Assembly (NCBI GenBank): GCA_020354625.1 | Contig: CP070651.1 | Coordinates: 804,680 to 868,679 of the forward strand | DNA: 64,000 nucleotides | Direction of reading: 5' to 3' | DNA from: Trueperaceae bacterium | GTDB taxonomy: Bacteria; Deinococcota; Deinococci; Deinococcales; Trueperaceae | Shown here: positions 1 through 64,000 of the stretch, in pieces | Layout of the letters: every line of letters starts with the position of its first letter | Numbering within the stretch: position 1 is the stretch's first letter | The notes under the pieces: generated by a model | Database searches by the model: none | What the model was told of the DNA's origin: nothing | Seen by the model: only the letters and a program-made list of their open reading frames with translations | Position numbers and translations under genes: made by a program

Positions 1-1919
1 ACGTCGGTTCCCGGCTCTAAGCCGCTGAGTTCGAAGTAGTCTGAGAGCTCGGCGAAGTTGTTTTCGTCGCTCTCCTCGAGCATTCCCTCTAGCACGCTAG
101 GCGTGGTGAGGAGATCGGCGCTGAGACCGAAGAGGTCGGTAAAACCGAGCTCCGAGCCGAACTCGTCGAAGGGTTCACTCGCTTCAGTCGAGGCCGAAGC
201 CTCAAGGGCTGCCGAGATGCCGAATGCGAGGGGTTGTGCAACGAGGTCCACGAGGTCAGCGATACCCGAGACGAGCTCGTGGTCGTTGCTGTACTGTCGT
301 GACCAACTCCCGTTAGGACTGTTGCTTGTGGCCGCACGATAGGCTCGGTTGGCAAGAATGCTCGGTTCACCGTTGAACGTGTCGATCAGCGCTTCGATCG
401 CCTCGGCCGGGCTGCCGAAAACGAGGCTGTTTCCGACAAATGCATAGCCGATGTTCAGATTCGGACCCGTCAGAAAGCGCTCGATGTCGATACCGCGATA
501 CTGGTAGGGGCGGGACACAAACGTTCCATCACCGAGGTTGTCCAAATTGAGATCCAAGGGATCACTGAGCATAGAGAGGGGATTAAGGCCTGAGACGATC
601 TCCTGCGTGAACGGCGCGAGCACTTGGCCGAGCATGTCTAGCCCTGCGCGCGCCTCTTCGGGTGAGCTAACCGGGACGATAAAGACGCGTGGTGCTTGGT
701 AGAGTAGCGTTTTGAGGTCGCTGCTGACCCCCTCGAGCATCACGGTGTGGAGCTTGGAGCCGATCCAGTCGAAGAGAGCCGTGTCGAGATCGAGGCCGAG
801 CTCATTGCGTAAGAGTGTCTTGAGGTCTAGATCTTCTCCTACGATGGGAGCGAGCCCGTCGAGCCAACCTTGGATGTAGGCGAAAAGTTCGCGAAGCGGT
901 ACATACTGGCTGGAAACTCTGGCGCTGGTCTCAGGGGCGAGGAACGGGGTTGTCGCCTTACAGGTTCTGCACAGCAGCAGCGAAGCTAATTCTTCGTCGC
1001 CACCATTCGGATCGACTGCGATCAAGGCCTCGCTGAGAAGTCCCTCCTCGGTAGCGCCGATATTCCCTGCCACGCCTCCAAGGGTGCGCAGTGCGGCCAA
1101 GGCCCGGTTGAAGAGGTATTCGATTTCGGGCCCGTCGACCACGAACGCCGCAAAGCCTTCGAGCACATTGGCGACCGCAGCTAGATTGAGACTAAAACCG
1201 AGCCCACTCTGGTTCAGGCGTTGGGAGGTGTGCCAGAGGGGAGTGTCGGCCAGGCTAGAGTCTTCGCTGCCGTTATAGAGTCTAATGGCGCTGCGCAACA
1301 CTTCGGGGTTTGAACTGGCCATGAATATATCGTCGACTGCGCCGATGACGATGGGTAGATCGCTGCCATCGCCTAGGACGTAGAGCGGGATACCGTCTTG
1401 TTCGAGGGGTTCGGAGAAAGTGAGGCAGTCGATCAGAACGGTTTGAAGAGCATTTGCAGCTGGGAGTGCGTCCTGTTCGACCCTGGAGAAGGCCGTCACC
1501 GCCGGTAGCGGATTGAACGGTGTGAAGCTTACGGTGAGAAGGGCATCTGTGAAAAGCCCTTTGAAGGGTAGCGATAGATCGGTTACTTGTGGACAGAACC
1601 CTTCTAATTCGGCCAATAAATCGCCGGGTGCAGAGATCACCTCGAGAATTTCGGAGAGCTCATCGAGATCGAAATCGCTTCCTGTTTCAGCCAAGAAGTT
1701 GATCAGCTTGGTGAGTGTTGCTCCTGCTCCTGCCCAATCCAGTTCCGCAAGATCACGTCCTAACGTCTGGTCTCCAACCTCTTGTGAGCGTAAACTGAGG
1801 GTTACTACGGTATCTGCCGGTGCGAGCGTTGCCAAAGGCTGCGATTGGGCATTGACAAATACGAGCATGGCTATGGTGACGATGGACAGGAGTGTGCGTA
1901 CAAGCGTGTTGTTGGTCAT
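1..1919 (-). CDS. Secreted DUF3352-like protein, C-terminus cut off by window edge
   Basis: The reading frame is open from an ATG at 1919 to the left edge, so about 639 codons are visible and the stop lies outside. A good ribosome site (AAGGAG) sits just before the ATG. Residues 1-24 form a signal peptide (short polar start, then LLSIVTIAMLVFVNAQ). The rest is a soluble exported protein rich in Leu, Asp and Glu, with repeated units reading like 'gvdIyrf ... afvgdsLVFGSPAEAIEALI' separated by acidic stretches. This resembles the DUF3352 family of secreted or periplasmic proteins of unknown function. A CxxC-like pair (CRTC) occurs near residue 320 and a further Cys pair earlier. No catalytic motif is visible. 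The gene is followed upstream by an oppositely placed lipoprotein gene on the same strand. Family assignment is by pattern only. Confidence 0.75.
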   Translation of the reverse strand, partial: MTNNTLVRTLLSIVTIAMLVFVNAQSQPLATLAPADTVVTLSLRSQEVGDQTLGRDLAELDWAGAGATLTKLINFLAETGSDFDLDELSEILEVISAPGDLLAELEGFCPQVTDLSLPFKGLFTDALLTVSFTPFNPLPAVTAFSRVEQDALPAANALQTVLIDCLTFSEPLEQDGIPLYVLGDGSDLPIVIGAVDDIFMASSNPEVLRSAIRLYNGSEDSSLADTPLWHTSQRLNQSGLGFSLNLAAVANVLEGFAAFVVDGPEIEYLFNRALAALRTLGGVAGNIGATEEGLLSEALIAVDPNGGDEELASLLLCRTCKATTPFLAPETSARVSSQYVPLRELFAYIQGWLDGLAPIVGEDLDLKTLLRNELGLDLDTALFDWIGSKLHTVMLEGVSSDLKTLLYQAPRVFIVPVSSPEEARAGLDMLGQVLAPFTQEIVSGLNPLSMLSDPLDLNLDNLGDGTFVSRPYQYRGIDIERFLTGPNLNIGYAFVGNSLVFGSPAEAIEALIDTFNGEPSILANRAYRAATSNSPNGSWSRQYSNDHELVSGIADLVDLVAQPLAFGISAALEASASTEASEPFDEFGSELGFTDLFGLSADLLTTPSVLEGMLEESDENNFAELSDYFELSGLEPGTD

Positions 1920-2091
1920 ATGCTCTCCTTGGGAATTGAGTCTCGGACCAGCTGCAAACGGGCTTCTGTTGCGGAAACCTACTTCGCTCATGAATGGCTT
2001 CGGAGCTCGATACAACCTACTTTCCTTACTGGTAGCATACCAACTTCGCGCAGTGTGGGAGCCTCCGAGCCGGTGGCGCAAAGACATGGTG

Positions 2092-2448
2092 TCAGGCGCT
2101 CGCTAGACGCAAGCGCTCGATGCCTCGAGGTGTTACTCGCCAGGCGATTCCCGGAAGATCGTCGACGGTGAAGAGAAGCCGGTAATCTCGGTCGAGGTCT
2201 GAAAACTCTTCGAGCGTCCAGCGAACACCGCGCGGTAATTGTAGATCGATCAGTACATGGGTAGAGAAGGAGCCCGTTTCGAGAAAACCGATTTGCATGC
2301 GGTGATAGGCGATGGTTGCTGTGCGTTCGGCTTCGATGGCTTGAGGGGTTGCAAAGGCGTCACTAGAAGTTTGTGGCAAACAGCCGGCGAGCAGAGCTGC
2401 GGTGATAAGACTGAAGAAAAGCGAGGCCAGGCGGCGTGATGGAATCAT
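2092..2448 (-). CDS. Small putative lipoprotein
   Basis: This 118-residue protein starts with a typical lipoprotein signal: Arg residues, a hydrophobic stretch (LFFSLITAALLAG) and the lipobox LLAGC with the modified Cys near residue 22. It should be anchored to the outer face of a membrane. The mature part of about 95 residues is mixed alpha/beta, with Trp and Leu spaced as in a small folded domain (for example RGVRWTLEEFSDLDRDYRL). I do not recognise the family. The gene lies between the winged-helix regulator gene and the large secreted protein, all on the minus strand, so the three may be cotranscribed. An AAGGA...TCCTT inverted repeat precedes the start, and the best Shine-Dalgarno match is about 17 nt from the ATG, further than normal. 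Confidence 0.7.
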   Translation of the reverse strand: MIPSRRLASLFFSLITAALLAGCLPQTSSDAFATPQAIEAERTATIAYHRMQIGFLETGSFSTHVLIDLQLPRGVRWTLEEFSDLDRDYRLLFTVDDLPGIAWRVTPRGIERLRLASA

Positions 2449-2475
2449 GTTTAAGGAATCTCACTCCTTTCCTGT

Positions 2476-3132
2476 TCAGTCGGCAAACGGTTCTAGGGGT
2501 GCCAATCCCAGACGCAAAACGTATCGTTGAGCGCCGCGTTTACGCTGGTAACGCTTGATGAGATCGAAAAGCTCATGCTGAAGTTCTTTTGCCTCGTCAA
2601 AGTCCAAATATAGGCTGTCGCGCCAAGCACTGACGACGGCAGGGCTATCGGGATCGAGCGTGGTGACATTCTTGTCGGGTGCGATCGCCATCTGCACCTG
2701 AAGACGATCCCTATTATCTCGATAGATACGCGTTCCCCACGTGCCGACGGCTTCCAGCCGGGCACGGACGACGTTTCTTCTCAACAGGCGTTCCCAATAG
2801 GCGTCTTTCTCGGCCAGAGCGCTCTCGAGCGTTTCAGCGGAGGTAGCATGGAAAGGGATGAAATAACTTTTAGCTGTTGTCCGGTACAGCTTGATACCCC
2901 GGCCACGGCGTGCTACGATCTCGGCAACCTCGAGCAATCCGAGATCGAGAAACCCTTGTACGCGCTTGAGCACGGTATTTGGCTTGCTAGAGGTTTCGCG
3001 TGCCGCCTGACTCACGCTGCAGGATCGACCCAGGAACGGTGCCAGGTGTTTAAGGGTTTTGGGGTTTGTAAGCACATCGGCGGCCGCACGATCGAGAATT
3101 TGAAGAACGCTAGGTGAATCTCTATCCCCCAT
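2476..3132 (-). CDS. Winged helix-turn-helix transcriptional regulator
   Basis: This is a 218-residue cytoplasmic protein. Residues about 17-85 read as an ArsR-like winged helix: KHLAPFLGRSCSVSQAARET is the first helix pair, KPNTVLKRVQGFLDLGLLEV the recognition helix and following helix, and ARRGRGIKLYRT the wing. The remaining 130 residues form a ligand or dimer domain with no recognised signature. The target genes are unknown. It is divergent from acnA with 137 nt between the starts, so acnA or itself are the obvious candidates (inference). A perfect-looking -10 box TATACT lies 7 nt before the ATG with no Shine-Dalgarno site, suggesting leaderless transcription. The downstream genes for a lipoprotein and a secreted protein may share this promoter. 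Confidence 0.75.
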   Translation of the reverse strand: MGDRDSPSVLQILDRAAADVLTNPKTLKHLAPFLGRSCSVSQAARETSSKPNTVLKRVQGFLDLGLLEVAEIVARRGRGIKLYRTTAKSYFIPFHATSAETLESALAEKDAYWERLLRRNVVRARLEAVGTWGTRIYRDNRDRLQVQMAIAPDKNVTTLDPDSPAVVSAWRDSLYLDFDEAKELQHELFDLIKRYQRKRGAQRYVLRLGLAPLEPFAD

Positions 3133-3139
3133 ATCATGT

Positions 3140-3145
3140 AGTATA
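3140..3145 (-). promoter_or_regulatory. -10 box of the winged-helix regulator gene, leaderless type
   Basis: Read on the minus strand this is TATACT, five of six matching the sigma-70 -10 consensus. It is separated from the start codon at 3132 by only 7 nt, so transcription would begin at or next to the ATG. No convincing -35 box or Shine-Dalgarno sequence accompanies it. Confidence 0.5.
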
Positions 3146-3269
3146 CGTCGATGATGAGTTCGGTAGTGCCACCACGATAGAGTGTAGTCTAGTTTGGTGG
3201 TGAACTCGCTGATGTGTTCCTACCCACAGCAACCGGCTCGGTCGCAGTGAAAGTGTCAAAGGAGAGACG

Positions 3270-5996
3270 ATGATCCAGCCAGCCAAGAATTCCTTTCAGG
3301 CGAGAGATCTTCTCGATACCGGATCGGGACAGGTCTATTATTACCGTTTGTCGAAGCTACAGGAGGACGGCTTTGGCGATATCGACAGGCTCCCGTTTTC
3401 AATCAAGATCTTGCTCGAGTCACTGCTCCGTAACGAGAACGGTTATGACGTTACCGAGGACGATGTCAAAACGCTCGCTGCTTATGATCCCAGAACACCC
3501 GTTGAGGAAGAGATTCCGTTTAAACCTGCACGTGTGATCTTGCAAGATTTTACCGGTGTGCCGAGCGTTGTCGACCTAGCGGCCTTGCGAAGCGCCATGC
3601 ACCGATTGGGGGGGGATCCGAAGCTGATCAATCCCCAGGTCCCTGTCGATCTGGTCATCGATCATAGTGTGCAGGTCGATGAGTCTGACAGCCCCTTGGC
3701 ACTCGTCAACAATGCCGCCTTGGAGTTCGATCGCAATATCGAGCGCTATGAGTTTTTGCGCTGGGGTCAACAGGCCTTCGAGAACTTCAGGGTCGTGCCC
3801 CCTGCGAGCGGAATCGTTCATCAGGTCAATCTGGAGTATCTCGCCAAGGGAGTGCTCTATAGACCTCACGACGACCGAGAGGTTGCCTACCCCGATTCGT
3901 TGGTCGGTACCGATAGTCATACCACCATGATCAACGGCCTCGGCATTGTCGGCTGGGGTGTGGGCGGCATAGAGGCCGAGGCCGTTATGCTCGGGCAGCC
4001 GATCTATATGCTCATTCCCGAGGTGGTCGGTTTGAAGGTGACCGGCAGGCTCCCCGAGGGATCGACCGCTACGGACCTGGCGCTGACCGTTACCCAGCTT
4101 CTTCGCAGCAAAGGAGTGGTCGGTAGGTTCGTGGAGTTCTACGGCCCTGGTCTCTCTGGCATGACTTTGCCGGATCGAGCCACTATCGCCAACATGGCCC
4201 CTGAATATGGTGCGACAATGGGTTTTTTCCCGGTCGATGATGAGTCTCTACGCTACTTGCACCAGACAGGGAGGCTCGACGATGAAGTGGAGGCGGTCGA
4301 GCGCTACGCCAAAGCCCAGGGACTGTTCCGCGACGACGACACGCCCGATCCCGAGTTTTACGATACCGTTGAGCTCGATCTCTCTACTGTAGAACCGAGC
4401 ATCGCCGGTCCAAAACGTCCTCAAGACCGGATTCTATTACGCGATGTCAAAGAGAGCTTCCAGTCCGATCTTGCGAAGCCCTTCGAGCAGAGGGGTTTCA
4501 ATCTCTCTAAAGATGATGTGGATAGTGAGGCCGGGCTCACCATCGGTGGAGATACGTTCCAACTTACCCATGGCGATGTGGTCATTGCCGCCATTACCTC
4601 CTGTACCAACACCAGCAACCCCTCGGTGATGTTGGCAGCTGGCCTGGTCGCCAAGAAAGCGGTAGAAGCTGGGCTCGAGGTGAGGCCTTATGTCAAGACC
4701 AGCCTCGCCCCAGGTTCGAAGGTGGTGACGGAATACCTCCGCGATACCGGGTTGCTTCCGTATCTGGAGAAGCTCGGTTTTTATGTGGTCGGTTACGGCT
4801 GCACGACCTGCATCGGCAATAGTGGTCCGCTCCCTGATGAGGTAGTAGAGGCTATCAATCGAGGGAATCTGGTCGCTGCTAGTGTTCTGTCGGGCAACCG
4901 CAATTTCGAAGGTCGTATCAATCCTCATATCAAGGCCAACTATTTGGCGAGCCCACCTTTGGTGGTTGCGTTTGCAATTGCCGGAACGGTAAACACCGAC
5001 CTCGTGACGGAGCCTTTGGGTAAGAACGCTTCGGGTGAAGAGATCTATCTGCGTGATATCTGGCCGACCTATGCCGAGATCACAGAGCATATGGAAACGG
5101 CTATGAAGCCCGAGACGTTCGAGCGTCTGTATGACGGCATCGAGAAATCCAATGAGAAATGGAACCAGATACCGGTCAAGGGAGGAGATCTCTTTGCCTG
5201 GGATCGAGAGAGTACCTACGTTCAGGAACCACCATTCTTTCTCGATTTGAGTCCAGAGCCGGAGGCGATCTCGGCCATTCGGGACGCGCGCGTCCTTGTG
5301 AAGGTGGGAGATTCTGTCACGACAGACCACATCAGTCCTGCCGGATCGATCGCTATAGATAGCCCTGCAGGGCAGTACCTGATCGACAAGGGAGTCAAGC
5401 CGTCAGACTTCAACACCTACGGTGCTCGGCGGGGAAACGATCAAGTAATGGCGCGAGGAACCTTTGCAAATATCCGTTTGAAAAACGAATTGGCGCCTGG
5501 GACAGAGGGGGGGTGGACCACCGATTTCACCACCGGTGAGATCGCGACGATCTATGATGCGAGCCTCAACTACAAATCTCAGCATATCCCGACGGTCGTG
5601 TTGGCCGGTATCGATTACGGCATGGGTTCGAGCCGCGATTGGGCCGGCAAAGGTCCCTTCCTGCTCGGAATTCGAGCGGTGATCGCCAAGTCGTTTGAGC
5701 GTATCCATCGAAGCAATTTGGTGGGCATGGGCGTGCTCCCTTTGCAATACAAAGCAGGAGAGGATGCTGCCAGTCTGGGTCTAACCGGTCGTGAGACTTT
5801 CTCCATCGAGATCGATGACCAGGTAGAGCCTCGTCAAGAGATTACCGTACGTGTCGTGAGTGAAGACGGCACCTCCCAGCAATTTCAAGCCGTCTGCCGG
5901 CTCGACACTCCCGTTGAGATCGATTACTATCGCAACGGTGGCATTCTCCACGCAGTGTTGCGCAACTTGCACGCAACTACTAAGGCTCAAGCCTGA
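3270..5996 (+). CDS. acnA: Aconitate hydratase AcnA
   Basis: The 908-residue enzyme interconverts citrate and isocitrate in the TCA cycle. It matches the monomeric AcnA/IRP1 type in length and motifs: the [4Fe-4S] cluster ligands appear in SCTNTSNPS (about residue 445) and [12 protein letters not shown] (about 510-515), and SRDWAGKG near residue 790 belongs to the swivelling C-terminal domain. The N-terminus with [15 protein letters not shown] and the HSVQVD segment is also typical. The ATG has a good ribosome site (GGAGAGACG). It is transcribed away from the winged-helix regulator gene. A perfect 24-nt palindrome follows the stop. Assignment is very secure; only the exact regulation is unknown. 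Confidence 0.98.
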
Positions 5997-6044
5997 AAAT
6001 AGCGTATCGAGCCGCCCGAAGATCGAGAAATTACCAAGTTTCAC

Positions 6045-6068
6045 AGGCGCCGCCCTAGGGCGGCGCCT
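6045..6068. repeat. Perfect 24-nt GC-rich palindrome after acnA
   Basis: The sequence AGGCGCCGCCCTAGGGCGGCGCCT is its own reverse complement, a 12-base inverted repeat with no spacer. It lies 48 nt after the acnA stop and 12 nt before the next ATG. No T-run follows, so it is not a standard intrinsic terminator. It could act as a transcript-stabilising hairpin, a terminator in a lineage with weak U-tracts, or a protein-binding operator for the downstream gene. Confidence 0.6.
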
Positions 6069-6080
6069 ATACTCAAGGGT

Positions 6081-6500
6081 ATGCGAGAGTTCCTCGTCTT
6101 TCTCATGATTGGTTTAGTCGTATTTTTTGGGGTGGGTGAGTGGCGGGGTTGGTACCTTGGAGTTCCGGCCCAAACCCCCATGTTCATCTACAAAAAAGAT
6201 CATGTCGCGCTGGCAACGCGTCGGACGATCAATACCGAACACCTCCCTTTCGAGGTCTCAGGAAAAGTACAGCGGGGTAATGTCAAACTCGAAGTCTTAT
6301 ACGAACTGACTGCCAGCTTTCAAAACAGGACCAAGGGTGCTCCAGAGCGCTCCCTTTTCGAGCAGGTGTACACCAAAGGGCAGACGATTGCCATCAATGA
6401 GCGGTTCGAGGCTGGAAAGGGGATCTACAGGGTTCGGTTGACCTTTAGTGATGCCACCGGCCTTTTTTCCCTCAAGTTGCCGACGTCTTCTCAGCTTTAG
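6081..6500 (+). CDS. Membrane-anchored protein of unknown function
   Basis: The 139-residue product begins MREFLVFLMIGLVVFFGVG, one N-terminal membrane helix or uncleaved signal anchor. It is followed by about 110 residues that look like an outward-facing all-beta domain (alternating strands such as GNVKLEVLYELTASFQNR and KGIYRVRLTFSDATGLFSL). The pattern recalls a small immunoglobulin-like domain but I do not recognise a family. The AAGGG before the ATG is only one base away, too close for a normal ribosome site, so the start at 6081 is chosen because it gives a full membrane segment. The 3' end overlaps the convergent ankyrin gene by 29 nt. Confidence 0.6.
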   Translation: MREFLVFLMIGLVVFFGVGEWRGWYLGVPAQTPMFIYKKDHVALATRRTINTEHLPFEVSGKVQRGNVKLEVLYELTASFQNRTKGAPERSLFEQVYTKGQTIAINERFEAGKGIYRVRLTFSDATGLFSLKLPTSSQL

Positions 6501-7065
6501 CACCCCGTTGCTGCAAGAGCAGGACGATCTCCTTTTGTCGATTGGCTATCGCTTTGGTGAGAGGTGACCGTCCCTGTCGATCGGGTACATCGAGATCTTG
6601 AACACCCGTGTCCAGCAACCAAGCGACCATTTCAGGATGGTTGAAGTCGATCGCGCCGTGTAACGCACGTTCGAACCCTTCCTCGCAGCCAAACTCATGC
6701 AGGAGTTTGGCGACCTCGATGTGTCCACCGACAGCAGCATGGTACAAGACTGAAAGTCCGTGGGCTCCTCTCGCTTCGGCTAACTTGGGGTCTCGCCTTA
6801 AAAATCGACGCACTTCGTCTAGATCTCCCAGCATGGCAACGGTGCAGATTGTGGGGTGCGCACCGGCTTGTAGCAAAAACTCTGCAATCTCTCGCTGTCC
6901 CGTGTGCGAGGCGGCCTCTAACGCGGTCTCTCCAGTCGGCTCATAGCGCTGATGGAGGACCTCAGGGTGTTTTTGGTAGAGCTTCTGAACCGTGGCAAAG
7001 TCACCGTGGCCGGCAAACACGAAGTCGCGAACGATACCTTCTTCCAAGGGGGGCGGTGGAGTCAT
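6472..7065 (-). CDS. Ankyrin-repeat protein
   Basis: From the ATG at 7065, preceded by AAGG at suitable distance, the product has 197 residues. It consists of about five to six ankyrin repeats recognisable by phrases such as GETALEAASHTGQREIAEFL, GLSVLYHAAVGGHIEVAKLL and GRSPLTKAIANRQKEIVLLL. There is no signal peptide, so it is probably cytoplasmic. Ankyrin repeats bind other proteins; the partner is unknown. A longer in-frame ATG at 7095 adds MGLSQVRSIE but lacks a ribosome site. The 3' end runs 29 nt into the convergent gene on the plus strand. Confidence 0.85.
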   Translation of the reverse strand: MTPPPPLEEGIVRDFVFAGHGDFATVQKLYQKHPEVLHQRYEPTGETALEAASHTGQREIAEFLLQAGAHPTICTVAMLGDLDEVRRFLRRDPKLAEARGAHGLSVLYHAAVGGHIEVAKLLHEFGCEEGFERALHGAIDFNHPEMVAWLLDTGVQDLDVPDRQGRSPLTKAIANRQKEIVLLLQQRGAKAEKTSAT

Positions 7066-7207
7066 CTCAATAGACCTTACCTGGCTGAGGCCCAAAAATA
7101 AACGTACATCTTGGAAACGTACATCTTGAATAGGTCTGGTGGCGCGGTGTGATGAACTGGGATTTCATGCGTCGATTCTAAAACGAAAGCTGGGAGGACG
7201 GGGTAGG

Positions 7208-8062
7208 CTACCCCTTGGAACCCCTTCGAGCAGTTTCAAGCTCGTCCCACTGAGCTGCTGTCACCTGATCGAGAACATTGAAGCCGCCTGCGTTCCACGC
7301 ACTCTCCCCGCCGTCGATGTGCACGAGCGCGCCGGTGATAAAGGCCGACTCATCGGATACGAGGTAACTGGCCAAATTGGCGAGCTCCCGGTGCTCTCCC
7401 ATGCGTCCGAGTGGGACTTGACTTTTAAAGAGGGCTTCGATCGCCTCGGTGGGCATGAGGCGACTCCAGGCTCCCTCCGTGGGAAACGGTCCGGGAGCGA
7501 TGGTGTTCAGGCGGATCCCATACTTCCCCCACTCTCCTGCAAGGGACTTGGTAAGGGTGACAACGCCTGCTTTCGAGATGGCAGAAGGCACCACATAACC
7601 CGAGCCGGTCGTAGCGTATGTGGCCACGATGCTCAGCACGGTTCCGGCTCGGTTACGGCTGATCCAACGCTTACCGAGTTCGAGAGTACAGTAGACCGTA
7701 CCGTGAAGCACGATTCCCATAACGGCATCGAAGGCGCGATGCGAGAGTCGTTCTGTCGGTGAGATGAAGTTCCCTGCAGCGTTGTTGACGAGTACGTCGA
7801 TGGGGCCAAGATGCGCCTCTACGTCGTCGATCATGTGTGTGACTTGCTCGGGAATGCGTACGTCGGCCTGGCTGGCATAGACCTGTCGACCGGTCGCCTC
7901 CCCGAGCTCTTTGGCAACCGATTGCAGGAGTTCGATCCGGCGACTGGCGATTGCCACGTTTGCGCCGAGCTGAAGAAACCGCTCGGTCATCGAGCGCCCA
8001 AGCCCTGAACCCCCACCCGTGACGAGAATCACTTTGTCCTTGAGAAGATCCGTGCGGAACAT
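7208..8062 (-). CDS. SDR oxidoreductase, 2,4-dienoyl-CoA reductase-like
   Basis: This is a 284-residue short-chain dehydrogenase with a Rossmann fold: the nucleotide site TGGGSGLG at residues 15-22 and NNAAGNF near 88. The usual catalytic Tyr-x-x-x-Lys is replaced by Ser-x-x-x-Lys in VPSAISKAGV. That substitution, with the following SLAGEWGKYGIRLNTIAPGP, is the hallmark of the 2,4-dienoyl-CoA reductase (DECR/FadH-SDR) branch that uses NADPH to reduce dienoyl-CoA in the breakdown of unsaturated fatty acids. It is therefore a family trait rather than a defect. A strong ribosome site (AAGGAG) precedes the ATG. No other beta-oxidation gene is near. Other SDR substrates cannot be excluded. Confidence 0.85.
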   Translation of the reverse strand: MFRTDLLKDKVILVTGGGSGLGRSMTERFLQLGANVAIASRRIELLQSVAKELGEATGRQVYASQADVRIPEQVTHMIDDVEAHLGPIDVLVNNAAGNFISPTERLSHRAFDAVMGIVLHGTVYCTLELGKRWISRNRAGTVLSIVATYATTGSGYVVPSAISKAGVVTLTKSLAGEWGKYGIRLNTIAPGPFPTEGAWSRLMPTEAIEALFKSQVPLGRMGEHRELANLASYLVSDESAFITGALVHIDGGESAWNAGGFNVLDQVTAAQWDELETARRGSKG

Positions 8063-8189
8063 CGTATTTACTCCTTTGCGCCGTCCGTTTGCTTGTATCG
8101 CTTGCGACCGTTACCAGGAGTCTACCCTATGGTCGAATGTGGGAAAGTTGTGTGCTCATCAAAGGCCGGTCTCGTCATAATGCCTAGGG

Positions 8190-9299
8190 ATGCATCGTTT
8201 TTGGGTAGGGATAACCGTAGCTCTTTCGCTTTTCTTTGGTGACGCACTTGCGTCACCCACGGTCCGGGTTCTGCTCGAGGAATCACCGGGTCAAGTGATC
8301 ATCGACGTATCGGGTGCGCACCGAGGATTCGTTGATGGCTTGCTCCGTTTCGAAACGACCACGTCGCTCGACTGGCCGGTAACGGCTCGTGGCGATACTT
8401 TACTGAGTGGGGGAGTGCTGATCGGGAGATCCATGACCCTTGAACCGCTCGAAGAGTTGATTCGATGGCAGGGCCGAACCTACCGCGGCGCTATTCGTCT
8501 TATCGCTGCCGAGGGGCACGTGCTGGTGATCAACGTGGTCGATATAGAAGACTACCTTCGAGGGGTCGTGCCGGCAGAGATGCAGGCGAGTTGGCCTCTA
8601 GAAGCTCTCAAGGCACAAGCCGTTGCGGCGCGTACCTACACCTTGGCTTCATTGGAGTCCTCGGCAGACTATGATCTATGCGCAACGATCGAATGCCAGG
8701 TATATCGTGGCGTGGAGGCTGAGCATCGCCGGAGTGACAAGGCCCTCGAAGAGACCGAAGGTGTGGTGCTCACTTTTGGGGGATCGGTAGCCCGCACGTT
8801 CTACCATGCGGACTCTGGAGGGATTGTGGCTTCGAGCGCCGAGGTATGGGGGGTCACCTTTCCCTACCTCGTGGCACAGACAGATGTGGCGACCACATCA
8901 CCCCATCGGCGGTGGGATAAGCAGCTCGACCCCGAAGTCGTTTCGGCATCGTTGCGTTCAAACGGGTTCGACCTCGGGATCGTGCAGCGTCTACGCGTAC
9001 TCTCTTACAGTGAGTCGGGCCGGGTTCGGCAGCTCGAGGTAAGTGGTTCAGGTGGCGTTGCTAGGCTGGAGGGGAGGCAGTTGCGAACGCTTTTGCGGAG
9101 CTGGGGTCTCAAGTCCACGCGCTTCCGTATGACCGGGGCACTTAGTGCTCGTGGAGACGGTTGGGGTCACGGAGTCGGAATGAGTCAATACGGTGCCCGT
9201 TCTCTGGCTCAGTCGGGCTATACCTATAGCCAGATCCTCTCTTTTTACTATCCGAGCACGACCCTTCAGAAGCGTATCTACACGTCGGTCCGGCCGTAG
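8190..9299 (+). CDS. SpoIID/LytB domain protein
   Basis: The 369-residue protein starts with a signal peptide (MHRFWVGITVALSLFFGDALA). The SpoIID core spans about residues 120-360: VDIEDYLRGVVPAEMQASW, ALKAQAVAARTYTLASL, two Cys in CATIEC, ADSGGIVASSAEVWG and the C-terminal GWGHGVGMSQYGA. SpoIID proteins are peptidoglycan lytic transglycosylases acting on denuded glycan strands. In non-sporulating bacteria members are thought to trim the cell wall or help septum splitting, so a periplasmic wall-modifying role is inferred. A CATAAT -10-like hexamer ends 8 nt before the ATG, hinting at leaderless expression. The gene is a single unit, convergent with the YeeE/YedE pair. Confidence 0.9.
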   Translation: MHRFWVGITVALSLFFGDALASPTVRVLLEESPGQVIIDVSGAHRGFVDGLLRFETTTSLDWPVTARGDTLLSGGVLIGRSMTLEPLEELIRWQGRTYRGAIRLIAAEGHVLVINVVDIEDYLRGVVPAEMQASWPLEALKAQAVAARTYTLASLESSADYDLCATIECQVYRGVEAEHRRSDKALEETEGVVLTFGGSVARTFYHADSGGIVASSAEVWGVTFPYLVAQTDVATTSPHRRWDKQLDPEVVSASLRSNGFDLGIVQRLRVLSYSESGRVRQLEVSGSGGVARLEGRQLRTLLRSWGLKSTRFRMTGALSARGDGWGHGVGMSQYGARSLAQSGYTYSQILSFYYPSTTLQKRIYTSVRP

Positions 9300-9309
9300 A
9301 TCCGCTTTA

Positions 9310-9768
9310 TTAGTGGGGTAATTTCGGGCGTACTGTGCCGTAGACCCAGGCACCTAGTAGCGCACTGACGAGTACCACGATAAAGCCGCTAAAACCACTG
9401 CCGATGAGAGCGTAGATAGGACCTGGGCAGGCTCCGGTAAGTGCCCAGCCTAAACCGAAAACGGTGCCACCCAGGACGGTCCTGGGCAAAGACCGGTCTT
9501 TAGGTCGTAGCGAGAGCTCCTGGCCTTCGAGGCTCTTGACCCGGAGGCGTTTGAGGATCAAGAGGGATAAGGCGCCGACCAGAACAGCTGAACCGATGAT
9601 CCCATACATGTGAAAAGACTGGAACCGAAACATCTCTTGGATGCGGTACCACGATATGATTTCGGATCTGATCGCAACAAAGCCGAACAGTGTACCCGCT
9701 AGTAGGTACTTGAGGTTGGCTGCCAAGAAGCTCGGTGTCGTGTGGGGGAGGGGTTGAGACTGGTCCAT
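9310..9768 (-). CDS. YeeE/YedE family sulfur transporter, second half
   Basis: This 152-residue integral membrane protein has four predicted helices. The family motif TGACPGPIYALIGSG sits near residue 112, with the Cys that in structurally studied YeeE relays thiosulfate. It corresponds to the C-terminal half of full-length YeeE/YedE proteins (DUF395). It lies 7 nt downstream of the gene for the other half, so the two probably form one transporter for thiosulfate or another sulfur compound, with one half per subunit. Split two-gene versions are common in bacteria. No rhodanese, TusA or CstR gene is nearby to refine the substrate. Confidence 0.85.
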   Translation of the reverse strand: MDQSQPLPHTTPSFLAANLKYLLAGTLFGFVAIRSEIISWYRIQEMFRFQSFHMYGIIGSAVLVGALSLLILKRLRVKSLEGQELSLRPKDRSLPRTVLGGTVFGLGWALTGACPGPIYALIGSGFSGFIVVLVSALLGAWVYGTVRPKLPH

Positions 9769-9775
9769 GGTTTCC

Positions 9776-10345
9776 TTAGAGCGAAAGAATTAGCGGGAGC
9801 AAGAAGTGGGTGCTGATGAGACCACCGACGAAGAAACCGATAACGGCGATCAGCGAGGGGAGTTGCAAGCTGGCCAGGCCTGTGATGGCGTGGCCGGAGG
9901 TGCAGCCGTCGGCATAGCGTGTTCCAAAGCCGATGAGGAACCCACCGCAGACCATGAGGAGAAATCCCTGGAGCGTGAAGAGATTGGCAAATGTAAATAG
10001 AGACGTGGGCACCAGTTTCCCATCGGTTTCAACACCGATCGCGGCCAAGTCGCTCTGTGTGGCAGCAGCCACTTGGAGGGGTTCGGGATTGGCAAAGAGC
10101 ACGCCTGCGACGAAGCCTCCGAGGACGATTCCCAGCACGAATAGGAGATTCCAACCTCCTACTTTACGCCAGTCGTAGTCGAAGTAGGGTTTCTTATCGC
10201 CTGTCATGGAGCAGATATGTTGCAGGCTGGAGGAAATGCCAAAGCTCTTGTTCCCGAGCAGGAGCAAGAGGGGGACGGTGAGCCCGATAAGCGGCCCGGC
10301 AACGTACCAGGGCCAAGGTTCGCTCAGAAATGAAAAAATACCCAT
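9776..10345 (-). CDS. YeeE/YedE family sulfur transporter, first half
   Basis: The product is a 189-residue membrane protein with about five helices. The conserved motif [14 protein letters not shown] near residue 147 contains the sulfur-relay Cys of the YeeE/YedE family. It is the partner of the following 152-residue protein, and the pair should import thiosulfate or a similar sulfur species across the inner membrane. The gene starts about 110 nt from the divergent small-protein operon, and the intergenic space presumably carries promoters for both. The start ATG is preceded by a weak ribosome site. Family identity is clear; the substrate is inferred. Confidence 0.87.
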
Positions 10346-10456
10346 AGGGGGTATCTTCGCATCTATTCAAGCAGGCGTCAAGAGGGGATGAGACACCTCG
10401 GGAATCGGCCACCTACCCGACCATGCTTGTTGCGATAAGCTGCTACCCTAGTAGCT

Positions 10457-10579
10457 ATGTACCGTGAGGGCATCACCATGAAAAGCCGTTCAGCCGATCT
10501 AATGGGCGCGCTCGAGCAAACTGCGACCGGATCGAAGCCGGCTTACAAAGACGCCCGCTTACAGAGGCGTGAAGTATGA
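10457..10579 (+). CDS. 40-residue small protein, first gene of micro-operon
   Basis: An ATG at 10457 opens a 40-codon frame ending in TGA at 10577-10579, and this TGA overlaps the next ATG in an ATGA arrangement. A TACCCT -10-like box ends 7 nt before the ATG. A second in-frame ATG at 10478 has its own GAGGG ribosome site, giving a 33-residue alternative starting MKSRSADLMGALEQTA. The peptide is polar and basic at its end (KDARLQRREV), with no membrane segment. I do not recognise it. It might be a real small protein or a leader peptide that couples translation to the following gene. The overlap is the main evidence for it. Confidence 0.45.
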   Translation: MYREGITMKSRSADLMGALEQTATGSKPAYKDARLQRREV

Positions 10580-10908
10580 ATCATGCTTCCCTGTTGGCGC
10601 TACTTGCGGCGACGGCTTTTTTGATGCCTCTTTTGACGCAGATGGCCGAGTCCGTGGGTATCTCCCGTGGTGTCAGCATGCTTTTGACGGTCGGTGCTGC
10701 GGGTCTCATCGGTATCTGGTTGTTGGCCAGGCACCGCCGAGGTTCTCCCGATACCTCTCTTACCAAGGAACTGGGAGAGGGCGTGGAATCGCCCGATCTA
10801 CCGACGTGCGATGGGGAGGGGGAATCGCTTCTCGAGCAAAACCGTCGGCTCGGGCCAGGCTTTCTGGTGGCGACACCCTCGGAGGAGGAGGGAAATGCGC
10901 GCATATAG
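10576..10908 (+). CDS. Small membrane protein with two helices
   Basis: The 110-residue product has two predicted membrane segments, ALLAATAFLMPLLTQMA (about 5-23) and VSMLLTVGAAGLIGIWLLA (about 32-51). A polar, acidic C-terminal tail of about 55 residues follows and is probably cytoplasmic. No family is recognised. The ATG overlaps the stop of the upstream 40-codon frame, and the 3' end overlaps the start of the AF2212-like gene by 14 nt. The three genes therefore look translationally coupled. Function is unknown. Confidence 0.55.
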   Translation: MNHASLLALLAATAFLMPLLTQMAESVGISRGVSMLLTVGAAGLIGIWLLARHRRGSPDTSLTKELGEGVESPDLPTCDGEGESLLEQNRRLGPGFLVATPSEEEGNARI

Positions 10909-11089
10909 AGGTGTGGTCAGAGGTGGGCAAGTAGTTCTCGGCGAAGGCGTCAGGCTCCCAGAGGGTGCTGTCGTAACGGTCACCATAGGTGAAGCCGAGT
11001 ATCTGCGCGCCACCCTCCGTTCTGCTCTCAGGCGCAATATCAAGCGCCGCAGTCGGCCTAGAGTCTGGACCCCTAGCTTTCCAGGTTGA
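10895..11089 (+). CDS. AF2212-like (DUF104) antitoxin-type small protein
   Basis: The ATG at 10895 follows a very strong ribosome site (GGAGGAGGAGGG). It gives a 64-residue protein starting MRAYRGVVRGGQVVLGEGVR, then LPEGAVVTVTI. This 'ngvi.Pl..v.LpeG..V.v.I' pattern is that of the AF2212-like/DUF104 beta-barrel fold found in VapB-type antitoxins. The C-terminal 30 residues are very basic (LRRNIKRRSRPRV). No PIN-domain or other toxin gene is adjacent; the next gene is rsmI, 16 nt on. It may be an orphan antitoxin, a small DNA-binding protein, or the partner of the upstream membrane protein. The family match is by short motif and moderate. Confidence 0.6.
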   Translation: MRAYRGVVRGGQVVLGEGVRLPEGAVVTVTIGEAEYLRATLRSALRRNIKRRSRPRVWTPSFPG

Positions 11090-11105
11090 AGGCCTCTCTC
11101 TTTGC

Positions 11106-11927
11106 GTGGATTGCCTGACGCTGGTTCCGACCCCCATCGGGAATCTGGGCGATATCACCTTGCGTGCCCTCGAAGTGCTTCGGCGGGTAGATGTGGTCGC
11201 TGCCGAGGATACGCGCCGTACCCGAAAATTGCTCGATCACTTCGATATTGAAAAACCTCTGGTACGCCTCGATGCACATACGATTCGTGAGAGGGGGATC
11301 GGTGTCCTTGAGCAGTATTCTCGAGTCGCTTTTGTTAGCGACGCGGGTACGCCTGGTATATCTGATCCGGGAGCCGAGCTGGTGAGCCTCGCTCTCGAAC
11401 GGAGTGTTTCGGTGGAAGTGCTGCCTGGCGCGACCGCGTTCGTACCGGCGCTGATCCTGTCTGGTCTCAGAACCGATCGGTTTCGGTTCGAAGGGTTTTT
11501 GCCCCGTAAGGGGAGCTCGCGGCGCAAGCGTCTTGAAGATATCGCTCGAAGCGAAGTGACGACGCTTCTATACGAGTCGCCATCGCGAGTGGTTTCCACC
11601 CTGTTCGAGTTGAAGGAGCTCTGCGGGTCAGAGCGACGAGCGAGTATCAGTCGGGAGCTCACCAAACGATTCGAAACGACCTATCGCGGGACCCTAGAAG
11701 GTCTTTGTGACCGCTTTGATCACGAGGTTCTGAAAGGTGAGGTGGTGATCGCCATCGGACCTGCAGACCCACCCCCTGACATCGATTTTCGGTCCAAAGC
11801 GAGGGAGCTTGCTGCAAGAGGTGTGACCGGCCGCAGACTCCGCACGGCACTTATGGAACTAGGGGCTCCTCGTAACACGGCCTATGAGCTCTCCTTACGT
11901 TTTGATCGAGATATCGAGAAGGCATAG
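11106..11927 (+). CDS. rsmI: 16S rRNA 2'-O-ribose methyltransferase RsmI
   Basis: RsmI methylates the 2'-O of C1402 in 16S rRNA using S-adenosylmethionine. The frame is open further upstream, but family members begin just before LVPTPIGNLGDITLRA. The GTG at 11106 (GVDCLTLVPTP context) gives 273 residues, close to the normal length. Motifs are EDTRRTRKLLDHF near residue 35, VSDAGTPGISDPG near 80, and FEGFLPRKGSSRRKRL near 125. The C-terminal helix pair (ARELAARGVTGRRLRTAL) is also typical. The gene lies directly after the AF2212-like gene and 85 nt before mfd. The ribosome site for the GTG is weak (GAAGG 13 nt away), so the start is the uncertain part. Confidence 0.9.
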   Translation: MDCLTLVPTPIGNLGDITLRALEVLRRVDVVAAEDTRRTRKLLDHFDIEKPLVRLDAHTIRERGIGVLEQYSRVAFVSDAGTPGISDPGAELVSLALERSVSVEVLPGATAFVPALILSGLRTDRFRFEGFLPRKGSSRRKRLEDIARSEVTTLLYESPSRVVSTLFELKELCGSERRASISRELTKRFETTYRGTLEGLCDRFDHEVLKGEVVIAIGPADPPPDIDFRSKARELAARGVTGRRLRTALMELGAPRNTAYELSLRFDRDIEKA

Positions 11928-12012
11928 TGTGTAAGCCAAAACCCCCTACTGCCATGCGCACAGAGTATGATAGTACGCTCCCAGTTTTCGACTCTACCCC
12001 ACCAAAAGACTG

Positions 12013-15000
12013 ATGCCGCAACTTACTGAAAAAGAGATCGCAGAACCGCAACGCATCCTCGGCCTCCCGGCCGTTGCTAGAGCCCGGCTCTTTGCCCTTC
12101 ACGGAGGATCGGCCATCTTGATCACCACGCCGGACCGGCTCGAGCTCTTTGAGGACGTTGCTGTCTTCGGTGTAAAACCGACCTTCGATCCCTCCTTGTC
12201 CGATTGGTTCGAGAGGAGCGAAAAGGTCGTTATCACCGTGAACCAGGCTGTTCAGGCATTTCCGGCAGATCCAGATGCCTTCACCTTATCCTTCGAACAT
12301 GGGCGTGCCTACAGTCGCGATTCGCTGTTGGAGACGCTGATCGCTTTCGGCTATCTTCGTGACGAAATGCCGGGTGTTGTGGTTCGTGGTGATACCCTTA
12401 CCCTCTATCTGAGTGCTGATGATGAGACCGATGTCGTGCGGCTCGAGTTTTTTGGCGACGAGCTCGACGGCATAGAGCGTAGAGGCCACTCGGTCGATCG
12501 CTATCTGGTCACCCCACTCGCTCACGCGGAGTTGGACCGAGCCGACTGGAGCACGAAGTTGCTTCAGCATCTCCCGGGACCGGTGTTCTTGGATGCCGCT
12601 GAGCTTTTTGCAGGTCAGTTCGGAAACGAGACGGAGCTCGCCTGGCTGTGGCAGTATTTACGGGGCCGAGAGGTGATCTCGTTTGGGCGTGATCAGCTCG
12701 AGCTCCCCTCTCGAGAGGTACCGCTGCGCTCGCTCGGGTACTACCGGGGTCAACTCTCCGAGTTTGTAAACGATGTGGAAAGATGGCTTCGTGATGAATT
12801 CAGCGTTACGGTGTTGTTGAGATTTGAACGTACCGGACGCTACTTGCAAGAAAAGGTGGTCAGTCACTTCGAGACCCAGTGGCTGAATCGCGTTCAGCCC
12901 CATCCCGGTAAGCTCGGATTTGTGCTCGCACCGCGTGCGATCGGCGGATATTCCGACGCTGAGCGCAAAGAGGTGGTCGTTACAGAAGAGCTGCTCTACG
13001 GGCATCAAGGTGGACGGAAGCTGAAGAGGCTCCCTGGGAAGCGTATACATGACGCTGTCCAACTTTCGGTTGGGGATTACCTCATCCATCCCGATCATGG
13101 TGTGGGCCAGTTTTTGGGCCTCGAGCCGAGGCAGGTGGTCGGTGTCACGCGCGACTACCTCATTTTGCAGTACGCGGCCGAAGGGAAACTCTACCTCCCC
13201 GTCGAGCAGTTGCCTCTGCTTCGTCGCCATCCGGGCACCACGGATACCCCGCCAAGGTTGTCGACTCTCGGCACAAACGAATGGGCTCGAGCGCGTGAAA
13301 AAGCGCGTGTGAGTGCACAAGAACTCGCTGCGGAACTGATCAAGACCTATGCAAAGCGGCAGGTGAGCAAGGGGATCGCCCTGCCCCCCGTCCCTGATTG
13401 GGATCATCTGATCGAGGATACCTGCCCCTTCTCGTTGACACCTGACCAGCAGAGCGCCGTCGAGTCGGTGTTCGCCGACATGGAAAAGACGGTACCGATG
13501 GACAGGCTGATTTCGGGAGATGTCGGTTTCGGTAAGACCGAGGTGGCTATAAGGGCAGCACATCGCGTCATCGGAAATGGTAAGCAGGTGGCCGTTTTGG
13601 TCCCCACCACGATCTTGGCTAGGCAGCACCTCGAGACCTTTACCGAACGATTCTCCAAGTTACCGGTAGAGGTTTGCATGTTGTCGCGTTTTACCAGCGA
13701 CCGCCAATCGAGAGAGATCGTCACAGGGTTGCGGGAGGGCACGGTCGACGTCGTGATCGGCACACACCGACTCCTCAACGAAGCCGTGAGCTACAAGGAT
13801 TTGGGTCTTCTCATCATCGACGAAGAGCACCGCTTTGGAGTGGCACAAAAAGATCGACTCAAGGCTATCAAAGCCGACATCGATGTGCTTTCGCTCTCGG
13901 CAACCCCTATCCCGAGAACCCTATACATGAGCCTTGTGGGCCTTAGGGACGTATCCCAGATCCTCACTCCACCGGAAGGGCGGAAGCCGATACAGACGGT
14001 ATTGCAGCCATACGATCCTCTCGTGGTTCGCGAGGCCGTCATGTATGAACTCGAACGAAACGGGAAGGTCTTTTTTGTCCACAACCGTATCGGTGGCCTG
14101 ACCGAGCGGGCCCGAAGGTTGCAGCAGCTGGTTCCTGAGGCACGGATTGCAGTGGCTCATGGTCAGATGGAGCCTGACGACCTAGAAGCGATCATGCTCG
14201 ATTTTGAGGATGGGGCATTCGATGTGTTGGTGAGCACGACGATCGTGGAAGCAGGCCTCGACATCGCTGGGGCGAACACGCTCGTGATCGAGCGCCCCGA
14301 TCAGCTCGGTCTGGCTCAGCTCTACCAGCTTCGCGGCCGTGTGGGACGCCGTCAGACCGAGGCCTGGGCTTACTTCCTTTATCCCGGGCAACTCACTGAG
14401 CAGGCACAGCGACGACTCTATGCCATAGCCGAGCTGAACGATTTGGGGAGCGGTCATCTCCTGGCTGAGAAAGATATGGAGATTCGCGGTGTCGGTAATC
14501 TACTGGGCCCTGAACAGCATGGGCATATCAGCGCAGTCTCTTTGGAAGTCTATACCGAGATGTTGGCCGAAGAGATCGCCCGTCTCAAAGGGGAACAGCG
14601 CCGCCAAGAGCGGCCGAGTGTGGCGATCGACCTCAATCTTGATGCGCGTTTGCCTCCGAGCTATCTTCAAGACGACGAGTTGCGTATCGAGCTCTATGGG
14701 CGTCTGTCTGAAACGGCGAGTCTTGCCGAGGTGGGACGTATCGCGCGTGAGATGCGTGAGGCACACGGAACCTTGCCACACGAAGCCCGTATCTTTATCG
14801 ATCTGGTCAAGTTGCGGTTGCTCGCCGGGGATAAGGGTGTGGTCAGCATCAAAGAGCACATGACCGATGTTCAGATCAGTTTTGAAATGGAAGAGGTCGA
14901 TTATGATGCCAGAGGTGTTCGAACCTTACCTTACGGAGTCGAACCGACCCGTTATCCTCCCGGCTTCAGCATCAAAAAACGCGGTCTGAAGATGGATGAG

Positions 15001-15042
15001 CTGGTGACGGCGATCAGCAAGGTACTCTACCTCTGTGGATGA
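12013..15042 (+). CDS. mfd: Transcription-repair coupling factor Mfd
   Basis: Mfd removes RNA polymerase stalled at DNA lesions and recruits UvrA. The 1009-residue protein has a UvrB-like N-terminal module (about 1-330), the RNA-polymerase interaction domain starting GDYLIHPDHGVGQFLGL near 357, and an SF2 translocase. Walker A is SGDVGFGKTEVA near 497, DEEHRFGV near 604, SATPIPRT near 633, and the arginine finger region QLRGRVGRRQTEAWAY near 780. The C-terminal D7 domain follows. It is about 140 residues shorter than the E. coli protein, and the loss lies before the polymerase-binding domain (which starts near 479 in E. coli). A strong hairpin follows the stop. Identity is secure. Confidence 0.97.
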   Translation: MPQLTEKEIAEPQRILGLPAVARARLFALHGGSAILITTPDRLELFEDVAVFGVKPTFDPSLSDWFERSEKVVITVNQAVQAFPADPDAFTLSFEHGRAYSRDSLLETLIAFGYLRDEMPGVVVRGDTLTLYLSADDETDVVRLEFFGDELDGIERRGHSVDRYLVTPLAHAELDRADWSTKLLQHLPGPVFLDAAELFAGQFGNETELAWLWQYLRGREVISFGRDQLELPSREVPLRSLGYYRGQLSEFVNDVERWLRDEFSVTVLLRFERTGRYLQEKVVSHFETQWLNRVQPHPGKLGFVLAPRAIGGYSDAERKEVVVTEELLYGHQGGRKLKRLPGKRIHDAVQLSVGDYLIHPDHGVGQFLGLEPRQVVGVTRDYLILQYAAEGKLYLPVEQLPLLRRHPGTTDTPPRLSTLGTNEWARAREKARVSAQELAAELIKTYAKRQVSKGIALPPVPDWDHLIEDTCPFSLTPDQQSAVESVFADMEKTVPMDRLISGDVGFGKTEVAIRAAHRVIGNGKQVAVLVPTTILARQHLETFTERFSKLPVEVCMLSRFTSDRQSREIVTGLREGTVDVVIGTHRLLNEAVSYKDLGLLIIDEEHRFGVAQKDRLKAIKADIDVLSLSATPIPRTLYMSLVGLRDVSQILTPPEGRKPIQTVLQPYDPLVVREAVMYELERNGKVFFVHNRIGGLTERARRLQQLVPEARIAVAHGQMEPDDLEAIMLDFEDGAFDVLVSTTIVEAGLDIAGANTLVIERPDQLGLAQLYQLRGRVGRRQTEAWAYFLYPGQLTEQAQRRLYAIAELNDLGSGHLLAEKDMEIRGVGNLLGPEQHGHISAVSLEVYTEMLAEEIARLKGEQRRQERPSVAIDLNLDARLPPSYLQDDELRIELYGRLSETASLAEVGRIAREMREAHGTLPHEARIFIDLVKLRLLAGDKGVVSIKEHMTDVQISFEMEEVDYDARGVRTLPYGVEPTRYPPGFSIKKRGLKMDELVTAISKVLYLCG

Positions 15043-15052
15043 GCGTACATAG

Positions 15053-15085
15053 GACTGTGCCCGGGCTAGAAGCCCGGGCACAGTC
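15053..15085. terminator. Bidirectional hairpin between mfd and the convergent barrel gene
   Basis: A perfect 15-bp stem (GACTGTGCCCGGGCT pairing with AGCCCGGGCACAGTC) encloses a 3-nt loop. It sits 10 nt after the mfd stop and 19 nt from the stop of the convergent gene. There is no T-run on either side. Its position between two convergent genes and its strength argue for a terminator serving both. Confidence 0.7.
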
Positions 15086-15104
15086 GAAAGCGTCTGTTGG
15101 AAGA

Positions 15105-15584
15105 CTACTGCAGTTCGAAATTGACACCAACGCGAGCTACCGGTACAAGAATGTTATCGCCAGGTGCTGTGATCGTGAAGCCAGGTCCGACCTCGGCAAA
15201 GAGGCTGAGACCCGACATGCCCGATACGTCGAGCGGGTATGTCCCACCTATGAAGGCGTTAAGCAACGCGACTTGATCGGTGCCAAAAGTGAAAGTTGCG
15301 CCGGCACCAGCATAGACATCGACATCGATGCCGAGATCGAAATCGAGACCGTAGAGGACATCAGCGCCCACACCGAAGCCGCTCGAATCACCACCACCGT
15401 AGTCAGAAAGAGCGAAGACGACGTTGGCACGAACGTCTAGGCCCGCAGCGAGATCGGCGATGCTGACGTGAGCTGCTGCGTAGGGGAAGCCCGCGCTTGC
15501 CCCCAGCGTAATATCCCCTTGAGCCCAGGTGCTGCCGAGCCCCAGCGCTACTACCGAAACGAGTATGACCAGCACTTTCCTCAT
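15105..15584 (-). CDS. Putative outer-membrane beta-barrel protein
   Basis: The ATG at 15584 follows GGAGGG at ideal distance and gives a 159-residue protein. Residues 1-21 form a signal peptide (MRKVLVILVSVVALGLGSTWA, then Q). The mature part alternates polar and hydrophobic residues with many Gly, Asp and aromatic residues, and ends in VARVGVNFELQ. This pattern fits an eight-strand outer-membrane barrel, though the last residue is Gln rather than the usual Phe. An in-frame ATG at 15599 is possible but less well placed. The gene stands alone between the mfd hairpin and the GIY-YIG gene. Function is unknown; it implies a diderm envelope. Confidence 0.65.
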   Translation of the reverse strand: MRKVLVILVSVVALGLGSTWAQGDITLGASAGFPYAAAHVSIADLAAGLDVRANVVFALSDYGGGDSSGFGVGADVLYGLDFDLGIDVDVYAGAGATFTFGTDQVALLNAFIGGTYPLDVSGMSGLSLFAEVGPGFTITAPGDNILVPVARVGVNFELQ

Positions 15585-15769
15585 ATTGTCCCTCCACATA
15601 GGTTTGGGAATCTTTAGCCTCCCTCTTACCCGAGGGTCGTTATAACATGCGATCAGAACGCCAACAAGTAGCTTTGTTCACATGAGAACCAGGAGTGTCG
15701 CTCTTTCACAACCGTCTATAGCGCTCCACGTAACACCGTGATTACACCCTGAAGTATACCCCATCCCAT

Positions 15770-16120
15770 TCACTTTTGGCGACTCCGTTCCCGGTATCGC
15801 TTCTTGCCATCACGCTCCCTCGAGATCGTCTTGTTACAAGGGGGCAGATCGCCGTGACGAGACAGATAACGCCTAAGATGTACTTCCTCCTCAGCTTGTG
15901 GGATCCGGCTGAAAATATACCGCCAGTAGGTTGCTCGTGCTTGCAAGCAGGTGTGCCTAATGAGGTGCTGCCGGATTCGGTTGGGTACATCCTTTGCCGA
16001 TTGACCGATATAGAGTAGGGCCTTCTGTGCGTCCGCTAGTTCATATACGCCGGGCATGGCATCTCGACCGCGCTTCGGGGGTAGGTCACGGAGCAGGCGC
16101 CAGCGCGCTGCGAGGGGCAC
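15770..16120 (-). CDS. GIY-YIG-fold protein coupled to era
   Basis: The 116-residue product begins at a GTG whose G is also the last base of the era TAG (TAGTG), so translation is probably coupled. Residues 24-55 read PGVYELAD, then LLYIGQSAKD and RIRQHL: this is the GVY...YIG core of the GIY-YIG nuclease fold with its conserved Arg. The tail is rich in Arg and Lys (KKRYRERSRQK), as if binding nucleic acid. The usual glutamate could be one of the EEE residues in AEEEVHLRRYL. GIY-YIG enzymes cut DNA or RNA; whether this small one is active is unknown. Link to Era, an rRNA-maturation GTPase, hints at an RNA role (inference). Confidence 0.65.
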   Translation of the reverse strand: MPLAARWRLLRDLPPKRGRDAMPGVYELADAQKALLYIGQSAKDVPNRIRQHLIRHTCLQARATYWRYIFSRIPQAEEEVHLRRYLSRHGDLPPCNKTISRERDGKKRYRERSRQK

Positions 16121-17049
16121 TACCCCGCGTATCCGAGCTCCCGCAAGGCTTCGGAATCCTCGCGCCAGTTCCGATGAACAACCACGTCGAGCTCGAGAAA
16201 GATCTGTCTGTTGACAAAGATCTCCAGCTGCTTCCTGGCCGTCTTACCGATCTCTTTGATCATGCGTCCACCCTTGCCGATGACCATCCGGCGGTGGTTG
16301 ACCCGCTCGACCCAGATTTCGGCGAAGATGTAGATCGGCTGGTCATCATGTTCGGGATCTCGCCATTCGAGCACCTTGACCGCCACCGAATAGGGCAATT
16401 CCTCGCGGAGGTGGATCATGGCGCTCTCTCGGATGAGTTCCGAAGCCCAGTTTTCTCGTGATTGGTCGCTGCGGATGTCGCTGGGGAAGTAAAGGGGTCC
16501 TTCAGGCAGAAGCGCGAGAAGTTCAGAGCGCAACGCAAACACCTCTTCGGGATCGTTCAGAGCGCTCAAGATACGGATCTGTTCTATACCCGGATGAAGA
16601 TCGCGGTAGAGGCGTAGAGCTTCTTGGGGATACTTTGCGACGTCGACTTTGTTGCCGACCAGGAAGACAGGAACACTCGGCTCAAGACTTCTTACCAGGC
16701 TCGCAACCTCTCGATCTTCTTCGCTGGGTGGACGTCTCAGGTCCACAACCCACAACACGGCCTCGACGTCGACCAGAGCTCCCCGGATCTCCCGGTTCAT
16801 AAAGTCGTCCAGCGCGTCCTTTGCCCTTTGCAAACCGGGCGTATCGACAAATACGAGTTGCCGATTCTCCTCGGTGTAGATCCCCCGAACTCCTCTACGT
16901 GTCGTCTGGGGTTTCGGTGTGATCGGGGCTACTTTGATGCCTAGCATGGTGTTGAGGAGCGTCGATTTACCCACATTCGGTTTGCCTAAGATCGCCACAA
17001 ACCCAGATCGGGTCGGCTCGCTGGGTCGATCTGTATCTTGTTCCGACAT
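16120..17049 (-). CDS. era: GTPase Era, 30S ribosomal subunit maturation
   Basis: Era binds the 3' end of 16S rRNA and helps 30S assembly. The ATG at 17049 has AGGGG six bases before it and gives 309 residues. The GTPase domain shows G1 GKPNVGKST near 19, the [10 protein letters not shown] effector segment, DTPGLQ near 65 and NKVD near 130. The KH domain near 230-300 contains [22 protein letters not shown] longer in-frame start at 17076 would add nine residues. Downstream, the GIY-YIG gene starts inside its stop codon. Identity is secure. Confidence 0.97.
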
Positions 17050-17125
17050 CGTTTCCCCTGTCCCTGTGCCCTTCACTACTCCTACCCCAGTAGATAGATT
17101 CGCTTCAGCTAATGCTAGGGCAAAG

Positions 17126-17145
17126 AAAAAGCCCCAAACGGGGCT
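17126..17145 (-). terminator. Intrinsic terminator of the initiator tRNA gene
   Basis: On the minus strand a stem AGCCCC/GGGGCT with loop GTTT is followed at once by a run of five T. It lies 11 nt after the encoded CCA end of the tRNA and is a textbook factor-independent terminator, the only one with a clear U-tract that I see in this window. Confidence 0.85.
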
Positions 17146-17156
17146 CAGTTATAATT

Positions 17157-17233
<77 letters not shown>

Positions 17234-17297
17234 ACGACGCAAAAGTGAGTGTATCCCGTCGTGTGAGGATCTGTCAAGGCCACGTAAACATTCAACT

Positions 17298-18107
17298 CTA
17301 GAGGCCACAGAACGCTCGATAGTCGATCAGGTCGTGTTGTTGAGGTTCGTCGCCACAAATGACGCAGTCCACATTACGTTGAACGCGAATGCGCCGGATA
17401 TCGGATTCGAGGGCGTCGTAGTGCAGCAGCACACCAGCGAGAGGAGTTCCCAGTCCCAGGAGAACTTTTAGGGCTTCTACTGCCATCATGCTGCCGACCA
17501 CACCAGGCAATACGCCAAAGACGCCGGCCTCAGCACAACTCGGGACACTACCTGGCGGTGGAGGAGAGGGGAACAGGCATCGGTAACAAGGTCCACGCGC
17601 CCCCTCATGAGTCGATGTATTCCACAGGCTTACCTGGCCCTCGAATTGTGAGATCGCCCCGTATAGCAGGGGTTTTCCCTCGAGAATGCAGGCGTCATTG
17701 ACAAGGTAACGGGTTGGAAAATTGTCACTGCCATCGATGATGAGATCGAAGGCGCGTATGATCGACCGTATGTTTTGCCGGCTAAGTCGTTCGGGATAGG
17801 CGGAAACTTGTACGTTCGGATTGAGCGCTCGAATTCGCTCTGTAGCTGCGGTGGTTTTGAGCTTCCCCACATCATCCGTATGGTAGAGAACTTGACGTTG
17901 CAAATTGGTTAGATCCACTTTGTCGTCGTCTACGATACCGAGACAACCCATGCCAGCAGCGGCGAGATAGGTCAGTACTGGAGACCCGAGCCCGCCTGCG
18001 CCTACCACTAGTACACGCGCGTCGACTAGCTTGCGTTGACCCCTTGCGCCAACACCAGGAAGGATGATGTGGCGAGAATACCGGTCGAGTTCCTCTTTGC
18101 TAAACAT
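17298..18107 (-). CDS. MoeB/ThiF-family adenylyltransferase (E1-like)
   Basis: The ATG at 18107 (MFSKEELDRYSRHIILPG) gives 269 residues; a TTG six codons upstream is a weaker alternative. The enzyme adenylates the C-terminal Gly-Gly of a sulfur-carrier protein such as MoaD or ThiS. Motifs are GAGGLGSPVLTYLAAAG near 30-46, NLQRQVLYHT near 68, and two zinc-binding Cys pairs, CYRC near 170 and CVIC near 252. No rhodanese domain is fused. A MoaD gene ending in Gly-Gly occurs elsewhere in this window (55283-55522) and is a plausible partner, but ThiS cannot be excluded, so no symbol is given. Confidence 0.88.
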   Translation of the reverse strand: MFSKEELDRYSRHIILPGVGARGQRKLVDARVLVVGAGGLGSPVLTYLAAAGMGCLGIVDDDKVDLTNLQRQVLYHTDDVGKLKTTAATERIRALNPNVQVSAYPERLSRQNIRSIIRAFDLIIDGSDNFPTRYLVNDACILEGKPLLYGAISQFEGQVSLWNTSTHEGARGPCYRCLFPSPPPPGSVPSCAEAGVFGVLPGVVGSMMAVEALKVLLGLGTPLAGVLLHYDALESDIRRIRVQRNVDCVICGDEPQQHDLIDYRAFCGL

Positions 18108-18293
18108 TCGAGTTCCGTCTTTCAACGACTGTAGGTCGATGTGTTCGCTACTCCGCCTGACTCTATTATTCTAGCCGCAGGGGAGGTGGATGACTGTAAC
18201 GCCGATCTGCTCCGATGCGGCGATCGGTGTAGGCCGATAAGACCTACCCTTCCCCATGAAGGCGGAAGCGTAATTGGTATAAGGTGGGATGCC

Positions 18294-19541
18294 ATGGATG
18301 TTCGATCTTCTGCGGCTGCGTCTGTGGCTGGTAAGTGGCGTAGCCTCTGGTTTTTGGCACTTTCCGTACTTCTTGCCATGGCCTTGTGGTTTTCTGCTTC
18401 GGCGGTCGTACCCCAGTTGGAGGTGGCTTGGCAGCTCACCGGTGGACAGCAGTCCTGGTTGACTATGAGTGTACAGATCGGCTTTGTGGTGGGTGCGCTT
18501 TTGAGCGCAGCCTACAATCTTGCCGACCGGTTTCCAACTCGCTTTTTTTTTGCGTTGAGCGCGTTGTTGGGCGCTGTTTTCAATGCCTTGATCGCCTTGG
18601 TTGTGGACAGCCTGACGCCTGCTCTGATCTTGCGATTCCTTACCGGGGTGTGCCTGGCTGGGGTCTACCCACCGGGGATGAAGTTGATGGCGACGTGGTG
18701 TAAGCAGGATCGTGGCCTATGTATCGGCCTCTTGGTTGGTGCTCTGACGGTCGGTTCGGCCTCACCCCACCTACTCAATGTGCTCCCTGAACTCACGACT
18801 GTCGGTGGAATCCCCCCTTGGCGCCCCGTGCTCTTGCTCGCCTCAGGGTCGGCGCTCTTGGCCGCCGTTATCGCTGCGTTACTCTTGCGGGAGGGTCCCT
18901 ACTTGAGCGCTGCTGCTACGTTTAGTTGGCGTTTCGCCCTGAGATCCTTAGGTGATCGACCGGTGCGACTGGCCAATTTTGGCTATCTCGGTCACATGTG
19001 GGAGCTTTACGCCATGTGGACCTGGGTGCCGATCATGTTGGGTGCTAGCTTTGAGAGAGCTGGTATCGATGGCGTTTACGCGAGGCTGGCTGGATTTGCC
19101 GTCATTGCGATCGGTGGGGTGAGCTGTGTTCTCGCGGGTAGAGTAGCCGATCGGTGGGGCCGTACCCGAACCACGGGTATCAGCTTACTGGTATCTGGCG
19201 CCTGTGCGGTGTCGGTGGGCTTTTTCTTTTCGTCTCCGCTCCTTCTCACTGTTGTTACGTTGATCTGGGGGTTTGCTGTCATTGCTGATAGTGCTCAGTT
19301 CAGTGCGGCGGTGACCGAGCTCAGCGATGCACGTTATATCGGTACGGCACTGACCATGCAGACCAGCCTCGGATTCCTGCTGACACTCTTCACCATCCGC
19401 TTGATTCCACCGCTGCAGACCACATTCGGTTGGCAGTGGGCGTTTCTGGTTCTCGCGTTAGGACCAGCTTTCGGACTTTGGAGCATGCGGAGTCTCAGGC
19501 GCCTACCCGAGGCGGTCGCAATGGCTTCAGGGAATCGGTAG
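18294..19541 (+). CDS. Major facilitator superfamily transporter
   Basis: The ATG at 18294, with AAGGTGGG at good distance, gives 415 residues and about twelve membrane helices. The loop RFLTGVCLAGVYPPGMKLMA between helices 4 and 5, and the short basic loop GRVADRWGRTRTTG between helices 8 and 9, are typical of the superfamily. The pattern is closest to CynX/NimT-like exporters and anion:H+ symporters, but the substrate cannot be told. The gene is single, running away from the MoeB/ThiF gene and converging on pdp. A longer open frame upstream of the ATG has no ribosome site. Confidence 0.85.
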   Translation: MDVRSSAAASVAGKWRSLWFLALSVLLAMALWFSASAVVPQLEVAWQLTGGQQSWLTMSVQIGFVVGALLSAAYNLADRFPTRFFFALSALLGAVFNALIALVVDSLTPALILRFLTGVCLAGVYPPGMKLMATWCKQDRGLCIGLLVGALTVGSASPHLLNVLPELTTVGGIPPWRPVLLLASGSALLAAVIAALLLREGPYLSAAATFSWRFALRSLGDRPVRLANFGYLGHMWELYAMWTWVPIMLGASFERAGIDGVYARLAGFAVIAIGGVSCVLAGRVADRWGRTRTTGISLLVSGACAVSVGFFFSSPLLLTVVTLIWGFAVIADSAQFSAAVTELSDARYIGTALTMQTSLGFLLTLFTIRLIPPLQTTFGWQWAFLVLALGPAFGLWSMRSLRRLPEAVAMASGNR

Positions 19542-19572
19542 GTAGCCTTGAGCTCCCGATCTACAAAACATA

Positions 19573-20865
19573 TTAGCCATCTGCTATTTGGGGCAACGAT
19601 TCTAGGATGAGAGGGGGAGGAGTAGCCGATTCCGCTATCGTTATGGCACGGTCGAAAAGGGCGATCGCATCTTCCAACCCCTTACCCGAACGGTGGTAAA
19701 TGGTCGCTAGAGGGTCTCCGCGCTCGACCTCAGTGCCGATTTTTGCGTGTAGTTCGATCCCTACACCTAAGTCGATGACGTCACCTTTTTTGCTGCGTCC
19801 CCCTCCCAACGTGTTGACAGCCTGTCCGATTTGTAGGGCCTCTACTTCACTGACAAAGCCGGCCTTGGGTGCTCGTCTTACGGCGCGGTCTGGAGCAAGC
19901 TCGAGCGTTTCAAGCGCCTCCAACTTTCCACCTTGGGCAGAGATCCAACGTTCAAACGTGTCATACGCCCTGCCATCGGTAAGACGTTTTTCGATCTCAC
20001 CGCGTTCGTGAGGCAGGCCGGTGGCGCTCAGTACTTCTTCTGCCAGGGTTATGCAGAGCTCGGTGAGATCTCTGGGCCCCGCGCCTTTGAGGCACTGCAT
20101 CGCCTCGATAACTTCTAGGGTATTTCCCACTGTGTATCCGAGAGGTTCCTCCATGTTGCTGAGTACGATGCGTACCTCTTGACCGGCCTCTCGTCCGATG
20201 CGCATCATGGTCGTTCCTAGCCTACGCGCTTCTTCGCGCGTTTTTAGAAACGCTCCGCTGCCGACTTTCACATCGAGTACCAGTGACCCTGCCCCTCCTG
20301 CTAGCTTTTTGCTCATGATACTGCTGGCGATCAGTGGTAATGATTGTACGGTCGCAGTGGCATTACGAAGTGCATAGAGCAGGCCTTCTGCAGGGGCGAG
20401 CTCGGTGGACTGACCGCTCACCACGACCCCGATCTCGTGGATTTGTCTTAAGAAAGCGCTTTCGCTCAGGATTGCACTGAACCCCGGGATGCTCTCCAAC
20501 TTATCGATGGTGCCACCTGTGTGACCGAGGCCTCGCCCGCTCATCTTGGCCACCTTCGCGCCGCTGCTTGCGAGGAGCGGCGCGAGCACGAGGCTGGTCT
20601 TATCTCCGACACCACCCGTAGAATGTTTGTCGACCGTGTGAGGCAAGTCGTGTAGGTCGAGCATATGCCCAGAACAGGCCAGGATATTTGTGAGGTCGAT
20701 GGTTTCCTGGTCGCTCATGCCGCGCCAGCAGACCGCCATCAGCCAGGCCGAGACCTGGTAGTCGGGGATGTCGCCACTTAGATATCCTTGGATAAAATCC
20801 TCTAGCTCTTCACGCGTGTGGGCCTCACCATTGCGCTTGGCCAGGATGAATTCGCTCGTTCGCAT
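19573..20865 (-). CDS. pdp: Pyrimidine-nucleoside (thymidine) phosphorylase
   Basis: The 430-residue enzyme cleaves thymidine, deoxyuridine or uridine with phosphate to base and (deoxy)ribose-1-phosphate. The family signature SGRGLGHTGGTIDKLES is at about 109-125, after the phosphate loop KHSTGGVGDKTS at 81-92. The C-terminal barrel-sandwich hybrid domain runs from about 340 (AVNTLGGGRSKKGDVID). It is the last gene of the run dGK - dCK/dAK - murE - pdp, starting 66 nt after murE. A TAAGAT box lies 7 nt before the ATG, so it may also have its own promoter. Length and motifs suit the Pdp type found in Gram-positive bacteria and Deinococcota; deoA is the alternative name. Confidence 0.93.
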   Translation of the reverse strand: MRTSEFILAKRNGEAHTREELEDFIQGYLSGDIPDYQVSAWLMAVCWRGMSDQETIDLTNILACSGHMLDLHDLPHTVDKHSTGGVGDKTSLVLAPLLASSGAKVAKMSGRGLGHTGGTIDKLESIPGFSAILSESAFLRQIHEIGVVVSGQSTELAPAEGLLYALRNATATVQSLPLIASSIMSKKLAGGAGSLVLDVKVGSGAFLKTREEARRLGTTMMRIGREAGQEVRIVLSNMEEPLGYTVGNTLEVIEAMQCLKGAGPRDLTELCITLAEEVLSATGLPHERGEIEKRLTDGRAYDTFERWISAQGGKLEALETLELAPDRAVRRAPKAGFVSEVEALQIGQAVNTLGGGRSKKGDVIDLGVGIELHAKIGTEVERGDPLATIYHRSGKGLEDAIALFDRAITIAESATPPPLILESLPQIADG

Positions 20866-20931
20866 GTGTCCTATCTTACGATGGTGAGGCAGGAGTTCTC
20901 GCTGGTCGATTGGGATATCCGAATCATCGGG

Positions 20932-22383
20932 CTAGAGATACCGTTTCGCCACAGCCGCTTCGTTCCAGGCCAGTGTTTCGCTGGAGCGCTCCAGGGTTCT
21001 CTCGTGCCCCTTTCCCGCAAGCAAGACCACGTCTCCCGGCTGTGCCTCGCTAATAGCGGTGCGAATGGCATCGCGGCGATCTGGGATGCGTTTGAAGGAT
21101 ACGTTCTCCATAGCTCCAGTTTCGGTGGCACCTTCAGCAAGGGTGGCGAGAATAGCCAGCGTGTTCTCTGAACGGCTATCTTCTTCTGTGAAGATGGAGA
21201 GATCGGCGTATTGTGCAGCAACCTCACCGAGCGGCTTTCGCTTGCCCGGGTCGCGTTCTCCGGCGGCACCGATCACCAGGATCAGGCGGCCTTCGGTATG
21301 CGGGCGGAGTGTCTGGAGCGCCTTGGTAAGAGCGGTCGGTGTGTGAGCGAAATCGACGATGACCGAAAACGGTTCGCTCTGTAGTAGCTGCATCCTCCCC
21401 GGTACACCTGGGAAGGACGCGAGCCTATCGAGGAGGAGTTCGATGGGGAGACCTGCCAGGTGCGCCGCAGCCAGGGCGGCTAGGGCGTTGTGAACATTGT
21501 AGATGCCTACCATCGGCAGGTCGACGTTGTGTTCGTTGCTGCCACGCTGCAAGGTGAAACGCAATCGTTCCGGCTGCTCGAGAATGTCGGTGGCTCGCCA
21601 ATCACAGACCGGCTGTGTCCCGTAGGTGATCGCATCTTCGGTCGCCTTTCTAAACTTGGCGAAACTCCCGTCGTCGGCGTTGAGTACCGAGGCGCGTGAG
21701 CGGTAGATCAGCGTGCGTTTTGCATCCAAATAGTCATCGAACGTTCCGTGGAAATCGAGGTGCTCGGGGCTGATATTGGTCCACACGCCGATGTCGAAGT
21801 CGATCTCATCGAGCCGGTGTAAGGAGAAACCGTGAGAACTCGCTTCAATCACCGCGTGTGTGCAGCCTCGATCACGAAATGTGGCGAGCAGGCGCTGCAC
21901 CTCTGACGATTCGGGGGTCGTAAAATGTCCTTCTGGTTCTAAGTCCTCTCGACCGGCACGTATACCTGCGGTGCTGAGCAGGCCGGTGGCGTGTGCTCCT
22001 GTGAGCAGGTGGTGCAGTAGAAAGGAGGTGGTGGTCTTGCCGTCGGTGCCGGTGACGCCTATGACGAAAAGGTCTTTCGATGGGTGTTCGAAAAACGTTG
22101 CGGCCAGAGCGGCCAGAGCGGTCTTGTCGTTCTCAACGCGGACATACGGGATACCTTCCGGGGTATCTGGATCTGGATCGACTCGCTCGCCGACCACAGC
22201 CACGGCTCCACGACGGGTCGCTTCTTCGATATAGCGGTGTCCATCGAATACGGCTCCACGTCTGGCGACGAACAGGTTACCTGGCTCGACCCGCCGCGAG
22301 TCTTGTGTAACGCCCGTCACCTCGACGTTGGGGAGCTCGAGCTCTTGCCCTAGAGCCTGACGGATAAGGTGTTGGAGCGTCAT
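20932..22383 (-). CDS. murE: UDP-MurNAc-tripeptide ligase MurE
   Basis: MurE adds the third amino acid to the peptidoglycan stem peptide. The 483-residue protein has the UDP-binding N-domain (TGVTQDSRRVEPGNLFVA), the ATP site GVTGTDGKTTTSFLL near 111, and the carbamylated-lysine region. The domain 3 substrate loop reads FTEEDSRSENTL where DAP-adding enzymes show DNPR. The change suggests that the third residue is not meso-diaminopimelate; ornithine, as in Deinococcus and Thermus, or lysine are options (inference). The start ATG overlaps the stop of the upstream kinase gene (ATGA). No other mur gene is nearby. Confidence 0.95.
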   Translation of the reverse strand: MTLQHLIRQALGQELELPNVEVTGVTQDSRRVEPGNLFVARRGAVFDGHRYIEEATRRGAVAVVGERVDPDPDTPEGIPYVRVENDKTALAALAATFFEHPSKDLFVIGVTGTDGKTTTSFLLHHLLTGAHATGLLSTAGIRAGREDLEPEGHFTTPESSEVQRLLATFRDRGCTHAVIEASSHGFSLHRLDEIDFDIGVWTNISPEHLDFHGTFDDYLDAKRTLIYRSRASVLNADDGSFAKFRKATEDAITYGTQPVCDWRATDILEQPERLRFTLQRGSNEHNVDLPMVGIYNVHNALAALAAAHLAGLPIELLLDRLASFPGVPGRMQLLQSEPFSVIVDFAHTPTALTKALQTLRPHTEGRLILVIGAAGERDPGKRKPLGEVAAQYADLSIFTEEDSRSENTLAILATLAEGATETGAMENVSFKRIPDRRDAIRTAISEAQPGDVVLLAGKGHERTLERSSETLAWNEAAVAKRYL

Positions 22384-23003
22384 CTCAGGATCGGTGGTGT
22401 GAGGCCGTGTGCCTCGAGCATAGACAAGGCGGTATCGAGATCTTGCTGGTTGGCAACCAGATCGAGATGATCGGTCGGAATCGTGATGACTTTAGCCAAA
22501 TCGAATTCTTCGATCCAGCGGTCGTAGAGGTCGTTCAAACGGTGCAGATACGCGTCGTGAATCGAATGCTCGTAGCTTCTTCCACGCAGCCTGATACGTT
22601 TTTGCAGCGTCGGCAGACGGGCGCGCAAGTAGATGAGGAGGTCAGGAGGTCGCAACGCTTTGGTGATGGCACTGTAGAGTGCAAGGTAACTACCATAGTC
22701 CCGCTCATCGAGACTCCCTTCTTGGTGGAGAGCTGTGGCGAAGACGGCAGCATCTTCGTAGATGGTTCGATCTTGGATTACGCGATCGGTTCCGTTCACG
22801 AGTTGGAGGTGTTGCTCGAGTCGCTTGCTCAGAAAAAATACCTGCGAGTGAAAGGCGAAGCTCCTCCTGTCACGATAGAAGTCTTCGAGATAGGGATTCT
22901 CATCGACGGTTTCATAGACGGGTAAAAGCTGGTAGCGATCAGCTAGGATGCGTGTGAGAGTCGATTTACCTGCCCCGATATTGCCGGAAACGGCGACATA
23001 CAT
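22380..23003 (-). CDS. Deoxynucleoside kinase, dCK/dAK type
   Basis: This 207-residue kinase phosphorylates deoxycytidine and/or deoxyadenosine with ATP in nucleoside salvage. The P-loop is SGNIGAGKSTL (5-15), the substrate motif QDRTIYEDAAVFA near 77-89 carries the DR pair of the dCK/dAK branch, and the lid region reads RIRLRGRSYE near 140. It is a paralogue of the next gene upstream, and such tandem pairs are typical of Bacilli and Deinococcota. Its stop overlaps the murE start by four bases. Subunit mixing with the second kinase, as in Lactobacillus dAK/dGK and dAK/dCK heterodimers, is possible. Confidence 0.9.
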   Translation of the reverse strand: MYVAVSGNIGAGKSTLTRILADRYQLLPVYETVDENPYLEDFYRDRRSFAFHSQVFFLSKRLEQHLQLVNGTDRVIQDRTIYEDAAVFATALHQEGSLDERDYGSYLALYSAITKALRPPDLLIYLRARLPTLQKRIRLRGRSYEHSIHDAYLHRLNDLYDRWIEEFDLAKVITIPTDHLDLVANQQDLDTALSMLEAHGLTPPILR

Positions 23004-23170
23004 GATTTGGGTACCTCTTCCGATCTCGATTCCTGTCTCGGAACGTTTCTACAGATTTCAGGCTATCTCGTGACTTCAGTTCAGGTAGTTTCTCAAGCCG
23101 ACTGGCGAGTTTCTATCTGTCTCGACCCAAGCACTTTTGAGGTTGTAGACACGCAAGAATACCGCATCGC

Positions 23171-23773
23171 TTAGGCTGCTCTCATGCGTTCGACGATTTC
23201 TGAAACCAATCTCTGGCGATCGTTTTCATCCTCTACAAAGTCGTAGTGATCAGCGTCGATCACATGAAGTGATCCTTCATAACGGGCGAAATAGGCGTCG
23301 TATGCTTCGCCGAGACGTTCGAGATAGCTTCTCTGGATGGGCTCTTCAAATGGGCGACCTCTCTTGGCAATGCGCTTAAGAAGCGAATCTACCTGAGCAC
23401 GGAGATAGACGACAAGGTCCGGTCTGATGAGCTTGGGTTTAAGAGTTCGATAGATCTCTTGGTAGAGCTCCCACTCAGCTTTGACCAGGTTCATCGAGGC
23501 GAAGATAAAGTCCTTGTCGAACAGGTAGTCGCTGACCGTGTGGTCGAAAAAGAGCATCCCTTGGTTCAGGTCGAGTGACTGTTTGTAGCGAGACAATAAG
23601 AAGTAGACCTGTACCTTGAAGGCATATGCTTCGGGATCGAGATAGAAAGAGGAGAGGAACGGGTTCTCTTCGACGACTTCTAGGATCAGGTTTGCGTCGA
23701 GTTCCCCGGCTAGCAAGCGACTGAGGCTGGTCTTACCAACCCCGATGGGACCTTCGACCACAATATACGGCAT
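23171..23773 (-). CDS. Deoxynucleoside kinase, dGK type
   Basis: The ATG at 23773 with GGGAGA seven bases upstream gives 200 residues starting MPYIVVEGPIGVGKTSLSR. The P-loop is EGPIGVGKTS. In place of the DR pair, this protein has FFDHTVSDYLF, close to the DYHIYKN arrangement of Bacillus deoxyguanosine kinase. It therefore likely phosphorylates deoxyguanosine. The lid reads RIAKRGRPFEEPI. It is the first gene of the kinase - kinase - murE - pdp series, 167 nt before the second kinase. A TATACT box about 45 nt before the ATG is a possible promoter. Confidence 0.88.
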   Translation of the reverse strand: MPYIVVEGPIGVGKTSLSRLLAGELDANLILEVVEENPFLSSFYLDPEAYAFKVQVYFLLSRYKQSLDLNQGMLFFDHTVSDYLFDKDFIFASMNLVKAEWELYQEIYRTLKPKLIRPDLVVYLRAQVDSLLKRIAKRGRPFEEPIQRSYLERLGEAYDAYFARYEGSLHVIDADHYDFVEDENDRQRLVSEIVERMRAA

Positions 23774-23966
23774 TCCGACATCTCCCAATTCAAAGCCACT
23801 TTAACGCTCATATGAGTATAGCCCGTGACGTGGAGTCGTCAGGGTTTATGATTCTTGAGCGCTCATCTCCTGATCATTAAACGGTGTTCACGCCGTCGGA
23901 TTATGCTGAAAAATGACGTTGTGGACATCTGCCAGAGATCGTTCTATGCTACAATCCCTCTAACAG

Positions 23967-25394
23967 ATGGAAGACAACACACCTGACCGATCTAGACGCT
24001 ATTGGAAGTATAGCGTTTTCAGCTGCGCACTTGCCTCGTTAAGTCTTGCCTTTGCCCAAGGGGTTGACGAATCGAAAGCGATCAGTCTTTCTCAGATCGC
24101 TCTATTGGTGGTCTTACTCCTTTTATCAGCTCTCATGTCTGGTTCGGAGACGGCCCTCACCGCCATTGGAGAGTGGAAAATCCGCCAACTTCGTGAGGAG
24201 GGTAACGATCCCTCCGGGATCTTCGCTCTGCTCGAGAAGGAGCCGACACGCTTTATTACCACTCTCTTGATCGGAAACAACTTGGTCAATATCGCAGCTA
24301 CTGCGTTGGTGACGCAGATAACCATCAACCTCTCACGCTTCTACGGTTTTGGCGAACCCCTGGCTGTCGGCTATGCGACGGGCATTATGACCCTACTGGT
24401 ATTGATCTTCGGAGAGATTACTCCCAAGTCCTTTGCGGTTCACAATGCGGTTGCCTTTTCGAGGCTTGTGATCCGGCCCGTCTATGTCCTCTCGGTCGTG
24501 CTCTATCCTGTGGGGCTGTTCTTCACGTGGGTTACGAGTTCTGTGTTGCGGCTGTTTCGTTTGGAGCCGGTCACCAATCCGCTTCTGACCGAGAACGAAT
24601 TACGCCTGATGTTGCGCAGTGCGGGCGAGACCGGTGTCATCGAGGCTCAGGAAGAGGAGATGATCAAAGGGGTCATCGATCTTGAAGAGACCGTGGTTCG
24701 AGAGGTGATGACCCCCCGGGTGGAGATGGTTGCGATTCAAGAAGAGGCCAATCTTGAGGAGCTTTCTCAACTCGTTACAGAACACGGTTTCAGTCGCCTG
24801 CCCGTATACGGTGACACGATTGATCACATAGATGGTGTCGTGTACGCTCGTGATCTGCTGCCCTACCTGCAGAAACCTGAATCCTTGGTAGATACACGCT
24901 GCCGTGAACTCATGACGCCGCCTTATTACGTACCCGAGACGCTCAGCGTGCTCAGTTTGTTACGTGATATGCGTATTCGCAAGAATCACATGGCGATCGT
25001 GGTCGACGAGTTCGGAGGGACATCGGGTCTTGTGACGCTCGAGGATATCATCGAAGAGATTACCGGTGAGATATACGATGAGACCGATACGGTGGAAGAA
25101 GACGAGATCAAAGTGCTAGAGGATGGTCGCTATCGCATTCAGGGCTCTGTTCATCTAGAAGAGGTGGCGAGGGAACTCGAGATCACCTTCAACGGTGAGG
25201 GGGAGTACGATACGCTGGCGGGTTTTTTGATCGATGTATTTGGCTATATACCCCAGGTGGGAGAGGCTCTTAACCACCAGGGGGTGCGTTTCGTCATCAA
25301 GCAGGCAGACCAACGCCGTATCATAGAGGTGCTCGCCTCCTCGGCTCGCGATGGAGTGCCGGTGAGCCAACTCCCTGAAGTCAATAACGAGTAG
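23967..25394 (+). CDS. CNNM/CorC (HlyC) family membrane protein
   Basis: The 475-residue protein has an N-terminal signal-like segment, a DUF21 (CNNM) transmembrane domain of about 30-215 with the motif SGSETALTAIGEWKIRQL, two CBS domains from about 225-350, and a C-terminal CorC_HlyC domain (FNGEGEYDTLAGFLI). The junction VIDLEETVVREVMTPRVEM is typical. Such proteins export or sense Mg2+ and are often mislabelled hemolysins. CBS domains bind adenine nucleotides. A promoter with TGGACA, 17 nt spacer and TATGCT precedes the gene. It stands alone, divergent from the dGK gene. Confidence 0.93.
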   Translation: MEDNTPDRSRRYWKYSVFSCALASLSLAFAQGVDESKAISLSQIALLVVLLLLSALMSGSETALTAIGEWKIRQLREEGNDPSGIFALLEKEPTRFITTLLIGNNLVNIAATALVTQITINLSRFYGFGEPLAVGYATGIMTLLVLIFGEITPKSFAVHNAVAFSRLVIRPVYVLSVVLYPVGLFFTWVTSSVLRLFRLEPVTNPLLTENELRLMLRSAGETGVIEAQEEEMIKGVIDLEETVVREVMTPRVEMVAIQEEANLEELSQLVTEHGFSRLPVYGDTIDHIDGVVYARDLLPYLQKPESLVDTRCRELMTPPYYVPETLSVLSLLRDMRIRKNHMAIVVDEFGGTSGLVTLEDIIEEITGEIYDETDTVEEDEIKVLEDGRYRIQGSVHLEEVARELEITFNGEGEYDTLAGFLIDVFGYIPQVGEALNHQGVRFVIKQADQRRIIEVLASSARDGVPVSQLPEVNNE

Positions 25395-25405
25395 TTGTGA
25401 CCTGA

Positions 25406-25432
25406 TGTTTGGCTCGGCAACAGGGCCAAACA
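25406..25432. terminator. Possible hairpin terminator after the CNNM gene
   Basis: An 8-bp stem (TGTTTGGC with GCCAAACA) encloses an 11-nt loop, starting 11 nt after the stop. No T-run follows, so this is a weak or atypical terminator. Confidence 0.45.
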
Positions 25433-25522
25433 AACAGCGTTACATACAAAAGAAACGATGATTCAGAAACCGGATGGATCGACGGGATTTTTCATCATAT
25501 GACGAGAGAGCTGAAAACCGGT

Positions 25523-26665
25523 TCAGAAAACGGGCTTCTTTGATCGATCCAGGTGGTGGGCATACGTGCCTCGACCGGTCGAAAGGTAGCGTCTTTGCAC
25601 TCTGGCGGACACCGCTGTAAGCAATTCATAGCTAATAGTACCGATCTGCTCGGCCAGCACTCCGGCATCCGGCCCTTCGGCCCCGAACAACGTAACGCGG
25701 TCGCCTGGGATGAGATCGAGTGTGCCAACATCGATCATGAGTTGGTCCATACAGATGTGGCCCACCACGGGGTAGCTATGGTCGCCGAGTCTGACCCAAC
25801 CACGGTTGCTAAGGAGTCGGGGATAACCGTCCCCGTATCCGATGCGCACGGTCGCGATGGTCGTGTCTTGTACCGCTTTCCAAGAGCCGCCATAAGAGAC
25901 CGGTGTGCCGGCTTTGACTCTCTTGACAAAGGTGACGGGCGCTGTGAGCGTCATCACCGGTTTCAACCTCGGTTCGAGGGTTGCGATCGTGCGACTCGCA
26001 TGGTGGCCGTAGAGGGCGATACCGGGACGTACCATGTCGAAGTGGGCAGTTGGGGTGGTGATGAGGCCGGCGGAGTTGGCGGCGTGCACCATGATAGGTT
26101 CAAGGCCATCGCTTCGGAGAAGCTGCACGAACGAGTCGAATCTTGAGAGCTGGGCTTCGGTAAACTCACGGTTCGCTTCATCTGCTTTGGCGAGATGAGT
26201 CCAAACACCCTCGAGGCGACTTCCCGCCGACCGGTCGATGGCACGTGCCATAGTGAGTGCCTGTGTCGGATTCAACCCGAGTCGCGCCATACCGGTATCG
26301 ACTTTTAGATGTACTCTAGCCTGGCTTGATGTTGCGTCTCGCAACACGGTTTCTAGGCTGAACTCGTCCGTCACAGTCAGAGCAATATCGAGTTCGATCA
26401 ACTCTTCTATTCGATCGTACACCGGGCTAAAAACGAGGAGGTTCTCGTTGAACCCTTGCCAACGCAGGTGGAGCGCCTCCTCTGCTGTAGCCACCCCAAA
26501 CCAGCGGATCCCTTTGAGCGCGAGTTGGCGCGTAATCGCGACAGCACCGTGCCCATAAGCGTTCGCCTTCACTGCAGCGAGCAGTTCGGTACCCGGTTTT
26601 AAATACGTTTGTAGAACCTTTAGGTTGGCTCTCAGGGCACTTAGGTCTATATCTGCACGCGCCAT
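25523..26665 (-). CDS. alr: Alanine racemase
   Basis: The 380-residue PLP enzyme makes D-alanine for peptidoglycan. The PLP-binding lysine is in AAVKANAYGHGAVAI near residue 33, the substrate region MVRPGIALYGH near 215, and the catalytic Tyr region VSYGGSWKA near 255. GHICMDQLMIDV near 300 is also typical. The DIDLSALRANLKVL start fits the family. A TATCTT box ends 6 nt before the ATG and no ribosome site is present, so the mRNA is probably leaderless. It is divergent from the CPBP-like gene with only 24 nt between starts, so their promoters must overlap. Identity is secure. Confidence 0.96.
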   Translation of the reverse strand: MARADIDLSALRANLKVLQTYLKPGTELLAAVKANAYGHGAVAITRQLALKGIRWFGVATAEEALHLRWQGFNENLLVFSPVYDRIEELIELDIALTVTDEFSLETVLRDATSSQARVHLKVDTGMARLGLNPTQALTMARAIDRSAGSRLEGVWTHLAKADEANREFTEAQLSRFDSFVQLLRSDGLEPIMVHAANSAGLITTPTAHFDMVRPGIALYGHHASRTIATLEPRLKPVMTLTAPVTFVKRVKAGTPVSYGGSWKAVQDTTIATVRIGYGDGYPRLLSNRGWVRLGDHSYPVVGHICMDQLMIDVGTLDLIPGDRVTLFGAEGPDAGVLAEQIGTISYELLTAVSARVQRRYLSTGRGTYAHHLDRSKKPVF

Positions 26666-26689
26666 AACGTTAAGATAGCAACTTGGTAG

Positions 26690-27517
26690 ATGTTTAGTCG
26701 TCGCTCGGACACATCGATTTGGCCGTTACTCTTCCTCTTGTTGGCGGCCACTTTGCTCATTCCCCTCGATCGGCCATTGCTGGGATTATCGCTTATAACC
26801 CGTCTTGTGCTCGGTGGTACGGTTGCGATCCTCTTTCTGTTCTTCGTCATCAATGAGCCCATCGAGCGCCGACGTCGCTATCTTGGTTTGGCTCTCTGCA
26901 TAGCGATTCTTGTCATCGCGCCCATCGACACCAGTCTGGAACTAGGACATATGATCGTCTTGGGTTTCGCATTTGCGGCCGTGCTCGTGATACCGGCTTG
27001 GCTGTTACGTGGCAGTGATGATATCTCGTTCAAATTATTGCCGAATCGGCTCGATCTGCTCGATGTCGTATACACGATCGCCTCGGTTCCCCTCGCCTGG
27101 GGTGCATTCGCCCTCTACTTCGGCTTGTTGAACCCGGAGGCACCCTTTAACTGGAAGTTGCCACCGGTTCCCGAAGGTTCCTCGATCCTCAAGCTCTTTC
27201 TGGGTATCAATGCCGTCGGGGTATGGGATGAGCTCTTTTTTATCAACACCTGCTTCGCCCTGCTTCGCTCCCTCTTTCCCTACCGAATTGCCAACCCGGC
27301 CCAAGCCGTGATCTACACGGTCGTGCTTTACGACATGGCGTTTTCTGGTTGGGGTCCCCTTTTTGTGGGTATTCTCGCTCTGACCCAAGGGGCGATGTTT
27401 GAGCGTTCCAAAGTACTGATCTGGGTGCTGATTGTGCACCTGATTGTCGACTACTTCCTCTTTCAAGGGATCATAGCTGCCACGTATCCTGACATGTCGG
27501 TGTGGTGGCATCCATAA
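26690..27517 (+). CDS. CPBP-like integral membrane protein
   Basis: This 275-residue protein has about eight membrane helices. In the last third, WDELFFINTCFALL is followed by a helix, then HLIVDYFLF. CPBP/Abi membrane proteases carry EExxxR, then FxxxH and HxxxN/D; here the first motif is DE with no Arg at the right spacing, while HxxxD remains. It may therefore be a divergent or inactive CPBP-family protein, or a distinct family with a similar fold. No partner gene suggests a role. The start lies 24 nt from the alr start codon in the opposite direction. Confidence 0.6.
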   Translation: MFSRRSDTSIWPLLFLLLAATLLIPLDRPLLGLSLITRLVLGGTVAILFLFFVINEPIERRRRYLGLALCIAILVIAPIDTSLELGHMIVLGFAFAAVLVIPAWLLRGSDDISFKLLPNRLDLLDVVYTIASVPLAWGAFALYFGLLNPEAPFNWKLPPVPEGSSILKLFLGINAVGVWDELFFINTCFALLRSLFPYRIANPAQAVIYTVVLYDMAFSGWGPLFVGILALTQGAMFERSKVLIWVLIVHLIVDYFLFQGIIAATYPDMSVWWHP

Positions 27518-27530
27518 CCGAAGTACAAGC

Positions 27531-27562
27531 TAAGCCGGCCAAAATGGCCTACATCTGGCTTA
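27531..27562. terminator. Hairpin between convergent genes
   Basis: Nested inverted repeats TAAGCC...GGCTTA and GGCC-AAAAT-GGCC lie between the CPBP-like gene and the TIM-barrel gene and run over the latter's stop codon. It probably ends transcripts from either side, but lacks a T-run. Confidence 0.4.
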
Positions 27563-28322
27563 GAAGGCGCTTCAGATAGGTAAAGCTACGCTCAACAGTA
27601 GCCATTGGATGTGCCGGATGGTCGTGCTCTACGATGAGCCACTCCGCACCCGCTTCGATCGCTGCCGGTACGAGGGTGGGCCAGTCGAGGGTGCCGAATC
27701 CTACATCTGCCCAGCCTTGTTCACCAGGGTTGGTACCTTTCGGCGCGAGATCCTTGATGTGCACTCTGCTGCAGCGGCCAGCGTAGCGCTCGAGCAGGGA
27801 GAGTGGATCTCGCCCACCCCTGACCACCCAAGCCAAGTCGAGTTCGAGGCCGAGGTGAGGAACTTCGAGCAACCTGTCGAGCAGCAGTTTTCCCTCGAGT
27901 TCTTGCATTTCGAAGTCGTGGTTGTGATAGAGCAGCATCATCCCGGCCTCGCTGCAGCGCGAGGCGATAGAATCGATCTTCTTTGCCAACTGTGTCCATC
28001 CTGGCCTGGTGGTAGGGCGTTGGTGTTCGGCTAAGTAGGGCAGAACAAGGACGTGGTTTCCGATCTTCTGATTGAAGGCGATATGCCGGTCCAGGTCTGT
28101 TTCAAGCTCCGACAGGGCGACATGGTTCGAGCAGATCTGTAGCCTGGTCTTGTCGAGCGCTCGCCCCATTTCGCTCGCTTCGAACCCATGAGTGCCAAGC
28201 GCTTCGATTCCCTGGTAGCCGATCTCGGCCAGGTTGAACATGAGTCGTTCAAAGGTGTCATAGGTGGAATCTTGGAGGGAGCGGATTGTGTAAAGCTGGG
28301 CAGCTACGCTTATATGTGACAA
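27549..28322 (-). CDS. Sugar phosphate isomerase/epimerase-like TIM-barrel protein
   Basis: I choose the TTG at 28322, which follows AGGAGA seven bases upstream and gives 257 residues starting LSHISVAAQLYTIRSLQ. An ATG at 28391 would overlap the upstream permease by 32 nt. The protein is an AP-endonuclease-family-2/xylose-isomerase-like TIM barrel: QLYTIRSL at strand 1, YQGIEALGTHGF at strand 2, LLYHNHDFEM near 150 and LELDLAWVVRGG near 178 with metal ligands, and VHIKDLAP near 205. Such enzymes isomerise or dehydrate sugars or inositols. The substrate is unknown. It directly follows the amino-acid permease gene. Confidence 0.85.
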   Translation of the reverse strand: MSHISVAAQLYTIRSLQDSTYDTFERLMFNLAEIGYQGIEALGTHGFEASEMGRALDKTRLQICSNHVALSELETDLDRHIAFNQKIGNHVLVLPYLAEHQRPTTRPGWTQLAKKIDSIASRCSEAGMMLLYHNHDFEMQELEGKLLLDRLLEVPHLGLELDLAWVVRGGRDPLSLLERYAGRCSRVHIKDLAPKGTNPGEQGWADVGFGTLDWPTLVPAAIEAGAEWLIVEHDHPAHPMATVERSFTYLKRLLSQM

Positions 28323-28359
28323 GAAAAGATCTCCTGATGGATAGAAAGAATTGTTCGGA

Positions 28360-29592
28360 CTAATCTCCGCCCTTGCTCGCGTGACGCTCAATCCACTTGA
28401 TCAGGCTCGAGGCGGCTAGGGTCAAGGCGATGTAGAGCACGGCCACGGTGTTGAAAGGTGGGAAGACCATAAAGTTATGAGAGCTGAACTCTCGGGTACG
28501 CTGAGTAATATCTCGAACAGACAAGACCGATAGGAGTGAGGTGTCTTTGAGCATGGCGATAAACTCGTTGCCGAGTGGAGGGATGACGATCTTGAGTGCT
28601 TGGGGCATAACGACGTAACGAGCTGTCTGCCATCCCGTTAGCCCCAGGCTCTTGGCAGCCTCGATCTGACCTCTGGGGATCGCTTGGATGCCGGCCCGAA
28701 AGATTTCAGCCATATAGGCTGCATAGCCCAGCGAGACACCGACTACACCACGTGTGAGCCGTGACATGTCGATCAAGCCCCCCGTGGCCTCACGAATGGC
28801 CCCTTGTAGTGGGAAGCCGACGTAGAGGATGATCACCAACATGGGGATACCCCGCATCGCGTCTACGTAGAGCTCTGCGAAAATGGCGAATGGATGATGT
28901 CCGCTGCTCCAAGCACCGAAGACGAGCAAAAGCCCAAAGAAACCGAGCACCAACAACAGCAGAGCCGATCTTCTGGCACCGTCAGGCAAGAAGGTTACGC
29001 GCCAAAGTACCGTTTGTCCCGGTGGAACCCGGTCACTCGGGATAAATGCCGCCGTGACCGCACCCGACGCCAGTCGTTCGAGGGCGGCGTCTGTGTTTTC
29101 CACGGCTCGCACCGCGAGGACTACAGACTCATCTGTTTCGAGCTGGTAGCTCCCAGCTTTGATCTTGTCGCTCAGCCTGGCCGGAGTCCCTTTGATGATT
29201 GCGACCCGACCTTCCGTACCACCGATCAGACTGTAATCTTCGGGTGGGCGGGTAAAGAAATAGACGCTTCCTGCCAGCATGAGGATGGCAGCGATGGTAT
29301 GGCGTAGCGTCGTCTGTGCACCGAGTTTGAGAAGGAGTAATCCTGCCAGGATCAGACCCAAGATGGAAGCTGCTATATAAGATAGAACAGTTGCGATGAT
29401 CGTGGTCCAGAGCCCGGGCAGAATAAAAGCTAGAGAGCGTTGGTAATTGCTCGCTGTGGCGAAAAGATAGACCACGAAGGGGATGGCGGTGAGCAAAATG
29501 AGGTAGCTCGGTCTGATTCGAGCCAGAAGGTTTCGAATCCTTGAGTTCCCTTGAGCGTCTTGAGAAGACGGTCTGGTGTGCGAGTCGCTCAT
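28360..29592 (-). CDS. Amino-acid ABC transporter permease with inserted domain
   Basis: The 410-residue inner-membrane protein has the HisM/GlnP permease core in its C-terminal 190 residues, including the EAA loop AAKSLGLTGWQTARYVVMPQ near 320. The first 190 residues are unusual: three predicted helices, then about 90 soluble residues (GRVAIIKGTPARLSDKIKAG onward) that read like a small piece of a periplasmic binding protein, before the core begins at about 210. The binding-protein gene is upstream on the same strand, separated by a hairpin. No ATPase gene is in the vicinity. The substrate is probably a polar amino acid. Confidence 0.88.
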   Translation of the reverse strand: MSDSHTRPSSQDAQGNSRIRNLLARIRPSYLILLTAIPFVVYLFATASNYQRSLAFILPGLWTTIIATVLSYIAASILGLILAGLLLLKLGAQTTLRHTIAAILMLAGSVYFFTRPPEDYSLIGGTEGRVAIIKGTPARLSDKIKAGSYQLETDESVVLAVRAVENTDAALERLASGAVTAAFIPSDRVPPGQTVLWRVTFLPDGARRSALLLLVLGFFGLLLVFGAWSSGHHPFAIFAELYVDAMRGIPMLVIILYVGFPLQGAIREATGGLIDMSRLTRGVVGVSLGYAAYMAEIFRAGIQAIPRGQIEAAKSLGLTGWQTARYVVMPQALKIVIPPLGNEFIAMLKDTSLLSVLSVRDITQRTREFSSHNFMVFPPFNTVAVLYIALTLAASSLIKWIERHASKGGD

Positions 29593-29651
29593 ACCGATAG
29601 ATACCTATGCAAGCAGTTACTCCGTGGGAGTATACTCTCAACCTAGTAAAT

Positions 29652-29680
29652 CGGAGGTTCGGGGTTTAACCGAACCTCCG
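29652..29680. terminator. Intercistronic hairpin between binding-protein and permease genes
   Basis: An 11-bp stem (CGGAGGTTCGG with CCGAACCTCCG) encloses a 7-nt loop. It lies 24 nt after the binding-protein stop and 60 nt before the permease start. Such hairpins often protect the binding-protein mRNA or partly terminate transcription, so that the binding protein is made in excess. Confidence 0.6.
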
Positions 29681-29704
29681 AAATGTGTTTTCTTGTTCTA
29701 GGAC

Positions 29705-30445
29705 CTATTCTTCGTTAAACCATTTGCTGATTAGTGCATCGAGCGTGCCGTCTTCTTGGATCATGGTGAGACCGGCATTCAGCGCATCTACAAGCTCGTC
29801 TCCTTCTTGCACGACCATGCCCAGAGGGTCGGCCGACAAGCCGCGGATATTGACAGATACCTGTCCGGCGTACTGTTGTTCGAACGCGTCAGCAGCCGTG
29901 CCGTCGATGACAACACCTGAGATGTCGCCGTTGATGAGGGCGAGGATGGCAGCTGGGAAAGTGTCGTAGAGTTGCACCCGATCCCGCCCGAACTCCGCTT
30001 CTGCCAGGTTGGCGTTGGTGGTGCCGATCTGGGCCCCGAGGATGAGATCGCCATCGTCTTTGAAATCTTCAAAGGTCAAGTCTTCATCTTCTACCCGAAC
30101 GGTGATCGCCTGGTTGACTACGAGATAGGGGTTGCTGAAGTCGACGATTTCGTCGCGTTCGGGAGTGATCGACACCCCTGAAACCACCGCGTCGAACTCG
30201 CCCGCAGCCAGGGCGGCGAAGATCCCGTCCCAGGCGGTTGTCTGAAACTGCGCAACGCAGTTGACGCGTTCGCAAACAGCATTCATGAGGTCGATATCGA
30301 AGCCTACAATCTCACCGTCCTCACTGACGGTTTCGAAGGGAGGGTAGGTGGTATCCGAGCCGATGAGCAGAACACGTCCACCGAGGTCTTGAGCAAATCC
30401 TATTGCAAGAAATGAGGCGATGAGCACGAAAAGCAGTTTTTTCAT
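29705..30445 (-). CDS. Amino-acid ABC transporter substrate-binding protein
   Basis: The 246-residue exported protein has a signal peptide (MKKLLFVLIASFLAIGFAQ) without a lipobox Cys, so it should be free in the periplasm. The mature part is a type 3 extracellular solute-binding domain: SDTTYPPFETVSEDGEIVGF at 30-50, the DIDLMNAVCERV helix, GVSITPERDEIVDFSNPY near 100, and AQIGTTNANLAE near 145. Arg in the ITPER motif normally binds the substrate carboxylate. Polar amino acids (His, Gln, Arg, Cys) are likely substrates. It is the first gene ahead of the permease and the TIM-barrel gene. Confidence 0.93.
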   Translation of the reverse strand: MKKLLFVLIASFLAIGFAQDLGGRVLLIGSDTTYPPFETVSEDGEIVGFDIDLMNAVCERVNCVAQFQTTAWDGIFAALAAGEFDAVVSGVSITPERDEIVDFSNPYLVVNQAITVRVEDEDLTFEDFKDDGDLILGAQIGTTNANLAEAEFGRDRVQLYDTFPAAILALINGDISGVVIDGTAADAFEQQYAGQVSVNIRGLSADPLGMVVQEGDELVDALNAGLTMIQEDGTLDALISKWFNEE

Positions 30446-30519
30446 TACGATCTCTCCTAATCCTTCATGGGTTTAAGAATGTAAAAAATACCACACGAAG
30501 AAATCATACGGGAAGAGAG

Positions 30520-32949
30520 ATGTCGTGTTCAAGTAAGCTGGAAGACTGCAGTGTCCGTCTTACCATGTCGATCGCTCAGAACGCGCCGGGGTACACTGGG
30601 GCCGTGGCCAGCGTTCGAGAACTTCGTGACAGATTGCGAAAACCCCTCTTGATCGAGCTAGAAGGGGGGTGCCAGAACAACGTCGTTGTCGGCGGGCTTG
30701 AAAGACTCATCGTGACAATTGGGCAACCCTTTGCTGATGTGAGAGAGCTGATGGTTGGATATGACGAGCTCTCGCCCGAAGAGAGAAGGGTGCGCTTACT
30801 ACGTGCAATAGAGCTCCTCGAAGACGGGCGTGTTCCTCGTTCGGCAGCTGTTCAGGAGAATAAAACTCGTGCTCGGCCCGCTATGACCTCCCAATCGAAC
30901 TTGCTCGACCTAGAGCTGTCAAGCCACGCTATCGAGCTAGGGCCGCAGGCAGCGCGGAAATTGGCTGCCGTGGGTATCGCCAACTATCGCGACGTGCTCT
31001 ATTATTTCCCACGCCGTTATGAGGATCGACGTGCCTTACCCCATTTCGGGGCTCTTCACGATCAGGACAGCGTCACCGTGGCCGGGACCGTCAAGAGCCG
31101 CAAGGCCATTCGTAGTAGGCGAGGAATGGTGATTCTTCGGGCGTTCCTTGAAGATCCTTATGGAGGCCGGCTCACGGCGGTGTGGTTCAACCAACCGTGG
31201 GTGGAGAAGCAGCTCTTTCCCGGGCAAGCCCTGATCGTTTCGGGCAAGGTCAAGCGCCGTGGGTCGCAGATCGAGGTCAACGTTGCACATTTCGAGATCG
31301 ACGACGATCGCGAGTCGCTTTCTACAGGCCGGATCGTGGGAATCTATCCGAGCACCCAAGGGCTTTCACAGGCCTATATTCGGAGGGCGGCCCATAGATT
31401 GCTTTCCCATATCGATATCTTTCCCGATCATCTTCCTAAGCGAATGCTTGAAAATCATCATCTCATCCCCCTCGATACGGCGCTGAGAGAGATCCACTTC
31501 CCCACTTCGGAAAAACAGCTTCAGAGTTCCTTACGGCGCCTCAAATTCGACGAGTTTCTCTTCCTCGAGCTTCGCGTGCTACTAAACCGTGACACCACAC
31601 TACTCGGAAAATCGTCTACGGTTCGTAAGCGCGATCTGGAACGGTTTGAAACGAGCTTGCCGTTCGAGTTCACGGCGGCACAGCAGAGAGCTCTGAACGA
31701 GATTCTGGAAGATATGGCGAGACCCCGTCAGATGGCGAGGTTGTTGCAAGGAGATGTCGGCTCGGGGAAGACAGCAGTTGCAGCTGCCGCCGTATATGTA
31801 TCAGTAAAGAGCGGCTATCAAGCTGCCCTCATGGCGCCGACTGAGATATTGGCGAGGCAGCACTATCTCAATTTGATTCAGTATCTCTATCCACTCGGTA
31901 TACGGAGCGAGTTGCTTACGGGAACGATGACGCCCAAAGAGCGTCGGCAGGCCAGGAGCCATCTAGCTGGTGGAGATATCGATCTTGCGGTGGGAACACA
32001 CGCCCTGATCCAGGATGGGGTGGAGTTCCGTGATCTCGGCTTGGCTGTGATCGATGAAGAGCACCGCTTCGGTGTCGAGCAGCGCCGAAGGCTCCTGAAA
32101 GGCCTTCCCGATGTTTTGGTGATGAGTGCGACGCCGATCCCACGATCTTTGGCTCTTACCTATTATGGGGATCTGGAATTGAGCGTGATCGATGAGTTAC
32201 CACCGGGGCGCAAGCCTGTGACGACTCGTCTGGTGAACGACTCCAAACGGAGAGATGTCTACCGTTTCGCTTGGGGAGAGATTCAAAAAGGACGTCAAGT
32301 CTATTTGGTCACCCCCCTCATTGAAGAGAGCGAAGCCCTCGATGGGATTGTGTCGACCAGGCAGATGTTTGACGATCTCAAAAAACTCTTGCCGCCCGAG
32401 GTCCGCATCGAAATGCTTCATGGGAAGATGTCCGGTGATGAAAAAGATGGGGCTATGGAGAGGTTTCGCCGTCACCAATTCGACCTTCTGGTTTCTACCA
32501 CGGTGATCGAGGTCGGTGTAGATATTTCGAACGCCAGTCTGATGATTATCGAGAACGCCGAGCGATTCGGTCTCTCTCAACTTCATCAATTGAGGGGGCG
32601 TGTCGGTCGTGGACACCACGAGAGCTATTGCGTGTTGATCGCAGGCGATCGCAGTCGTAAGACCCAGCATCGTCTCGAGGTGATCGAAAACTATAGCGAC
32701 GGTTTTGTCATTGCCGAGAAAGATCTTGCCCTCCGCGGCCCAGGAGAGCTGAGGGGAACCCGGCAATCTGGTCTCCCCGATCTCTCGCTCGGCGATCTGT
32801 CACAAGATGGTGACATTATCGAAAATGCGCGTGATCTGTCGAAACGGATTCTCGAGAATGATCCACGGTTGGAGGCTTCGTGGGCCGTCAGGCTGAAAGC
32901 AGAGCTGAAACGTAGGAGTAAAGCGATCGGTTTCAGGGAAGTGATTTAA
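30520..32949 (+). CDS. recG: ATP-dependent DNA helicase RecG, N-terminally extended
   Basis: RecG remodels stalled forks and branched DNA. The 809-residue protein has about 120 extra N-terminal residues, as in Deinococcus and Thermotoga, containing SVRELRDRLRKPLLIELEGG. Next comes the wedge OB-fold domain (about 170-270), then the SF2 core with GDVGSGKTAVAAAA near 408, DEEHRFGVEQRRR near 512, SATPIPRSLALTYYGD near 538 and QLHQLRGRVGRGHHES near 686. The C-terminal TRG-type segment ends at 809. The ATG at 30520 follows GGGAAGAGAG. The binding-protein gene lies divergently upstream. Identity is secure; the extension may mediate extra DNA contacts. Confidence 0.96.
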   Translation: MSCSSKLEDCSVRLTMSIAQNAPGYTGAVASVRELRDRLRKPLLIELEGGCQNNVVVGGLERLIVTIGQPFADVRELMVGYDELSPEERRVRLLRAIELLEDGRVPRSAAVQENKTRARPAMTSQSNLLDLELSSHAIELGPQAARKLAAVGIANYRDVLYYFPRRYEDRRALPHFGALHDQDSVTVAGTVKSRKAIRSRRGMVILRAFLEDPYGGRLTAVWFNQPWVEKQLFPGQALIVSGKVKRRGSQIEVNVAHFEIDDDRESLSTGRIVGIYPSTQGLSQAYIRRAAHRLLSHIDIFPDHLPKRMLENHHLIPLDTALREIHFPTSEKQLQSSLRRLKFDEFLFLELRVLLNRDTTLLGKSSTVRKRDLERFETSLPFEFTAAQQRALNEILEDMARPRQMARLLQGDVGSGKTAVAAAAVYVSVKSGYQAALMAPTEILARQHYLNLIQYLYPLGIRSELLTGTMTPKERRQARSHLAGGDIDLAVGTHALIQDGVEFRDLGLAVIDEEHRFGVEQRRRLLKGLPDVLVMSATPIPRSLALTYYGDLELSVIDELPPGRKPVTTRLVNDSKRRDVYRFAWGEIQKGRQVYLVTPLIEESEALDGIVSTRQMFDDLKKLLPPEVRIEMLHGKMSGDEKDGAMERFRRHQFDLLVSTTVIEVGVDISNASLMIIENAERFGLSQLHQLRGRVGRGHHESYCVLIAGDRSRKTQHRLEVIENYSDGFVIAEKDLALRGPGELRGTRQSGLPDLSLGDLSQDGDIIENARDLSKRILENDPRLEASWAVRLKAELKRRSKAIGFREVI

Positions 32950-32985
32950 GGACCTCAAACTTAAGGCGAGCGGAGTGAGTATGGA

Positions 32986-33001
32986 CCGCGGCCGCCCGCG
33001 G
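32986..33001. repeat. GC-rich hairpin after recG
   Basis: CCGCGG-CCGC-CCGCGG forms a 6-bp stem with a 4-nt loop about 37 nt after the recG stop. It lies in a locally GC-rich island (about 32965-33030) that contrasts with the AT-rich promoter just downstream. No T-run follows. It may terminate recG transcription. Confidence 0.4.
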
Positions 33002-33054
33002 GACGCAGGCTCGGCGCTTCGCTGACCCAATTCTGCAAACATAACTTGATGTGC

Positions 33055-33081
33055 TTAACGATCGAGGGTTTGCGATATAAT
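33055..33081 (+). promoter_or_regulatory. Promoter of the LEA14-like lipoprotein gene
   Basis: A perfect TATAAT at 33076-33081 is preceded at 15-16 nt by CTTAACG, a weak -35 match. It lies about 70 nt before the ATG at 33151, leaving a normal leader of about 60 nt. Confidence 0.6.
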
Positions 33082-33150
33082 GGTCGAATAAGTATCGGGG
33101 ACGCGGTGGCAGATCGTAGTCTGATCATTCTGATTATGAGGTGAGAACCA

Positions 33151-34071
33151 ATGCGAGTGAAGTTCTGGATCGCTGCCTTTCTGTTTCTCACGTCTTGTGT
33201 TCCACAAACGGCTGAAGCTCCTTTGGCGATCGATCCGCTCGCTGAAGTCAAGCCTCCAATCTTTTCTCAGGCTGTGGGTCAGACCGGGATCGAGCAGTTC
33301 GATCCTCCCGGTGTGGGTGGGTATGTATCGCTGACCATCGGTGCGCAGGTGGCCAATCCCAATCCCTTTCCCATCAGGTTGACTGAGGTGGATTACACCG
33401 TAGTGATTGAAGATCGGCAGGTGTTAGGAGGCGTTCTTGAGCCGGATCTTCTGCTTGGGCGAGAGGGGACTGCTCCCCTGCGTTTTACAATAGGAGCCGA
33501 CCTCGAGAAGCGACCTGAGCTGTTGCGAGAGGTCGTGCATGCCTTTGCCGAGAACCCCTTGATGATCAGGGTCGAGGGGCAGCTCTCCTTCTCGTCTCTT
33601 GGAGATAGTTTCCGAACGAGATCTGAGACCCTGCTCGAAACGGCCACGCTGGCCCGACAGGCGGTCTCTGCGCCGGTTTTGCGTCTCGATGAGCGAGAGA
33701 GCGTAGTCATGATGTTACACCCGGAAGTGCCGGTTGTACGGATCGTTCTAGACGCGATGAATCCGGGTGATATCGGATACTTTCTCTACGGAAAGGATCT
33801 CCAACTCTCCTTGGCCGGCGAGCGGCTCGCCGTCGATGACCTACTCCCCGTCCCTCTACCGGCTGGGGAGCAAAAACAGATCAATCTGCTCTTCTACCCA
33901 TTCTCAGATCTTCTGGGAGAGCCGGCCCGATTCGCTCTCTCAGCGGCTCTGCAGGGTATTCCTACCTCGGTGGCAGTGACGGGACAGCTCTACATGGATG
34001 TTCTCGGTCTAGATACCTTTCCCGTCCCAAACGATTGGGAGATCTTCGGTTTCATCGATGCCGATCCCTGA
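33151..34071 (+). CDS. LEA14/WHy-domain lipoprotein
   Basis: The 306-residue protein begins MRVKFWIAAFLFLTSCVPQ, a lipoprotein signal with lipobox LTSC. It contains two beta-rich units. The first (about 55-170) reads VSLTIGAQVANPNPFPIRLT and later VIEDRQVLGGVLEPDLLL, the pattern of the LEA14/WHy domain in water-stress proteins. The second (about 180-300), with VVRIVLDAMNPGDIGYFLYG, looks like a degenerate repeat of it. Bacterial members are envelope lipoproteins, often linked to desiccation or outer-membrane function, but the role is not established. It sits between recG and serA, each with its own promoter. Confidence 0.75.
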   Translation: MRVKFWIAAFLFLTSCVPQTAEAPLAIDPLAEVKPPIFSQAVGQTGIEQFDPPGVGGYVSLTIGAQVANPNPFPIRLTEVDYTVVIEDRQVLGGVLEPDLLLGREGTAPLRFTIGADLEKRPELLREVVHAFAENPLMIRVEGQLSFSSLGDSFRTRSETLLETATLARQAVSAPVLRLDERESVVMMLHPEVPVVRIVLDAMNPGDIGYFLYGKDLQLSLAGERLAVDDLLPVPLPAGEQKQINLLFYPFSDLLGEPARFALSAALQGIPTSVAVTGQLYMDVLGLDTFPVPNDWEIFGFIDADP

Positions 34072-34115
34072 GGTTCACGTAGCCTAGAGGGGTTGCGTAG
34101 TCTGTGCGCGGAGTT

Positions 34116-34145
34116 TTGATTATCGACCGCGCGAATTGCTATAGT
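34116..34145 (+). promoter_or_regulatory. serA promoter, leaderless type
   Basis: TTGATT at 34116-34121 and TATAGT at 34140-34145 are separated by 18 nt, a good sigma-70 match. The -10 box ends 8 nt before the serA ATG, so the transcript should begin at or within a few bases of the start codon. No ribosome site is present. Confidence 0.7.
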
Positions 34146-34153
34146 TCGCCTGT

Positions 34154-35740
34154 ATGACGAGAATACTCATCACCGATCCGATGCAGCTCGAGAGCGTTCA
34201 CTTCCCCGATGTCGAGGTCGATGACTGTTCAGGAATAGCCCGTGAGGATCTGGTAGAAATCATTGGTCGATACGATGCCGTCATCACGCGTAGTCGTACC
34301 CGGCTCGACGAGGCGCTGCTCGAGCGAGCAACGAAATTGCGAGTGATCGGTCGTGGAGGCGTAGGTGTAGACAATATCGATATCGAGGCGGCGAGTAGGC
34401 GGGGCATTCTCGTACTCAATGCTCCTGAAGCGAATAACATATCTGCGGCAGAGCTTGCGATCGCGCTGATGCTGTCGGCAGCGCGAGGTGTGAGTCGTTC
34501 GGATAGGCTTATCCGAGATGGGATGTGGGACCGGAAGTTCCTAGGACGTGAACTCGAGGGGGCGCATCTTGGGATCGTAGGATTGGGACGTATCGGTTCG
34601 CTGGTGAGTCGTCGTGCGCAGGGGCTCGGGATGCATGTCATGGCATATGATCCATATATCTCACGTCACCGTGCCGAAGTCCTTAAAGTTGAGTTGTACG
34701 ACGAGCTTGAAACGATGCTCGAGCAATCGGAGTTCTTGACAGTCCATACACCGCTTACGGAGGAGACCACAGCTCTGATCGGTCGAGAAGAACTGGCTAG
34801 GATGCCAGCTGGTGCAATCGTTGTGAATGCAGCACGGGGTGGCATTATCGATGAGGAGGCGCTTTTGGAGGCGCTCGAGTCCGGTAGACTTTTCGCTGCA
34901 GGGCTCGATGTATACGTACACGAGCCTCCGACAATAGATAATCCGCTGCTCCAGAATGAGAAAGTGGTTTTAACTGCTCATCTGGGGGCAAACACGATAC
35001 AGGCGCAGGCGCGCGTTGGAGTCGACATTCTCGAGCGAACGATAAAGGCTCTAAACGGAGATTACTCCGCGGGTATCGTGAACGCCCCGACTTTCGATCC
35101 GGAAGTCACTCGTTTGCTGGGTCTGCATCTCAAGTTGGGTGAGGCTTTGGGAACCATGGCCGAACAGCTTGCGGTCGGACGTATTCAGGAGTTGGAGATC
35201 GAGTTCTCAGGCACGTTTCCGCTCGATCCCGATCCTGTCGCAATCGCCGTTGCCAAGGGATTTCTCGAACCTATTCTCAATGAGCCCCCGAACTACATCA
35301 ATGCCCCAGCATTGCTCAAGGAGCGTGACATTCGCGTGTCTAAAGTAATGGCCTCGCGTAGTCGCGGTTATACCAATCATGTCATGGTTACGGCGAGCAG
35401 CAGTAAAGGACGCTCACGCGTCGGGGGAACGGTACTCGGTGACGATCCACGGATCGTCAGCATCGATGGCTTTTCGATCGAGATACGTCCTGAGGGTACG
35501 ATGTTGATCTGCACCAATTATGATCGTCCTGGTGCGGTGGGACGTGTCGGTACTGTGCTCGGTGATGCGGGGATCAACATCAACTCGATGCAGCTCTCAC
35601 GGGTTGAAGAGGATAAGACGGCTATGTTCGCCGTGACGCTGGACCAGACTCCGTCTGAAGAGGTCTTGCAGACGCTGAAAGATCTGGGTGACGTGATCCA
35701 AGCCCTCAGAATCGTTCACTTCAGATCGGATGTGAGTTGA
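34154..35740 (+). CDS. serA: D-3-phosphoglycerate dehydrogenase
   Basis: SerA catalyses the first step of serine synthesis, oxidising 3-phosphoglycerate with NAD+. The 528-residue protein is the long type: catalytic and NAD domains (RGGVGVDNIDIEAA near 72, GLGRIGSLVSRRAQG near 143, the catalytic Arg in NAARGGIIDEEAL near 230, and the catalytic His in LTAHLGANT near 280), an intervening domain from about 315, and an ACT domain at about 455-528 (NYDRPGAVGRVGTVLGDAGI) that may bind serine. The stop overlaps the next ATG by one base (TGATG), so the aminotransferase is cotranslated. Confidence 0.96.
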   Translation: MTRILITDPMQLESVHFPDVEVDDCSGIAREDLVEIIGRYDAVITRSRTRLDEALLERATKLRVIGRGGVGVDNIDIEAASRRGILVLNAPEANNISAAELAIALMLSAARGVSRSDRLIRDGMWDRKFLGRELEGAHLGIVGLGRIGSLVSRRAQGLGMHVMAYDPYISRHRAEVLKVELYDELETMLEQSEFLTVHTPLTEETTALIGREELARMPAGAIVVNAARGGIIDEEALLEALESGRLFAAGLDVYVHEPPTIDNPLLQNEKVVLTAHLGANTIQAQARVGVDILERTIKALNGDYSAGIVNAPTFDPEVTRLLGLHLKLGEALGTMAEQLAVGRIQELEIEFSGTFPLDPDPVAIAVAKGFLEPILNEPPNYINAPALLKERDIRVSKVMASRSRGYTNHVMVTASSSKGRSRVGGTVLGDDPRIVSIDGFSIEIRPEGTMLICTNYDRPGAVGRVGTVLGDAGININSMQLSRVEEDKTAMFAVTLDQTPSEEVLQTLKDLGDVIQALRIVHFRSDVS

Positions 35741-36876
35741 TGTTCAAAAACCGCTTGTACGCCCCCGGTCCGGTAGAGGTTCCCCCACAAGTTCTTACGG
35801 CGATGTCACAACCGGTAATGTATCACCGTGGTGAGAAATGTAAGACGCTTATTCTGAAGGTTCGGAGCCAGCTCGCCGATATTGCATGTGTGCCAGGAGA
35901 AGATGTCTTGATCGTGTCGGGTAGTGGGACTGCCGGTTTCGAGGCCGGTTTGCTCGCTTGTGTTCCTCGGGCTGCCAAGGTGATCGGTGTTCATGCGGGG
36001 AAGTTTGGGGAGAGGTGGGTTGCACTGGCGAGGCATCACGGGTTTGATGTCGTCGAAGTCGCGTTTCCCTGGGGAGAGGCTGCTGACACGGAAACACTTC
36101 GAAAGGTCCTTCGCGATCATCCAGATGCACTGGCGGTGATGACGACCCATTCGGAAACGTCTACGGGTGTTTTGCATCCGATCGAGTCTCTGGCGCGAAC
36201 GGTGCGAGAGGAGACACCCGAGGCGTTATTCTTGGTCGATTGCGTGACGAGTCTGGGTGTGGCGGAGCTGAGGCCGCAAGAGTGGGGGCTCGATGGGGTC
36301 TTCGCAGGATCGCAAAAAGGGCTGATGACACCGCCGGGTCTTGCCTTCGCTTGGCTTTCGGAGCGGGCCTGGGAGCGTGATGAGAATCTGGTAGCCGGTT
36401 TCTATCTCGATCTCCGTAAGGAACGGAAGTCACAGAGCGAAGGCCAGACAGCATATACGCCGGCCGTCAGCCTGATCATGGGCCTTGAGGCCGCCTTGGA
36501 GCTCTTGCTTGCTGAAGGCATCGTTGCGGTTTGGAAGCGTCGTGAGCGGATCAATAGAGCTATTCTCGAGGCGGCAAGCCGACTCGGATGTCGGCCTTAT
36601 GCTGCGCGAGTGAGCCCTGCGGTTGCTGCCCTTCGGTCACCGGAGGGACTAAGTGGGCCCCAGATCGTAAGCGGATTCGCGAGGCGGGGGGTACAGATTG
36701 CTGGTGGTCAGGATCATGCCAAGCCGTTTCTGTTCAGACCCTCTGTGGTCGGATATGCTGACGCCTACGATGCGGTGACGGTGGTGGCGGTGCTCGAAGA
36801 TGTGCTTCGAGATTTGGGTCGTGATGTGCCTTTCGGCTTGGGTGTCGGTACCGCGATGCGCGTCATCGAAGAGTAA
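35740..36876 (+). CDS. Class V aminotransferase, likely phosphoserine aminotransferase role
   Basis: The ATG at 35740 shares its A with the serA stop and gives 378 residues. The fold is that of the alanine-glyoxylate/serine-pyruvate aminotransferase group: FKNRLYAPGPVEVPP at the start, SGSGTAGFEAGLLA near 61, THSETSTGVLHPIE near 136, FLVDCVTSLG near 163, and the PLP lysine in GVFAGSQKGLMTPPG near 193. Coupling to serA implies that it makes phosphoserine from 3-phosphohydroxypyruvate in place of SerC. In other lineages such enzymes are serine-glyoxylate aminotransferases, so the step is inferred from context. No serB is nearby. Confidence 0.85.
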   Translation: MFKNRLYAPGPVEVPPQVLTAMSQPVMYHRGEKCKTLILKVRSQLADIACVPGEDVLIVSGSGTAGFEAGLLACVPRAAKVIGVHAGKFGERWVALARHHGFDVVEVAFPWGEAADTETLRKVLRDHPDALAVMTTHSETSTGVLHPIESLARTVREETPEALFLVDCVTSLGVAELRPQEWGLDGVFAGSQKGLMTPPGLAFAWLSERAWERDENLVAGFYLDLRKERKSQSEGQTAYTPAVSLIMGLEAALELLLAEGIVAVWKRRERINRAILEAASRLGCRPYAARVSPAVAALRSPEGLSGPQIVSGFARRGVQIAGGQDHAKPFLFRPSVVGYADAYDAVTVVAVLEDVLRDLGRDVPFGLGVGTAMRVIEE

Positions 36877-37212
36877 AGGGTTGACCTGTCAGGGACCGTA
36901 TGTTCGGCCAATGATGAAGGAGATACTCTTTGAACACCGCGTCGAGCGTGTTGCCGCCTTGCCGGGCCTAAGCCCTCCGAGAAGGACGGTCATCGGCAGT
37001 TTATGTCTCTAGAGGAGCTCATTCAGTACAGGAGAGAATCCCCAACACCACGAACACATAGGATCGGCGACATACACGAGAACCATACAGAACAGACTTA
37101 CACTAAGAGAAGAGTCACTACAGTCCGGTAGGGGTGACGACAGTGGATCGTTGATGCGTGAACGTGACAGCTGCAGTGCCCTCGGTTATTGAGCTGGGTG
37201 GTGCCACGATGT
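36877..37212. other. Intergenic region of 336 nt
   Basis: This stretch lies between the aminotransferase gene and the convergent methyltransferase gene. I see no supported gene, tRNA or clear terminator. A 34-codon frame (36911-37012) has no ribosome site context and no recognisable product. Confidence 0.6.
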
Positions 37213-37989
37213 TCAGGCGCGTGCGATTCCAACCAAGATGGCGGGTTGGCCCCGAAAAGGTTGTTTGTCGAAGCCACCGAATAGTCGGACGTTGGCAAAC
37301 CCGGCCTGGTACAACGCACGTTCGATTTCAAAGCGCGTGTAGTAACGCTGCACCAGGCTCGAGCGGCGTCTGGTAAGTGCCCCGTCGGGCTGTGTGGTGT
37401 CGAGGTAGTATCTTGTCTCGATGAGTTGCTTGTCCGGATCGTCGAGCTGCAAGATGAACAGCTCACTTTTCCCCCCGCCTACGTGGGACCACTCTCGCTC
37501 CTGGCGTAAGACTCCCAAAGCGCCGAAATGTGGCATGAAGAGGTCGAATGCAAAGACGCCCCCCGGTTCCAGGTGGTGCAAGACCGCGGCCAAGGTGCGG
37601 TCCTGATCTTGCAAAGTGTAGGCGTGCATGAGTGTGTTGAAGGGCGCGAGGACGACGGGGAATCGGGCTCCGAGATCGAGCGTACGCATGTCGCCCTGCC
37701 GTAGCTCGACGAGTTCACCCAATCCCGCCTCTACCAGGTTTTTGCGACCACGCCCAAGCATCGCTTCGGAGAGTTCGATGCCGACCATTCTGAAACCACG
37801 GCGTGCCAAAGCAATGCTGAGCCTCGCGGTGCCAGCTCCGAGTTCTAAGATGGGATCACCATAATCTTCCACCACGCGACGGTAGAATGCCACGTCGTCT
37901 TGATAGGCAACGTACTGTTGGTCGTAGACATCTGAGAAGTCGTTGTAGATCAGCGCACCCACCATTTCCAACGAAGAAACATGGTGCAT
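37213..37989 (-). CDS. Class I SAM-dependent methyltransferase
   Basis: The 258-residue cytoplasmic enzyme has the Rossmann-type methyltransferase core: motif I ILELGAGTARLSIALARRG near 49-67, GIELSEAMLGRGRKNL near 74, and RQGDMRTLDLG near 97. An AAGG site precedes the ATG at 37989, which lies inside the end of the glycosyltransferase gene (40-nt overlap); an ATG at 37965 is a shorter alternative. It is the last gene of the seven-gene envelope glycolipid operon. A methyl group could be added to a sugar or lipid head group (inference). The substrate cannot be told from sequence. Confidence 0.85.
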   Translation of the reverse strand: MHHVSSLEMVGALIYNDFSDVYDQQYVAYQDDVAFYRRVVEDYGDPILELGAGTARLSIALARRGFRMVGIELSEAMLGRGRKNLVEAGLGELVELRQGDMRTLDLGARFPVVLAPFNTLMHAYTLQDQDRTLAAVLHHLEPGGVFAFDLFMPHFGALGVLRQEREWSHVGGGKSELFILQLDDPDKQLIETRYYLDTTQPDGALTRRRSSLVQRYYTRFEIERALYQAGFANVRLFGGFDKQPFRGQPAILVGIARA

Positions 37990-38741
37990 AGATTACCTTG
38001 ACGATTTAGCTCCAACTCCTTGAAATCCCCATCAAATCGGTGGGCCCGTTTGTAGCTCGGCTCATAGGTCGTGCGGTAGAATTCCTCTTGGAGTGCTGTC
38101 TTGGAAAAGCCGCGTCGCGCTTTGACCTCTTGCCACATCTTTACCTGTTCGGGACTGCGAAACGGATAGTGTTTCAGTATCGGCGTTTTGGTATAGGGTC
38201 TCCAGCCGACTCCATCAGGTATGACCCTACCATGACTCCCGTCGCGGTACCGCGTTCGTTTATTCCCCTTGAACTGGCGGATCTCGATCCAAAAGGGTGA
38301 ATACCACCTGATGCGTTCTTGGATCGGTAGCGTGAGATCGAGCGGGACATCGTTTTGGTGCGGGAAGAACTGCATCACCGCCCAATTCACCCGTTGCGCT
38401 CCCTGACGATCTGCCAACTCCGCTATCTTACGTGGATTGTCGTGGTAGATTTCGTCTCCGTGTAACAGCGTAAACCAATTGTCCGGCCCATATCGTTCAC
38501 GTGCTGCTTCCAAGAGAACTTGACGGTGATAATCACGAATAGGACCGTTTGGGCTGATTTCTCGGTCACGCACTAGGAGTTCGACTTCCGGGTACTTTTG
38601 CAAGATCTTGTCGGTGCCGTCGTCTGATCCATCCAACGCAAAGATGCAATCGACGAACTTTCTGTTGGCTTCCATGGTCTCTTCGATGACGTCGGCCTCG
38701 TTGTACGTCATCATCAGGCCGATATTCATCCAATCTTTCAT
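37950..38741 (-). CDS. Family 2-like glycosyltransferase
   Basis: This is a 263-residue GT-A type glycosyltransferase. The N-terminus GLMMTYNEADVIEETMEANR is followed by ALDGSDDGTDKIL, the nucleotide-sugar site, and HGDEIYHDN near 92, the DxD-like metal site. There is no membrane helix, so it works on the cytoplasmic side. Its start overlaps the stop of the ABC transporter gene (ATGA), and its end overlaps the methyltransferase gene. In this operon it probably adds a sugar to the glycolipid made by the LpxA/LpxB-like steps. The sugar is unknown. Confidence 0.85.
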   Translation of the reverse strand: MKDWMNIGLMMTYNEADVIEETMEANRKFVDCIFALDGSDDGTDKILQKYPEVELLVRDREISPNGPIRDYHRQVLLEAARERYGPDNWFTLLHGDEIYHDNPRKIAELADRQGAQRVNWAVMQFFPHQNDVPLDLTLPIQERIRWYSPFWIEIRQFKGNKRTRYRDGSHGRVIPDGVGWRPYTKTPILKHYPFRSPEQVKMWQEVKARRGFSKTALQEEFYRTTYEPSYKRAHRFDGDFKELELNRQGNLCTMFLRWKWWVR

Positions 38742-40399
38742 ATCGCTTGAGTCTTCGTCGCTTCTTTGAGCGTTCCATCTGATGCAAGATGTAAAACTCG
38801 ATCAGCGGCCTGGATCAGGGCGGGGCGATGTGCAACTGTTAGTACAAGTCTGTGCCGGGCTTGTTGGCGTAGTGTGTTGACCAAGGCCTGCTCACTCTCC
38901 TCGTCGAGGTTCGAGCTCGGTTCGTCTAGTAGCAGCAAGTCGGGTGAGCTAAGAAGTGCACGTGCTATGGCCAAGCGTTGCCGTTGTCCACCAGAGAGTC
39001 CAGCTCCATCTTCTTTGAGGATATAGTCGAGCTGTTCTGGTAATTGAGTCACCGTGGTAGCCAACCCTACCGAGCTCAGTGCTGCCCAGAGATCGTCTTC
39101 AGCGAACCTTCGCCCGACGGTTAGGTTATCTCGCAGGCTACCACTTAACAACTCCGTACTTTGGGGAACATAGGCGATACGGTTCCGGAGGTCTTCCTCC
39201 GAAAACTGTGAGAAAAGTTGGCCAGCAAAGGTGATCATACCCGATGAGGGATCGTGGAAGCGCAAAAGTAGTTTGAATAAAGAAGTCTTGCCACTGCCGC
39301 TTTCTCCGGTGAGGGCGACTAAACCTCGATCAGCCAATTCAAGATCGATGCTCTTCAGTAGCAGAGAGGACGGTCCGTATCCAAACGACACGTCAGCCAA
39401 CTTAAGAACTGTCTTTGTCGAGGGCTCTCGGGTCGTGATCGTCGGTTGGGTCTTGGGTGGGTCGATGATGAGCGAACGTAAGCGTTGCTCAGCAGCTCTC
39501 GCTTGTTGAAGCATAGCGTAACCTCTTGGGAGCAGCTGGGCTGGAGTGGAGAGTAGGGCGACGAGCGTGATATAGCTAACGACTTCGCCAGTGGTCATCA
39601 TGCCTGTGGCGACACTTTGGGTAAGAACGAGAATCAGAAGAGCCATGGCTCCTGAAATGAGTAGTTGAGCACTAGGAATTTGCAGGCTCATCAGGAAGCT
39701 CCTGCGCGTCATGGCCCTCCTTGCCGAAAAGTTCGTACCGGAAAACCGCTCGAGGATAAATCGATCTGCGCGAAAAGCCCTGATGATGGCGTGATGTTTA
39801 AACCCTTCTTGTAGCTGCGCTCCCACCTCTTCTATCGATTGTTGCGATTTACTTACCTCGACCTTCAACCTCTTTCCAAGAAGTGTCAATACCAGTACGA
39901 GTGGGAGACCGAGCACAACGAGGTAGACCGAGGCACGAGCGTTGGAAGCGAAGAGGATGCTGAGAATTCCCAGCAGAGTGCAAGCCTCTGCCACCAGAGT
40001 ACCGAGGCCAAAGTGGTGGTAGCTCTCTACATCTTTTAGATCCGTAAGGATCCTGCTGGTAAGACCGCCGCTTGTCCCAGGTAGCTTGTCAGGACGATGC
40101 AAAAGCAAGTTTTGATAGAGGTCGGCGCGCCATTTGGCAGCTATCCCCGCAGAGGCTTTCCCTAAAAGAGCATCTTGAAGAAATAGCATGAGAGCCCCAC
40201 CAATCACCAAAAGAGCAGCGATTTTCATCACGCTGAGAAGGGCGTTCAGATCGCCTTGCCCTAGCACTCGATCGAACATGGGAGTGACGAAAACGGGCAC
40301 GATCGCTACGCGAAGGCTTGCATTGCAGATCGCGGCAATCATGCCGAGGAGCGCCCAGGGATTACGTGGAAACAGCAATGGTGGGAAGGCTTTGTCCAT
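38738..40399 (-). CDS. ABC exporter, MsbA-like half-transporter
   Basis: The 553-residue protein fuses a six-helix exporter membrane domain (about 1-310) to an ABC ATPase. The ATPase shows Walker A TGESGSGKTSLFKLLL near 363, the Q-loop region VPQSTELLSGSLRDNL near 413, signature LSGGQRQRLAIARAL near 462, and Walker B LLLLDEPSSNLDEES near 482. Half-transporters of this type flip lipids such as lipid A (MsbA) or export drugs and peptides. Lying one base after the LpxB-like gene and overlapping a glycosyltransferase gene, it is likely the flippase for the glycolipid made by this operon (inference). Confidence 0.88.
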   Translation of the reverse strand: MDKAFPPLLFPRNPWALLGMIAAICNASLRVAIVPVFVTPMFDRVLGQGDLNALLSVMKIAALLVIGGALMLFLQDALLGKASAGIAAKWRADLYQNLLLHRPDKLPGTSGGLTSRILTDLKDVESYHHFGLGTLVAEACTLLGILSILFASNARASVYLVVLGLPLVLVLTLLGKRLKVEVSKSQQSIEEVGAQLQEGFKHHAIIRAFRADRFILERFSGTNFSARRAMTRRSFLMSLQIPSAQLLISGAMALLILVLTQSVATGMMTTGEVVSYITLVALLSTPAQLLPRGYAMLQQARAAEQRLRSLIIDPPKTQPTITTREPSTKTVLKLADVSFGYGPSSLLLKSIDLELADRGLVALTGESGSGKTSLFKLLLRFHDPSSGMITFAGQLFSQFSEEDLRNRIAYVPQSTELLSGSLRDNLTVGRRFAEDDLWAALSSVGLATTVTQLPEQLDYILKEDGAGLSGGQRQRLAIARALLSSPDLLLLDEPSSNLDEESEQALVNTLRQQARHRLVLTVAHRPALIQAADRVLHLASDGTLKEATKTQAI

Positions 40400-40400
40400 T

Positions 40401-41624
40401 TCAGCTCACGGTAAGGTCATCGAGAATGCTTTTCACCAATCGTTGTGAAGCTCCCGGTTGGGGCATGGCGGCAAGCAATCTGCTTCGCCGATGATGTCGC
40501 TCCGCCGGAGAATCGAGCATCTTTCTGACCTCGGCAATTACTTGCTCTACCGCGATCTTACCTTTTACTTCCACCATTAGGTCTTGGCCACTGAACTGAT
40601 TGGGAAGGGAGACTGGTACGTTCAAGTTCTCTACAAAAAGCCGCACGGCATGACGTTTGAGGAACGTTCCCACCAGAGGGATCAGAGAGAGCCAGTGGCC
40701 GAGGCCCTCAAGGGGGATGATTTCAGGTTTGTTCATGGGGAGGATGACTACGCTGGGTACGCCGGCAATGCCGAGCTCAAGCGTATTGGTTCCGGGTATC
40801 GTTACGGCGAGGTCGGCAGCGTGCATATGTTTGTAGCGGTCTTCCTCAGGGATCATTTCGATAACAGCCCCGTGTGCTGTGGTAATCATCTTTTCTCGCA
40901 GCTGTCCGGCTGATCCCCCAAGGACGTCGCGTTCCCGGCCTGCGATTCCAGCGTGAAGAGTCTCTTGTGTGAGTAGCCTGCTGACGGGCCAAACGAAGTG
41001 TGCTTCGGGGTAGAGCCTTGCCAATCGATCGGCAAGAGCGATAAAAAAGGGGATCAGGTAGAGCGCGAAGGCGTTGCGGCTACCGGGAATGAGCATGATG
41101 TGTGGGGTGCCAGATCTGCTAGGTGGGGTTGCCTGCTCAACGGCATCGGCCACGAGATTGCCGACGATCTCGAGCTTACTTTTCGGCGCGCCTAGGAGGC
41201 GAGCCTTACGCTCGGCGCGTTCGTCGGGCACGAATAACCGGCGAAGCTTCCGGTTCCAGTAGGGAGAGAAGCTATAACGGTAGGTGGCATACCCGAGTTT
41301 GCTGCCGAGCTGAAGCGCGAAGTCGGTGTTTCCCCCAAGGCTTAGTACAAAACCCGATTGTGAAGCCCAACTGCCTGCGGGTTTCTGTCCTACTGTCATG
41401 AAACGTACGAAGTCGAGTGGAGTTGTGACGGTATCGGCTCCGAAGGTTCTGGCTACCTCTGATTCTCTCCCGCTAGCGAATTGGCAAGGGATTAGGCTGA
41501 TGCAAATCTTGAGTTCCGGTCTGCGATGTCGCAACTCGCCCAGGATCGGTTTGACCCACGTATAGAGCTCGCCAGGTCCATTGCTGACCAAGATCGCTTC
41601 TGGTGCCTGCTCCACGTCTATCAT
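40401..41624 (-). CDS. LpxB-family glycosyltransferase, divergent lipid-A-disaccharide synthase
   Basis: The ATG at 41624 overlaps the lpxA stop (ATGA) and gives 407 residues. It has the GT-B layout of LpxB: IMLIPGSRNAFALYLIPFF near 188, and AADLAVTIPGTNTLELGIAG near 280 with the UDP-binding Gly-Thr and Glu. The N-terminal loop is VSNGPGELYTWVKPILGEL, where classical LpxB has a GExSGD sequence. The SNGPGE form marks the LpxB-related branch known from cyanobacteria. It presumably joins two acylated amino sugars or adds a sugar to a lipid. I withhold the symbol because the substrate site differs. An ATG 13 codons upstream exists but overlaps lpxA more. Confidence 0.8.
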   Translation of the reverse strand: MIDVEQAPEAILVSNGPGELYTWVKPILGELRHRRPELKICISLIPCQFASGRESEVARTFGADTVTTPLDFVRFMTVGQKPAGSWASQSGFVLSLGGNTDFALQLGSKLGYATYRYSFSPYWNRKLRRLFVPDERAERKARLLGAPKSKLEIVGNLVADAVEQATPPSRSGTPHIMLIPGSRNAFALYLIPFFIALADRLARLYPEAHFVWPVSRLLTQETLHAGIAGRERDVLGGSAGQLREKMITTAHGAVIEMIPEEDRYKHMHAADLAVTIPGTNTLELGIAGVPSVVILPMNKPEIIPLEGLGHWLSLIPLVGTFLKRHAVRLFVENLNVPVSLPNQFSGQDLMVEVKGKIAVEQVIAEVRKMLDSPAERHHRRSRLLAAMPQPGASQRLVKSILDDLTVS

Positions 41625-42430
41625 TCGTAGGGTGGGTATCTCAGCTCCTGTTGACCGTCCCAAAACTTGGCGATCCCTCGTTTGGAAGATAGCTGAAAGT
41701 CGCGCATCGCTTTGGCATCTTCGCTCGTACCGGCCAGAGCCTCGAGCGCCTCGAAGTCTCGTTGGCGAAGAGCACGGAATGCCTTTTCGATAAGGCGATA
41801 GCGCTCGTTGGAGACCTCTCTTCGGCGCAACCCTACCCTGTTGAGCCGGATATGTAGTGCTGGACTACCTCCAGCCATGCTAAACGGCAAAATGTCTTGC
41901 AAAGCGGCACTTGTGGCTGCAAACATCGCGTAACTCCCCACCCTGCAATATTGATGGATCACGGTGTTTGTGCTCAACACGGCATACGATCCGACCTCAC
42001 AATGTCCGGCGAGCTGAGAACTTGTCGTGATGACGCACTCCTCTCCGACCCTGACATTATGTGAAATGTGGGCGTAGGACATAACGAGGCTCCCCCGTCC
42101 TACTTCGGTCTTCTCCCCCTCGCCGGTGGCTCTATGCACCGTCACGAAATCCTTCAGCGTGACGGCATCTTCGATGATCGTTCGGCTCGGTTCCCCTTGA
42201 AAACGGTGATCCATCGGTTCTCCCCCGACTATCGCATAGGGGCCGAGGCGGCAATTGGCTCCGATGCGGCTACCGCTGTGAACAATCGTTCCGGGGAAGA
42301 GAACGGTGTCCTTTGCGATCACGACATCAGCCTCGATAACGACAAAGGCTCCGATAACCACCCCTGGAGCGAGTTCAGCCCGCGGATCTACCACCGCAGA
42401 GGGATGGATGTGCGTTGGGGTCTCTTGCAT
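41621..42430 (-). CDS. lpxA: Acyl-ACP--UDP-sugar O/N-acyltransferase LpxA
   Basis: LpxA transfers a 3-hydroxyacyl chain from ACP to UDP-GlcNAc (or its 3-amino analogue) at the start of lipid A synthesis. The 269-residue protein is a left-handed beta-helix of hexapeptide repeats with the catalytic His in AHISHNVRVG (His124). GGEPMDHRFQGEPSRTIIED near 69-88 and TVIHQYCRVGS near 157 are family hallmarks. Where E. coli has Gly-Gly in the acyl-chain ruler, this protein has Ala171-Ala172, which may select a different chain length (inference). It abuts fabZ without spacer and overlaps the LpxB-like gene. lpxC and lpxD are not in the window. Confidence 0.93.
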   Translation of the reverse strand: MQETPTHIHPSAVVDPRAELAPGVVIGAFVVIEADVVIAKDTVLFPGTIVHSGSRIGANCRLGPYAIVGGEPMDHRFQGEPSRTIIEDAVTLKDFVTVHRATGEGEKTEVGRGSLVMSYAHISHNVRVGEECVITTSSQLAGHCEVGSYAVLSTNTVIHQYCRVGSYAMFAATSAALQDILPFSMAGGSPALHIRLNRVGLRRREVSNERYRLIEKAFRALRQRDFEALEALAGTSEDAKAMRDFQLSSKRGIAKFWDGQQELRYPPYE

Positions 42431-42910
42431 CTAGCGTGCGAAAATGAACGTGAGTGTTGCCTCGGTCGCAATGTCATCACCGACCAGGGCAGCGGTCTCG
42501 ACCTTGCAGAGCCCCCGTCGGAAAGTGAGAATCTGACCCGTAAGGCGTAGTTGGTCTCCGGGCACAACTTTCCGCCTGAACTTGGCGCTCTCTATAGCTG
42601 CCAGGTAACCCATGCCTTGGTCGCTTCGTCCTTCGCGCACTGCGAGGCCGACTGCGGCAGCTTGAGCGAGGGCTTCGACAATCATCACCCCCGGCATAAC
42701 GGGCTCTTCAGGGAAATGACCTTGAAAAAAAGGCTCGTTGTAGCTTACGTTCTTTATACACTCAAACTCGTTACCTTCTTGAGATATAAAGGCGTCCACC
42801 ATGAGAAAGGGATAGCGGTGCGGTAAAATCGACTTGACATCTACTTCCATAAGCTGTAGTTTATCGTATCCATTAGGAGCCTCAGCCACTCCTTCTATCT
42901 CTGCAGGCAC
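42431..42910 (-). CDS. fabZ: 3-hydroxyacyl-ACP dehydratase FabZ
   Basis: FabZ dehydrates 3-hydroxyacyl-ACP in fatty-acid synthesis and competes with LpxA for the same substrate, which explains their frequent pairing. The hot-dog fold shows SILPHRYPFLMVDAFI, the catalytic His in FQGHFPEEPVMPGVMIVEAL (near 62-81) and the acidic residue in the following helix. I list the GTG at 42910 (159 residues), which follows the Gfo/Idh gene by 21 nt. The conserved part begins only at the ATG at 42850 (MEVDVKSILPHRYPF), giving 139 residues; neither has a clear ribosome site. Identity is secure, the start is not. Confidence 0.93.
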   Translation of the reverse strand: MPAEIEGVAEAPNGYDKLQLMEVDVKSILPHRYPFLMVDAFISQEGNEFECIKNVSYNEPFFQGHFPEEPVMPGVMIVEALAQAAAVGLAVREGRSDQGMGYLAAIESAKFRRKVVPGDQLRLTGQILTFRRGLCKVETAALVGDDIATEATLTFIFAR

Positions 42911-42931
42911 CGGCAGACAACCAACGAAGTT

Positions 42932-43906
42932 CTAGTGCGGTATGTGGATCTTGCTCTTATTTCGATCGGATATCTGCGCTTGAAGGCGCATTGCCAGATC
43001 GAGCGATCGTAAGTCATCCTCTAACGTGCCGATTGGGTGGGCCTGATGATGGATGCGGGCCAAGAAGTGCTCGAGCTCCTTTCGGAGAGGGTTTTCATCG
43101 GCAACGACGCGTCGATCCACCACCACGTGGCTCACAGCCCCTTCATCTTGCAGCGGACGAAAAATAGCAATTTCAGTGTGGGGTTCTTTCGCAAAGTCAA
43201 ACCGCAATGTCTGATTCGCTTCGGCAACCACCAGGCTCCGCTCTGCGTCAGGCGCCACGCGGCTAGCCAGAAACCGCGCGATGCAACCGTTTGCAAATAC
43301 GATTTGTGCGGCCGCCACATCTTCGTGAGGGCTCCCATTGAGGGCGTGCCCTGAAACCGAAATCTCCTCGATATCGGAAGAGATGATGCCCAACACGATA
43401 TCGATGTCATGAATCATGAGATCTAGAATCACACCTACATCTCGGATTCGTGAGTAGGGTGTCAATCTACGTGCTTCGATCAGGTAGGGATTACTTACCT
43501 GTTGGTTGAGGATATCGACCGCTTGAAAGAAGCGTGTGATGTGGCCGACCTGGAGGACAAGTCCTTTTTCCTGGCTAAGCATAGCGAGTTGGCGGGCTTG
43601 TTTGACCTCTGTGGCGACAGGTTTTTCAACGAGGGTGTGGATTCCGGCTTCGAGCAATTGTTGGGTAATTGAGTAGTGGAGGCTGGTGGGTGCCGCCACG
43701 CTTGCCGCGTCTGCCGTGGTCTCGGCGAGAAATGCTTCTAGACTCGGGTAGGTTGCGCAGTGATAGGCCTCTTTGGCCTCACAGCGTCGGGATGGATTCG
43801 GGTCCACAACGGCCACGAGATCGACGTTTGGAAGAGCGGCATATACGTTGGCATGGTATTTGCCCATGACGCCAACACCGACAACGATGACACGCAGACG
43901 TTTCAT
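42932..43906 (-). CDS. Gfo/Idh/MocA oxidoreductase, GnnA-like by context
   Basis: The ATG at 43906, behind a GGGAG site, gives 324 residues. The N-terminal Rossmann domain begins LRVIVVGVGVMGKYHANVY, and VEKPVA near 94 holds the conserved Lys. The C-terminal domain contains GVILDLMIHDIDIVLGI near 164 with the catalytic His. The family oxidises or reduces sugar hydroxyls with NAD(P). In Acidithiobacillus ferrooxidans a Gfo/Idh enzyme (GnnA) between lpxA and lpxB oxidises the 3-position of UDP-GlcNAc for later amination. Position as first gene of this lpx operon suggests the same role (inference). A GnnB-type transaminase is absent here. Other sugars are possible. Confidence 0.85.
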   Translation of the reverse strand: MKRLRVIVVGVGVMGKYHANVYAALPNVDLVAVVDPNPSRRCEAKEAYHCATYPSLEAFLAETTADAASVAAPTSLHYSITQQLLEAGIHTLVEKPVATEVKQARQLAMLSQEKGLVLQVGHITRFFQAVDILNQQVSNPYLIEARRLTPYSRIRDVGVILDLMIHDIDIVLGIISSDIEEISVSGHALNGSPHEDVAAAQIVFANGCIARFLASRVAPDAERSLVVAEANQTLRFDFAKEPHTEIAIFRPLQDEGAVSHVVVDRRVVADENPLRKELEHFLARIHHQAHPIGTLEDDLRSLDLAMRLQAQISDRNKSKIHIPH

Positions 43907-44234
43907 TTTGCTCCCAAGGTCTGGCATTGCCGCTTCGAAATGGGGATTGGGGAGATGTGCAACATTGAATGTGTGTGCAAAGTGATTGGGTGCTTGCTCA
44001 TCCCTAAGCTCGGATCGATAAGGTTTCGCAGATAGTACAAAGGAGCCATCTCACCCCGGCGCGCGAGGGATGAATTGCAAGTCCTTGACACGTTCACTAA
44101 TCTGAAACAATAGCATTTTTCGCTTCGAAAGCGGTAGGGGAGGCTGCTGTAGCTGCTCGGCCGTAAGAAATCAGAATGGATCGTCGAGGGTGTTCTGATG
44201 TTTATCGCCGGTGTCTGTCTGAGTGGATATCTGT
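43907..44234. other. Intergenic region of 328 nt upstream of the lpx operon
   Basis: This stretch lies between the S55 peptidase stop and the first gene of the lpx-like operon. It should hold the operon promoter. Apart from the GGGAG ribosome site at the Gfo/Idh start I see no gene, and no consensus promoter stands out. Confidence 0.55.
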
Positions 44235-45920
44235 CTACGTGGAAGACCCTTCTTCTTCAGATGGTTCCGATGTGTTTTCTGAAGGTGTCTCGATCGTGAT
44301 GGTGAGGGTCTCTTCACCTCTGATCGGAAAGGGGAAACTGATCCGGTCGAGACGCTCGGTCTCTCCTTCGATCGTCATTTCGATGGTCAACTGACTGGCC
44401 TGAACGCGATCGCGAAGCGCAGCAAGAAGTTCTCCGTACGATAGGATGGGATCGGGTTCGCCCCCCGTTTCGTCTTCTTCTGAAGGTTGTTTGCCGCCAA
44501 AAAAAGTGATGGTGGCTTCGCCGTGAAAATCTTCTGGCAACGCGACGTCTAGGGTTTCGATAACGGCATCTTTGCGATAGGGTTGGAGGCGGACGAAGGC
44601 AGTAAGCATCTCGCCCGGTTGTAAGGTGGTGGTTTCGGCTACGACCTCTTGGATTTTGGCAAAGTTTTGTCGGTCACGGTAATTGATCGTGATGGCCACG
44701 CGCTCGATGGCAGCCTCTTGGAACACGTTTTCCGCTAAGATCTCAAGGGGTATGGCAGCCAGATGCGCAGAGGCGGCAGCGATGTCTTCAGAATCGGTAA
44801 CTTGCTCGATGAGTCGAACGACTTCGCTATTGGCCAGCGTGATCTCCCACACTACTTCGCCGCTTCCAGCCGACACTTTTTGCAGCGCCTCATCGAAAAT
44901 CTGGAGTATGCCGACTTCGATGAGGGGAGCGTAGTACCTTTCGTCCCGTGTGACTTCAAATTGTCTTACAGTTCGTTTTCCAAGGCCGGTCAGGCTCACC
45001 GTTACGCTAAAAAAGTTCGGATCCTCGCCCAGCTTTCCTCTGATAGCGGTTGGCCGGTCTTCGGTGATGCTCCCTAAAACCTGCTGTCCGCTGTTGGCTA
45101 ACTTGAAGGGGACTACATCACTAGGAACGATGTACGAAACGAAAGCGGGGGCCAGTGCGAAAGAAACCGTTCCCTGACCGAGCAAGGGGTGCCCGAAGGC
45201 AAGGATATGCTCGTCTTCGAGAGCAGTCACCGTGCCGATGGCAGCGACGGTAACATCCCCTCGCACGAGTTGAACGCTTATCGCACTGCCTGGCTCCATC
45301 GTAAAGTCAGTCTCAAAACCCGGTGGAAAGACGCCGTTGGCCTGGATGGGTAGGAGTTGTACCGGGCTTTCTCGAAATACATTTGTCAGTGTCTTGCTAC
45401 TACGCGTACTTACACCAGAGAGTAGCAGGGGTGTGCTAACCGGTTGTGGAGAGGGTAGGCCTAGAAAATGCTCCGCGCCGAAAGGGCTCCACGCTTCGGT
45501 GTCGAGTGCATCACCTCTCATGACACCGATCGGGGTGACAAGTGCTAGGCGATGGTCGCTACTGGGAAAAACGAAACCGATCGCTCCCAATAAAGCGTCT
45601 CCGCCCTCTGCAATGGGGAGATATACGGGACTTCCACTCATACCGGCGGCCACTCCACCCGATCGCTCGATAAAATCACCACCGGCCTTGACGAGCACTA
45701 GAGGAAACCCGGCTCCTGTGTCGAACTGGAGCCCGAGCACCTCGATCGGAAATCGTTCGAGCTCGTTACCCATGCCGGCGGTGACTGCGTATCCGTTGAG
45801 GCCAGGGGACAAATTCGAAAGAGGGAAGTCGACTTGCGCAGTTACAGTACCTACCATTAGCAAGAGGCAGAGGCCGCTGAGGATTTGCATGGCGTTGATG
45901 TGAAGCCGTGAGATTGTCAC
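44235..45920 (-). CDS. SpoIVB-like peptidase (S55) family protein
   Basis: The frame is open to 45965. I choose the GTG at 45920 because it clears the mreB stop and gives a normal signal peptide with basic residues before LSGLCLLLMVGTVTAQ; an ATG at 45890 is the alternative. The exported protein of about 561 residues has the S55 core: a beta-rich N-terminal half, the nucleophile Ser in GVAAGMSGSPVYLPI near 91, and EDEHILAFGHPLLGQG near 245. SpoIVB is a PDZ-containing signalling serine protease of sporulation. Homologues in non-sporulating bacteria have unknown substrates. The C-terminal 200 residues are beta-rich and of unknown type. It is 10 nt downstream of mreB. Confidence 0.8.
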   Translation of the reverse strand: MTISRLHINAMQILSGLCLLLMVGTVTAQVDFPLSNLSPGLNGYAVTAGMGNELERFPIEVLGLQFDTGAGFPLVLVKAGGDFIERSGGVAAGMSGSPVYLPIAEGGDALLGAIGFVFPSSDHRLALVTPIGVMRGDALDTEAWSPFGAEHFLGLPSPQPVSTPLLLSGVSTRSSKTLTNVFRESPVQLLPIQANGVFPPGFETDFTMEPGSAISVQLVRGDVTVAAIGTVTALEDEHILAFGHPLLGQGTVSFALAPAFVSYIVPSDVVPFKLANSGQQVLGSITEDRPTAIRGKLGEDPNFFSVTVSLTGLGKRTVRQFEVTRDERYYAPLIEVGILQIFDEALQKVSAGSGEVVWEITLANSEVVRLIEQVTDSEDIAAASAHLAAIPLEILAENVFQEAAIERVAITINYRDRQNFAKIQEVVAETTTLQPGEMLTAFVRLQPYRKDAVIETLDVALPEDFHGEATITFFGGKQPSEEDETGGEPDPILSYGELLAALRDRVQASQLTIEMTIEGETERLDRISFPFPIRGEETLTITIETPSENTSEPSEEEGSST

Positions 45921-45930
45921 TCGACTGTGC

Positions 45931-46971
45931 CTAACGACGCAGGAACGTATCGGAGATGAGTGCATCTTGCAGCACGTGAATCATATCTAAAGCTTGGCCC
46001 GTTCCGAGTGCAACGCAATCTCTGGCATTATCGGCCACGACAACGGGTATGCCCGTTGTCTGTCTCAAGAGCTCATCGAAATTTCGTAAGAGAGATCCGC
46101 CACCCGTCATTATGATGCCGCGATCGATTACATCCGATACCAGTTCAGGGGGGGCTAGCTCGAGCACCCGGCGTACGCCATCTGCGATTTTTTGAATCGG
46201 CTCTTTGAGCGCCTCGACCGTGTCTTCCGTGGTGACCTTGATGGTTTTGGGTAGGCCGTTGATGAGATCGCGTCCGCGCACCTCTAGTTCATGGATATCG
46301 TTCGGCCTCGTGATCATAGCGGCACCCACTTTCATCTTGACCTCTTCAGCCGTACGATCGCCAATCAGTAGATTTTCTTTATGTCGCGTATGGCGGATGA
46401 TCGCTTCGTCGAACTCGTTTCCGGCGATGCGCAACGATTCCGAAACAACGATACCGCCTAAGCTGATGATGGCAATGTCGGTTGTCCCCCCACCGATGTC
46501 GACGATCATCGAGCCAGTAGGTTCGGCTATATTGACTCCAGCCCCAACCGCTGCTGCCAAAGGTTCCTCGATCAAGAAAGCCTTGCGAGCCCCCACCTCT
46601 CGGGTAGCTTGTAGTACTGCCCGTCTCTCCACCTCGGTCACGCCTGAGGGTACGCAAACCATAATGTGCGGTTTGAATAATCTTCCGGGGCCGGTGATGA
46701 CCTTCCGGACGAAGGCTTTCAACATCTTTTCCGTCAGCTCATAATCGGCGATCACGCCATCGCGCATAGGGCGCACGGCCACGATGTTACCTGGTGTGCG
46801 CCCGAGCATGCGATAGGCTTCATCTCCAACCGCTTTGACTTCGCTCGTGTCGCGTACCATAGCGATGACGGAGGGCTCGCGCAACATAATGCCTTGACCC
46901 TTGACGTAGATGAGAACCGTAGCCGTTCCAAGATCCACGCCGATCTCTTGCCAGAGTTTCCACCTAAACAT
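45931..46971 (-). CDS. mreB: Rod-shape determining protein MreB
   Basis: MreB is the bacterial actin that organises side-wall synthesis. The 346-residue protein shows the actin-fold motifs: phosphate 1 GVDLGTATVLIYVKGQGI at 12-29, phosphate 2 MIVDIGGGTTDIAIISLGG near 158, and the adenosine motif GIIMTGGGSLLRNFDELL near 288. The AEEVKMKVGAA segment is also typical. A GGAG ribosome site precedes the ATG. mreC, mreD and rodA are not adjacent. Instead an S55 peptidase gene follows within 10 nt (if the GTG start is right), a pairing I do not recognise from model organisms. Confidence 0.97.
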   Translation of the reverse strand: MFRWKLWQEIGVDLGTATVLIYVKGQGIMLREPSVIAMVRDTSEVKAVGDEAYRMLGRTPGNIVAVRPMRDGVIADYELTEKMLKAFVRKVITGPGRLFKPHIMVCVPSGVTEVERRAVLQATREVGARKAFLIEEPLAAAVGAGVNIAEPTGSMIVDIGGGTTDIAIISLGGIVVSESLRIAGNEFDEAIIRHTRHKENLLIGDRTAEEVKMKVGAAMITRPNDIHELEVRGRDLINGLPKTIKVTTEDTVEALKEPIQKIADGVRRVLELAPPELVSDVIDRGIIMTGGGSLLRNFDELLRQTTGIPVVVADNARDCVALGTGQALDMIHVLQDALISDTFLRR

Positions 46972-47151
46972 GATTGCTCCGTAACTGGTTGCGGTCTACG
47001 TGATAATGTAGGGTTCGTTTGACCAGTACTAATGTCGCAGTATACCTTTTGCTATGTTGACATGCGGACGTACGTGATATTTTACACTTTGGGGTTTACC
47101 ACCACAGGTTGACTCGTTGCCGATGCGGGTGGGAGTGGGAGAGAATCTCGA

Positions 47152-47712
47152 TCATAAGTAGCGTGGCGATAAGGACCCTCGGCTGCCAGCCTGCCTTGCG
47201 ATATGCTCCGCGTAAGGAGTCCCCTCGATCAATGAGAGCATAGGATACCGGTTCTGTAGCGTTCTCCTATCGGATTTAATGGTTGCCTCTACTGTGGTAA
47301 CTTCATCCCCAATCTTCTGGTAGATTCCAGCGTAGACGTTGCCTCGTCGCGCGTCTAACGTGGCGATACCCATCTCTCCATCTTCCAGATATCCAAACGC
47401 GATCGCGGCTAGGGTATCGCAGCCAGTGATGGGTAGGTCCAACCCTCGAGCGAGACCCTTGGCTGTCGCGATAGCGATGCGGAGGCCAGTGTAAGAGCCT
47501 GGTCCAACACCGACACCAATACCATGTAGCATTGCAGGTTCTTTGTGTGCACGAGAGAAAAGATCTGCTAATGCGGGTAGGATTTTTCGAGCGTGTTCAC
47601 GGCCGACGAGATCGTGTGAAGATGCCAAGACCCCTGTTTTGGGCGACCAAAGGGAGATCGCAAGTGTAGGAGTGGCGCAATCGATGCCGAGAAAGAGCGG
47701 TGGCGCGCACAT
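47152..47712 (-). CDS. tsaB: tRNA threonylcarbamoyladenosine protein TsaB
   Basis: TsaB is the scaffold partner of TsaD in making t6A37 in tRNAs that read ANN codons. The 186-residue protein has the N-terminal half of the ASKHA fold: LGIDCATPTLAISLW near 8, VGVGPGSYTGLRIAIATAKG near 65-84, and ATLDARRGNVYAGIY near 117. It is shorter than the E. coli protein (231), with the loss in the C-terminal part, as in many other bacteria. tsaE lies upstream on the same strand, but 306 nt separate the two, so cotranscription is uncertain. Confidence 0.92.
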   Translation of the reverse strand: MCAPPLFLGIDCATPTLAISLWSPKTGVLASSHDLVGREHARKILPALADLFSRAHKEPAMLHGIGVGVGPGSYTGLRIAIATAKGLARGLDLPITGCDTLAAIAFGYLEDGEMGIATLDARRGNVYAGIYQKIGDEVTTVEATIKSDRRTLQNRYPMLSLIEGTPYAEHIARQAGSRGSLSPRYL

Positions 47713-48018
47713 TACTCAGATCATACCCTCATTTCGCTTTAGGCTTGAGTTCCAAGCAGGGTCTGATGCCGTTGGGTGAAGGGATCTGGACACTGCACGC
47801 TAGGCCACAAGCATACCTCTGGCTAAAAGGGAGGCAAGTGAGCTACCAACAGGGTCTGGAGAGCTACTTTCTGGTTGCTCTGGTGACGCCAGATAAATCA
47901 TGGCCTGTCATAGCAAAGAGAGAGACAGTAACCACTGGCCTGTCAGCAGGATTTCATAACGAAAATCGGAGGTATTGCCAGGGTTGGGGATACCTCTATC
48001 GAACCAGCAAAGGGGGTA
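47713..48018. other. Intergenic region of 306 nt between tsaE and tsaB
   Basis: The two functionally linked genes are separated by 306 nt. A plus-strand open frame spans it (47700-48107), but it runs into tsaE, has no ribosome site and no recognisable product. I see no tRNA or clear terminator. Confidence 0.55.
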
Positions 48019-48432
48019 TCAAGGAGCTAAACCCCTATGAACCAGTGCACGGCGTGTATCGTCAGATAGGATCAGTTCGATATGCATCGCCTCTGGAAAC
48101 TCGGTAAGTAGAGCCGTTCCCCACTCGACCACCACCAGTCGGGCTCGTTCGAGATAGTCTTCTAGTCCGAGCCCGAGTAATGCCTCGAGGTCGGGCAGTC
48201 TGTAGGCATCGATGTGTACGAGGGGACCGGAGAGTGTCGGGTATTCGTGGACGAGCGTATAGGTTGGACTGCTCACTTGTGCGGTGGAGCCGAGTTCGAG
48301 AGCTAACTGTTGCGTAAGGGTCGTCTTTCCAGCGCCAAGGGGTCCGCTCAGAATGAGAAGAGTTCCCGGTGCTGCTTGTATGACAACCTGCCGGGCTAGT
48401 TCGCGTGTGGCCTCAAGTGACGGCAGTTCCAC
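48019..48432 (-). CDS. tsaE: tRNA threonylcarbamoyladenosine ATPase TsaE
   Basis: TsaE is the P-loop ATPase of the TsaBDE complex for t6A37. The 137-residue protein shows LSGPLGAGKTTLTQQLA near 28-44, SSPTYTLVHEYP near 56, HIDAYRL near 73, and VVEWGTAL near 98. Its ATG lies 20 nt inside the end of the 934-residue coiled-coil gene, so it is cotranscribed with the Roadblock cassette. Whether this link is functional or simply due to gene packing is unknown. Confidence 0.95.
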   Translation of the reverse strand: MELPSLEATRELARQVVIQAAPGTLLILSGPLGAGKTTLTQQLALELGSTAQVSSPTYTLVHEYPTLSGPLVHIDAYRLPDLEALLGLGLEDYLERARLVVVEWGTALLTEFPEAMHIELILSDDTRRALVHRGLAP

Positions 48433-51217
48433 TTAGTTGGGCTGCAACCGGGCCGAGATCATGACGTGTTTTGTGTAGGATCGTATTGAGCATCGAAGGC
48501 ATGTCGAGAACGATAAGGAGCTTGTGCTCCGGTGTTGGCCAGGCTGCGACCAGGCAGTGGGTTGGCATCTCGATTGCTAGCAGGTTGAGTGATCCGAGTG
48601 ACAGTTGTTCGCCCAAGTTCGACACGCGAGCTTCGTAGGCTTCTAGAGCAGGGTGGAATTGTTCGAGTGGGGGACTCAAGCGACCTGCAAGGATCTTGCC
48701 TTCGGTAGAGATGACTACGGCATCCCGTACTCCCTGCTCATCAAAGTAACTTTCGACTAGTCTGGTGAGTGGTGTTGACGAAGGTGGCTCATCATCCAAA
48801 ACCCGACCTATTTCTAATGAATCATCTCTCTCGCCAAAACTCCGTGGGGCCTCTCCAGTAGAGTCGGTGGGCGAAAAAAGACCGAGCACATCATCGATCA
48901 CATTGTCGTTGACGAGGCGGTCGGCAATCGCTCTTGTTGCCTCGAGGTGTTTATTGAGTTTTGTGATGAGCGCTTCCGCATCGGAGAGTGAGTCAACGAG
49001 CTGAACCTTGAGTTTGGTTGAGATGCGGTCCAAGGCAGTCCTTTGCGAATCGAGATGGTGCAAGATGCGGCGCGCGGACTCGACTTCGTCACTGTTAAGC
49101 TTCTCTACACCCTTGAAAGACTCGAGCGCGCTGTCGAGCCTTGGTTCGAAGTTGACAAGGCGCTCTTCAGCAGTTGTACGAAGCGATTCGAGCAGCAACC
49201 AAGCCTCATCGAGATTACGAGCTATTTCGCCACGGTCGATGGCTGCGCTGATTGACGCTAGTAGCTCGTTGAGCTGGGCATTGGTTTCGGCATCGACACC
49301 GGATAACTGACCAGCTTCTCGTTCCAATTGGTGGAGTTCGGCTATCTGTTCAGCACGCCTAAAATCGTTTGCACGGTGGAATCGCGTTTCGAGAGCCTTG
49401 AGATCGGGGTACACGCCCTGCTCTAGATTCTCGCCAGCCTGGTGTATCTGAAGGAGAAGATCTTTGTCACTACGTTCGGCTGCCTTGCTGGCAAGGAGGC
49501 CGAGTCGATTACGAACCACGCTGTTGGCCTCGAGCTTTAGTGAGCGGACCTCGTCGTTAATATGTTGCAGTTTTGCAGTATCGATGTTGGTGCTCGCTGT
49601 AGCGTTGAGCGTATTTTCAAGATCCTCTCTTGCCGTCGCCAAGCGATCAGCAAGTTCCTCTATGACAGGAAGGTTGGAGAGTTGGGCCAGCAGACTGCGA
49701 ATTTGAGCATGTGTCCGTTCGGTTTGATCATCGCTCTGTTGTGCGATGGCAGCTTCGAATTTCTCTTCTGCCAATCTCAGGTTGCTAACGAGCGTGGAGG
49801 CGATTTCCTGTCTCTGCTGAGCATCCTTGAGAGCGGTAACGTGGTCTGCGAGCGCGGTGTATTCGTGGTTTGCGAGGTCGGTATCCTGATAGCGTAGTAG
49901 AGTCGATTCCAATCGAGTGAGAACCTCTGCCTGTTCTTCGAGGCTCGCTGCACGAGAACTCTCTGCTTCAACCTGTTGCCGCTCGCGCACTTCAGCATAC
50001 TCTTTGGCAAGTCTGTGTAAGTGGCGAATGTGTTGGACATCGCTCTGGCTCGGAAGCGTTGTAGAGAGAATTCCTTGTGCCACCTGCAAAACCTGTTGCA
50101 GCTCACTGGTGTCGATGGCTTCTGGTAGTGTCTTGATGTCTTTACTGATCTGCTCAAGTTCGTTGATCAGAGCGGTCTGTTGTTGCTCTGAGGCATTTTG
50201 AAGCTCCTCGGTGAGTGTTTCTAAAGCGCTGCTGATCGAGACATCTCGATCCAGTTCGTTTCGGAGCTCATCCAGTCTCTCTCTGAGGTTAGGGAGGAGT
50301 GTCAGTAAGTTGGCGTTCTCTTGCTCCAAGACATCGAGATTTCTACGTTCGTTTTCGATGTCGAGCAGGCGTAAGCGAGCGTTGACCTCGGTAGTGGCTT
50401 CGGGGGTTTCGGAAGTTGCAACCTCACGTTGTTCTTCTTCTGAAGTGACCAATGAAGGGTCTGTGTCTAGACCTTCTTGCCCCACCTCACCGTCATCGGG
50501 TTGAGAACTGGCTTCCACTTCCACTTGTTTTCGCAGGTCTCTGCCGATCTTCCGAGCGCGCTCCATCTCGGCAGCCACCAACTGTCTGTTCTCCTGTGCC
50601 GATCGTACGTGATTGATGAGGTTTTCCAGACGCTTGACTTTGGGGATCCCGCTGTCGCGCACCTCCTCGAGTGTGGCTTCGAGGTCAGCGAGCTCACGCG
50701 CCTGGATTACGAGTTGGTCCTCGAGCTTTTCTTCAACGATTGCCAGCTGATTTTTCGCGTCTCTGACTAGCTGTGGGGTTTCATGGCCAGCCTCTTGTTC
50801 ATCTCTCAACAGTTGTATCTGAGCACGCAATTTTTGTACTTCTGGCCATTCGAAGTAGAGGTTAAAAGGTTTGAGAGATGCGTCGAGCTCGTCGAGGGTG
50901 ATCCTCTGAGCGCGCAGCGTTTCACTTTCTAGCTCTATAGCTGGTGCTTGTACTCCATTCCCTTGTGCTCTCGTCCCCTCTTCCTTTAATCGCTCAAGGA
51001 TCTCGATAATTTTTTGTTTGGCCTCGGTGACAGGCATCGTCACTTGGAGTTTATGGTAGAACTTCTGCTTGAGAATCTTTTCTAGTTCCTCGTACCGGGC
51101 ATCTTCAGCTGACCGGCCGAGTTGACGAAGTCCTTCTCTAAGGGTACGCGAGACAATCCGCGGAGAGAGCAGCGCTTCGAGTTCAACAACTATTGCCTGG
51201 TAGATTGGATTCGTCAT
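48413..51217 (-). CDS. Giant coiled-coil protein with C-terminal Roadblock/LC7-like domain
   Basis: The 934-residue soluble protein has three parts. Residues 1-80 form a small helical domain (LSPRIVSRTLREGLRQLG onward) resembling the N-terminus of the 356-residue protein of the same cluster. Residues about 85-790 are almost all charged heptad-like helix with many Glu, Gln, Leu and Arg, predicted as long coiled coil broken near 240-280 by an acidic Ser/Thr-rich linker. Residues about 810-934 (LTRLVESYFDEQGVRDAVVI, TEGKILAG) read as a Roadblock/LC7 fold. Roadblock proteins such as MglB regulate small GTPases, but none is encoded here. A scaffold or filament-like role is inferred. Confidence 0.75.
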   Translation of the reverse strand: MTNPIYQAIVVELEALLSPRIVSRTLREGLRQLGRSAEDARYEELEKILKQKFYHKLQVTMPVTEAKQKIIEILERLKEEGTRAQGNGVQAPAIELESETLRAQRITLDELDASLKPFNLYFEWPEVQKLRAQIQLLRDEQEAGHETPQLVRDAKNQLAIVEEKLEDQLVIQARELADLEATLEEVRDSGIPKVKRLENLINHVRSAQENRQLVAAEMERARKIGRDLRKQVEVEASSQPDDGEVGQEGLDTDPSLVTSEEEQREVATSETPEATTEVNARLRLLDIENERRNLDVLEQENANLLTLLPNLRERLDELRNELDRDVSISSALETLTEELQNASEQQQTALINELEQISKDIKTLPEAIDTSELQQVLQVAQGILSTTLPSQSDVQHIRHLHRLAKEYAEVRERQQVEAESSRAASLEEQAEVLTRLESTLLRYQDTDLANHEYTALADHVTALKDAQQRQEIASTLVSNLRLAEEKFEAAIAQQSDDQTERTHAQIRSLLAQLSNLPVIEELADRLATAREDLENTLNATASTNIDTAKLQHINDEVRSLKLEANSVVRNRLGLLASKAAERSDKDLLLQIHQAGENLEQGVYPDLKALETRFHRANDFRRAEQIAELHQLEREAGQLSGVDAETNAQLNELLASISAAIDRGEIARNLDEAWLLLESLRTTAEERLVNFEPRLDSALESFKGVEKLNSDEVESARRILHHLDSQRTALDRISTKLKVQLVDSLSDAEALITKLNKHLEATRAIADRLVNDNVIDDVLGLFSPTDSTGEAPRSFGERDDSLEIGRVLDDEPPSSTPLTRLVESYFDEQGVRDAVVISTEGKILAGRLSPPLEQFHPALEAYEARVSNLGEQLSLGSLNLLAIEMPTHCLVAAWPTPEHKLLIVLDMPSMLNTILHKTRHDLGPVAAQLSGTAVT

Positions 51218-51293
51218 GCTTCTCCTAAAAAACCGAGGCGATCTGCTTGCTATCTATCCACAATGCCATGACATACCCCATTGTCACGCTACG

Positions 51294-53273
51294 TTAGAGC
51301 TCCTCGTCCCAGTCGACCAGTGTGCTGTCTCCGATATCGGAAGCGGTAGCAGTGGTTTGGGCCTGTGTTGCTACTGTTCTATCCACAGTCGTGCTGCCGG
51401 TCTTTGCAGTGCCGAGCAGTCCGAATTGCACGCAGATCCCATAGAGCCCAGCTGTGGCAAAGCCTATCGCTGCGGCGGTGATCACTGCCCAAATGATTTG
51501 TGAGAGCGTGTTTTGGAAAATCGAAAAGCTTGCCAAGATTTCAAAACTCTCTATCCCTGACAAGTTGGCGATCAAGCTACCGATAAAGCCGAGGCTTTCA
51601 AAGATAAGCGGTACCAGGAGTAAGAAGATGGCGATGCCGATCAGTTGCCAGTTCCGATTCCCTCCCCCAAACGCCAGATTGAGCAGGTAGATAGGGAAGA
51701 AGGCCAATAGACCGAGGATGATGATAACGCAAAGGCGTACAAAACCGGTCCAGAACAAGCTGGTACTGACAATTGTTTTGTCGATCATGCTAATCTGCTG
51801 GCTCTGCAGTGTGGCTTCGATCGATTCGACGTGACCGGTAAGCAGAACAGCGTCTTGCATCCGCAGGGCCAATGCACTTTGCATTGCGTTGATGAGTCTA
51901 CTCGTTGTCTGGTCGAATTGAGTGTCGCGGATTCGGATCAATGGAGAGAGGAAGGACTGATAGGTGGCACGAAACTCTCGTATATGCCTCTTCGCTACCG
52001 TTTGTTGTCCGTTCTCAATAGCGGCAACCGTACGAGCTGCATGATTATAGAGTCGATCGACAGCCTGTTCGATTGTTGCAAGGCCGTTGGCCGTATAGCT
52101 GGCCGACAAGGTGTTCCTAGCGTTCTCGGGAAGGCCAAAACGAGCAAGCTCAGCTGTAATCTGGCTCGTTTCGATCGATGGTTCAGGAGCGGTAGCAGCA
52201 GCATCTGTGTTCGTCTGATTTGTGACTGACTCTGTCGTGATCTCACGATCGCTTTCGGCAACCTGCAGGCTCGGTTCAGCCCCTTGTTGGTCTGTGGTAG
52301 CGACAGGTTCAGTGATCTCGGAAGACGTTGAGATCGGTGCTTGTGTTTCGGTACTGCTTTCTACTACCGCGTTGGAGGTGTCTTGGGTCTGTTGGGGAGC
52401 CGCTATGGGAGTCGCTTCTACGACTGTGTTTTCAGCTGCTGTTGTCGCTTCGGCGGTAGCTGTGTTGGTCGTAAGGACTTCCTGAGTGTTCTGATCCGTC
52501 CCTACGTTTTGCTGAGTGGTAGAAGCCAATTGCGATACACTCTCGTCGAGGCTTTGCAGTTGGGTACTGAGCGTTTCCGCGTTTTCGTTGACGAGTGCCT
52601 GAATGGTTTCGATGAAAACCGCGTTGAGGTTGGGGTTGACTCGTGGCGAGTCTTGAATGAGAAGAGAGAGACCATAACTGCTTGCCAGAACCTGGTAGGC
52701 GCCGGCTTTGTCTTCTGATACCTGCTCACCAACGGTCACCAACTGTTGTCGAATGATACCGGCAACGCCTTGTTCGAATAGGAGGCGCATCTGCTCGAAT
52801 GGGAGCTCTTTTTCGATCTCTGCGATGATATCCTCGTGCAAATTGATGTCCGCTGCTAGAAATCTGAGGCGCTGTTTTGGTAACTGCGTATTGCCCTCGG
52901 CAGCACCTTGTAGAATCGCCTCGAAGACAAGGCGCTGAAACCCACCTTTCAGAACCGCAACTTGGACAGCTAGATCTGTCTGACTCTGGTTTTGAATGGC
53001 GGTGCGCGCTCGTTCGAATACGCGCTCCATCTCTGTTACGAGGGCGTTGCTGTTGACATTTCGAGAGAGGGTTCTAAGGGCGTTGAAGGCCCGATCGATT
53101 TCCTCTCGTGCTTGGGCGATATCTGTGGATGATGCGGTTACGCTAACATTCAAGTTCTCAATTGCTAGTTTGTATCGTTGTAGGAAATCGTCACGCTCCT
53201 GTGCCGTACCGTTACCTAAGAACACCCCAAAGAGCAAGAGACTGACGATGACCTGATGAAAACCCCACTTCAT
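51294..53273 (-). CDS. Membrane protein with long periplasmic arm and three C-terminal helices
   Basis: The 659-residue protein has a signal peptide (GFHQVIVSLLLFGVFLGNGTAQ) and two helical outer segments (about 26-270 and 395-500). They are separated by a low-complexity stretch (about 270-390) rich in Thr, Ala, Glu, Gln and Ser. Three membrane helices lie near 505-535 (LCVIIILGLLAFFPIYLL), 540-570 and 590-617. A cytoplasmic tail of about 40 residues ends VDWDEEL. The start overlaps the stop of the Roadblock gene (ATGA) and the coiled-coil gene follows after 76 nt. I know no family for it. It could link the periplasm to the cytoplasmic Roadblock proteins (inference). Confidence 0.72.
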   Translation of the reverse strand: MKWGFHQVIVSLLLFGVFLGNGTAQERDDFLQRYKLAIENLNVSVTASSTDIAQAREEIDRAFNALRTLSRNVNSNALVTEMERVFERARTAIQNQSQTDLAVQVAVLKGGFQRLVFEAILQGAAEGNTQLPKQRLRFLAADINLHEDIIAEIEKELPFEQMRLLFEQGVAGIIRQQLVTVGEQVSEDKAGAYQVLASSYGLSLLIQDSPRVNPNLNAVFIETIQALVNENAETLSTQLQSLDESVSQLASTTQQNVGTDQNTQEVLTTNTATAEATTAAENTVVEATPIAAPQQTQDTSNAVVESSTETQAPISTSSEITEPVATTDQQGAEPSLQVAESDREITTESVTNQTNTDAAATAPEPSIETSQITAELARFGLPENARNTLSASYTANGLATIEQAVDRLYNHAARTVAAIENGQQTVAKRHIREFRATYQSFLSPLIRIRDTQFDQTTSRLINAMQSALALRMQDAVLLTGHVESIEATLQSQQISMIDKTIVSTSLFWTGFVRLCVIIILGLLAFFPIYLLNLAFGGGNRNWQLIGIAIFLLLVPLIFESLGFIGSLIANLSGIESFEILASFSIFQNTLSQIIWAVITAAAIGFATAGLYGICVQFGLLGTAKTGSTTVDRTVATQAQTTATASDIGDSTLVDWDEEL

Positions 53274-54340
53274 AGTTCCTCCTTGAGCGATGTAAGCCCC
53301 GTAAAGACAGCACCCAAGTTGAGCTCTGGAGTGCCAACGATAAAGATCGTGTCGTTTCCTAGCGGAAAGAGGAAAAGTTGGCCTTGGGTGTGAGCTAGAT
53401 AGTACGAGTTTGGCCGTCCACTTTTTCCACTTATTCTCAGCCCTAGTAACCCCAATCGTGAAAGCGTTGATAGATCGACCCCGGTTCCCCTCGAAACAGC
53501 AATATCACCGTTAAATCGGACGGCAGCTACCAACTTGGTGTGGTCGATTTGTGCGAAATGCAGAACTGCTTGTTCCAGTTGTTGTTCGGAGTGGCCGGCA
53601 CGATCTGGCTTGGGTGCTATCCGGACGGTTGTTTCGAGCGATTCTGGAATGGGATTTGGGGATGTGTTGCTCTCTGAGATAGGAGTGTCGACTTTTGCTA
53701 TCGCCTCGGTGAGTTCTTCTTCGATATCATCGTCTTCCTCAGGAGGCGCAATCTGTACTCCCCCGCCACTTTGGGATTCCGTTTCTAAATCGGTTGTTTC
53801 ACTATTTGCTGCATCAACCTCGGTGATCTCGGAATTTTCGCTCATCGTATCATCGAGTACGACCAAGGTATTGATATCGACCTCACTCTTGGTAAATCTC
53901 TCCTCTGTGAGAGGTGCTTCGGCTGTTGGAGAGGGATTACTTTCTATGACACCGTTTCCAGAAGTTTGCTTACCGACTTCGTGTCGGGTTCTCGGCGATC
54001 CTTCCTCTTCTTCCAATTCAAAAGAGGCTCCTTCTCTCCGAAAGGAAAAGGATGCCCCACTCGACTCTCGGCCAGACAGGTCGTATGGACTGCCGTTGAC
54101 CTGAGTTTTTAGATCAGATACGAGTTCGCGCAGGTTTCTTTTGAGGCCTTCGCGGGGAAGGATGCTTTCGAGATCGCGAAGGATCGGGCCGAGCAGCATA
54201 TCACTCATCTGTTCAGAGTCGACCGTTTCAGAGGAGTGACCAGAAGATCGTAGAGCATCGTCTAAGACGCGTGATGCTGCCCGAGAAGAGACCATGTTCG
54301 CCAGACCGGCGTGAGTGTGTAGATACACCTCATTTGGCAT
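53270..54340 (-). CDS. Roadblock/LC7-like protein with acidic linker
   Basis: The 356-residue protein opens with a helical domain at about 14-80 (VSSRAASRVLDDALRSSG, then LRDLESILPREGLKRNLREL) similar to the N-terminus of the 934-residue protein. A disordered, acidic linker of about 150 residues follows (for example PPEEDDDIEEELTEAI). The last 110 residues (LEQAVLHFAQIDHTKLVAAV, SYYLAHTQGQLFLFPLGN) read as a Roadblock/longin-type alpha/beta fold. There is no signal or membrane segment. It is the first gene of the cassette, with an AAGG ribosome site. No MglA-like GTPase is adjacent. Confidence 0.7.
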   Translation of the reverse strand: MPNEVYLHTHAGLANMVSSRAASRVLDDALRSSGHSSETVDSEQMSDMLLGPILRDLESILPREGLKRNLRELVSDLKTQVNGSPYDLSGRESSGASFSFRREGASFELEEEEGSPRTRHEVGKQTSGNGVIESNPSPTAEAPLTEERFTKSEVDINTLVVLDDTMSENSEITEVDAANSETTDLETESQSGGGVQIAPPEEDDDIEEELTEAIAKVDTPISESNTSPNPIPESLETTVRIAPKPDRAGHSEQQLEQAVLHFAQIDHTKLVAAVRFNGDIAVSRGTGVDLSTLSRLGLLGLRISGKSGRPNSYYLAHTQGQLFLFPLGNDTIFIVGTPELNLGAVFTGLTSLKEEL

Positions 54341-54845
54341 TGAAAGGACCTTCTTTGGTGATTGAGCCGGATTTTACCCTTGTCATGAATCTCATACCTT
54401 TTGCTTGAGTGATAGCGGATCTAAAATCACCTCTCAGGATATGGGTTAGGGGCTCTCAGTCGTGTGAAAATGTCTCCACAGGAAAAGTCGCTTACTGGAC
54501 TTGATGAGATCACCCGAACCTGTATCTTCCTACAGTGGGCGGTTTCACCTCAGCATCTTTTGGAGATGAGCCTTGAAAGTCTAGGCAGCTCTATGGGTGA
54601 TGATCGATAGGTCGAAAACGATCTAATTGCCTGCCCATACAACCTTCGATACTGGGAATATTCCTGGTGTTCTTTTCGATCAGCTGCATTGCATATCGGG
54701 CTGAGCAGAAAGGAGTCATTTGATAGAAATAGGCCCTGTACAGTCGCAAGATATTGGCTAGGTGAGTTATAGACTCAACCCAGTGCAACCGGCATTGGAA
54801 AAATCATACCGTCGTCGATGTAGTGGTACTTGGTCTGAGGTCAGA
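54341..54845. other. Intergenic region of 505 nt upstream of the Roadblock cassette
   Basis: This is the longest gene-free stretch here, between the cassette and moaE. I see no tRNA, repeat or convincing gene; a 65-codon minus-strand frame (54591-54788) lacks support. It should include the cassette promoter and may hold a small RNA, but nothing in the sequence demonstrates this. Confidence 0.5.
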
Positions 54846-55280
54846 TCAGAGAGGCTGACTGGCGTTGCTATGACCCGGAACCCAATCCGAACCCCTATTT
54901 GTGACTTCGTACTTCCAGATGGGTAAGAGATCTTTGCAGCGATCTATACACTCTCGGCATGCTGCCAATGCGTCTACTCTGTGTCGACTGGAGATCACGA
55001 TAGCAATACTCGTCTCACCTGGGAGGATACGCCCAAGGCGGTGGGAGATGACGATGTGACCTAGATCGTAACGGTCCCGGAGTTCATCCGCCACCGATTG
55101 CATCTGCTTCTCGATCATGCCGCGATAGCCTTCATAATCGATATAGAGGACTTCAGCCCCCTCATTTGGGGATCGTACCGTTCCCAGGAAGCTGGCTATG
55201 GCCCCGAACTTTTCTTCGGTGGCTATTTCGGTAAGCTCGACTAGATCGAGCGCTCTGTCTACAACGATAAAGTGGTTCAT
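54846..55280 (-). CDS. moaE: Molybdopterin synthase catalytic subunit MoaE
   Basis: MoaE with MoaD converts precursor Z to molybdopterin by adding two sulfurs. The 144-residue protein shows GAIASFLGTVRSPNEG near 25-40, LYIDYEGYRGMIEKQM near 45, HRLGRILPGETSIAIV near 80, and the catalytic Lys in PIWKYEV near 123. Its gene starts 2 nt after the moaD stop, so the two form an operon. No other molybdenum cofactor gene is adjacent, although a MoeB/ThiF-type E1 occurs 37 kb away. Confidence 0.95.
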   Translation of the reverse strand: MNHFIVVDRALDLVELTEIATEEKFGAIASFLGTVRSPNEGAEVLYIDYEGYRGMIEKQMQSVADELRDRYDLGHIVISHRLGRILPGETSIAIVISSRHRVDALAACRECIDRCKDLLPIWKYEVTNRGSDWVPGHSNASQPL

Positions 55281-55282
55281 GC

Positions 55283-55522
55283 CTAGCCACCCGAGACAGG
55301 TGGTAAGAACGCAATCGTATCCCCGTCGGCTACGACCGTGTCTGGAGAAGTATAGCTTTCGTTGAGTGCACAGAGTGCACCAGTAAGCTCCAGATCCTGG
55401 ATCTTCTCCTCCAAGCAGCTGGCGACTTGTCGAACGGTGGCACCGTCAGAATATTCGATTTGGAACTCCTTCTGCCCAGCCACCGTACGGTATTTAGCAA
55501 AGAGAAGCGCGGTAATCGGCAT
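55283..55522 (-). CDS. moaD: Molybdopterin synthase sulfur carrier MoaD
   Basis: The 79-residue ubiquitin-like protein ends in PPVSGG, the C-terminal Gly-Gly that is adenylated and thiocarboxylated before sulfur transfer to precursor Z. FAKYRTVAGQKEFQIEYSDG and VVADGDTIAFLPP fit MoaD. A TACACT box lies 7 nt before the ATG with no ribosome site, suggesting a leaderless moaD-moaE transcript. The MoeB/ThiF homologue at 17298-18107 is a candidate activating enzyme. Confidence 0.93.
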   Translation of the reverse strand: MPITALLFAKYRTVAGQKEFQIEYSDGATVRQVASCLEEKIQDLELTGALCALNESYTSPDTVVADGDTIAFLPPVSGG

Positions 55523-55529
55523 GGTGTTT

Positions 55530-55535
55530 AGTGTA
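55530..55535 (-). promoter_or_regulatory. -10 box of moaD, leaderless type
   Basis: Read on the minus strand this is TACACT, 7 nt before the moaD start codon. No ribosome site lies between it and the ATG. The -35 region is poor. Confidence 0.4.
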
Positions 55536-55582
55536 CAAAAACTCTACAGAGGAGTTGTATTGTAAAAAAACGGTGGTATCGG

Positions 55583-56536
55583 CTAGTTGAATGCCGTCGC
55601 CCTGTTCCTCACAACTTCAGAAACGCCGCGCAAAGCCATGAGTGCGTCAGGATAGCGCATCCTAGCAGGACCGACCAATTTCAGACTCGCCTGCCACGAG
55701 CCGAGCGGGAGCGGTGCAGTGATGCAGGCAACGATCTCATCGAGGACCACGACAGGGGTTCCGTCTGGTTGTTTGGCCAGAACTGGCTCTTCGACCTGTT
55801 CCATGACCAGTTTCATGAAGCTGGGATCTCGAGATTCCGGCTCTGTAAATAGATGTTTGAGCCCCTGACTGAAAAGCTTGGAAGGGGCTAGACCCGACCA
55901 CGCGGCCGCAAGAGCAGAAAGCGTTCGTGACAGATCCTCGTCCGCATGTCTGGCGATCGTTCGCAGGGCCTTGGGGACTTCGTTTATGGGTAGCGTGAGC
56001 TGGCGTAAACTGCGTTCGGCAGAGTTCAAGACCTCATCGGAAGGGATGGGATCGACCGTGACAGCAAGCTGTCGAACGAGGCCGTTCTCCATGATGATGA
56101 CTGCAAGAAGCTGTTTACTGGATATCAGTGACAGGTGTACTTCCAGTGTCTGGAGGATCTCATCAGCTGGAAGGCTGACCACAACGGCGTAGCCGGTCAG
56201 GTCAGCTGTAACGTTTGCGATTTGCTGGAGAAGGCTATCACCGTGAAAGCCAGAAAGGCGTTCTTCTACCAAGCTACGTTGGCGTGGTGGTAAGCGTCTG
56301 GGTGGAATATAGCAGTGGGCGTAGTTTTGGAAGCCTTGCGGTGTGGGAATGCGCCCGGCTGAAGTGTGGGGTTGTTGTAGAAAACCCTTCTGCTCTAGTG
56401 CACTGAACTCATTTCTGACGGTCGCACTGCTCACTTCCAACCGGTCAGCGATGTGAGAGGAGGGAACCGGAAGAGCCGATGCAATGTAAGACTCAGCAAC
56501 TAGGTTCAGGATCCGTGCACGTCGTTCACTGAGCAT
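55583..56536 (-). CDS. hrcA: Heat-inducible transcription repressor HrcA
   Basis: HrcA represses chaperone operons by binding CIRCE elements. I choose the ATG at 56536 (MLSERRARILNLVAESYIAS), giving 317 residues; the frame runs further upstream but without family similarity. The winged helix includes VSSATVRNEFSALEQKGFLQQP near 38-59 and HTSAGRIPTPQGF. The C-terminal part (about 100-317) is the usual GAF-like dimer domain. A TATCAT box ends 7 nt before the ATG, indicating a leaderless mRNA. No dnaK, groEL or CIRCE site is seen in this window. Confidence 0.93.
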   Translation of the reverse strand: MLSERRARILNLVAESYIASALPVPSSHIADRLEVSSATVRNEFSALEQKGFLQQPHTSAGRIPTPQGFQNYAHCYIPPRRLPPRQRSLVEERLSGFHGDSLLQQIANVTADLTGYAVVVSLPADEILQTLEVHLSLISSKQLLAVIIMENGLVRQLAVTVDPIPSDEVLNSAERSLRQLTLPINEVPKALRTIARHADEDLSRTLSALAAAWSGLAPSKLFSQGLKHLFTEPESRDPSFMKLVMEQVEEPVLAKQPDGTPVVVLDEIVACITAPLPLGSWQASLKLVGPARMRYPDALMALRGVSEVVRNRATAFN

Positions 56537-56543
56537 ATTTTTG

Positions 56544-56549
56544 ATGATA
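56544..56549 (-). promoter_or_regulatory. -10 box of hrcA, leaderless type
   Basis: TATCAT on the minus strand ends 7 nt before the hrcA ATG. It supports the start at 56536 over longer alternatives. Confidence 0.45.
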
Positions 56550-56760
56550 GCATTTCGACTTCTGTTACGCGTGAGAAGCTCGACAGGGACGGGGGAATAC
56601 CAATGGCTACTCCCGTTGATGGTAGATGCTAGGGGCCTGGGGTTTAAACTCGAGGTTGGTCTTGAAGTCAAGACTACTGAATCGAGTTTGAGTTACAGGA
56701 GCGCTCCATTTATCGTCCCAAGATCGCTTGCAACCCTCGCACATAGTTCGAGTTTTTAGC

Positions 56761-58293
56761 TTACTCCCATTCGATGGTGGCTGGAGGCTTGCTGGTAATG
56801 TCATATACTACGCGATTTACCTCTGGAACACTGTTGACGATGCGGTTGGAAACGGTGGCGAGGAAGTCGGCTGGGAAGCGTGACCAGTCCGCCGTCATGC
56901 CGTCGATGCTCGACACCGCTCGAAGCGCTACCAGGTTGGAATAGCTTCTGTCATCTCCCATGACCCCAACGGAGCGGACCGGGGTCAATACCGCCAACGC
57001 TTGCCACGTTTTGTCGTAGAGTCCAAATTCTCGTAGGCAGCTGATGAAGATATCATCGACCCTACGGAGTATGGCTAGACGTTCTGGTGTAACCTCACCG
57101 ATGCAGCGAATCGCGAGTCCTGGTCCGGGGAAGGGGTGACGGTCTCTTAGTGAATCGGGCAGGCCCAGGCTCGTAGCGATGTTACGGACTTCATCTTTGA
57201 AGAGATTGCGAAAAGGCTCGATCAAGGTGAAATGAAGGTCTTCTGGTAGACCTCCAACGTTATGGTGCGACTTGATCGAAGCGGCACCGTGTCCTCCGGC
57301 AGACTCGATGACGTCGGGGTAAAGCGTTCCTTGTGCAAGGAATTCGATCTCCCCGTGTTCTTTTTGAAGGCGATCCGCTTCCTGGTAGAAGATTTCGATG
57401 AACTCTCGACCGATAATTTTGCGTTTTTGCTCCGGATCGCTGACTCCTTTGAGCGATTCGAGAAACCTCTCCCTTGCATCGATGACTGTGAGATTTACCC
57501 CTAGTGCTAGAAGAGCCTCTTCGACCTCTCGTGCCTCGCCGAGGCGGAGTAAACCGTGATCTACGAATACCGCAAAGAGCTGCTTGTCCAGAGCTCTGCT
57601 TAATAGGAGCCCGAGAGTGCTCGAGTCCACACCACCTGAAATCGCTAATAGGACGCGACCCTCTTGGACGAGGGCACGTACGTCTTCAGTTATGGTCCTA
57701 ACGATGTTCTCTGGGGTCCAGTCGCGCACGATATCGGTTTGATTGAGAAAGTTCTCGAGCAGGTGGAGACCCTTAGGCGTGTGCCTTACTTCTGGGTGGA
57801 ACTGGAGTGCATAGATCTTTCGTCGCGGATCTTCCAACGCCGCAATAGGCGTATTGGTCGTGGTGGCTGTGGTGAAGAAGCCGCTCGGTGGTCTTTTGAC
57901 CGCATCACCATGGCTCATCCAAGCCACGAACTCTCCATCGACCCCTTCGAAAAGATCGCCACCGTAGCTAATAAGTTCTGTTTTGCCATACTCGCGGTGC
58001 TGGCTCGCACTCACCACACCTCCGAGCTCTTTTGCTAGGAGCTGCATTCCATAGCAGATTGCAAGTATGGGGAGACCGCTTTCTAAGAGTCCCTTGGGCA
58101 AGTCAGGGGCACTATCGCTGTATACACTTTGTGGTCCACCCGAGAGAATGAATCCCTTCGGATCGTACTCTTTGAGTTCTGCGATGTCGGTCTCCGGACT
58201 GCTGATAACCGAATAGACCTTGAGCTCTCGGAGGCGACGGGTAATGAGCCTTGTGTACTGTGAACCGTAGTCGATGACAATAATACTAGACAT
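56761..58293 (-). CDS. guaA: GMP synthase (glutamine-hydrolysing)
   Basis: GuaA converts XMP to GMP using glutamine and ATP. The 510-residue protein has the class I amidotransferase domain with the nucleophile in [18 protein letters not shown] near 76-93, and the His-x-Glu in [10 protein letters not shown] near 168. The ATP pyrophosphatase P-loop is [15 protein letters not shown] near 219. The dimerisation domain ends GRxxx-like [18 protein letters not shown]. It is a single gene, 224 nt before hrcA. Identity is secure. Confidence 0.97.
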
Positions 58294-58458
58294 TAGACAT
58301 GCAAAGTATCTAAGGTGCCTTCGCTATGTGCATTCCGCTTGAGGCCTCAAGAAGCCCGTGAAGCACGGTATGGATCATTGCTGGGTTGCCGGCAACGTGA
58401 TCATCTGGGGTGGCGTAATCGGATCATAGAGGTCGTGACAGCTCTTGCGACTTCCGAC

Positions 58459-59967
58459 TTATCGAGAAGGTACATTCGATTCTGGAATGACGATGATAAC
58501 TGCTCTCTCCTCAGGTACGTTAAGGCTGACGATATCCGAACGGCGGTTCTGAAACTCTCCTTGTATCAGCCAGGTACCTGGCACATCGAAGACGATCTTC
58601 ATCGGTGCTGAACCGAGAACGGTACCCGGACGGAACTCTGATTCGTTGGGGCTTTCCACAACATAGACATTGATTGGGGGAAGGTTAGCAGGTTCGACTT
58701 GTACATCGATTACATAGGCCACGGATTGTTCAACTTGTGGAGGAGAGTTTAGCCTAGGGACGAGCAGGAGTGAGAGAGACGCCAGGCCTGTTACGACCAA
58801 GAGTAGGGAAGCCAGAATGAGCACACGACGTGTCCGTCGAGGTTGGCCCTCTTTGACCTTCGGTTTCTTTGGGAGGATGGTAGTGCTTTGCACACGTTCA
58901 TCGATTTCGCCGGCACGGTAGGTAGCCCCCGGCGGTAGATTCTTTACAAAGCCTTCCTCGTCCTCTTTGGGTGCACGCTCCCGGCGTATCTGCGGCTCAG
59001 TTCGATGCGATACATCTACGGGTCGTTCCTCTCTTTGCTGTGCAACACCGGGGTCGGTATTGAGCGTGAGCGCTTCGGCATCGCTGTTTATACGATCATT
59101 CGCCTTCACGACCGGACGTTGGATACTCACACTCTCGGCAGGGGAGAAAGTCGATTTAGGAGCAGCCCTCCTACCACCTAGGTCGATCTCTACGTTGAAG
59201 TCATCCTTGGTGATTTGTGAAAGAGAGGTGTCCACCAAGCCTTTCGTTTCGAGAGGTTCGGTAGGGCTGCTTTTAGGGTCATCGAGTACCAGATCGAGAA
59301 GTTGTGCTGAAGAGGCAGGAGCGGGGTGCAACGGCCGTGATGTGTTCCGACTTCCTGCTTGTAGCTTAGAAATGGCGTCGTGCAGCTCATCAACGGTCGG
59401 TCGCCGGGTTGCATCCTTCCCCAGGCAGTTTGTAAGTAGTTCCGTCAGGTCTTCGGACAAGTGTTGGTTGAGTAGGATAAGCAACGATTTTGCGAGCGAA
59501 TACAAATCAGCAGCGTAGGAAGCGCTGCCTCGGTATTCCGGTGCCAAGAAGGTTCTGTCGGTCGGTTCCCACGGAATACCGTAGCCTTCTATGAGTAGGT
59601 GTCTTTTCGATTGGAGAAAGCGTCGAGGGTTGATATCACCGTGTAAGACGCCGGCACGGGATGCGTCGCGGAGTGTGTCTACCGCAGCGAGTACTACTTC
59701 GAGGGCATCGGTTTTCTGATCCGCAACAAACGGTTTGTAGTCGTCTGAAAAGGCGACGACCACCTGTCCGGCTTTACCATCAAAACTGGTCTCCAAGACT
59801 CCAGGAATATTGCTCGACTCGAAGGTTTCTGTGCTGGATTGAGGTACGCTGGGAAATTGATAGATCAGAACCGGTAGCCCAGTCAAGGGATCGCGACCAT
59901 GATATGTCGTAACATCTCCCTGCTCTAGATAGATCTCTTTGGTTTGATAACGGGAACTCCGGGTCAT
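58459..59967 (-). CDS. Membrane-anchored pseudokinase with C-terminal PEGA-like domain
   Basis: The 502-residue protein has a protein-kinase-like fold at about 1-215. The VAIK lysine is missing (LPVLIYQF at 31-38), HRDLKPxN reads HGDINPRRF (109-117), so the catalytic Lys and the metal-binding Asn are lost. DFG is replaced by IEGYG (126-130). The APE motif survives (LAPEYRG) and the C-lobe is intact (SLAKSLLILLNQH). Residues 215-390 form a disordered linker. One membrane helix (LILASLLLVVTGLASLSLLL, about 395-415) leads to about 85 outward residues resembling a PEGA/beta-sandwich domain (INVYVVE, PGTWLIQGEFQNR). It probably transmits signals by binding, not phosphorylation (inference). Confidence 0.78.
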   Translation of the reverse strand: MTRSSRYQTKEIYLEQGDVTTYHGRDPLTGLPVLIYQFPSVPQSSTETFESSNIPGVLETSFDGKAGQVVVAFSDDYKPFVADQKTDALEVVLAAVDTLRDASRAGVLHGDINPRRFLQSKRHLLIEGYGIPWEPTDRTFLAPEYRGSASYAADLYSLAKSLLILLNQHLSEDLTELLTNCLGKDATRRPTVDELHDAISKLQAGSRNTSRPLHPAPASSAQLLDLVLDDPKSSPTEPLETKGLVDTSLSQITKDDFNVEIDLGGRRAAPKSTFSPAESVSIQRPVVKANDRINSDAEALTLNTDPGVAQQREERPVDVSHRTEPQIRRERAPKEDEEGFVKNLPPGATYRAGEIDERVQSTTILPKKPKVKEGQPRRTRRVLILASLLLVVTGLASLSLLLVPRLNSPPQVEQSVAYVIDVQVEPANLPPINVYVVESPNESEFRPGTVLGSAPMKIVFDVPGTWLIQGEFQNRRSDIVSLNVPEERAVIIVIPESNVPSR

Positions 59968-60268
59968 GTTCTCGTCTTCGCTCTGGCGTTTGCCAGCGCC
60001 TCTCTAATCTCACAGTCGATTGTAGCTATCACAGGGATCGTAAAGCTACGCGTCACATTACCGAGTATAGCCACGGAGGCATCCCACCGACAAGTTAGGG
60101 TCTTCACACCTGGAAGGTTAGCTCCCCGACACAGTTGCAGGTTTCGTGTTGAAACACGTTTTTGAACAACACCAAAGGGTGGATTATCCTTTGGGAAATA
60201 TCAACCCTCAGGCAACTACAGCCGAAGATCGAAATGCCGTTTGGCCGCACCGTAGGTAAGATGGTGTC

Positions 60269-60297
60269 TTGTCAGGCGCTTTGGCCCTTGTTAGTCT
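60269..60297 (+). promoter_or_regulatory. mrp promoter, leaderless type
   Basis: TTGTCA at 60269-60274 and TAGTCT at 60292-60297 are spaced by 17 nt. The -10 box ends 8 nt before the ATG at 60306, and no ribosome site is present. It supports that ATG over the longer open frame starting at 60162. Confidence 0.65.
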
Positions 60298-60305
60298 GCT
60301 TACCT

Positions 60306-61361
60306 ATGGCTCAATTAACGGAAGCAGAAGTTCTTGAGGTGTTGAAGACGGTCAACGATCCAGAACTACATCAGGATCTTGTTGGTTTGGGAATGGTCGA
60401 TCAGATCAGTATAGATGGAGGTCGCGTCGGTATCTCGATCGTGTTGACGACGCCGGCATGTCCACTCCGGGGCAAGATCGAGGCCGATATCCGATCTGCC
60501 GTCGGACGACTCGAGGGCGTAAAAGTTATCGAGCTGAATTTTGGTGCCCAAGTTCGTGGTCCGAAGCAAGAGGCCTTACCCGGTGTCAGGAATGTGGTAG
60601 CGGTCGGATCTGGCAAAGGGGGTGTGGGGAAATCGACTCTGGCAGCCAATCTTGCGGCGAGCCTTGTTCTTGAAGGTGCAGCGGTGGGACTACTGGACGC
60701 TGATATTTATGGTCCTAGCCAAGCGCGTATGTTTGCACTTGAGGGGAAACGGCTTATGGCGGACGATGAAAAAAACATCATCCCGCTACGCAGTTACGGG
60801 GTGAAGCTTATCACGATTGCCAATTTGGTGGAGGATGGCCAGGCGCTGACGTGGCGCGGGCCTATTTTGCACGGGACGCTTAGTCAGCTCCTGACTCAGA
60901 CGGTCTGGGGAGAGCTCGACTATCTCATCGTCGATCTGCCACCTGGCACAGGTGACGTCCAGCTGTCACTGAGTCAGCTCGTGCCTTTGAGTGGGGCCGT
61001 TCTTGTTACTACACCGCAAGATGTGGCACTACTGGATGTCAAGCGCGCCTACACCATGTTTCGAAAGACCCACGTTCCCGTTCTCGGCATTATTGAGAAT
61101 ATGAGCTATTACCAACTACCTGATGGCACCAAGGACTTCGTTTTTGGTGAGGGTGGGGCTGCTGAGTTGGCAGAGCGAGAAGGCCTTGAGCTTCTCGGCC
61201 GAATCCCACTTACCAAGGAATTGAGAGCGAGTGGAGATGATGGCAAGCCTCTCGTCGTGGCATCGCCCGATAGTCGTGACGCCCAGGATCTGCGGAAGAT
61301 CGCGAGGTCGCTTGCAGGTCAGGTGAGCATTCAGGCGCATATGAGTTTGCCCGTTTTATAG
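60306..61361 (+). CDS. mrp: Mrp/ApbC-family iron-sulfur carrier ATPase
   Basis: Mrp proteins bind and transfer Fe-S clusters using ATP. The ATG at 60306 gives 351 residues. Residues 5-85 are a MIP18/DUF59 domain (EVLEVLKTVNDPELHQDLV). The deviant P-loop GSGKGGVGKSTLAANLAASL is near 102, DADIYGPSQ near 130, and DYLIVDLPPGTGDVQLS near 208. The C-terminal CxxC that holds the bridging cluster is missing: after IIENMSYYQLPDGTKD no Cys is present. CxxC-free members are known in Actinobacteria. It is a single gene, upstream of valS by 96 nt. Confidence 0.92.
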   Translation: MAQLTEAEVLEVLKTVNDPELHQDLVGLGMVDQISIDGGRVGISIVLTTPACPLRGKIEADIRSAVGRLEGVKVIELNFGAQVRGPKQEALPGVRNVVAVGSGKGGVGKSTLAANLAASLVLEGAAVGLLDADIYGPSQARMFALEGKRLMADDEKNIIPLRSYGVKLITIANLVEDGQALTWRGPILHGTLSQLLTQTVWGELDYLIVDLPPGTGDVQLSLSQLVPLSGAVLVTTPQDVALLDVKRAYTMFRKTHVPVLGIIENMSYYQLPDGTKDFVFGEGGAAELAEREGLELLGRIPLTKELRASGDDGKPLVVASPDSRDAQDLRKIARSLAGQVSIQAHMSLPVL

Positions 61362-61457
61362 CGTGACCCTGAAAGTCTTCCAGGATACCTGCTCTCGCTC
61401 GTTCCGCTATATTGAAGATCGGTGGGTAGGCTCATTCTGCTCTCAAGGAGGAAAGTT

Positions 61458-64000
61458 ATGAAGCCTGGTGGGCTGGTGTGGGAATTGGCCAAACAGTACG
61501 ATCCTTCTACGGTCGAGGTCAAGTGGACAAAGAGGTGGGCTCAAGAGCCCTTTGTTGCCGATCCCTCTTCTTCCAAAGAGCCATTTTGCATTGTTATTCC
61601 ACCCCCGAACGTTACAGGCAATCTACATTTGGGTCACGCCTTTGACAATGCGATCATCGATACCCTGATCCGCTTCAAGCGTATGCAAGGTTATGAGACG
61701 CTCTTTCAACCAGGCACTGACCATGCAGGGATATCCACGCAAGTTCAGGTAGAAAGGTCGTTGCAGGAACAGGGGCGAAGCAAGCACGATCTGGGACGCA
61801 GGACTTTCCTCAAAGAGATGTGGGCCTGGAAAGAGAAGTATGGAGGTATCATCCTCGAGCAGCTTCAGCGACTCGGCATATCTGCGGATTGGTCTCGCAC
61901 CCGATTTACCATGGATGAGGGACTTTCTCGGGCTGTTCGCAAGCAATTTGTGGAGCTTTATCATCGAGGATTTGTCTATCGTGGTGAGCGTATCGTCAAT
62001 TGGGATCCTTCGAGCCAGACGACTCTTTCGGATCTAGAGGTGGATAGGGAAGAACGCCCCGGCCACCTCTACACTTTGGCATACCAGCTAGAACAAGGTG
62101 GTCACATCGCGATCGCCACGGTGCGGCCTGAGACGATCTTCGCTGACCAAGCGATCGCTGTTCATCCAGACGATGAACGTTATCGTTCTTCGGTTGGTAA
62201 AAGGGCTCGCATCCCCCTAACTGATCGCTGGATCCCAGTGATAACGGACGAGGCGGTCGATCGGGAGTTCGGTACTGGGGCCCTCAAGATTACGCCAGCA
62301 CACGACCCCCTCGACTTTGAAATCGGAGAGCGTCACCAACTCGAGCGTCCTAGCGTGATCGACCTCGATGCGAGATTATTTGGAGAACTGGTCCCGACTT
62401 CATATAGAGGCCTGGACCGTTTTGAGGCGCGTGAAGCGGTTGTTACAGCGCTTAAGGCTGAGGCGAGCTTGTTGGAGGTGCGAGACCATACGGTCGCACT
62501 AGGTCTTTCGCAGCGTACGAAGGAACCGGTCGAGCCTATGTTGTCCCTTCAGTGGTTTTACAATACCGATGCTATCGCAGGGCGTGTACTCGACGTTCTC
62601 GACCGGGGTGAGATCGAACTCTTCCCTCAGCGCTATGCGAAGGTGAATCGTGATTGGTTGTCAAACTTGCGCCACTGGAATATCTCAAGACAACTCTGGT
62701 GGGGACATCAGATCCCGGCATGGTACGACGAAGAAGGGCGTGTTTTCGTCCCCGAGCCCGAAAACCCGGAGCTGGATCCTCCCGACGACCCACGTTACCG
62801 CGATTTGAAACTCGTGCAGGACGAAGATGTGTTCGATACTTGGTTTAGTAGCAACTTGTGGCCTTTCAGCACGCTGGGATGGCCCGATACCGATGACCCC
62901 TTCTACAAAAAGTTCTATCCCACGAGTGTGCTGGTCACGGGTTACGACATCCTCTTCTTTTGGGTGGCGCGTATGGAGATGGCAGGGCTCGAGTTCACAG
63001 GGGAACGGCCGTTCGATCACGTGTTGCTTCACGGTCTCGTGCTCGATGCAGAGGGTCAGAAGATGTCGAAATCGAAGGGTAATGGGATTGATCCCCTCGA
63101 TGTCATAAGCGAATATGGTGCAGATGCGTTGCGCTTTGCAACGACCTATGCCAGTACCGGTGGTCAAGATGTGCGTTGGGACAGCCGTCGCGTCGAGATG
63201 GGACGGAATTTCAACAACAAGCTGTGGAATGCTGCGCGTTTTGTGCTTATGAACCTCGTAGGTGAGATGGAGAGTGGATTGCCCGAGACGTTGGCCGATC
63301 GTTGGATGATGAGTGCACTCCAACGTGCTATCAACGACATTACCACTCACCTCGAAGCGTACGATCTCGGGTTGGCCAACCGCCGGATTTACGACTTTGT
63401 ATGGTCGGAATTTTGTGACTGGTATCTTGAGGCTGTCAAACCCGCTTTGCGTATGGAGAACCCACGTACTCGATATCTTCTCAAAGATGGGTTTACAAGC
63501 ATCTTGGCTCTGCTTCACCCGCTGATCCCCTTTATCTCCTCGGAGCTCTACCAAGCGTTGGGATACGAAGAACAACTTGCGACGGCAACGTGGCCAATGG
63601 TCGATGAAGAGCTGATCGATGAGGTTGCGGAGCAACAGTTTGAGATCCTGAAGGAGGCTGTCGTTACGGTACGTAATTTGCGCAGCGAAGCCAACCTCGC
63701 TCCGTCGAGGAAGATCGGCATCTATGTTGAGGGGCCGTCCGAAGCTGTCATACAAGAAAACCGGTCGGTGTTTGAGAGTTTGGCGAGGGCGGAGTTGCTT
63801 CCGGCCTCACCTACAGGTGCTATTTTGTCCCAACACTTGCCAGAGTTGGAGATCCGTTTGCCGCTAGAGGGGCTTATCGATGTCGAGGAGTGGCGTGCTC
63901 GGCAGCAAAAGCGGTTGAGGGATCTCGAGTCGAACAGGATGCGAAGCGAAAAGAAACTCGCCAACGACAAGTTTGTTCTGAACGCACCACCAGAAGTCGT
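61458..64000 (+). CDS. valS: Valyl-tRNA synthetase, C-terminus cut by window edge
   Basis: The frame is open from an ATG at 61458, preceded by AAGGAGGAAAG, to the right edge, so 847 residues are visible and the stop lies outside. Class I signatures are IPPPNVTGNLHLGHAF near 50 (HIGH equivalent) and GQKMSKSKGNGIDPLDVI near 533 (KMSKS). The editing domain is present (AIATVRPETIFADQAIAVHP near 215), followed by WNISRQLWWGHQIPAWYDEE near 410. The anticodon-binding domain and the start of the C-terminal coiled-coil arm (WRARQQKRLRDLE) follow. No T-box leader is seen. Identity is secure. Confidence 0.97.
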   Translation, partial: MKPGGLVWELAKQYDPSTVEVKWTKRWAQEPFVADPSSSKEPFCIVIPPPNVTGNLHLGHAFDNAIIDTLIRFKRMQGYETLFQPGTDHAGISTQVQVERSLQEQGRSKHDLGRRTFLKEMWAWKEKYGGIILEQLQRLGISADWSRTRFTMDEGLSRAVRKQFVELYHRGFVYRGERIVNWDPSSQTTLSDLEVDREERPGHLYTLAYQLEQGGHIAIATVRPETIFADQAIAVHPDDERYRSSVGKRARIPLTDRWIPVITDEAVDREFGTGALKITPAHDPLDFEIGERHQLERPSVIDLDARLFGELVPTSYRGLDRFEAREAVVTALKAEASLLEVRDHTVALGLSQRTKEPVEPMLSLQWFYNTDAIAGRVLDVLDRGEIELFPQRYAKVNRDWLSNLRHWNISRQLWWGHQIPAWYDEEGRVFVPEPENPELDPPDDPRYRDLKLVQDEDVFDTWFSSNLWPFSTLGWPDTDDPFYKKFYPTSVLVTGYDILFFWVARMEMAGLEFTGERPFDHVLLHGLVLDAEGQKMSKSKGNGIDPLDVISEYGADALRFATTYASTGGQDVRWDSRRVEMGRNFNNKLWNAARFVLMNLVGEMESGLPETLADRWMMSALQRAINDITTHLEAYDLGLANRRIYDFVWSEFCDWYLEAVKPALRMENPRTRYLLKDGFTSILALLHPLIPFISSELYQALGYEEQLATATWPMVDEELIDEVAEQQFEILKEAVVTVRNLRSEANLAPSRKIGIYVEGPSEAVIQENRSVFESLARAELLPASPTGAILSQHLPELEIRLPLEGLIDVEEWRARQQKRLRDLESNRMRSEKKLANDKFVLNAPPEV

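Follow-up and report, generated by a model that had tools for sequence, protein, structure and literature searches.

A Deinococcota gene cassette encoding two Roadblock proteins and a three-TM protein, and its possible link between MglA and the type IV pilus machine

Three adjacent genes, here called A, B and C, form a cassette that is ancestral in Deinococci and whose members are linked across the class. Two of the products, the cytoplasmic-type proteins A and C, are paralogues that each end in a Roadblock domain. The third, B, is secreted and then anchored by three TM helices; its periplasmic arm is jointed, and it bears near-invariant motifs on what is predicted to be its cytoplasmic side. 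The pattern of natural gene losses suggests that the cassette connects MglA with the machine of the type IV pilus (T4P). A plausible reading, which we place just short of an even chance, is that A, B and C constitute one inner-membrane complex through which MglA, a Ras-like polarity switch, is coupled to the T4P machine in Deinococcota. The cassette was found in a 64,000-nucleotide stretch of a Trueperaceae genome (GCA_020354625.1, CP070651.1, positions 804,680 to 868,679; hereafter the window), which is assembled as a single contig (C1) of 4.29 Mb.

The cassette and its three proteins

All three open reading frames are real and are transcribed from the minus strand in the order A, B, C (Table 1). 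A and B overlap by four bases (53270-53273), 76 bases separate the end of B from the start of C, and the end of C shares 20 bases with the tsaE-like gene. On the upstream side are moaE, an hrcA-like gene and guaA, and on the downstream side the tsaE-like gene, tsaB, mreB and an S55-like peptidase gene. In a scan for promoters and terminators, matches were no more frequent than in shuffled sequences.

Table 1. Features of the cassette and its flank, in window coordinates
Feature	Position	Strand	Description	Basis
Gene A	53270..54340	-	356 aa; N-domain of helices, acidic disordered linker, Roadblock domain at the C-terminus	
A N-domain	54086..54340	-	residues 1-85; five helices, common to A and C	
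A Roadblock domain	53273..53593	-	residues about 250-356	
Gene B	51294..53273	-	659 aa; signal peptide followed by two helical periplasmic domains, three TM helices and a short tail, predicted cytoplasmic	
B signal peptide	53199..53273	-	about residues 1-25	by eye
B periplasmic helical domain 1	52500..53195	-	residues 27-258; holds VQDSPR motif	AlphaFold
B linker	52182..52499	-	residues 259-364; disordered, Thr/Ser/Gln-rich	AlphaFold
B periplasmic helical domain 2	51774..52181	-	residues 365-500	AlphaFold
B three-TM region	51426..51752	-	residues about 508-616	
B FGGGNRNW loop	51648..51671	-	residues 535-542; TM1-TM2, predicted cytoplasmic	
B QFGL motif	51417..51428	-	residues 616-619; after TM3, predicted cytoplasmic	
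B C-terminal WDEEL peptide	51297..51311	-	residues 655-659; WDEEF in most homologues	
Gene C	48413..51217	-	934 aa; N-domain, then a conserved helical segment, a long Leu/Glu-rich middle that is probably helical, and a Roadblock domain at the C-terminus	
C N-domain	50963..51217	-	residues 1-85; paralogous to A N-domain	
C most conserved segment	50513..50872	-	residues 116-235; FNLYFEWPEVQ motif	
C Roadblock domain	48437..48781	-	residues about 813-927	profile comparison
tsaE-like gene	48019..48432	-	flanking gene, retained where the cassette is lost	

Other genes of the window deserve brief mention. The S55-like gene (44235-45965, minus strand) has a weak SpoIVB/S55 peptidase match, below the Pfam cut-off, and overlaps mreB by 35 bases; this adjacency is conserved across Trueperaceae, to our knowledge not a group known for spores. 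In a kinase-like protein (58459-59967, minus strand), only the end of a Pkinase domain is recognisable, with low-complexity sequence and then a TM helix behind it; the protein resembles a kinase that has degenerated or diverged, and its gene adjoins guaA in several relatives. An open reading frame of 356 residues (62685-63755, minus strand) has no Pfam match.

An earlier note on this DNA, made from the sequence alone, had proposed Roadblock-like domains at the C-termini of A and C, and both proposals are confirmed. When A was folded by AlphaFold with nine homologues, two confident domains were obtained, one of five helices (residues 4-82) and a C-domain (residues 252-355), joined by about 160 disordered residues. 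The C-domain (pLDDT about 85-90) has the order alpha-beta-beta-alpha-beta-beta-beta-alpha of the Roadblock/LC7 fold. A Foldseek search of the PDB with A returned 104 matches at E<=0.001, the best 50 of which are all Roadblock, MglB or Ragulator chains, led by 7yh1 (9e-7), a structure that the sequence profile of A also reaches (E 0.004). The top PDB match of the A profile, mS35, was rejected as spurious, its alignment lying mostly over the disordered linker.

For C, the evidence comes from profile comparison with decoy controls. Against a profile built from 37 Deinococcota Roadblock domains, hhalign gave C a probability of 95.2 (P 2.8e-8) and A 97%, versus at most 0.9% for decoy windows of A, B and C outside the proposed Roadblock regions. 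Pfam yields no Roadblock match for A and C of the window itself, both falling below threshold; in a blind PF03259 search of 41 genomes, a C homologue in G020 rose above the curated cut-off (23.2 bits, the same whole protein scoring 17.1 bits in hmmscan) and an A homologue in G036 fell just below it (21.4 bits). Searches of Pfam and NCBIfam with A, B, C and their homologues otherwise yielded nothing usable, and weak matches to GUN4_N, LegC2/C7 and SMC were discarded as coiled-coil noise.

The resemblance of A to C extends beyond the Roadblock domains, which match each other at 93% in hhalign: the N-domains align over 85 residues, and each finds the other in profile searches. Because both domains correspond, A and C are paralogues of one two-domain design, to which C adds a long Leu/Glu-rich and probably helical insert. 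The shared N-domain is a novel helical domain, for which a profile search of the PDB found no solved relative. A second, diverged C-type paralogue of 791 aa occurs in one genome (G029, L165:6147-8522, minus strand) without adjoining A or B. Small stand-alone Roadblock proteins (137 and 130 aa) are encoded in tandem at L116:3043-3841 (C1:3705100-3705800 in the window's own genome), apart from mglBA, and one of them is matched by the C profile at 28 bits.

The signal peptide, Thr/Ser/Gln-rich linker and three C-terminal helices that the earlier note had read in B were likewise recovered from sequence and AlphaFold, which models helical domain 1 (residues 29-258), a disordered linker, helical domain 2 (residues 367-500), three TM helices and a disordered tail. 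Since B combines a signal peptide with an odd number of TM helices, its tail is predicted to lie in the cytoplasm. Invariant or nearly invariant in homologues are VQDSPR in domain 1 (IQDSPR in this window), the FGGxNxxW loop, QFGL after TM3 and the final W-D-E-E-F/L. A profile search of the PDB with B found nothing, and Foldseek returned no match at E<0.1; because the best matches were only designed helical bundles (E>=0.14), the fold of B is considered to be without a solved relative.

Distribution and gene losses in Deinococcota

Among 111 Deinococcota genomes, apparently without members of the genus Deinococcus, B is present in 107, C in 104 and A-type matches in 100, a count that can include the N-domains of C. 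The search beyond the phylum covered close relatives of C. Both presence profiles and gene order indicate that the three genes travel together: the A-B-C order is retained in four of five families, and in most genomes of the fifth (Thermus/Meiothermus-like) A and B are still paired and C has been relocated, two genera of this family retaining all three together. By eye, no mgl or pil genes were seen among the neighbours of relocated C or of A-B in the Thermus/Meiothermus-like genomes, and in the genomes inspected A, B and C are not adjacent to such genes.

The earlier statement that no MglA-like GTPase is encoded nearby holds for the window only, since a whole-genome search located MglA beside MglB. 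In the window's own genome, mglA (C1:1728452-1729039) overlaps an MglB-like Roadblock gene by one base, and mglA relatives are 68-89% identical. Neither A nor C shows the coupling to mglA expected of MglB; the coupled Roadblock gene lies at C1:1729213.

In the 85 genomes of good quality (completeness of 90% or more, contamination of 5% or less), C and MglA are missing from the same five (G002, G003, G006, G018 and G024), a shared absence with P=3e-8 as a raw figure that ignores relatedness. At the syntenic locus of G002, G003 and G024, the flanking genes are joined without A-B-C, leaving a clean empty site, and in G006 only B is left of the cassette; guaA, hrcA, tsaE, tsaB, mreB and the S55-like gene are retained where the cassette is lost. 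These are therefore true losses rather than gaps. The three genomes without B also lack pilM, their sole PilM_2 matches being of FtsA strength. Mapped onto an rpoB tree, these absences correspond to two loss events each for MglA, C, B and PilM and three for A; both independent losses of MglA are accompanied by loss of A and C, and both losses of PilM by loss of B. With two independent loss events per link, a phylogeny-aware sign test cannot reach significance.

The weight of the proposed link to MglA and pili lies in the pattern within the losses rather than in the raw probability. In the clade of G110, G006 and G018, PilM and B are kept, MglA, A and C are lost, and B is without the loop motif, QFGL and the tail peptide. 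G109, which belongs to the genus of G006, has MglA, A, B and C, with all three motifs near consensus. In G013 and G021, A is lost and C and MglA are kept; there B keeps a WDEDF tail and is without the loop, QFGL and also periplasmic domain 2. From these two patterns, the tail is assigned to C and the loop with QFGL to A, as a prediction. The retention of MglA in G013 and G021 means that A is not strictly tied to it.

Exceptions to the co-absence of B and PilM (G002, G003 and G024, two events) occur in fragmented genomes. G069 has C and PilM and is missing B, and in G033, G036 and G097 B is present with PilM undetected or matched only at FtsA strength; these cases are read as gaps. Some incomplete genomes disagree on the presence of C and MglA, and these disagreements are likewise read as assembly gaps.

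Possible role and competing explanations

In the proposed complex, B would anchor the Roadblock pair of A and C at the inner membrane, and its arm may contact the pilus machine or the envelope. The WDEEF peptide of B would dock C, the FGGxNxxW loop and QFGL would dock A, and the Roadblock domains of A and C may pair. By analogy with MglB or MglC, these domains could offer a surface to MglA or its regulators, and the state of MglA would then set where or whether pili act; a role like that of MglC, which is a Roadblock paralogue of MglB and links partners without acting as the GAP, is proposed for A and C by analogy. The earlier suggestion that the soluble pair docks on the cytoplasmic face of B is rendered plausible by motif conservation and correlated motif loss. 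The fuller picture, a Deinococcota-wide, membrane-anchored Roadblock complex not described before, in which a trans-envelope protein with two separate docking sites for the paralogue pair would let MglA act directly on the T4P machine over a wide periplasm, is put forward more tentatively than the complex as such. In Thermus thermophilus, pili are reportedly still made upon deletion of mglA or mglB and their localisation is altered (PMC12024867), and the mechanism of Thermus polarity has been called unclear (PMC12393216); no Thermus counterpart joining the MglA switch to the T4P machine was found in the polarity literature cited here.

The complex might instead be an independent scaffold or sensor, its match with MglA and pili reflecting lineage-wide loss of motility and surface functions. 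The losses are indeed few, some of them in small genomes (G024, 1.8 Mb; G003, 2.1 Mb), mgl and pil neighbours are absent, and G013 and G021 lost A without losing MglA. However, wholesale reduction does not readily account for the G110/G006/G018 clade, which keeps pilM and B and loses exactly MglA, A, C and the motifs of B, or for the retention of the flanking genes at the emptied locus, and we regard this explanation as rather unlikely, albeit a serious one. Far less credit is given to an envelope or cell-shape scaffold tied to MreB, which the earlier note had raised from the proximity of mreB. Although mreB lies downstream of the cassette in most Trueperaceae-type loci, it was not seen beside the cassette in the other families, tsaE-tsaB-mreB stay in place where A-B-C has been excised, and MreB is encoded in 111 of 111 genomes, including all those without the cassette. 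Given this ubiquity and an adjacency limited to one family, the MreB link has been dropped. A second MreB paralogue of 336 aa, about 67% identical to that of the window, is encoded in the same genome (L169:251-1261, minus strand; C1:1763265) and in many relatives; a recurrent internal TAG in MreB paralogues proved to be just the ordinary stop codon, lying inside the aligned end. It is just as improbable that B is a channel or transporter regulated by A and C. The topology of B, with three TM helices, a short cytoplasmic loop between TM1 and TM2 and an arm in the periplasm, resembles that of MscS/MscK-type channels, the sole point in favour; yet B lacks a cytoplasmic beta domain, a Pfam match and any Foldseek match below E 0.1 to solved structures, and MscS is absent from the Foldseek matches listed.

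If coupling of MglA to the T4P machine through A-B-C is correct, Roadblock/MglA systems would gain a trans-envelope anchor. The cassette is in any case an unannotated core component that is nearly universal in the phylum; its gene set and a short peptide motif are defined, and the series of natural losses indicates which of its parts goes with which partner. The control of pilus polarity by MglA outside Myxococcus thereby becomes open to direct test in Thermus thermophilus, a harmless laboratory species that is genetically tractable.

Comparison with known systems

Among envelope proteins of the Thermus type, PilW of the T4P machine is thought to bridge the periplasm (PMC13039148), and B resembles it in kind. 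PilW has 292 aa and is encoded between pilO and pilQ, whereas B has a length of about 550-660 aa and, in the complete genome G077, is separated from pilM by about 330 kb; given these differences in length and locus, identity of B with PilW was dropped.

We know of no three-TM trans-envelope anchor in the polarity module of Myxococcus xanthus (MglA/MglB/MglC-RomR/RomX), in which, as in genomes with the cassette, Roadblock proteins occur together with an MglA GTPase. The Roadblock proteins MglB and MglC are small and have neither the N-domain of A and C nor a long coiled-coil-like arm, and A matches MglB at the level of fold only (15-16% identity). The likeness would lie in the docking of a C-terminal helical segment of a partner, RomR, onto the Roadblock protein MglC (PMC10329633), and in an output that includes the choice of pole for T4P, on which MglA-GTP acts through SgmX (PMC7519303).

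A further parallel is offered by the eukaryotic Ragulator (LAMTOR). B, with three TM helices and a periplasmic arm, is unlike LAMTOR1, and the pairing of A with C is at present a prediction. In both cases, however, paired Roadblock proteins would be held by a membrane anchor protein in the service of Ras-like GTPases, and A matches Ragulator subunits by fold in Foldseek.
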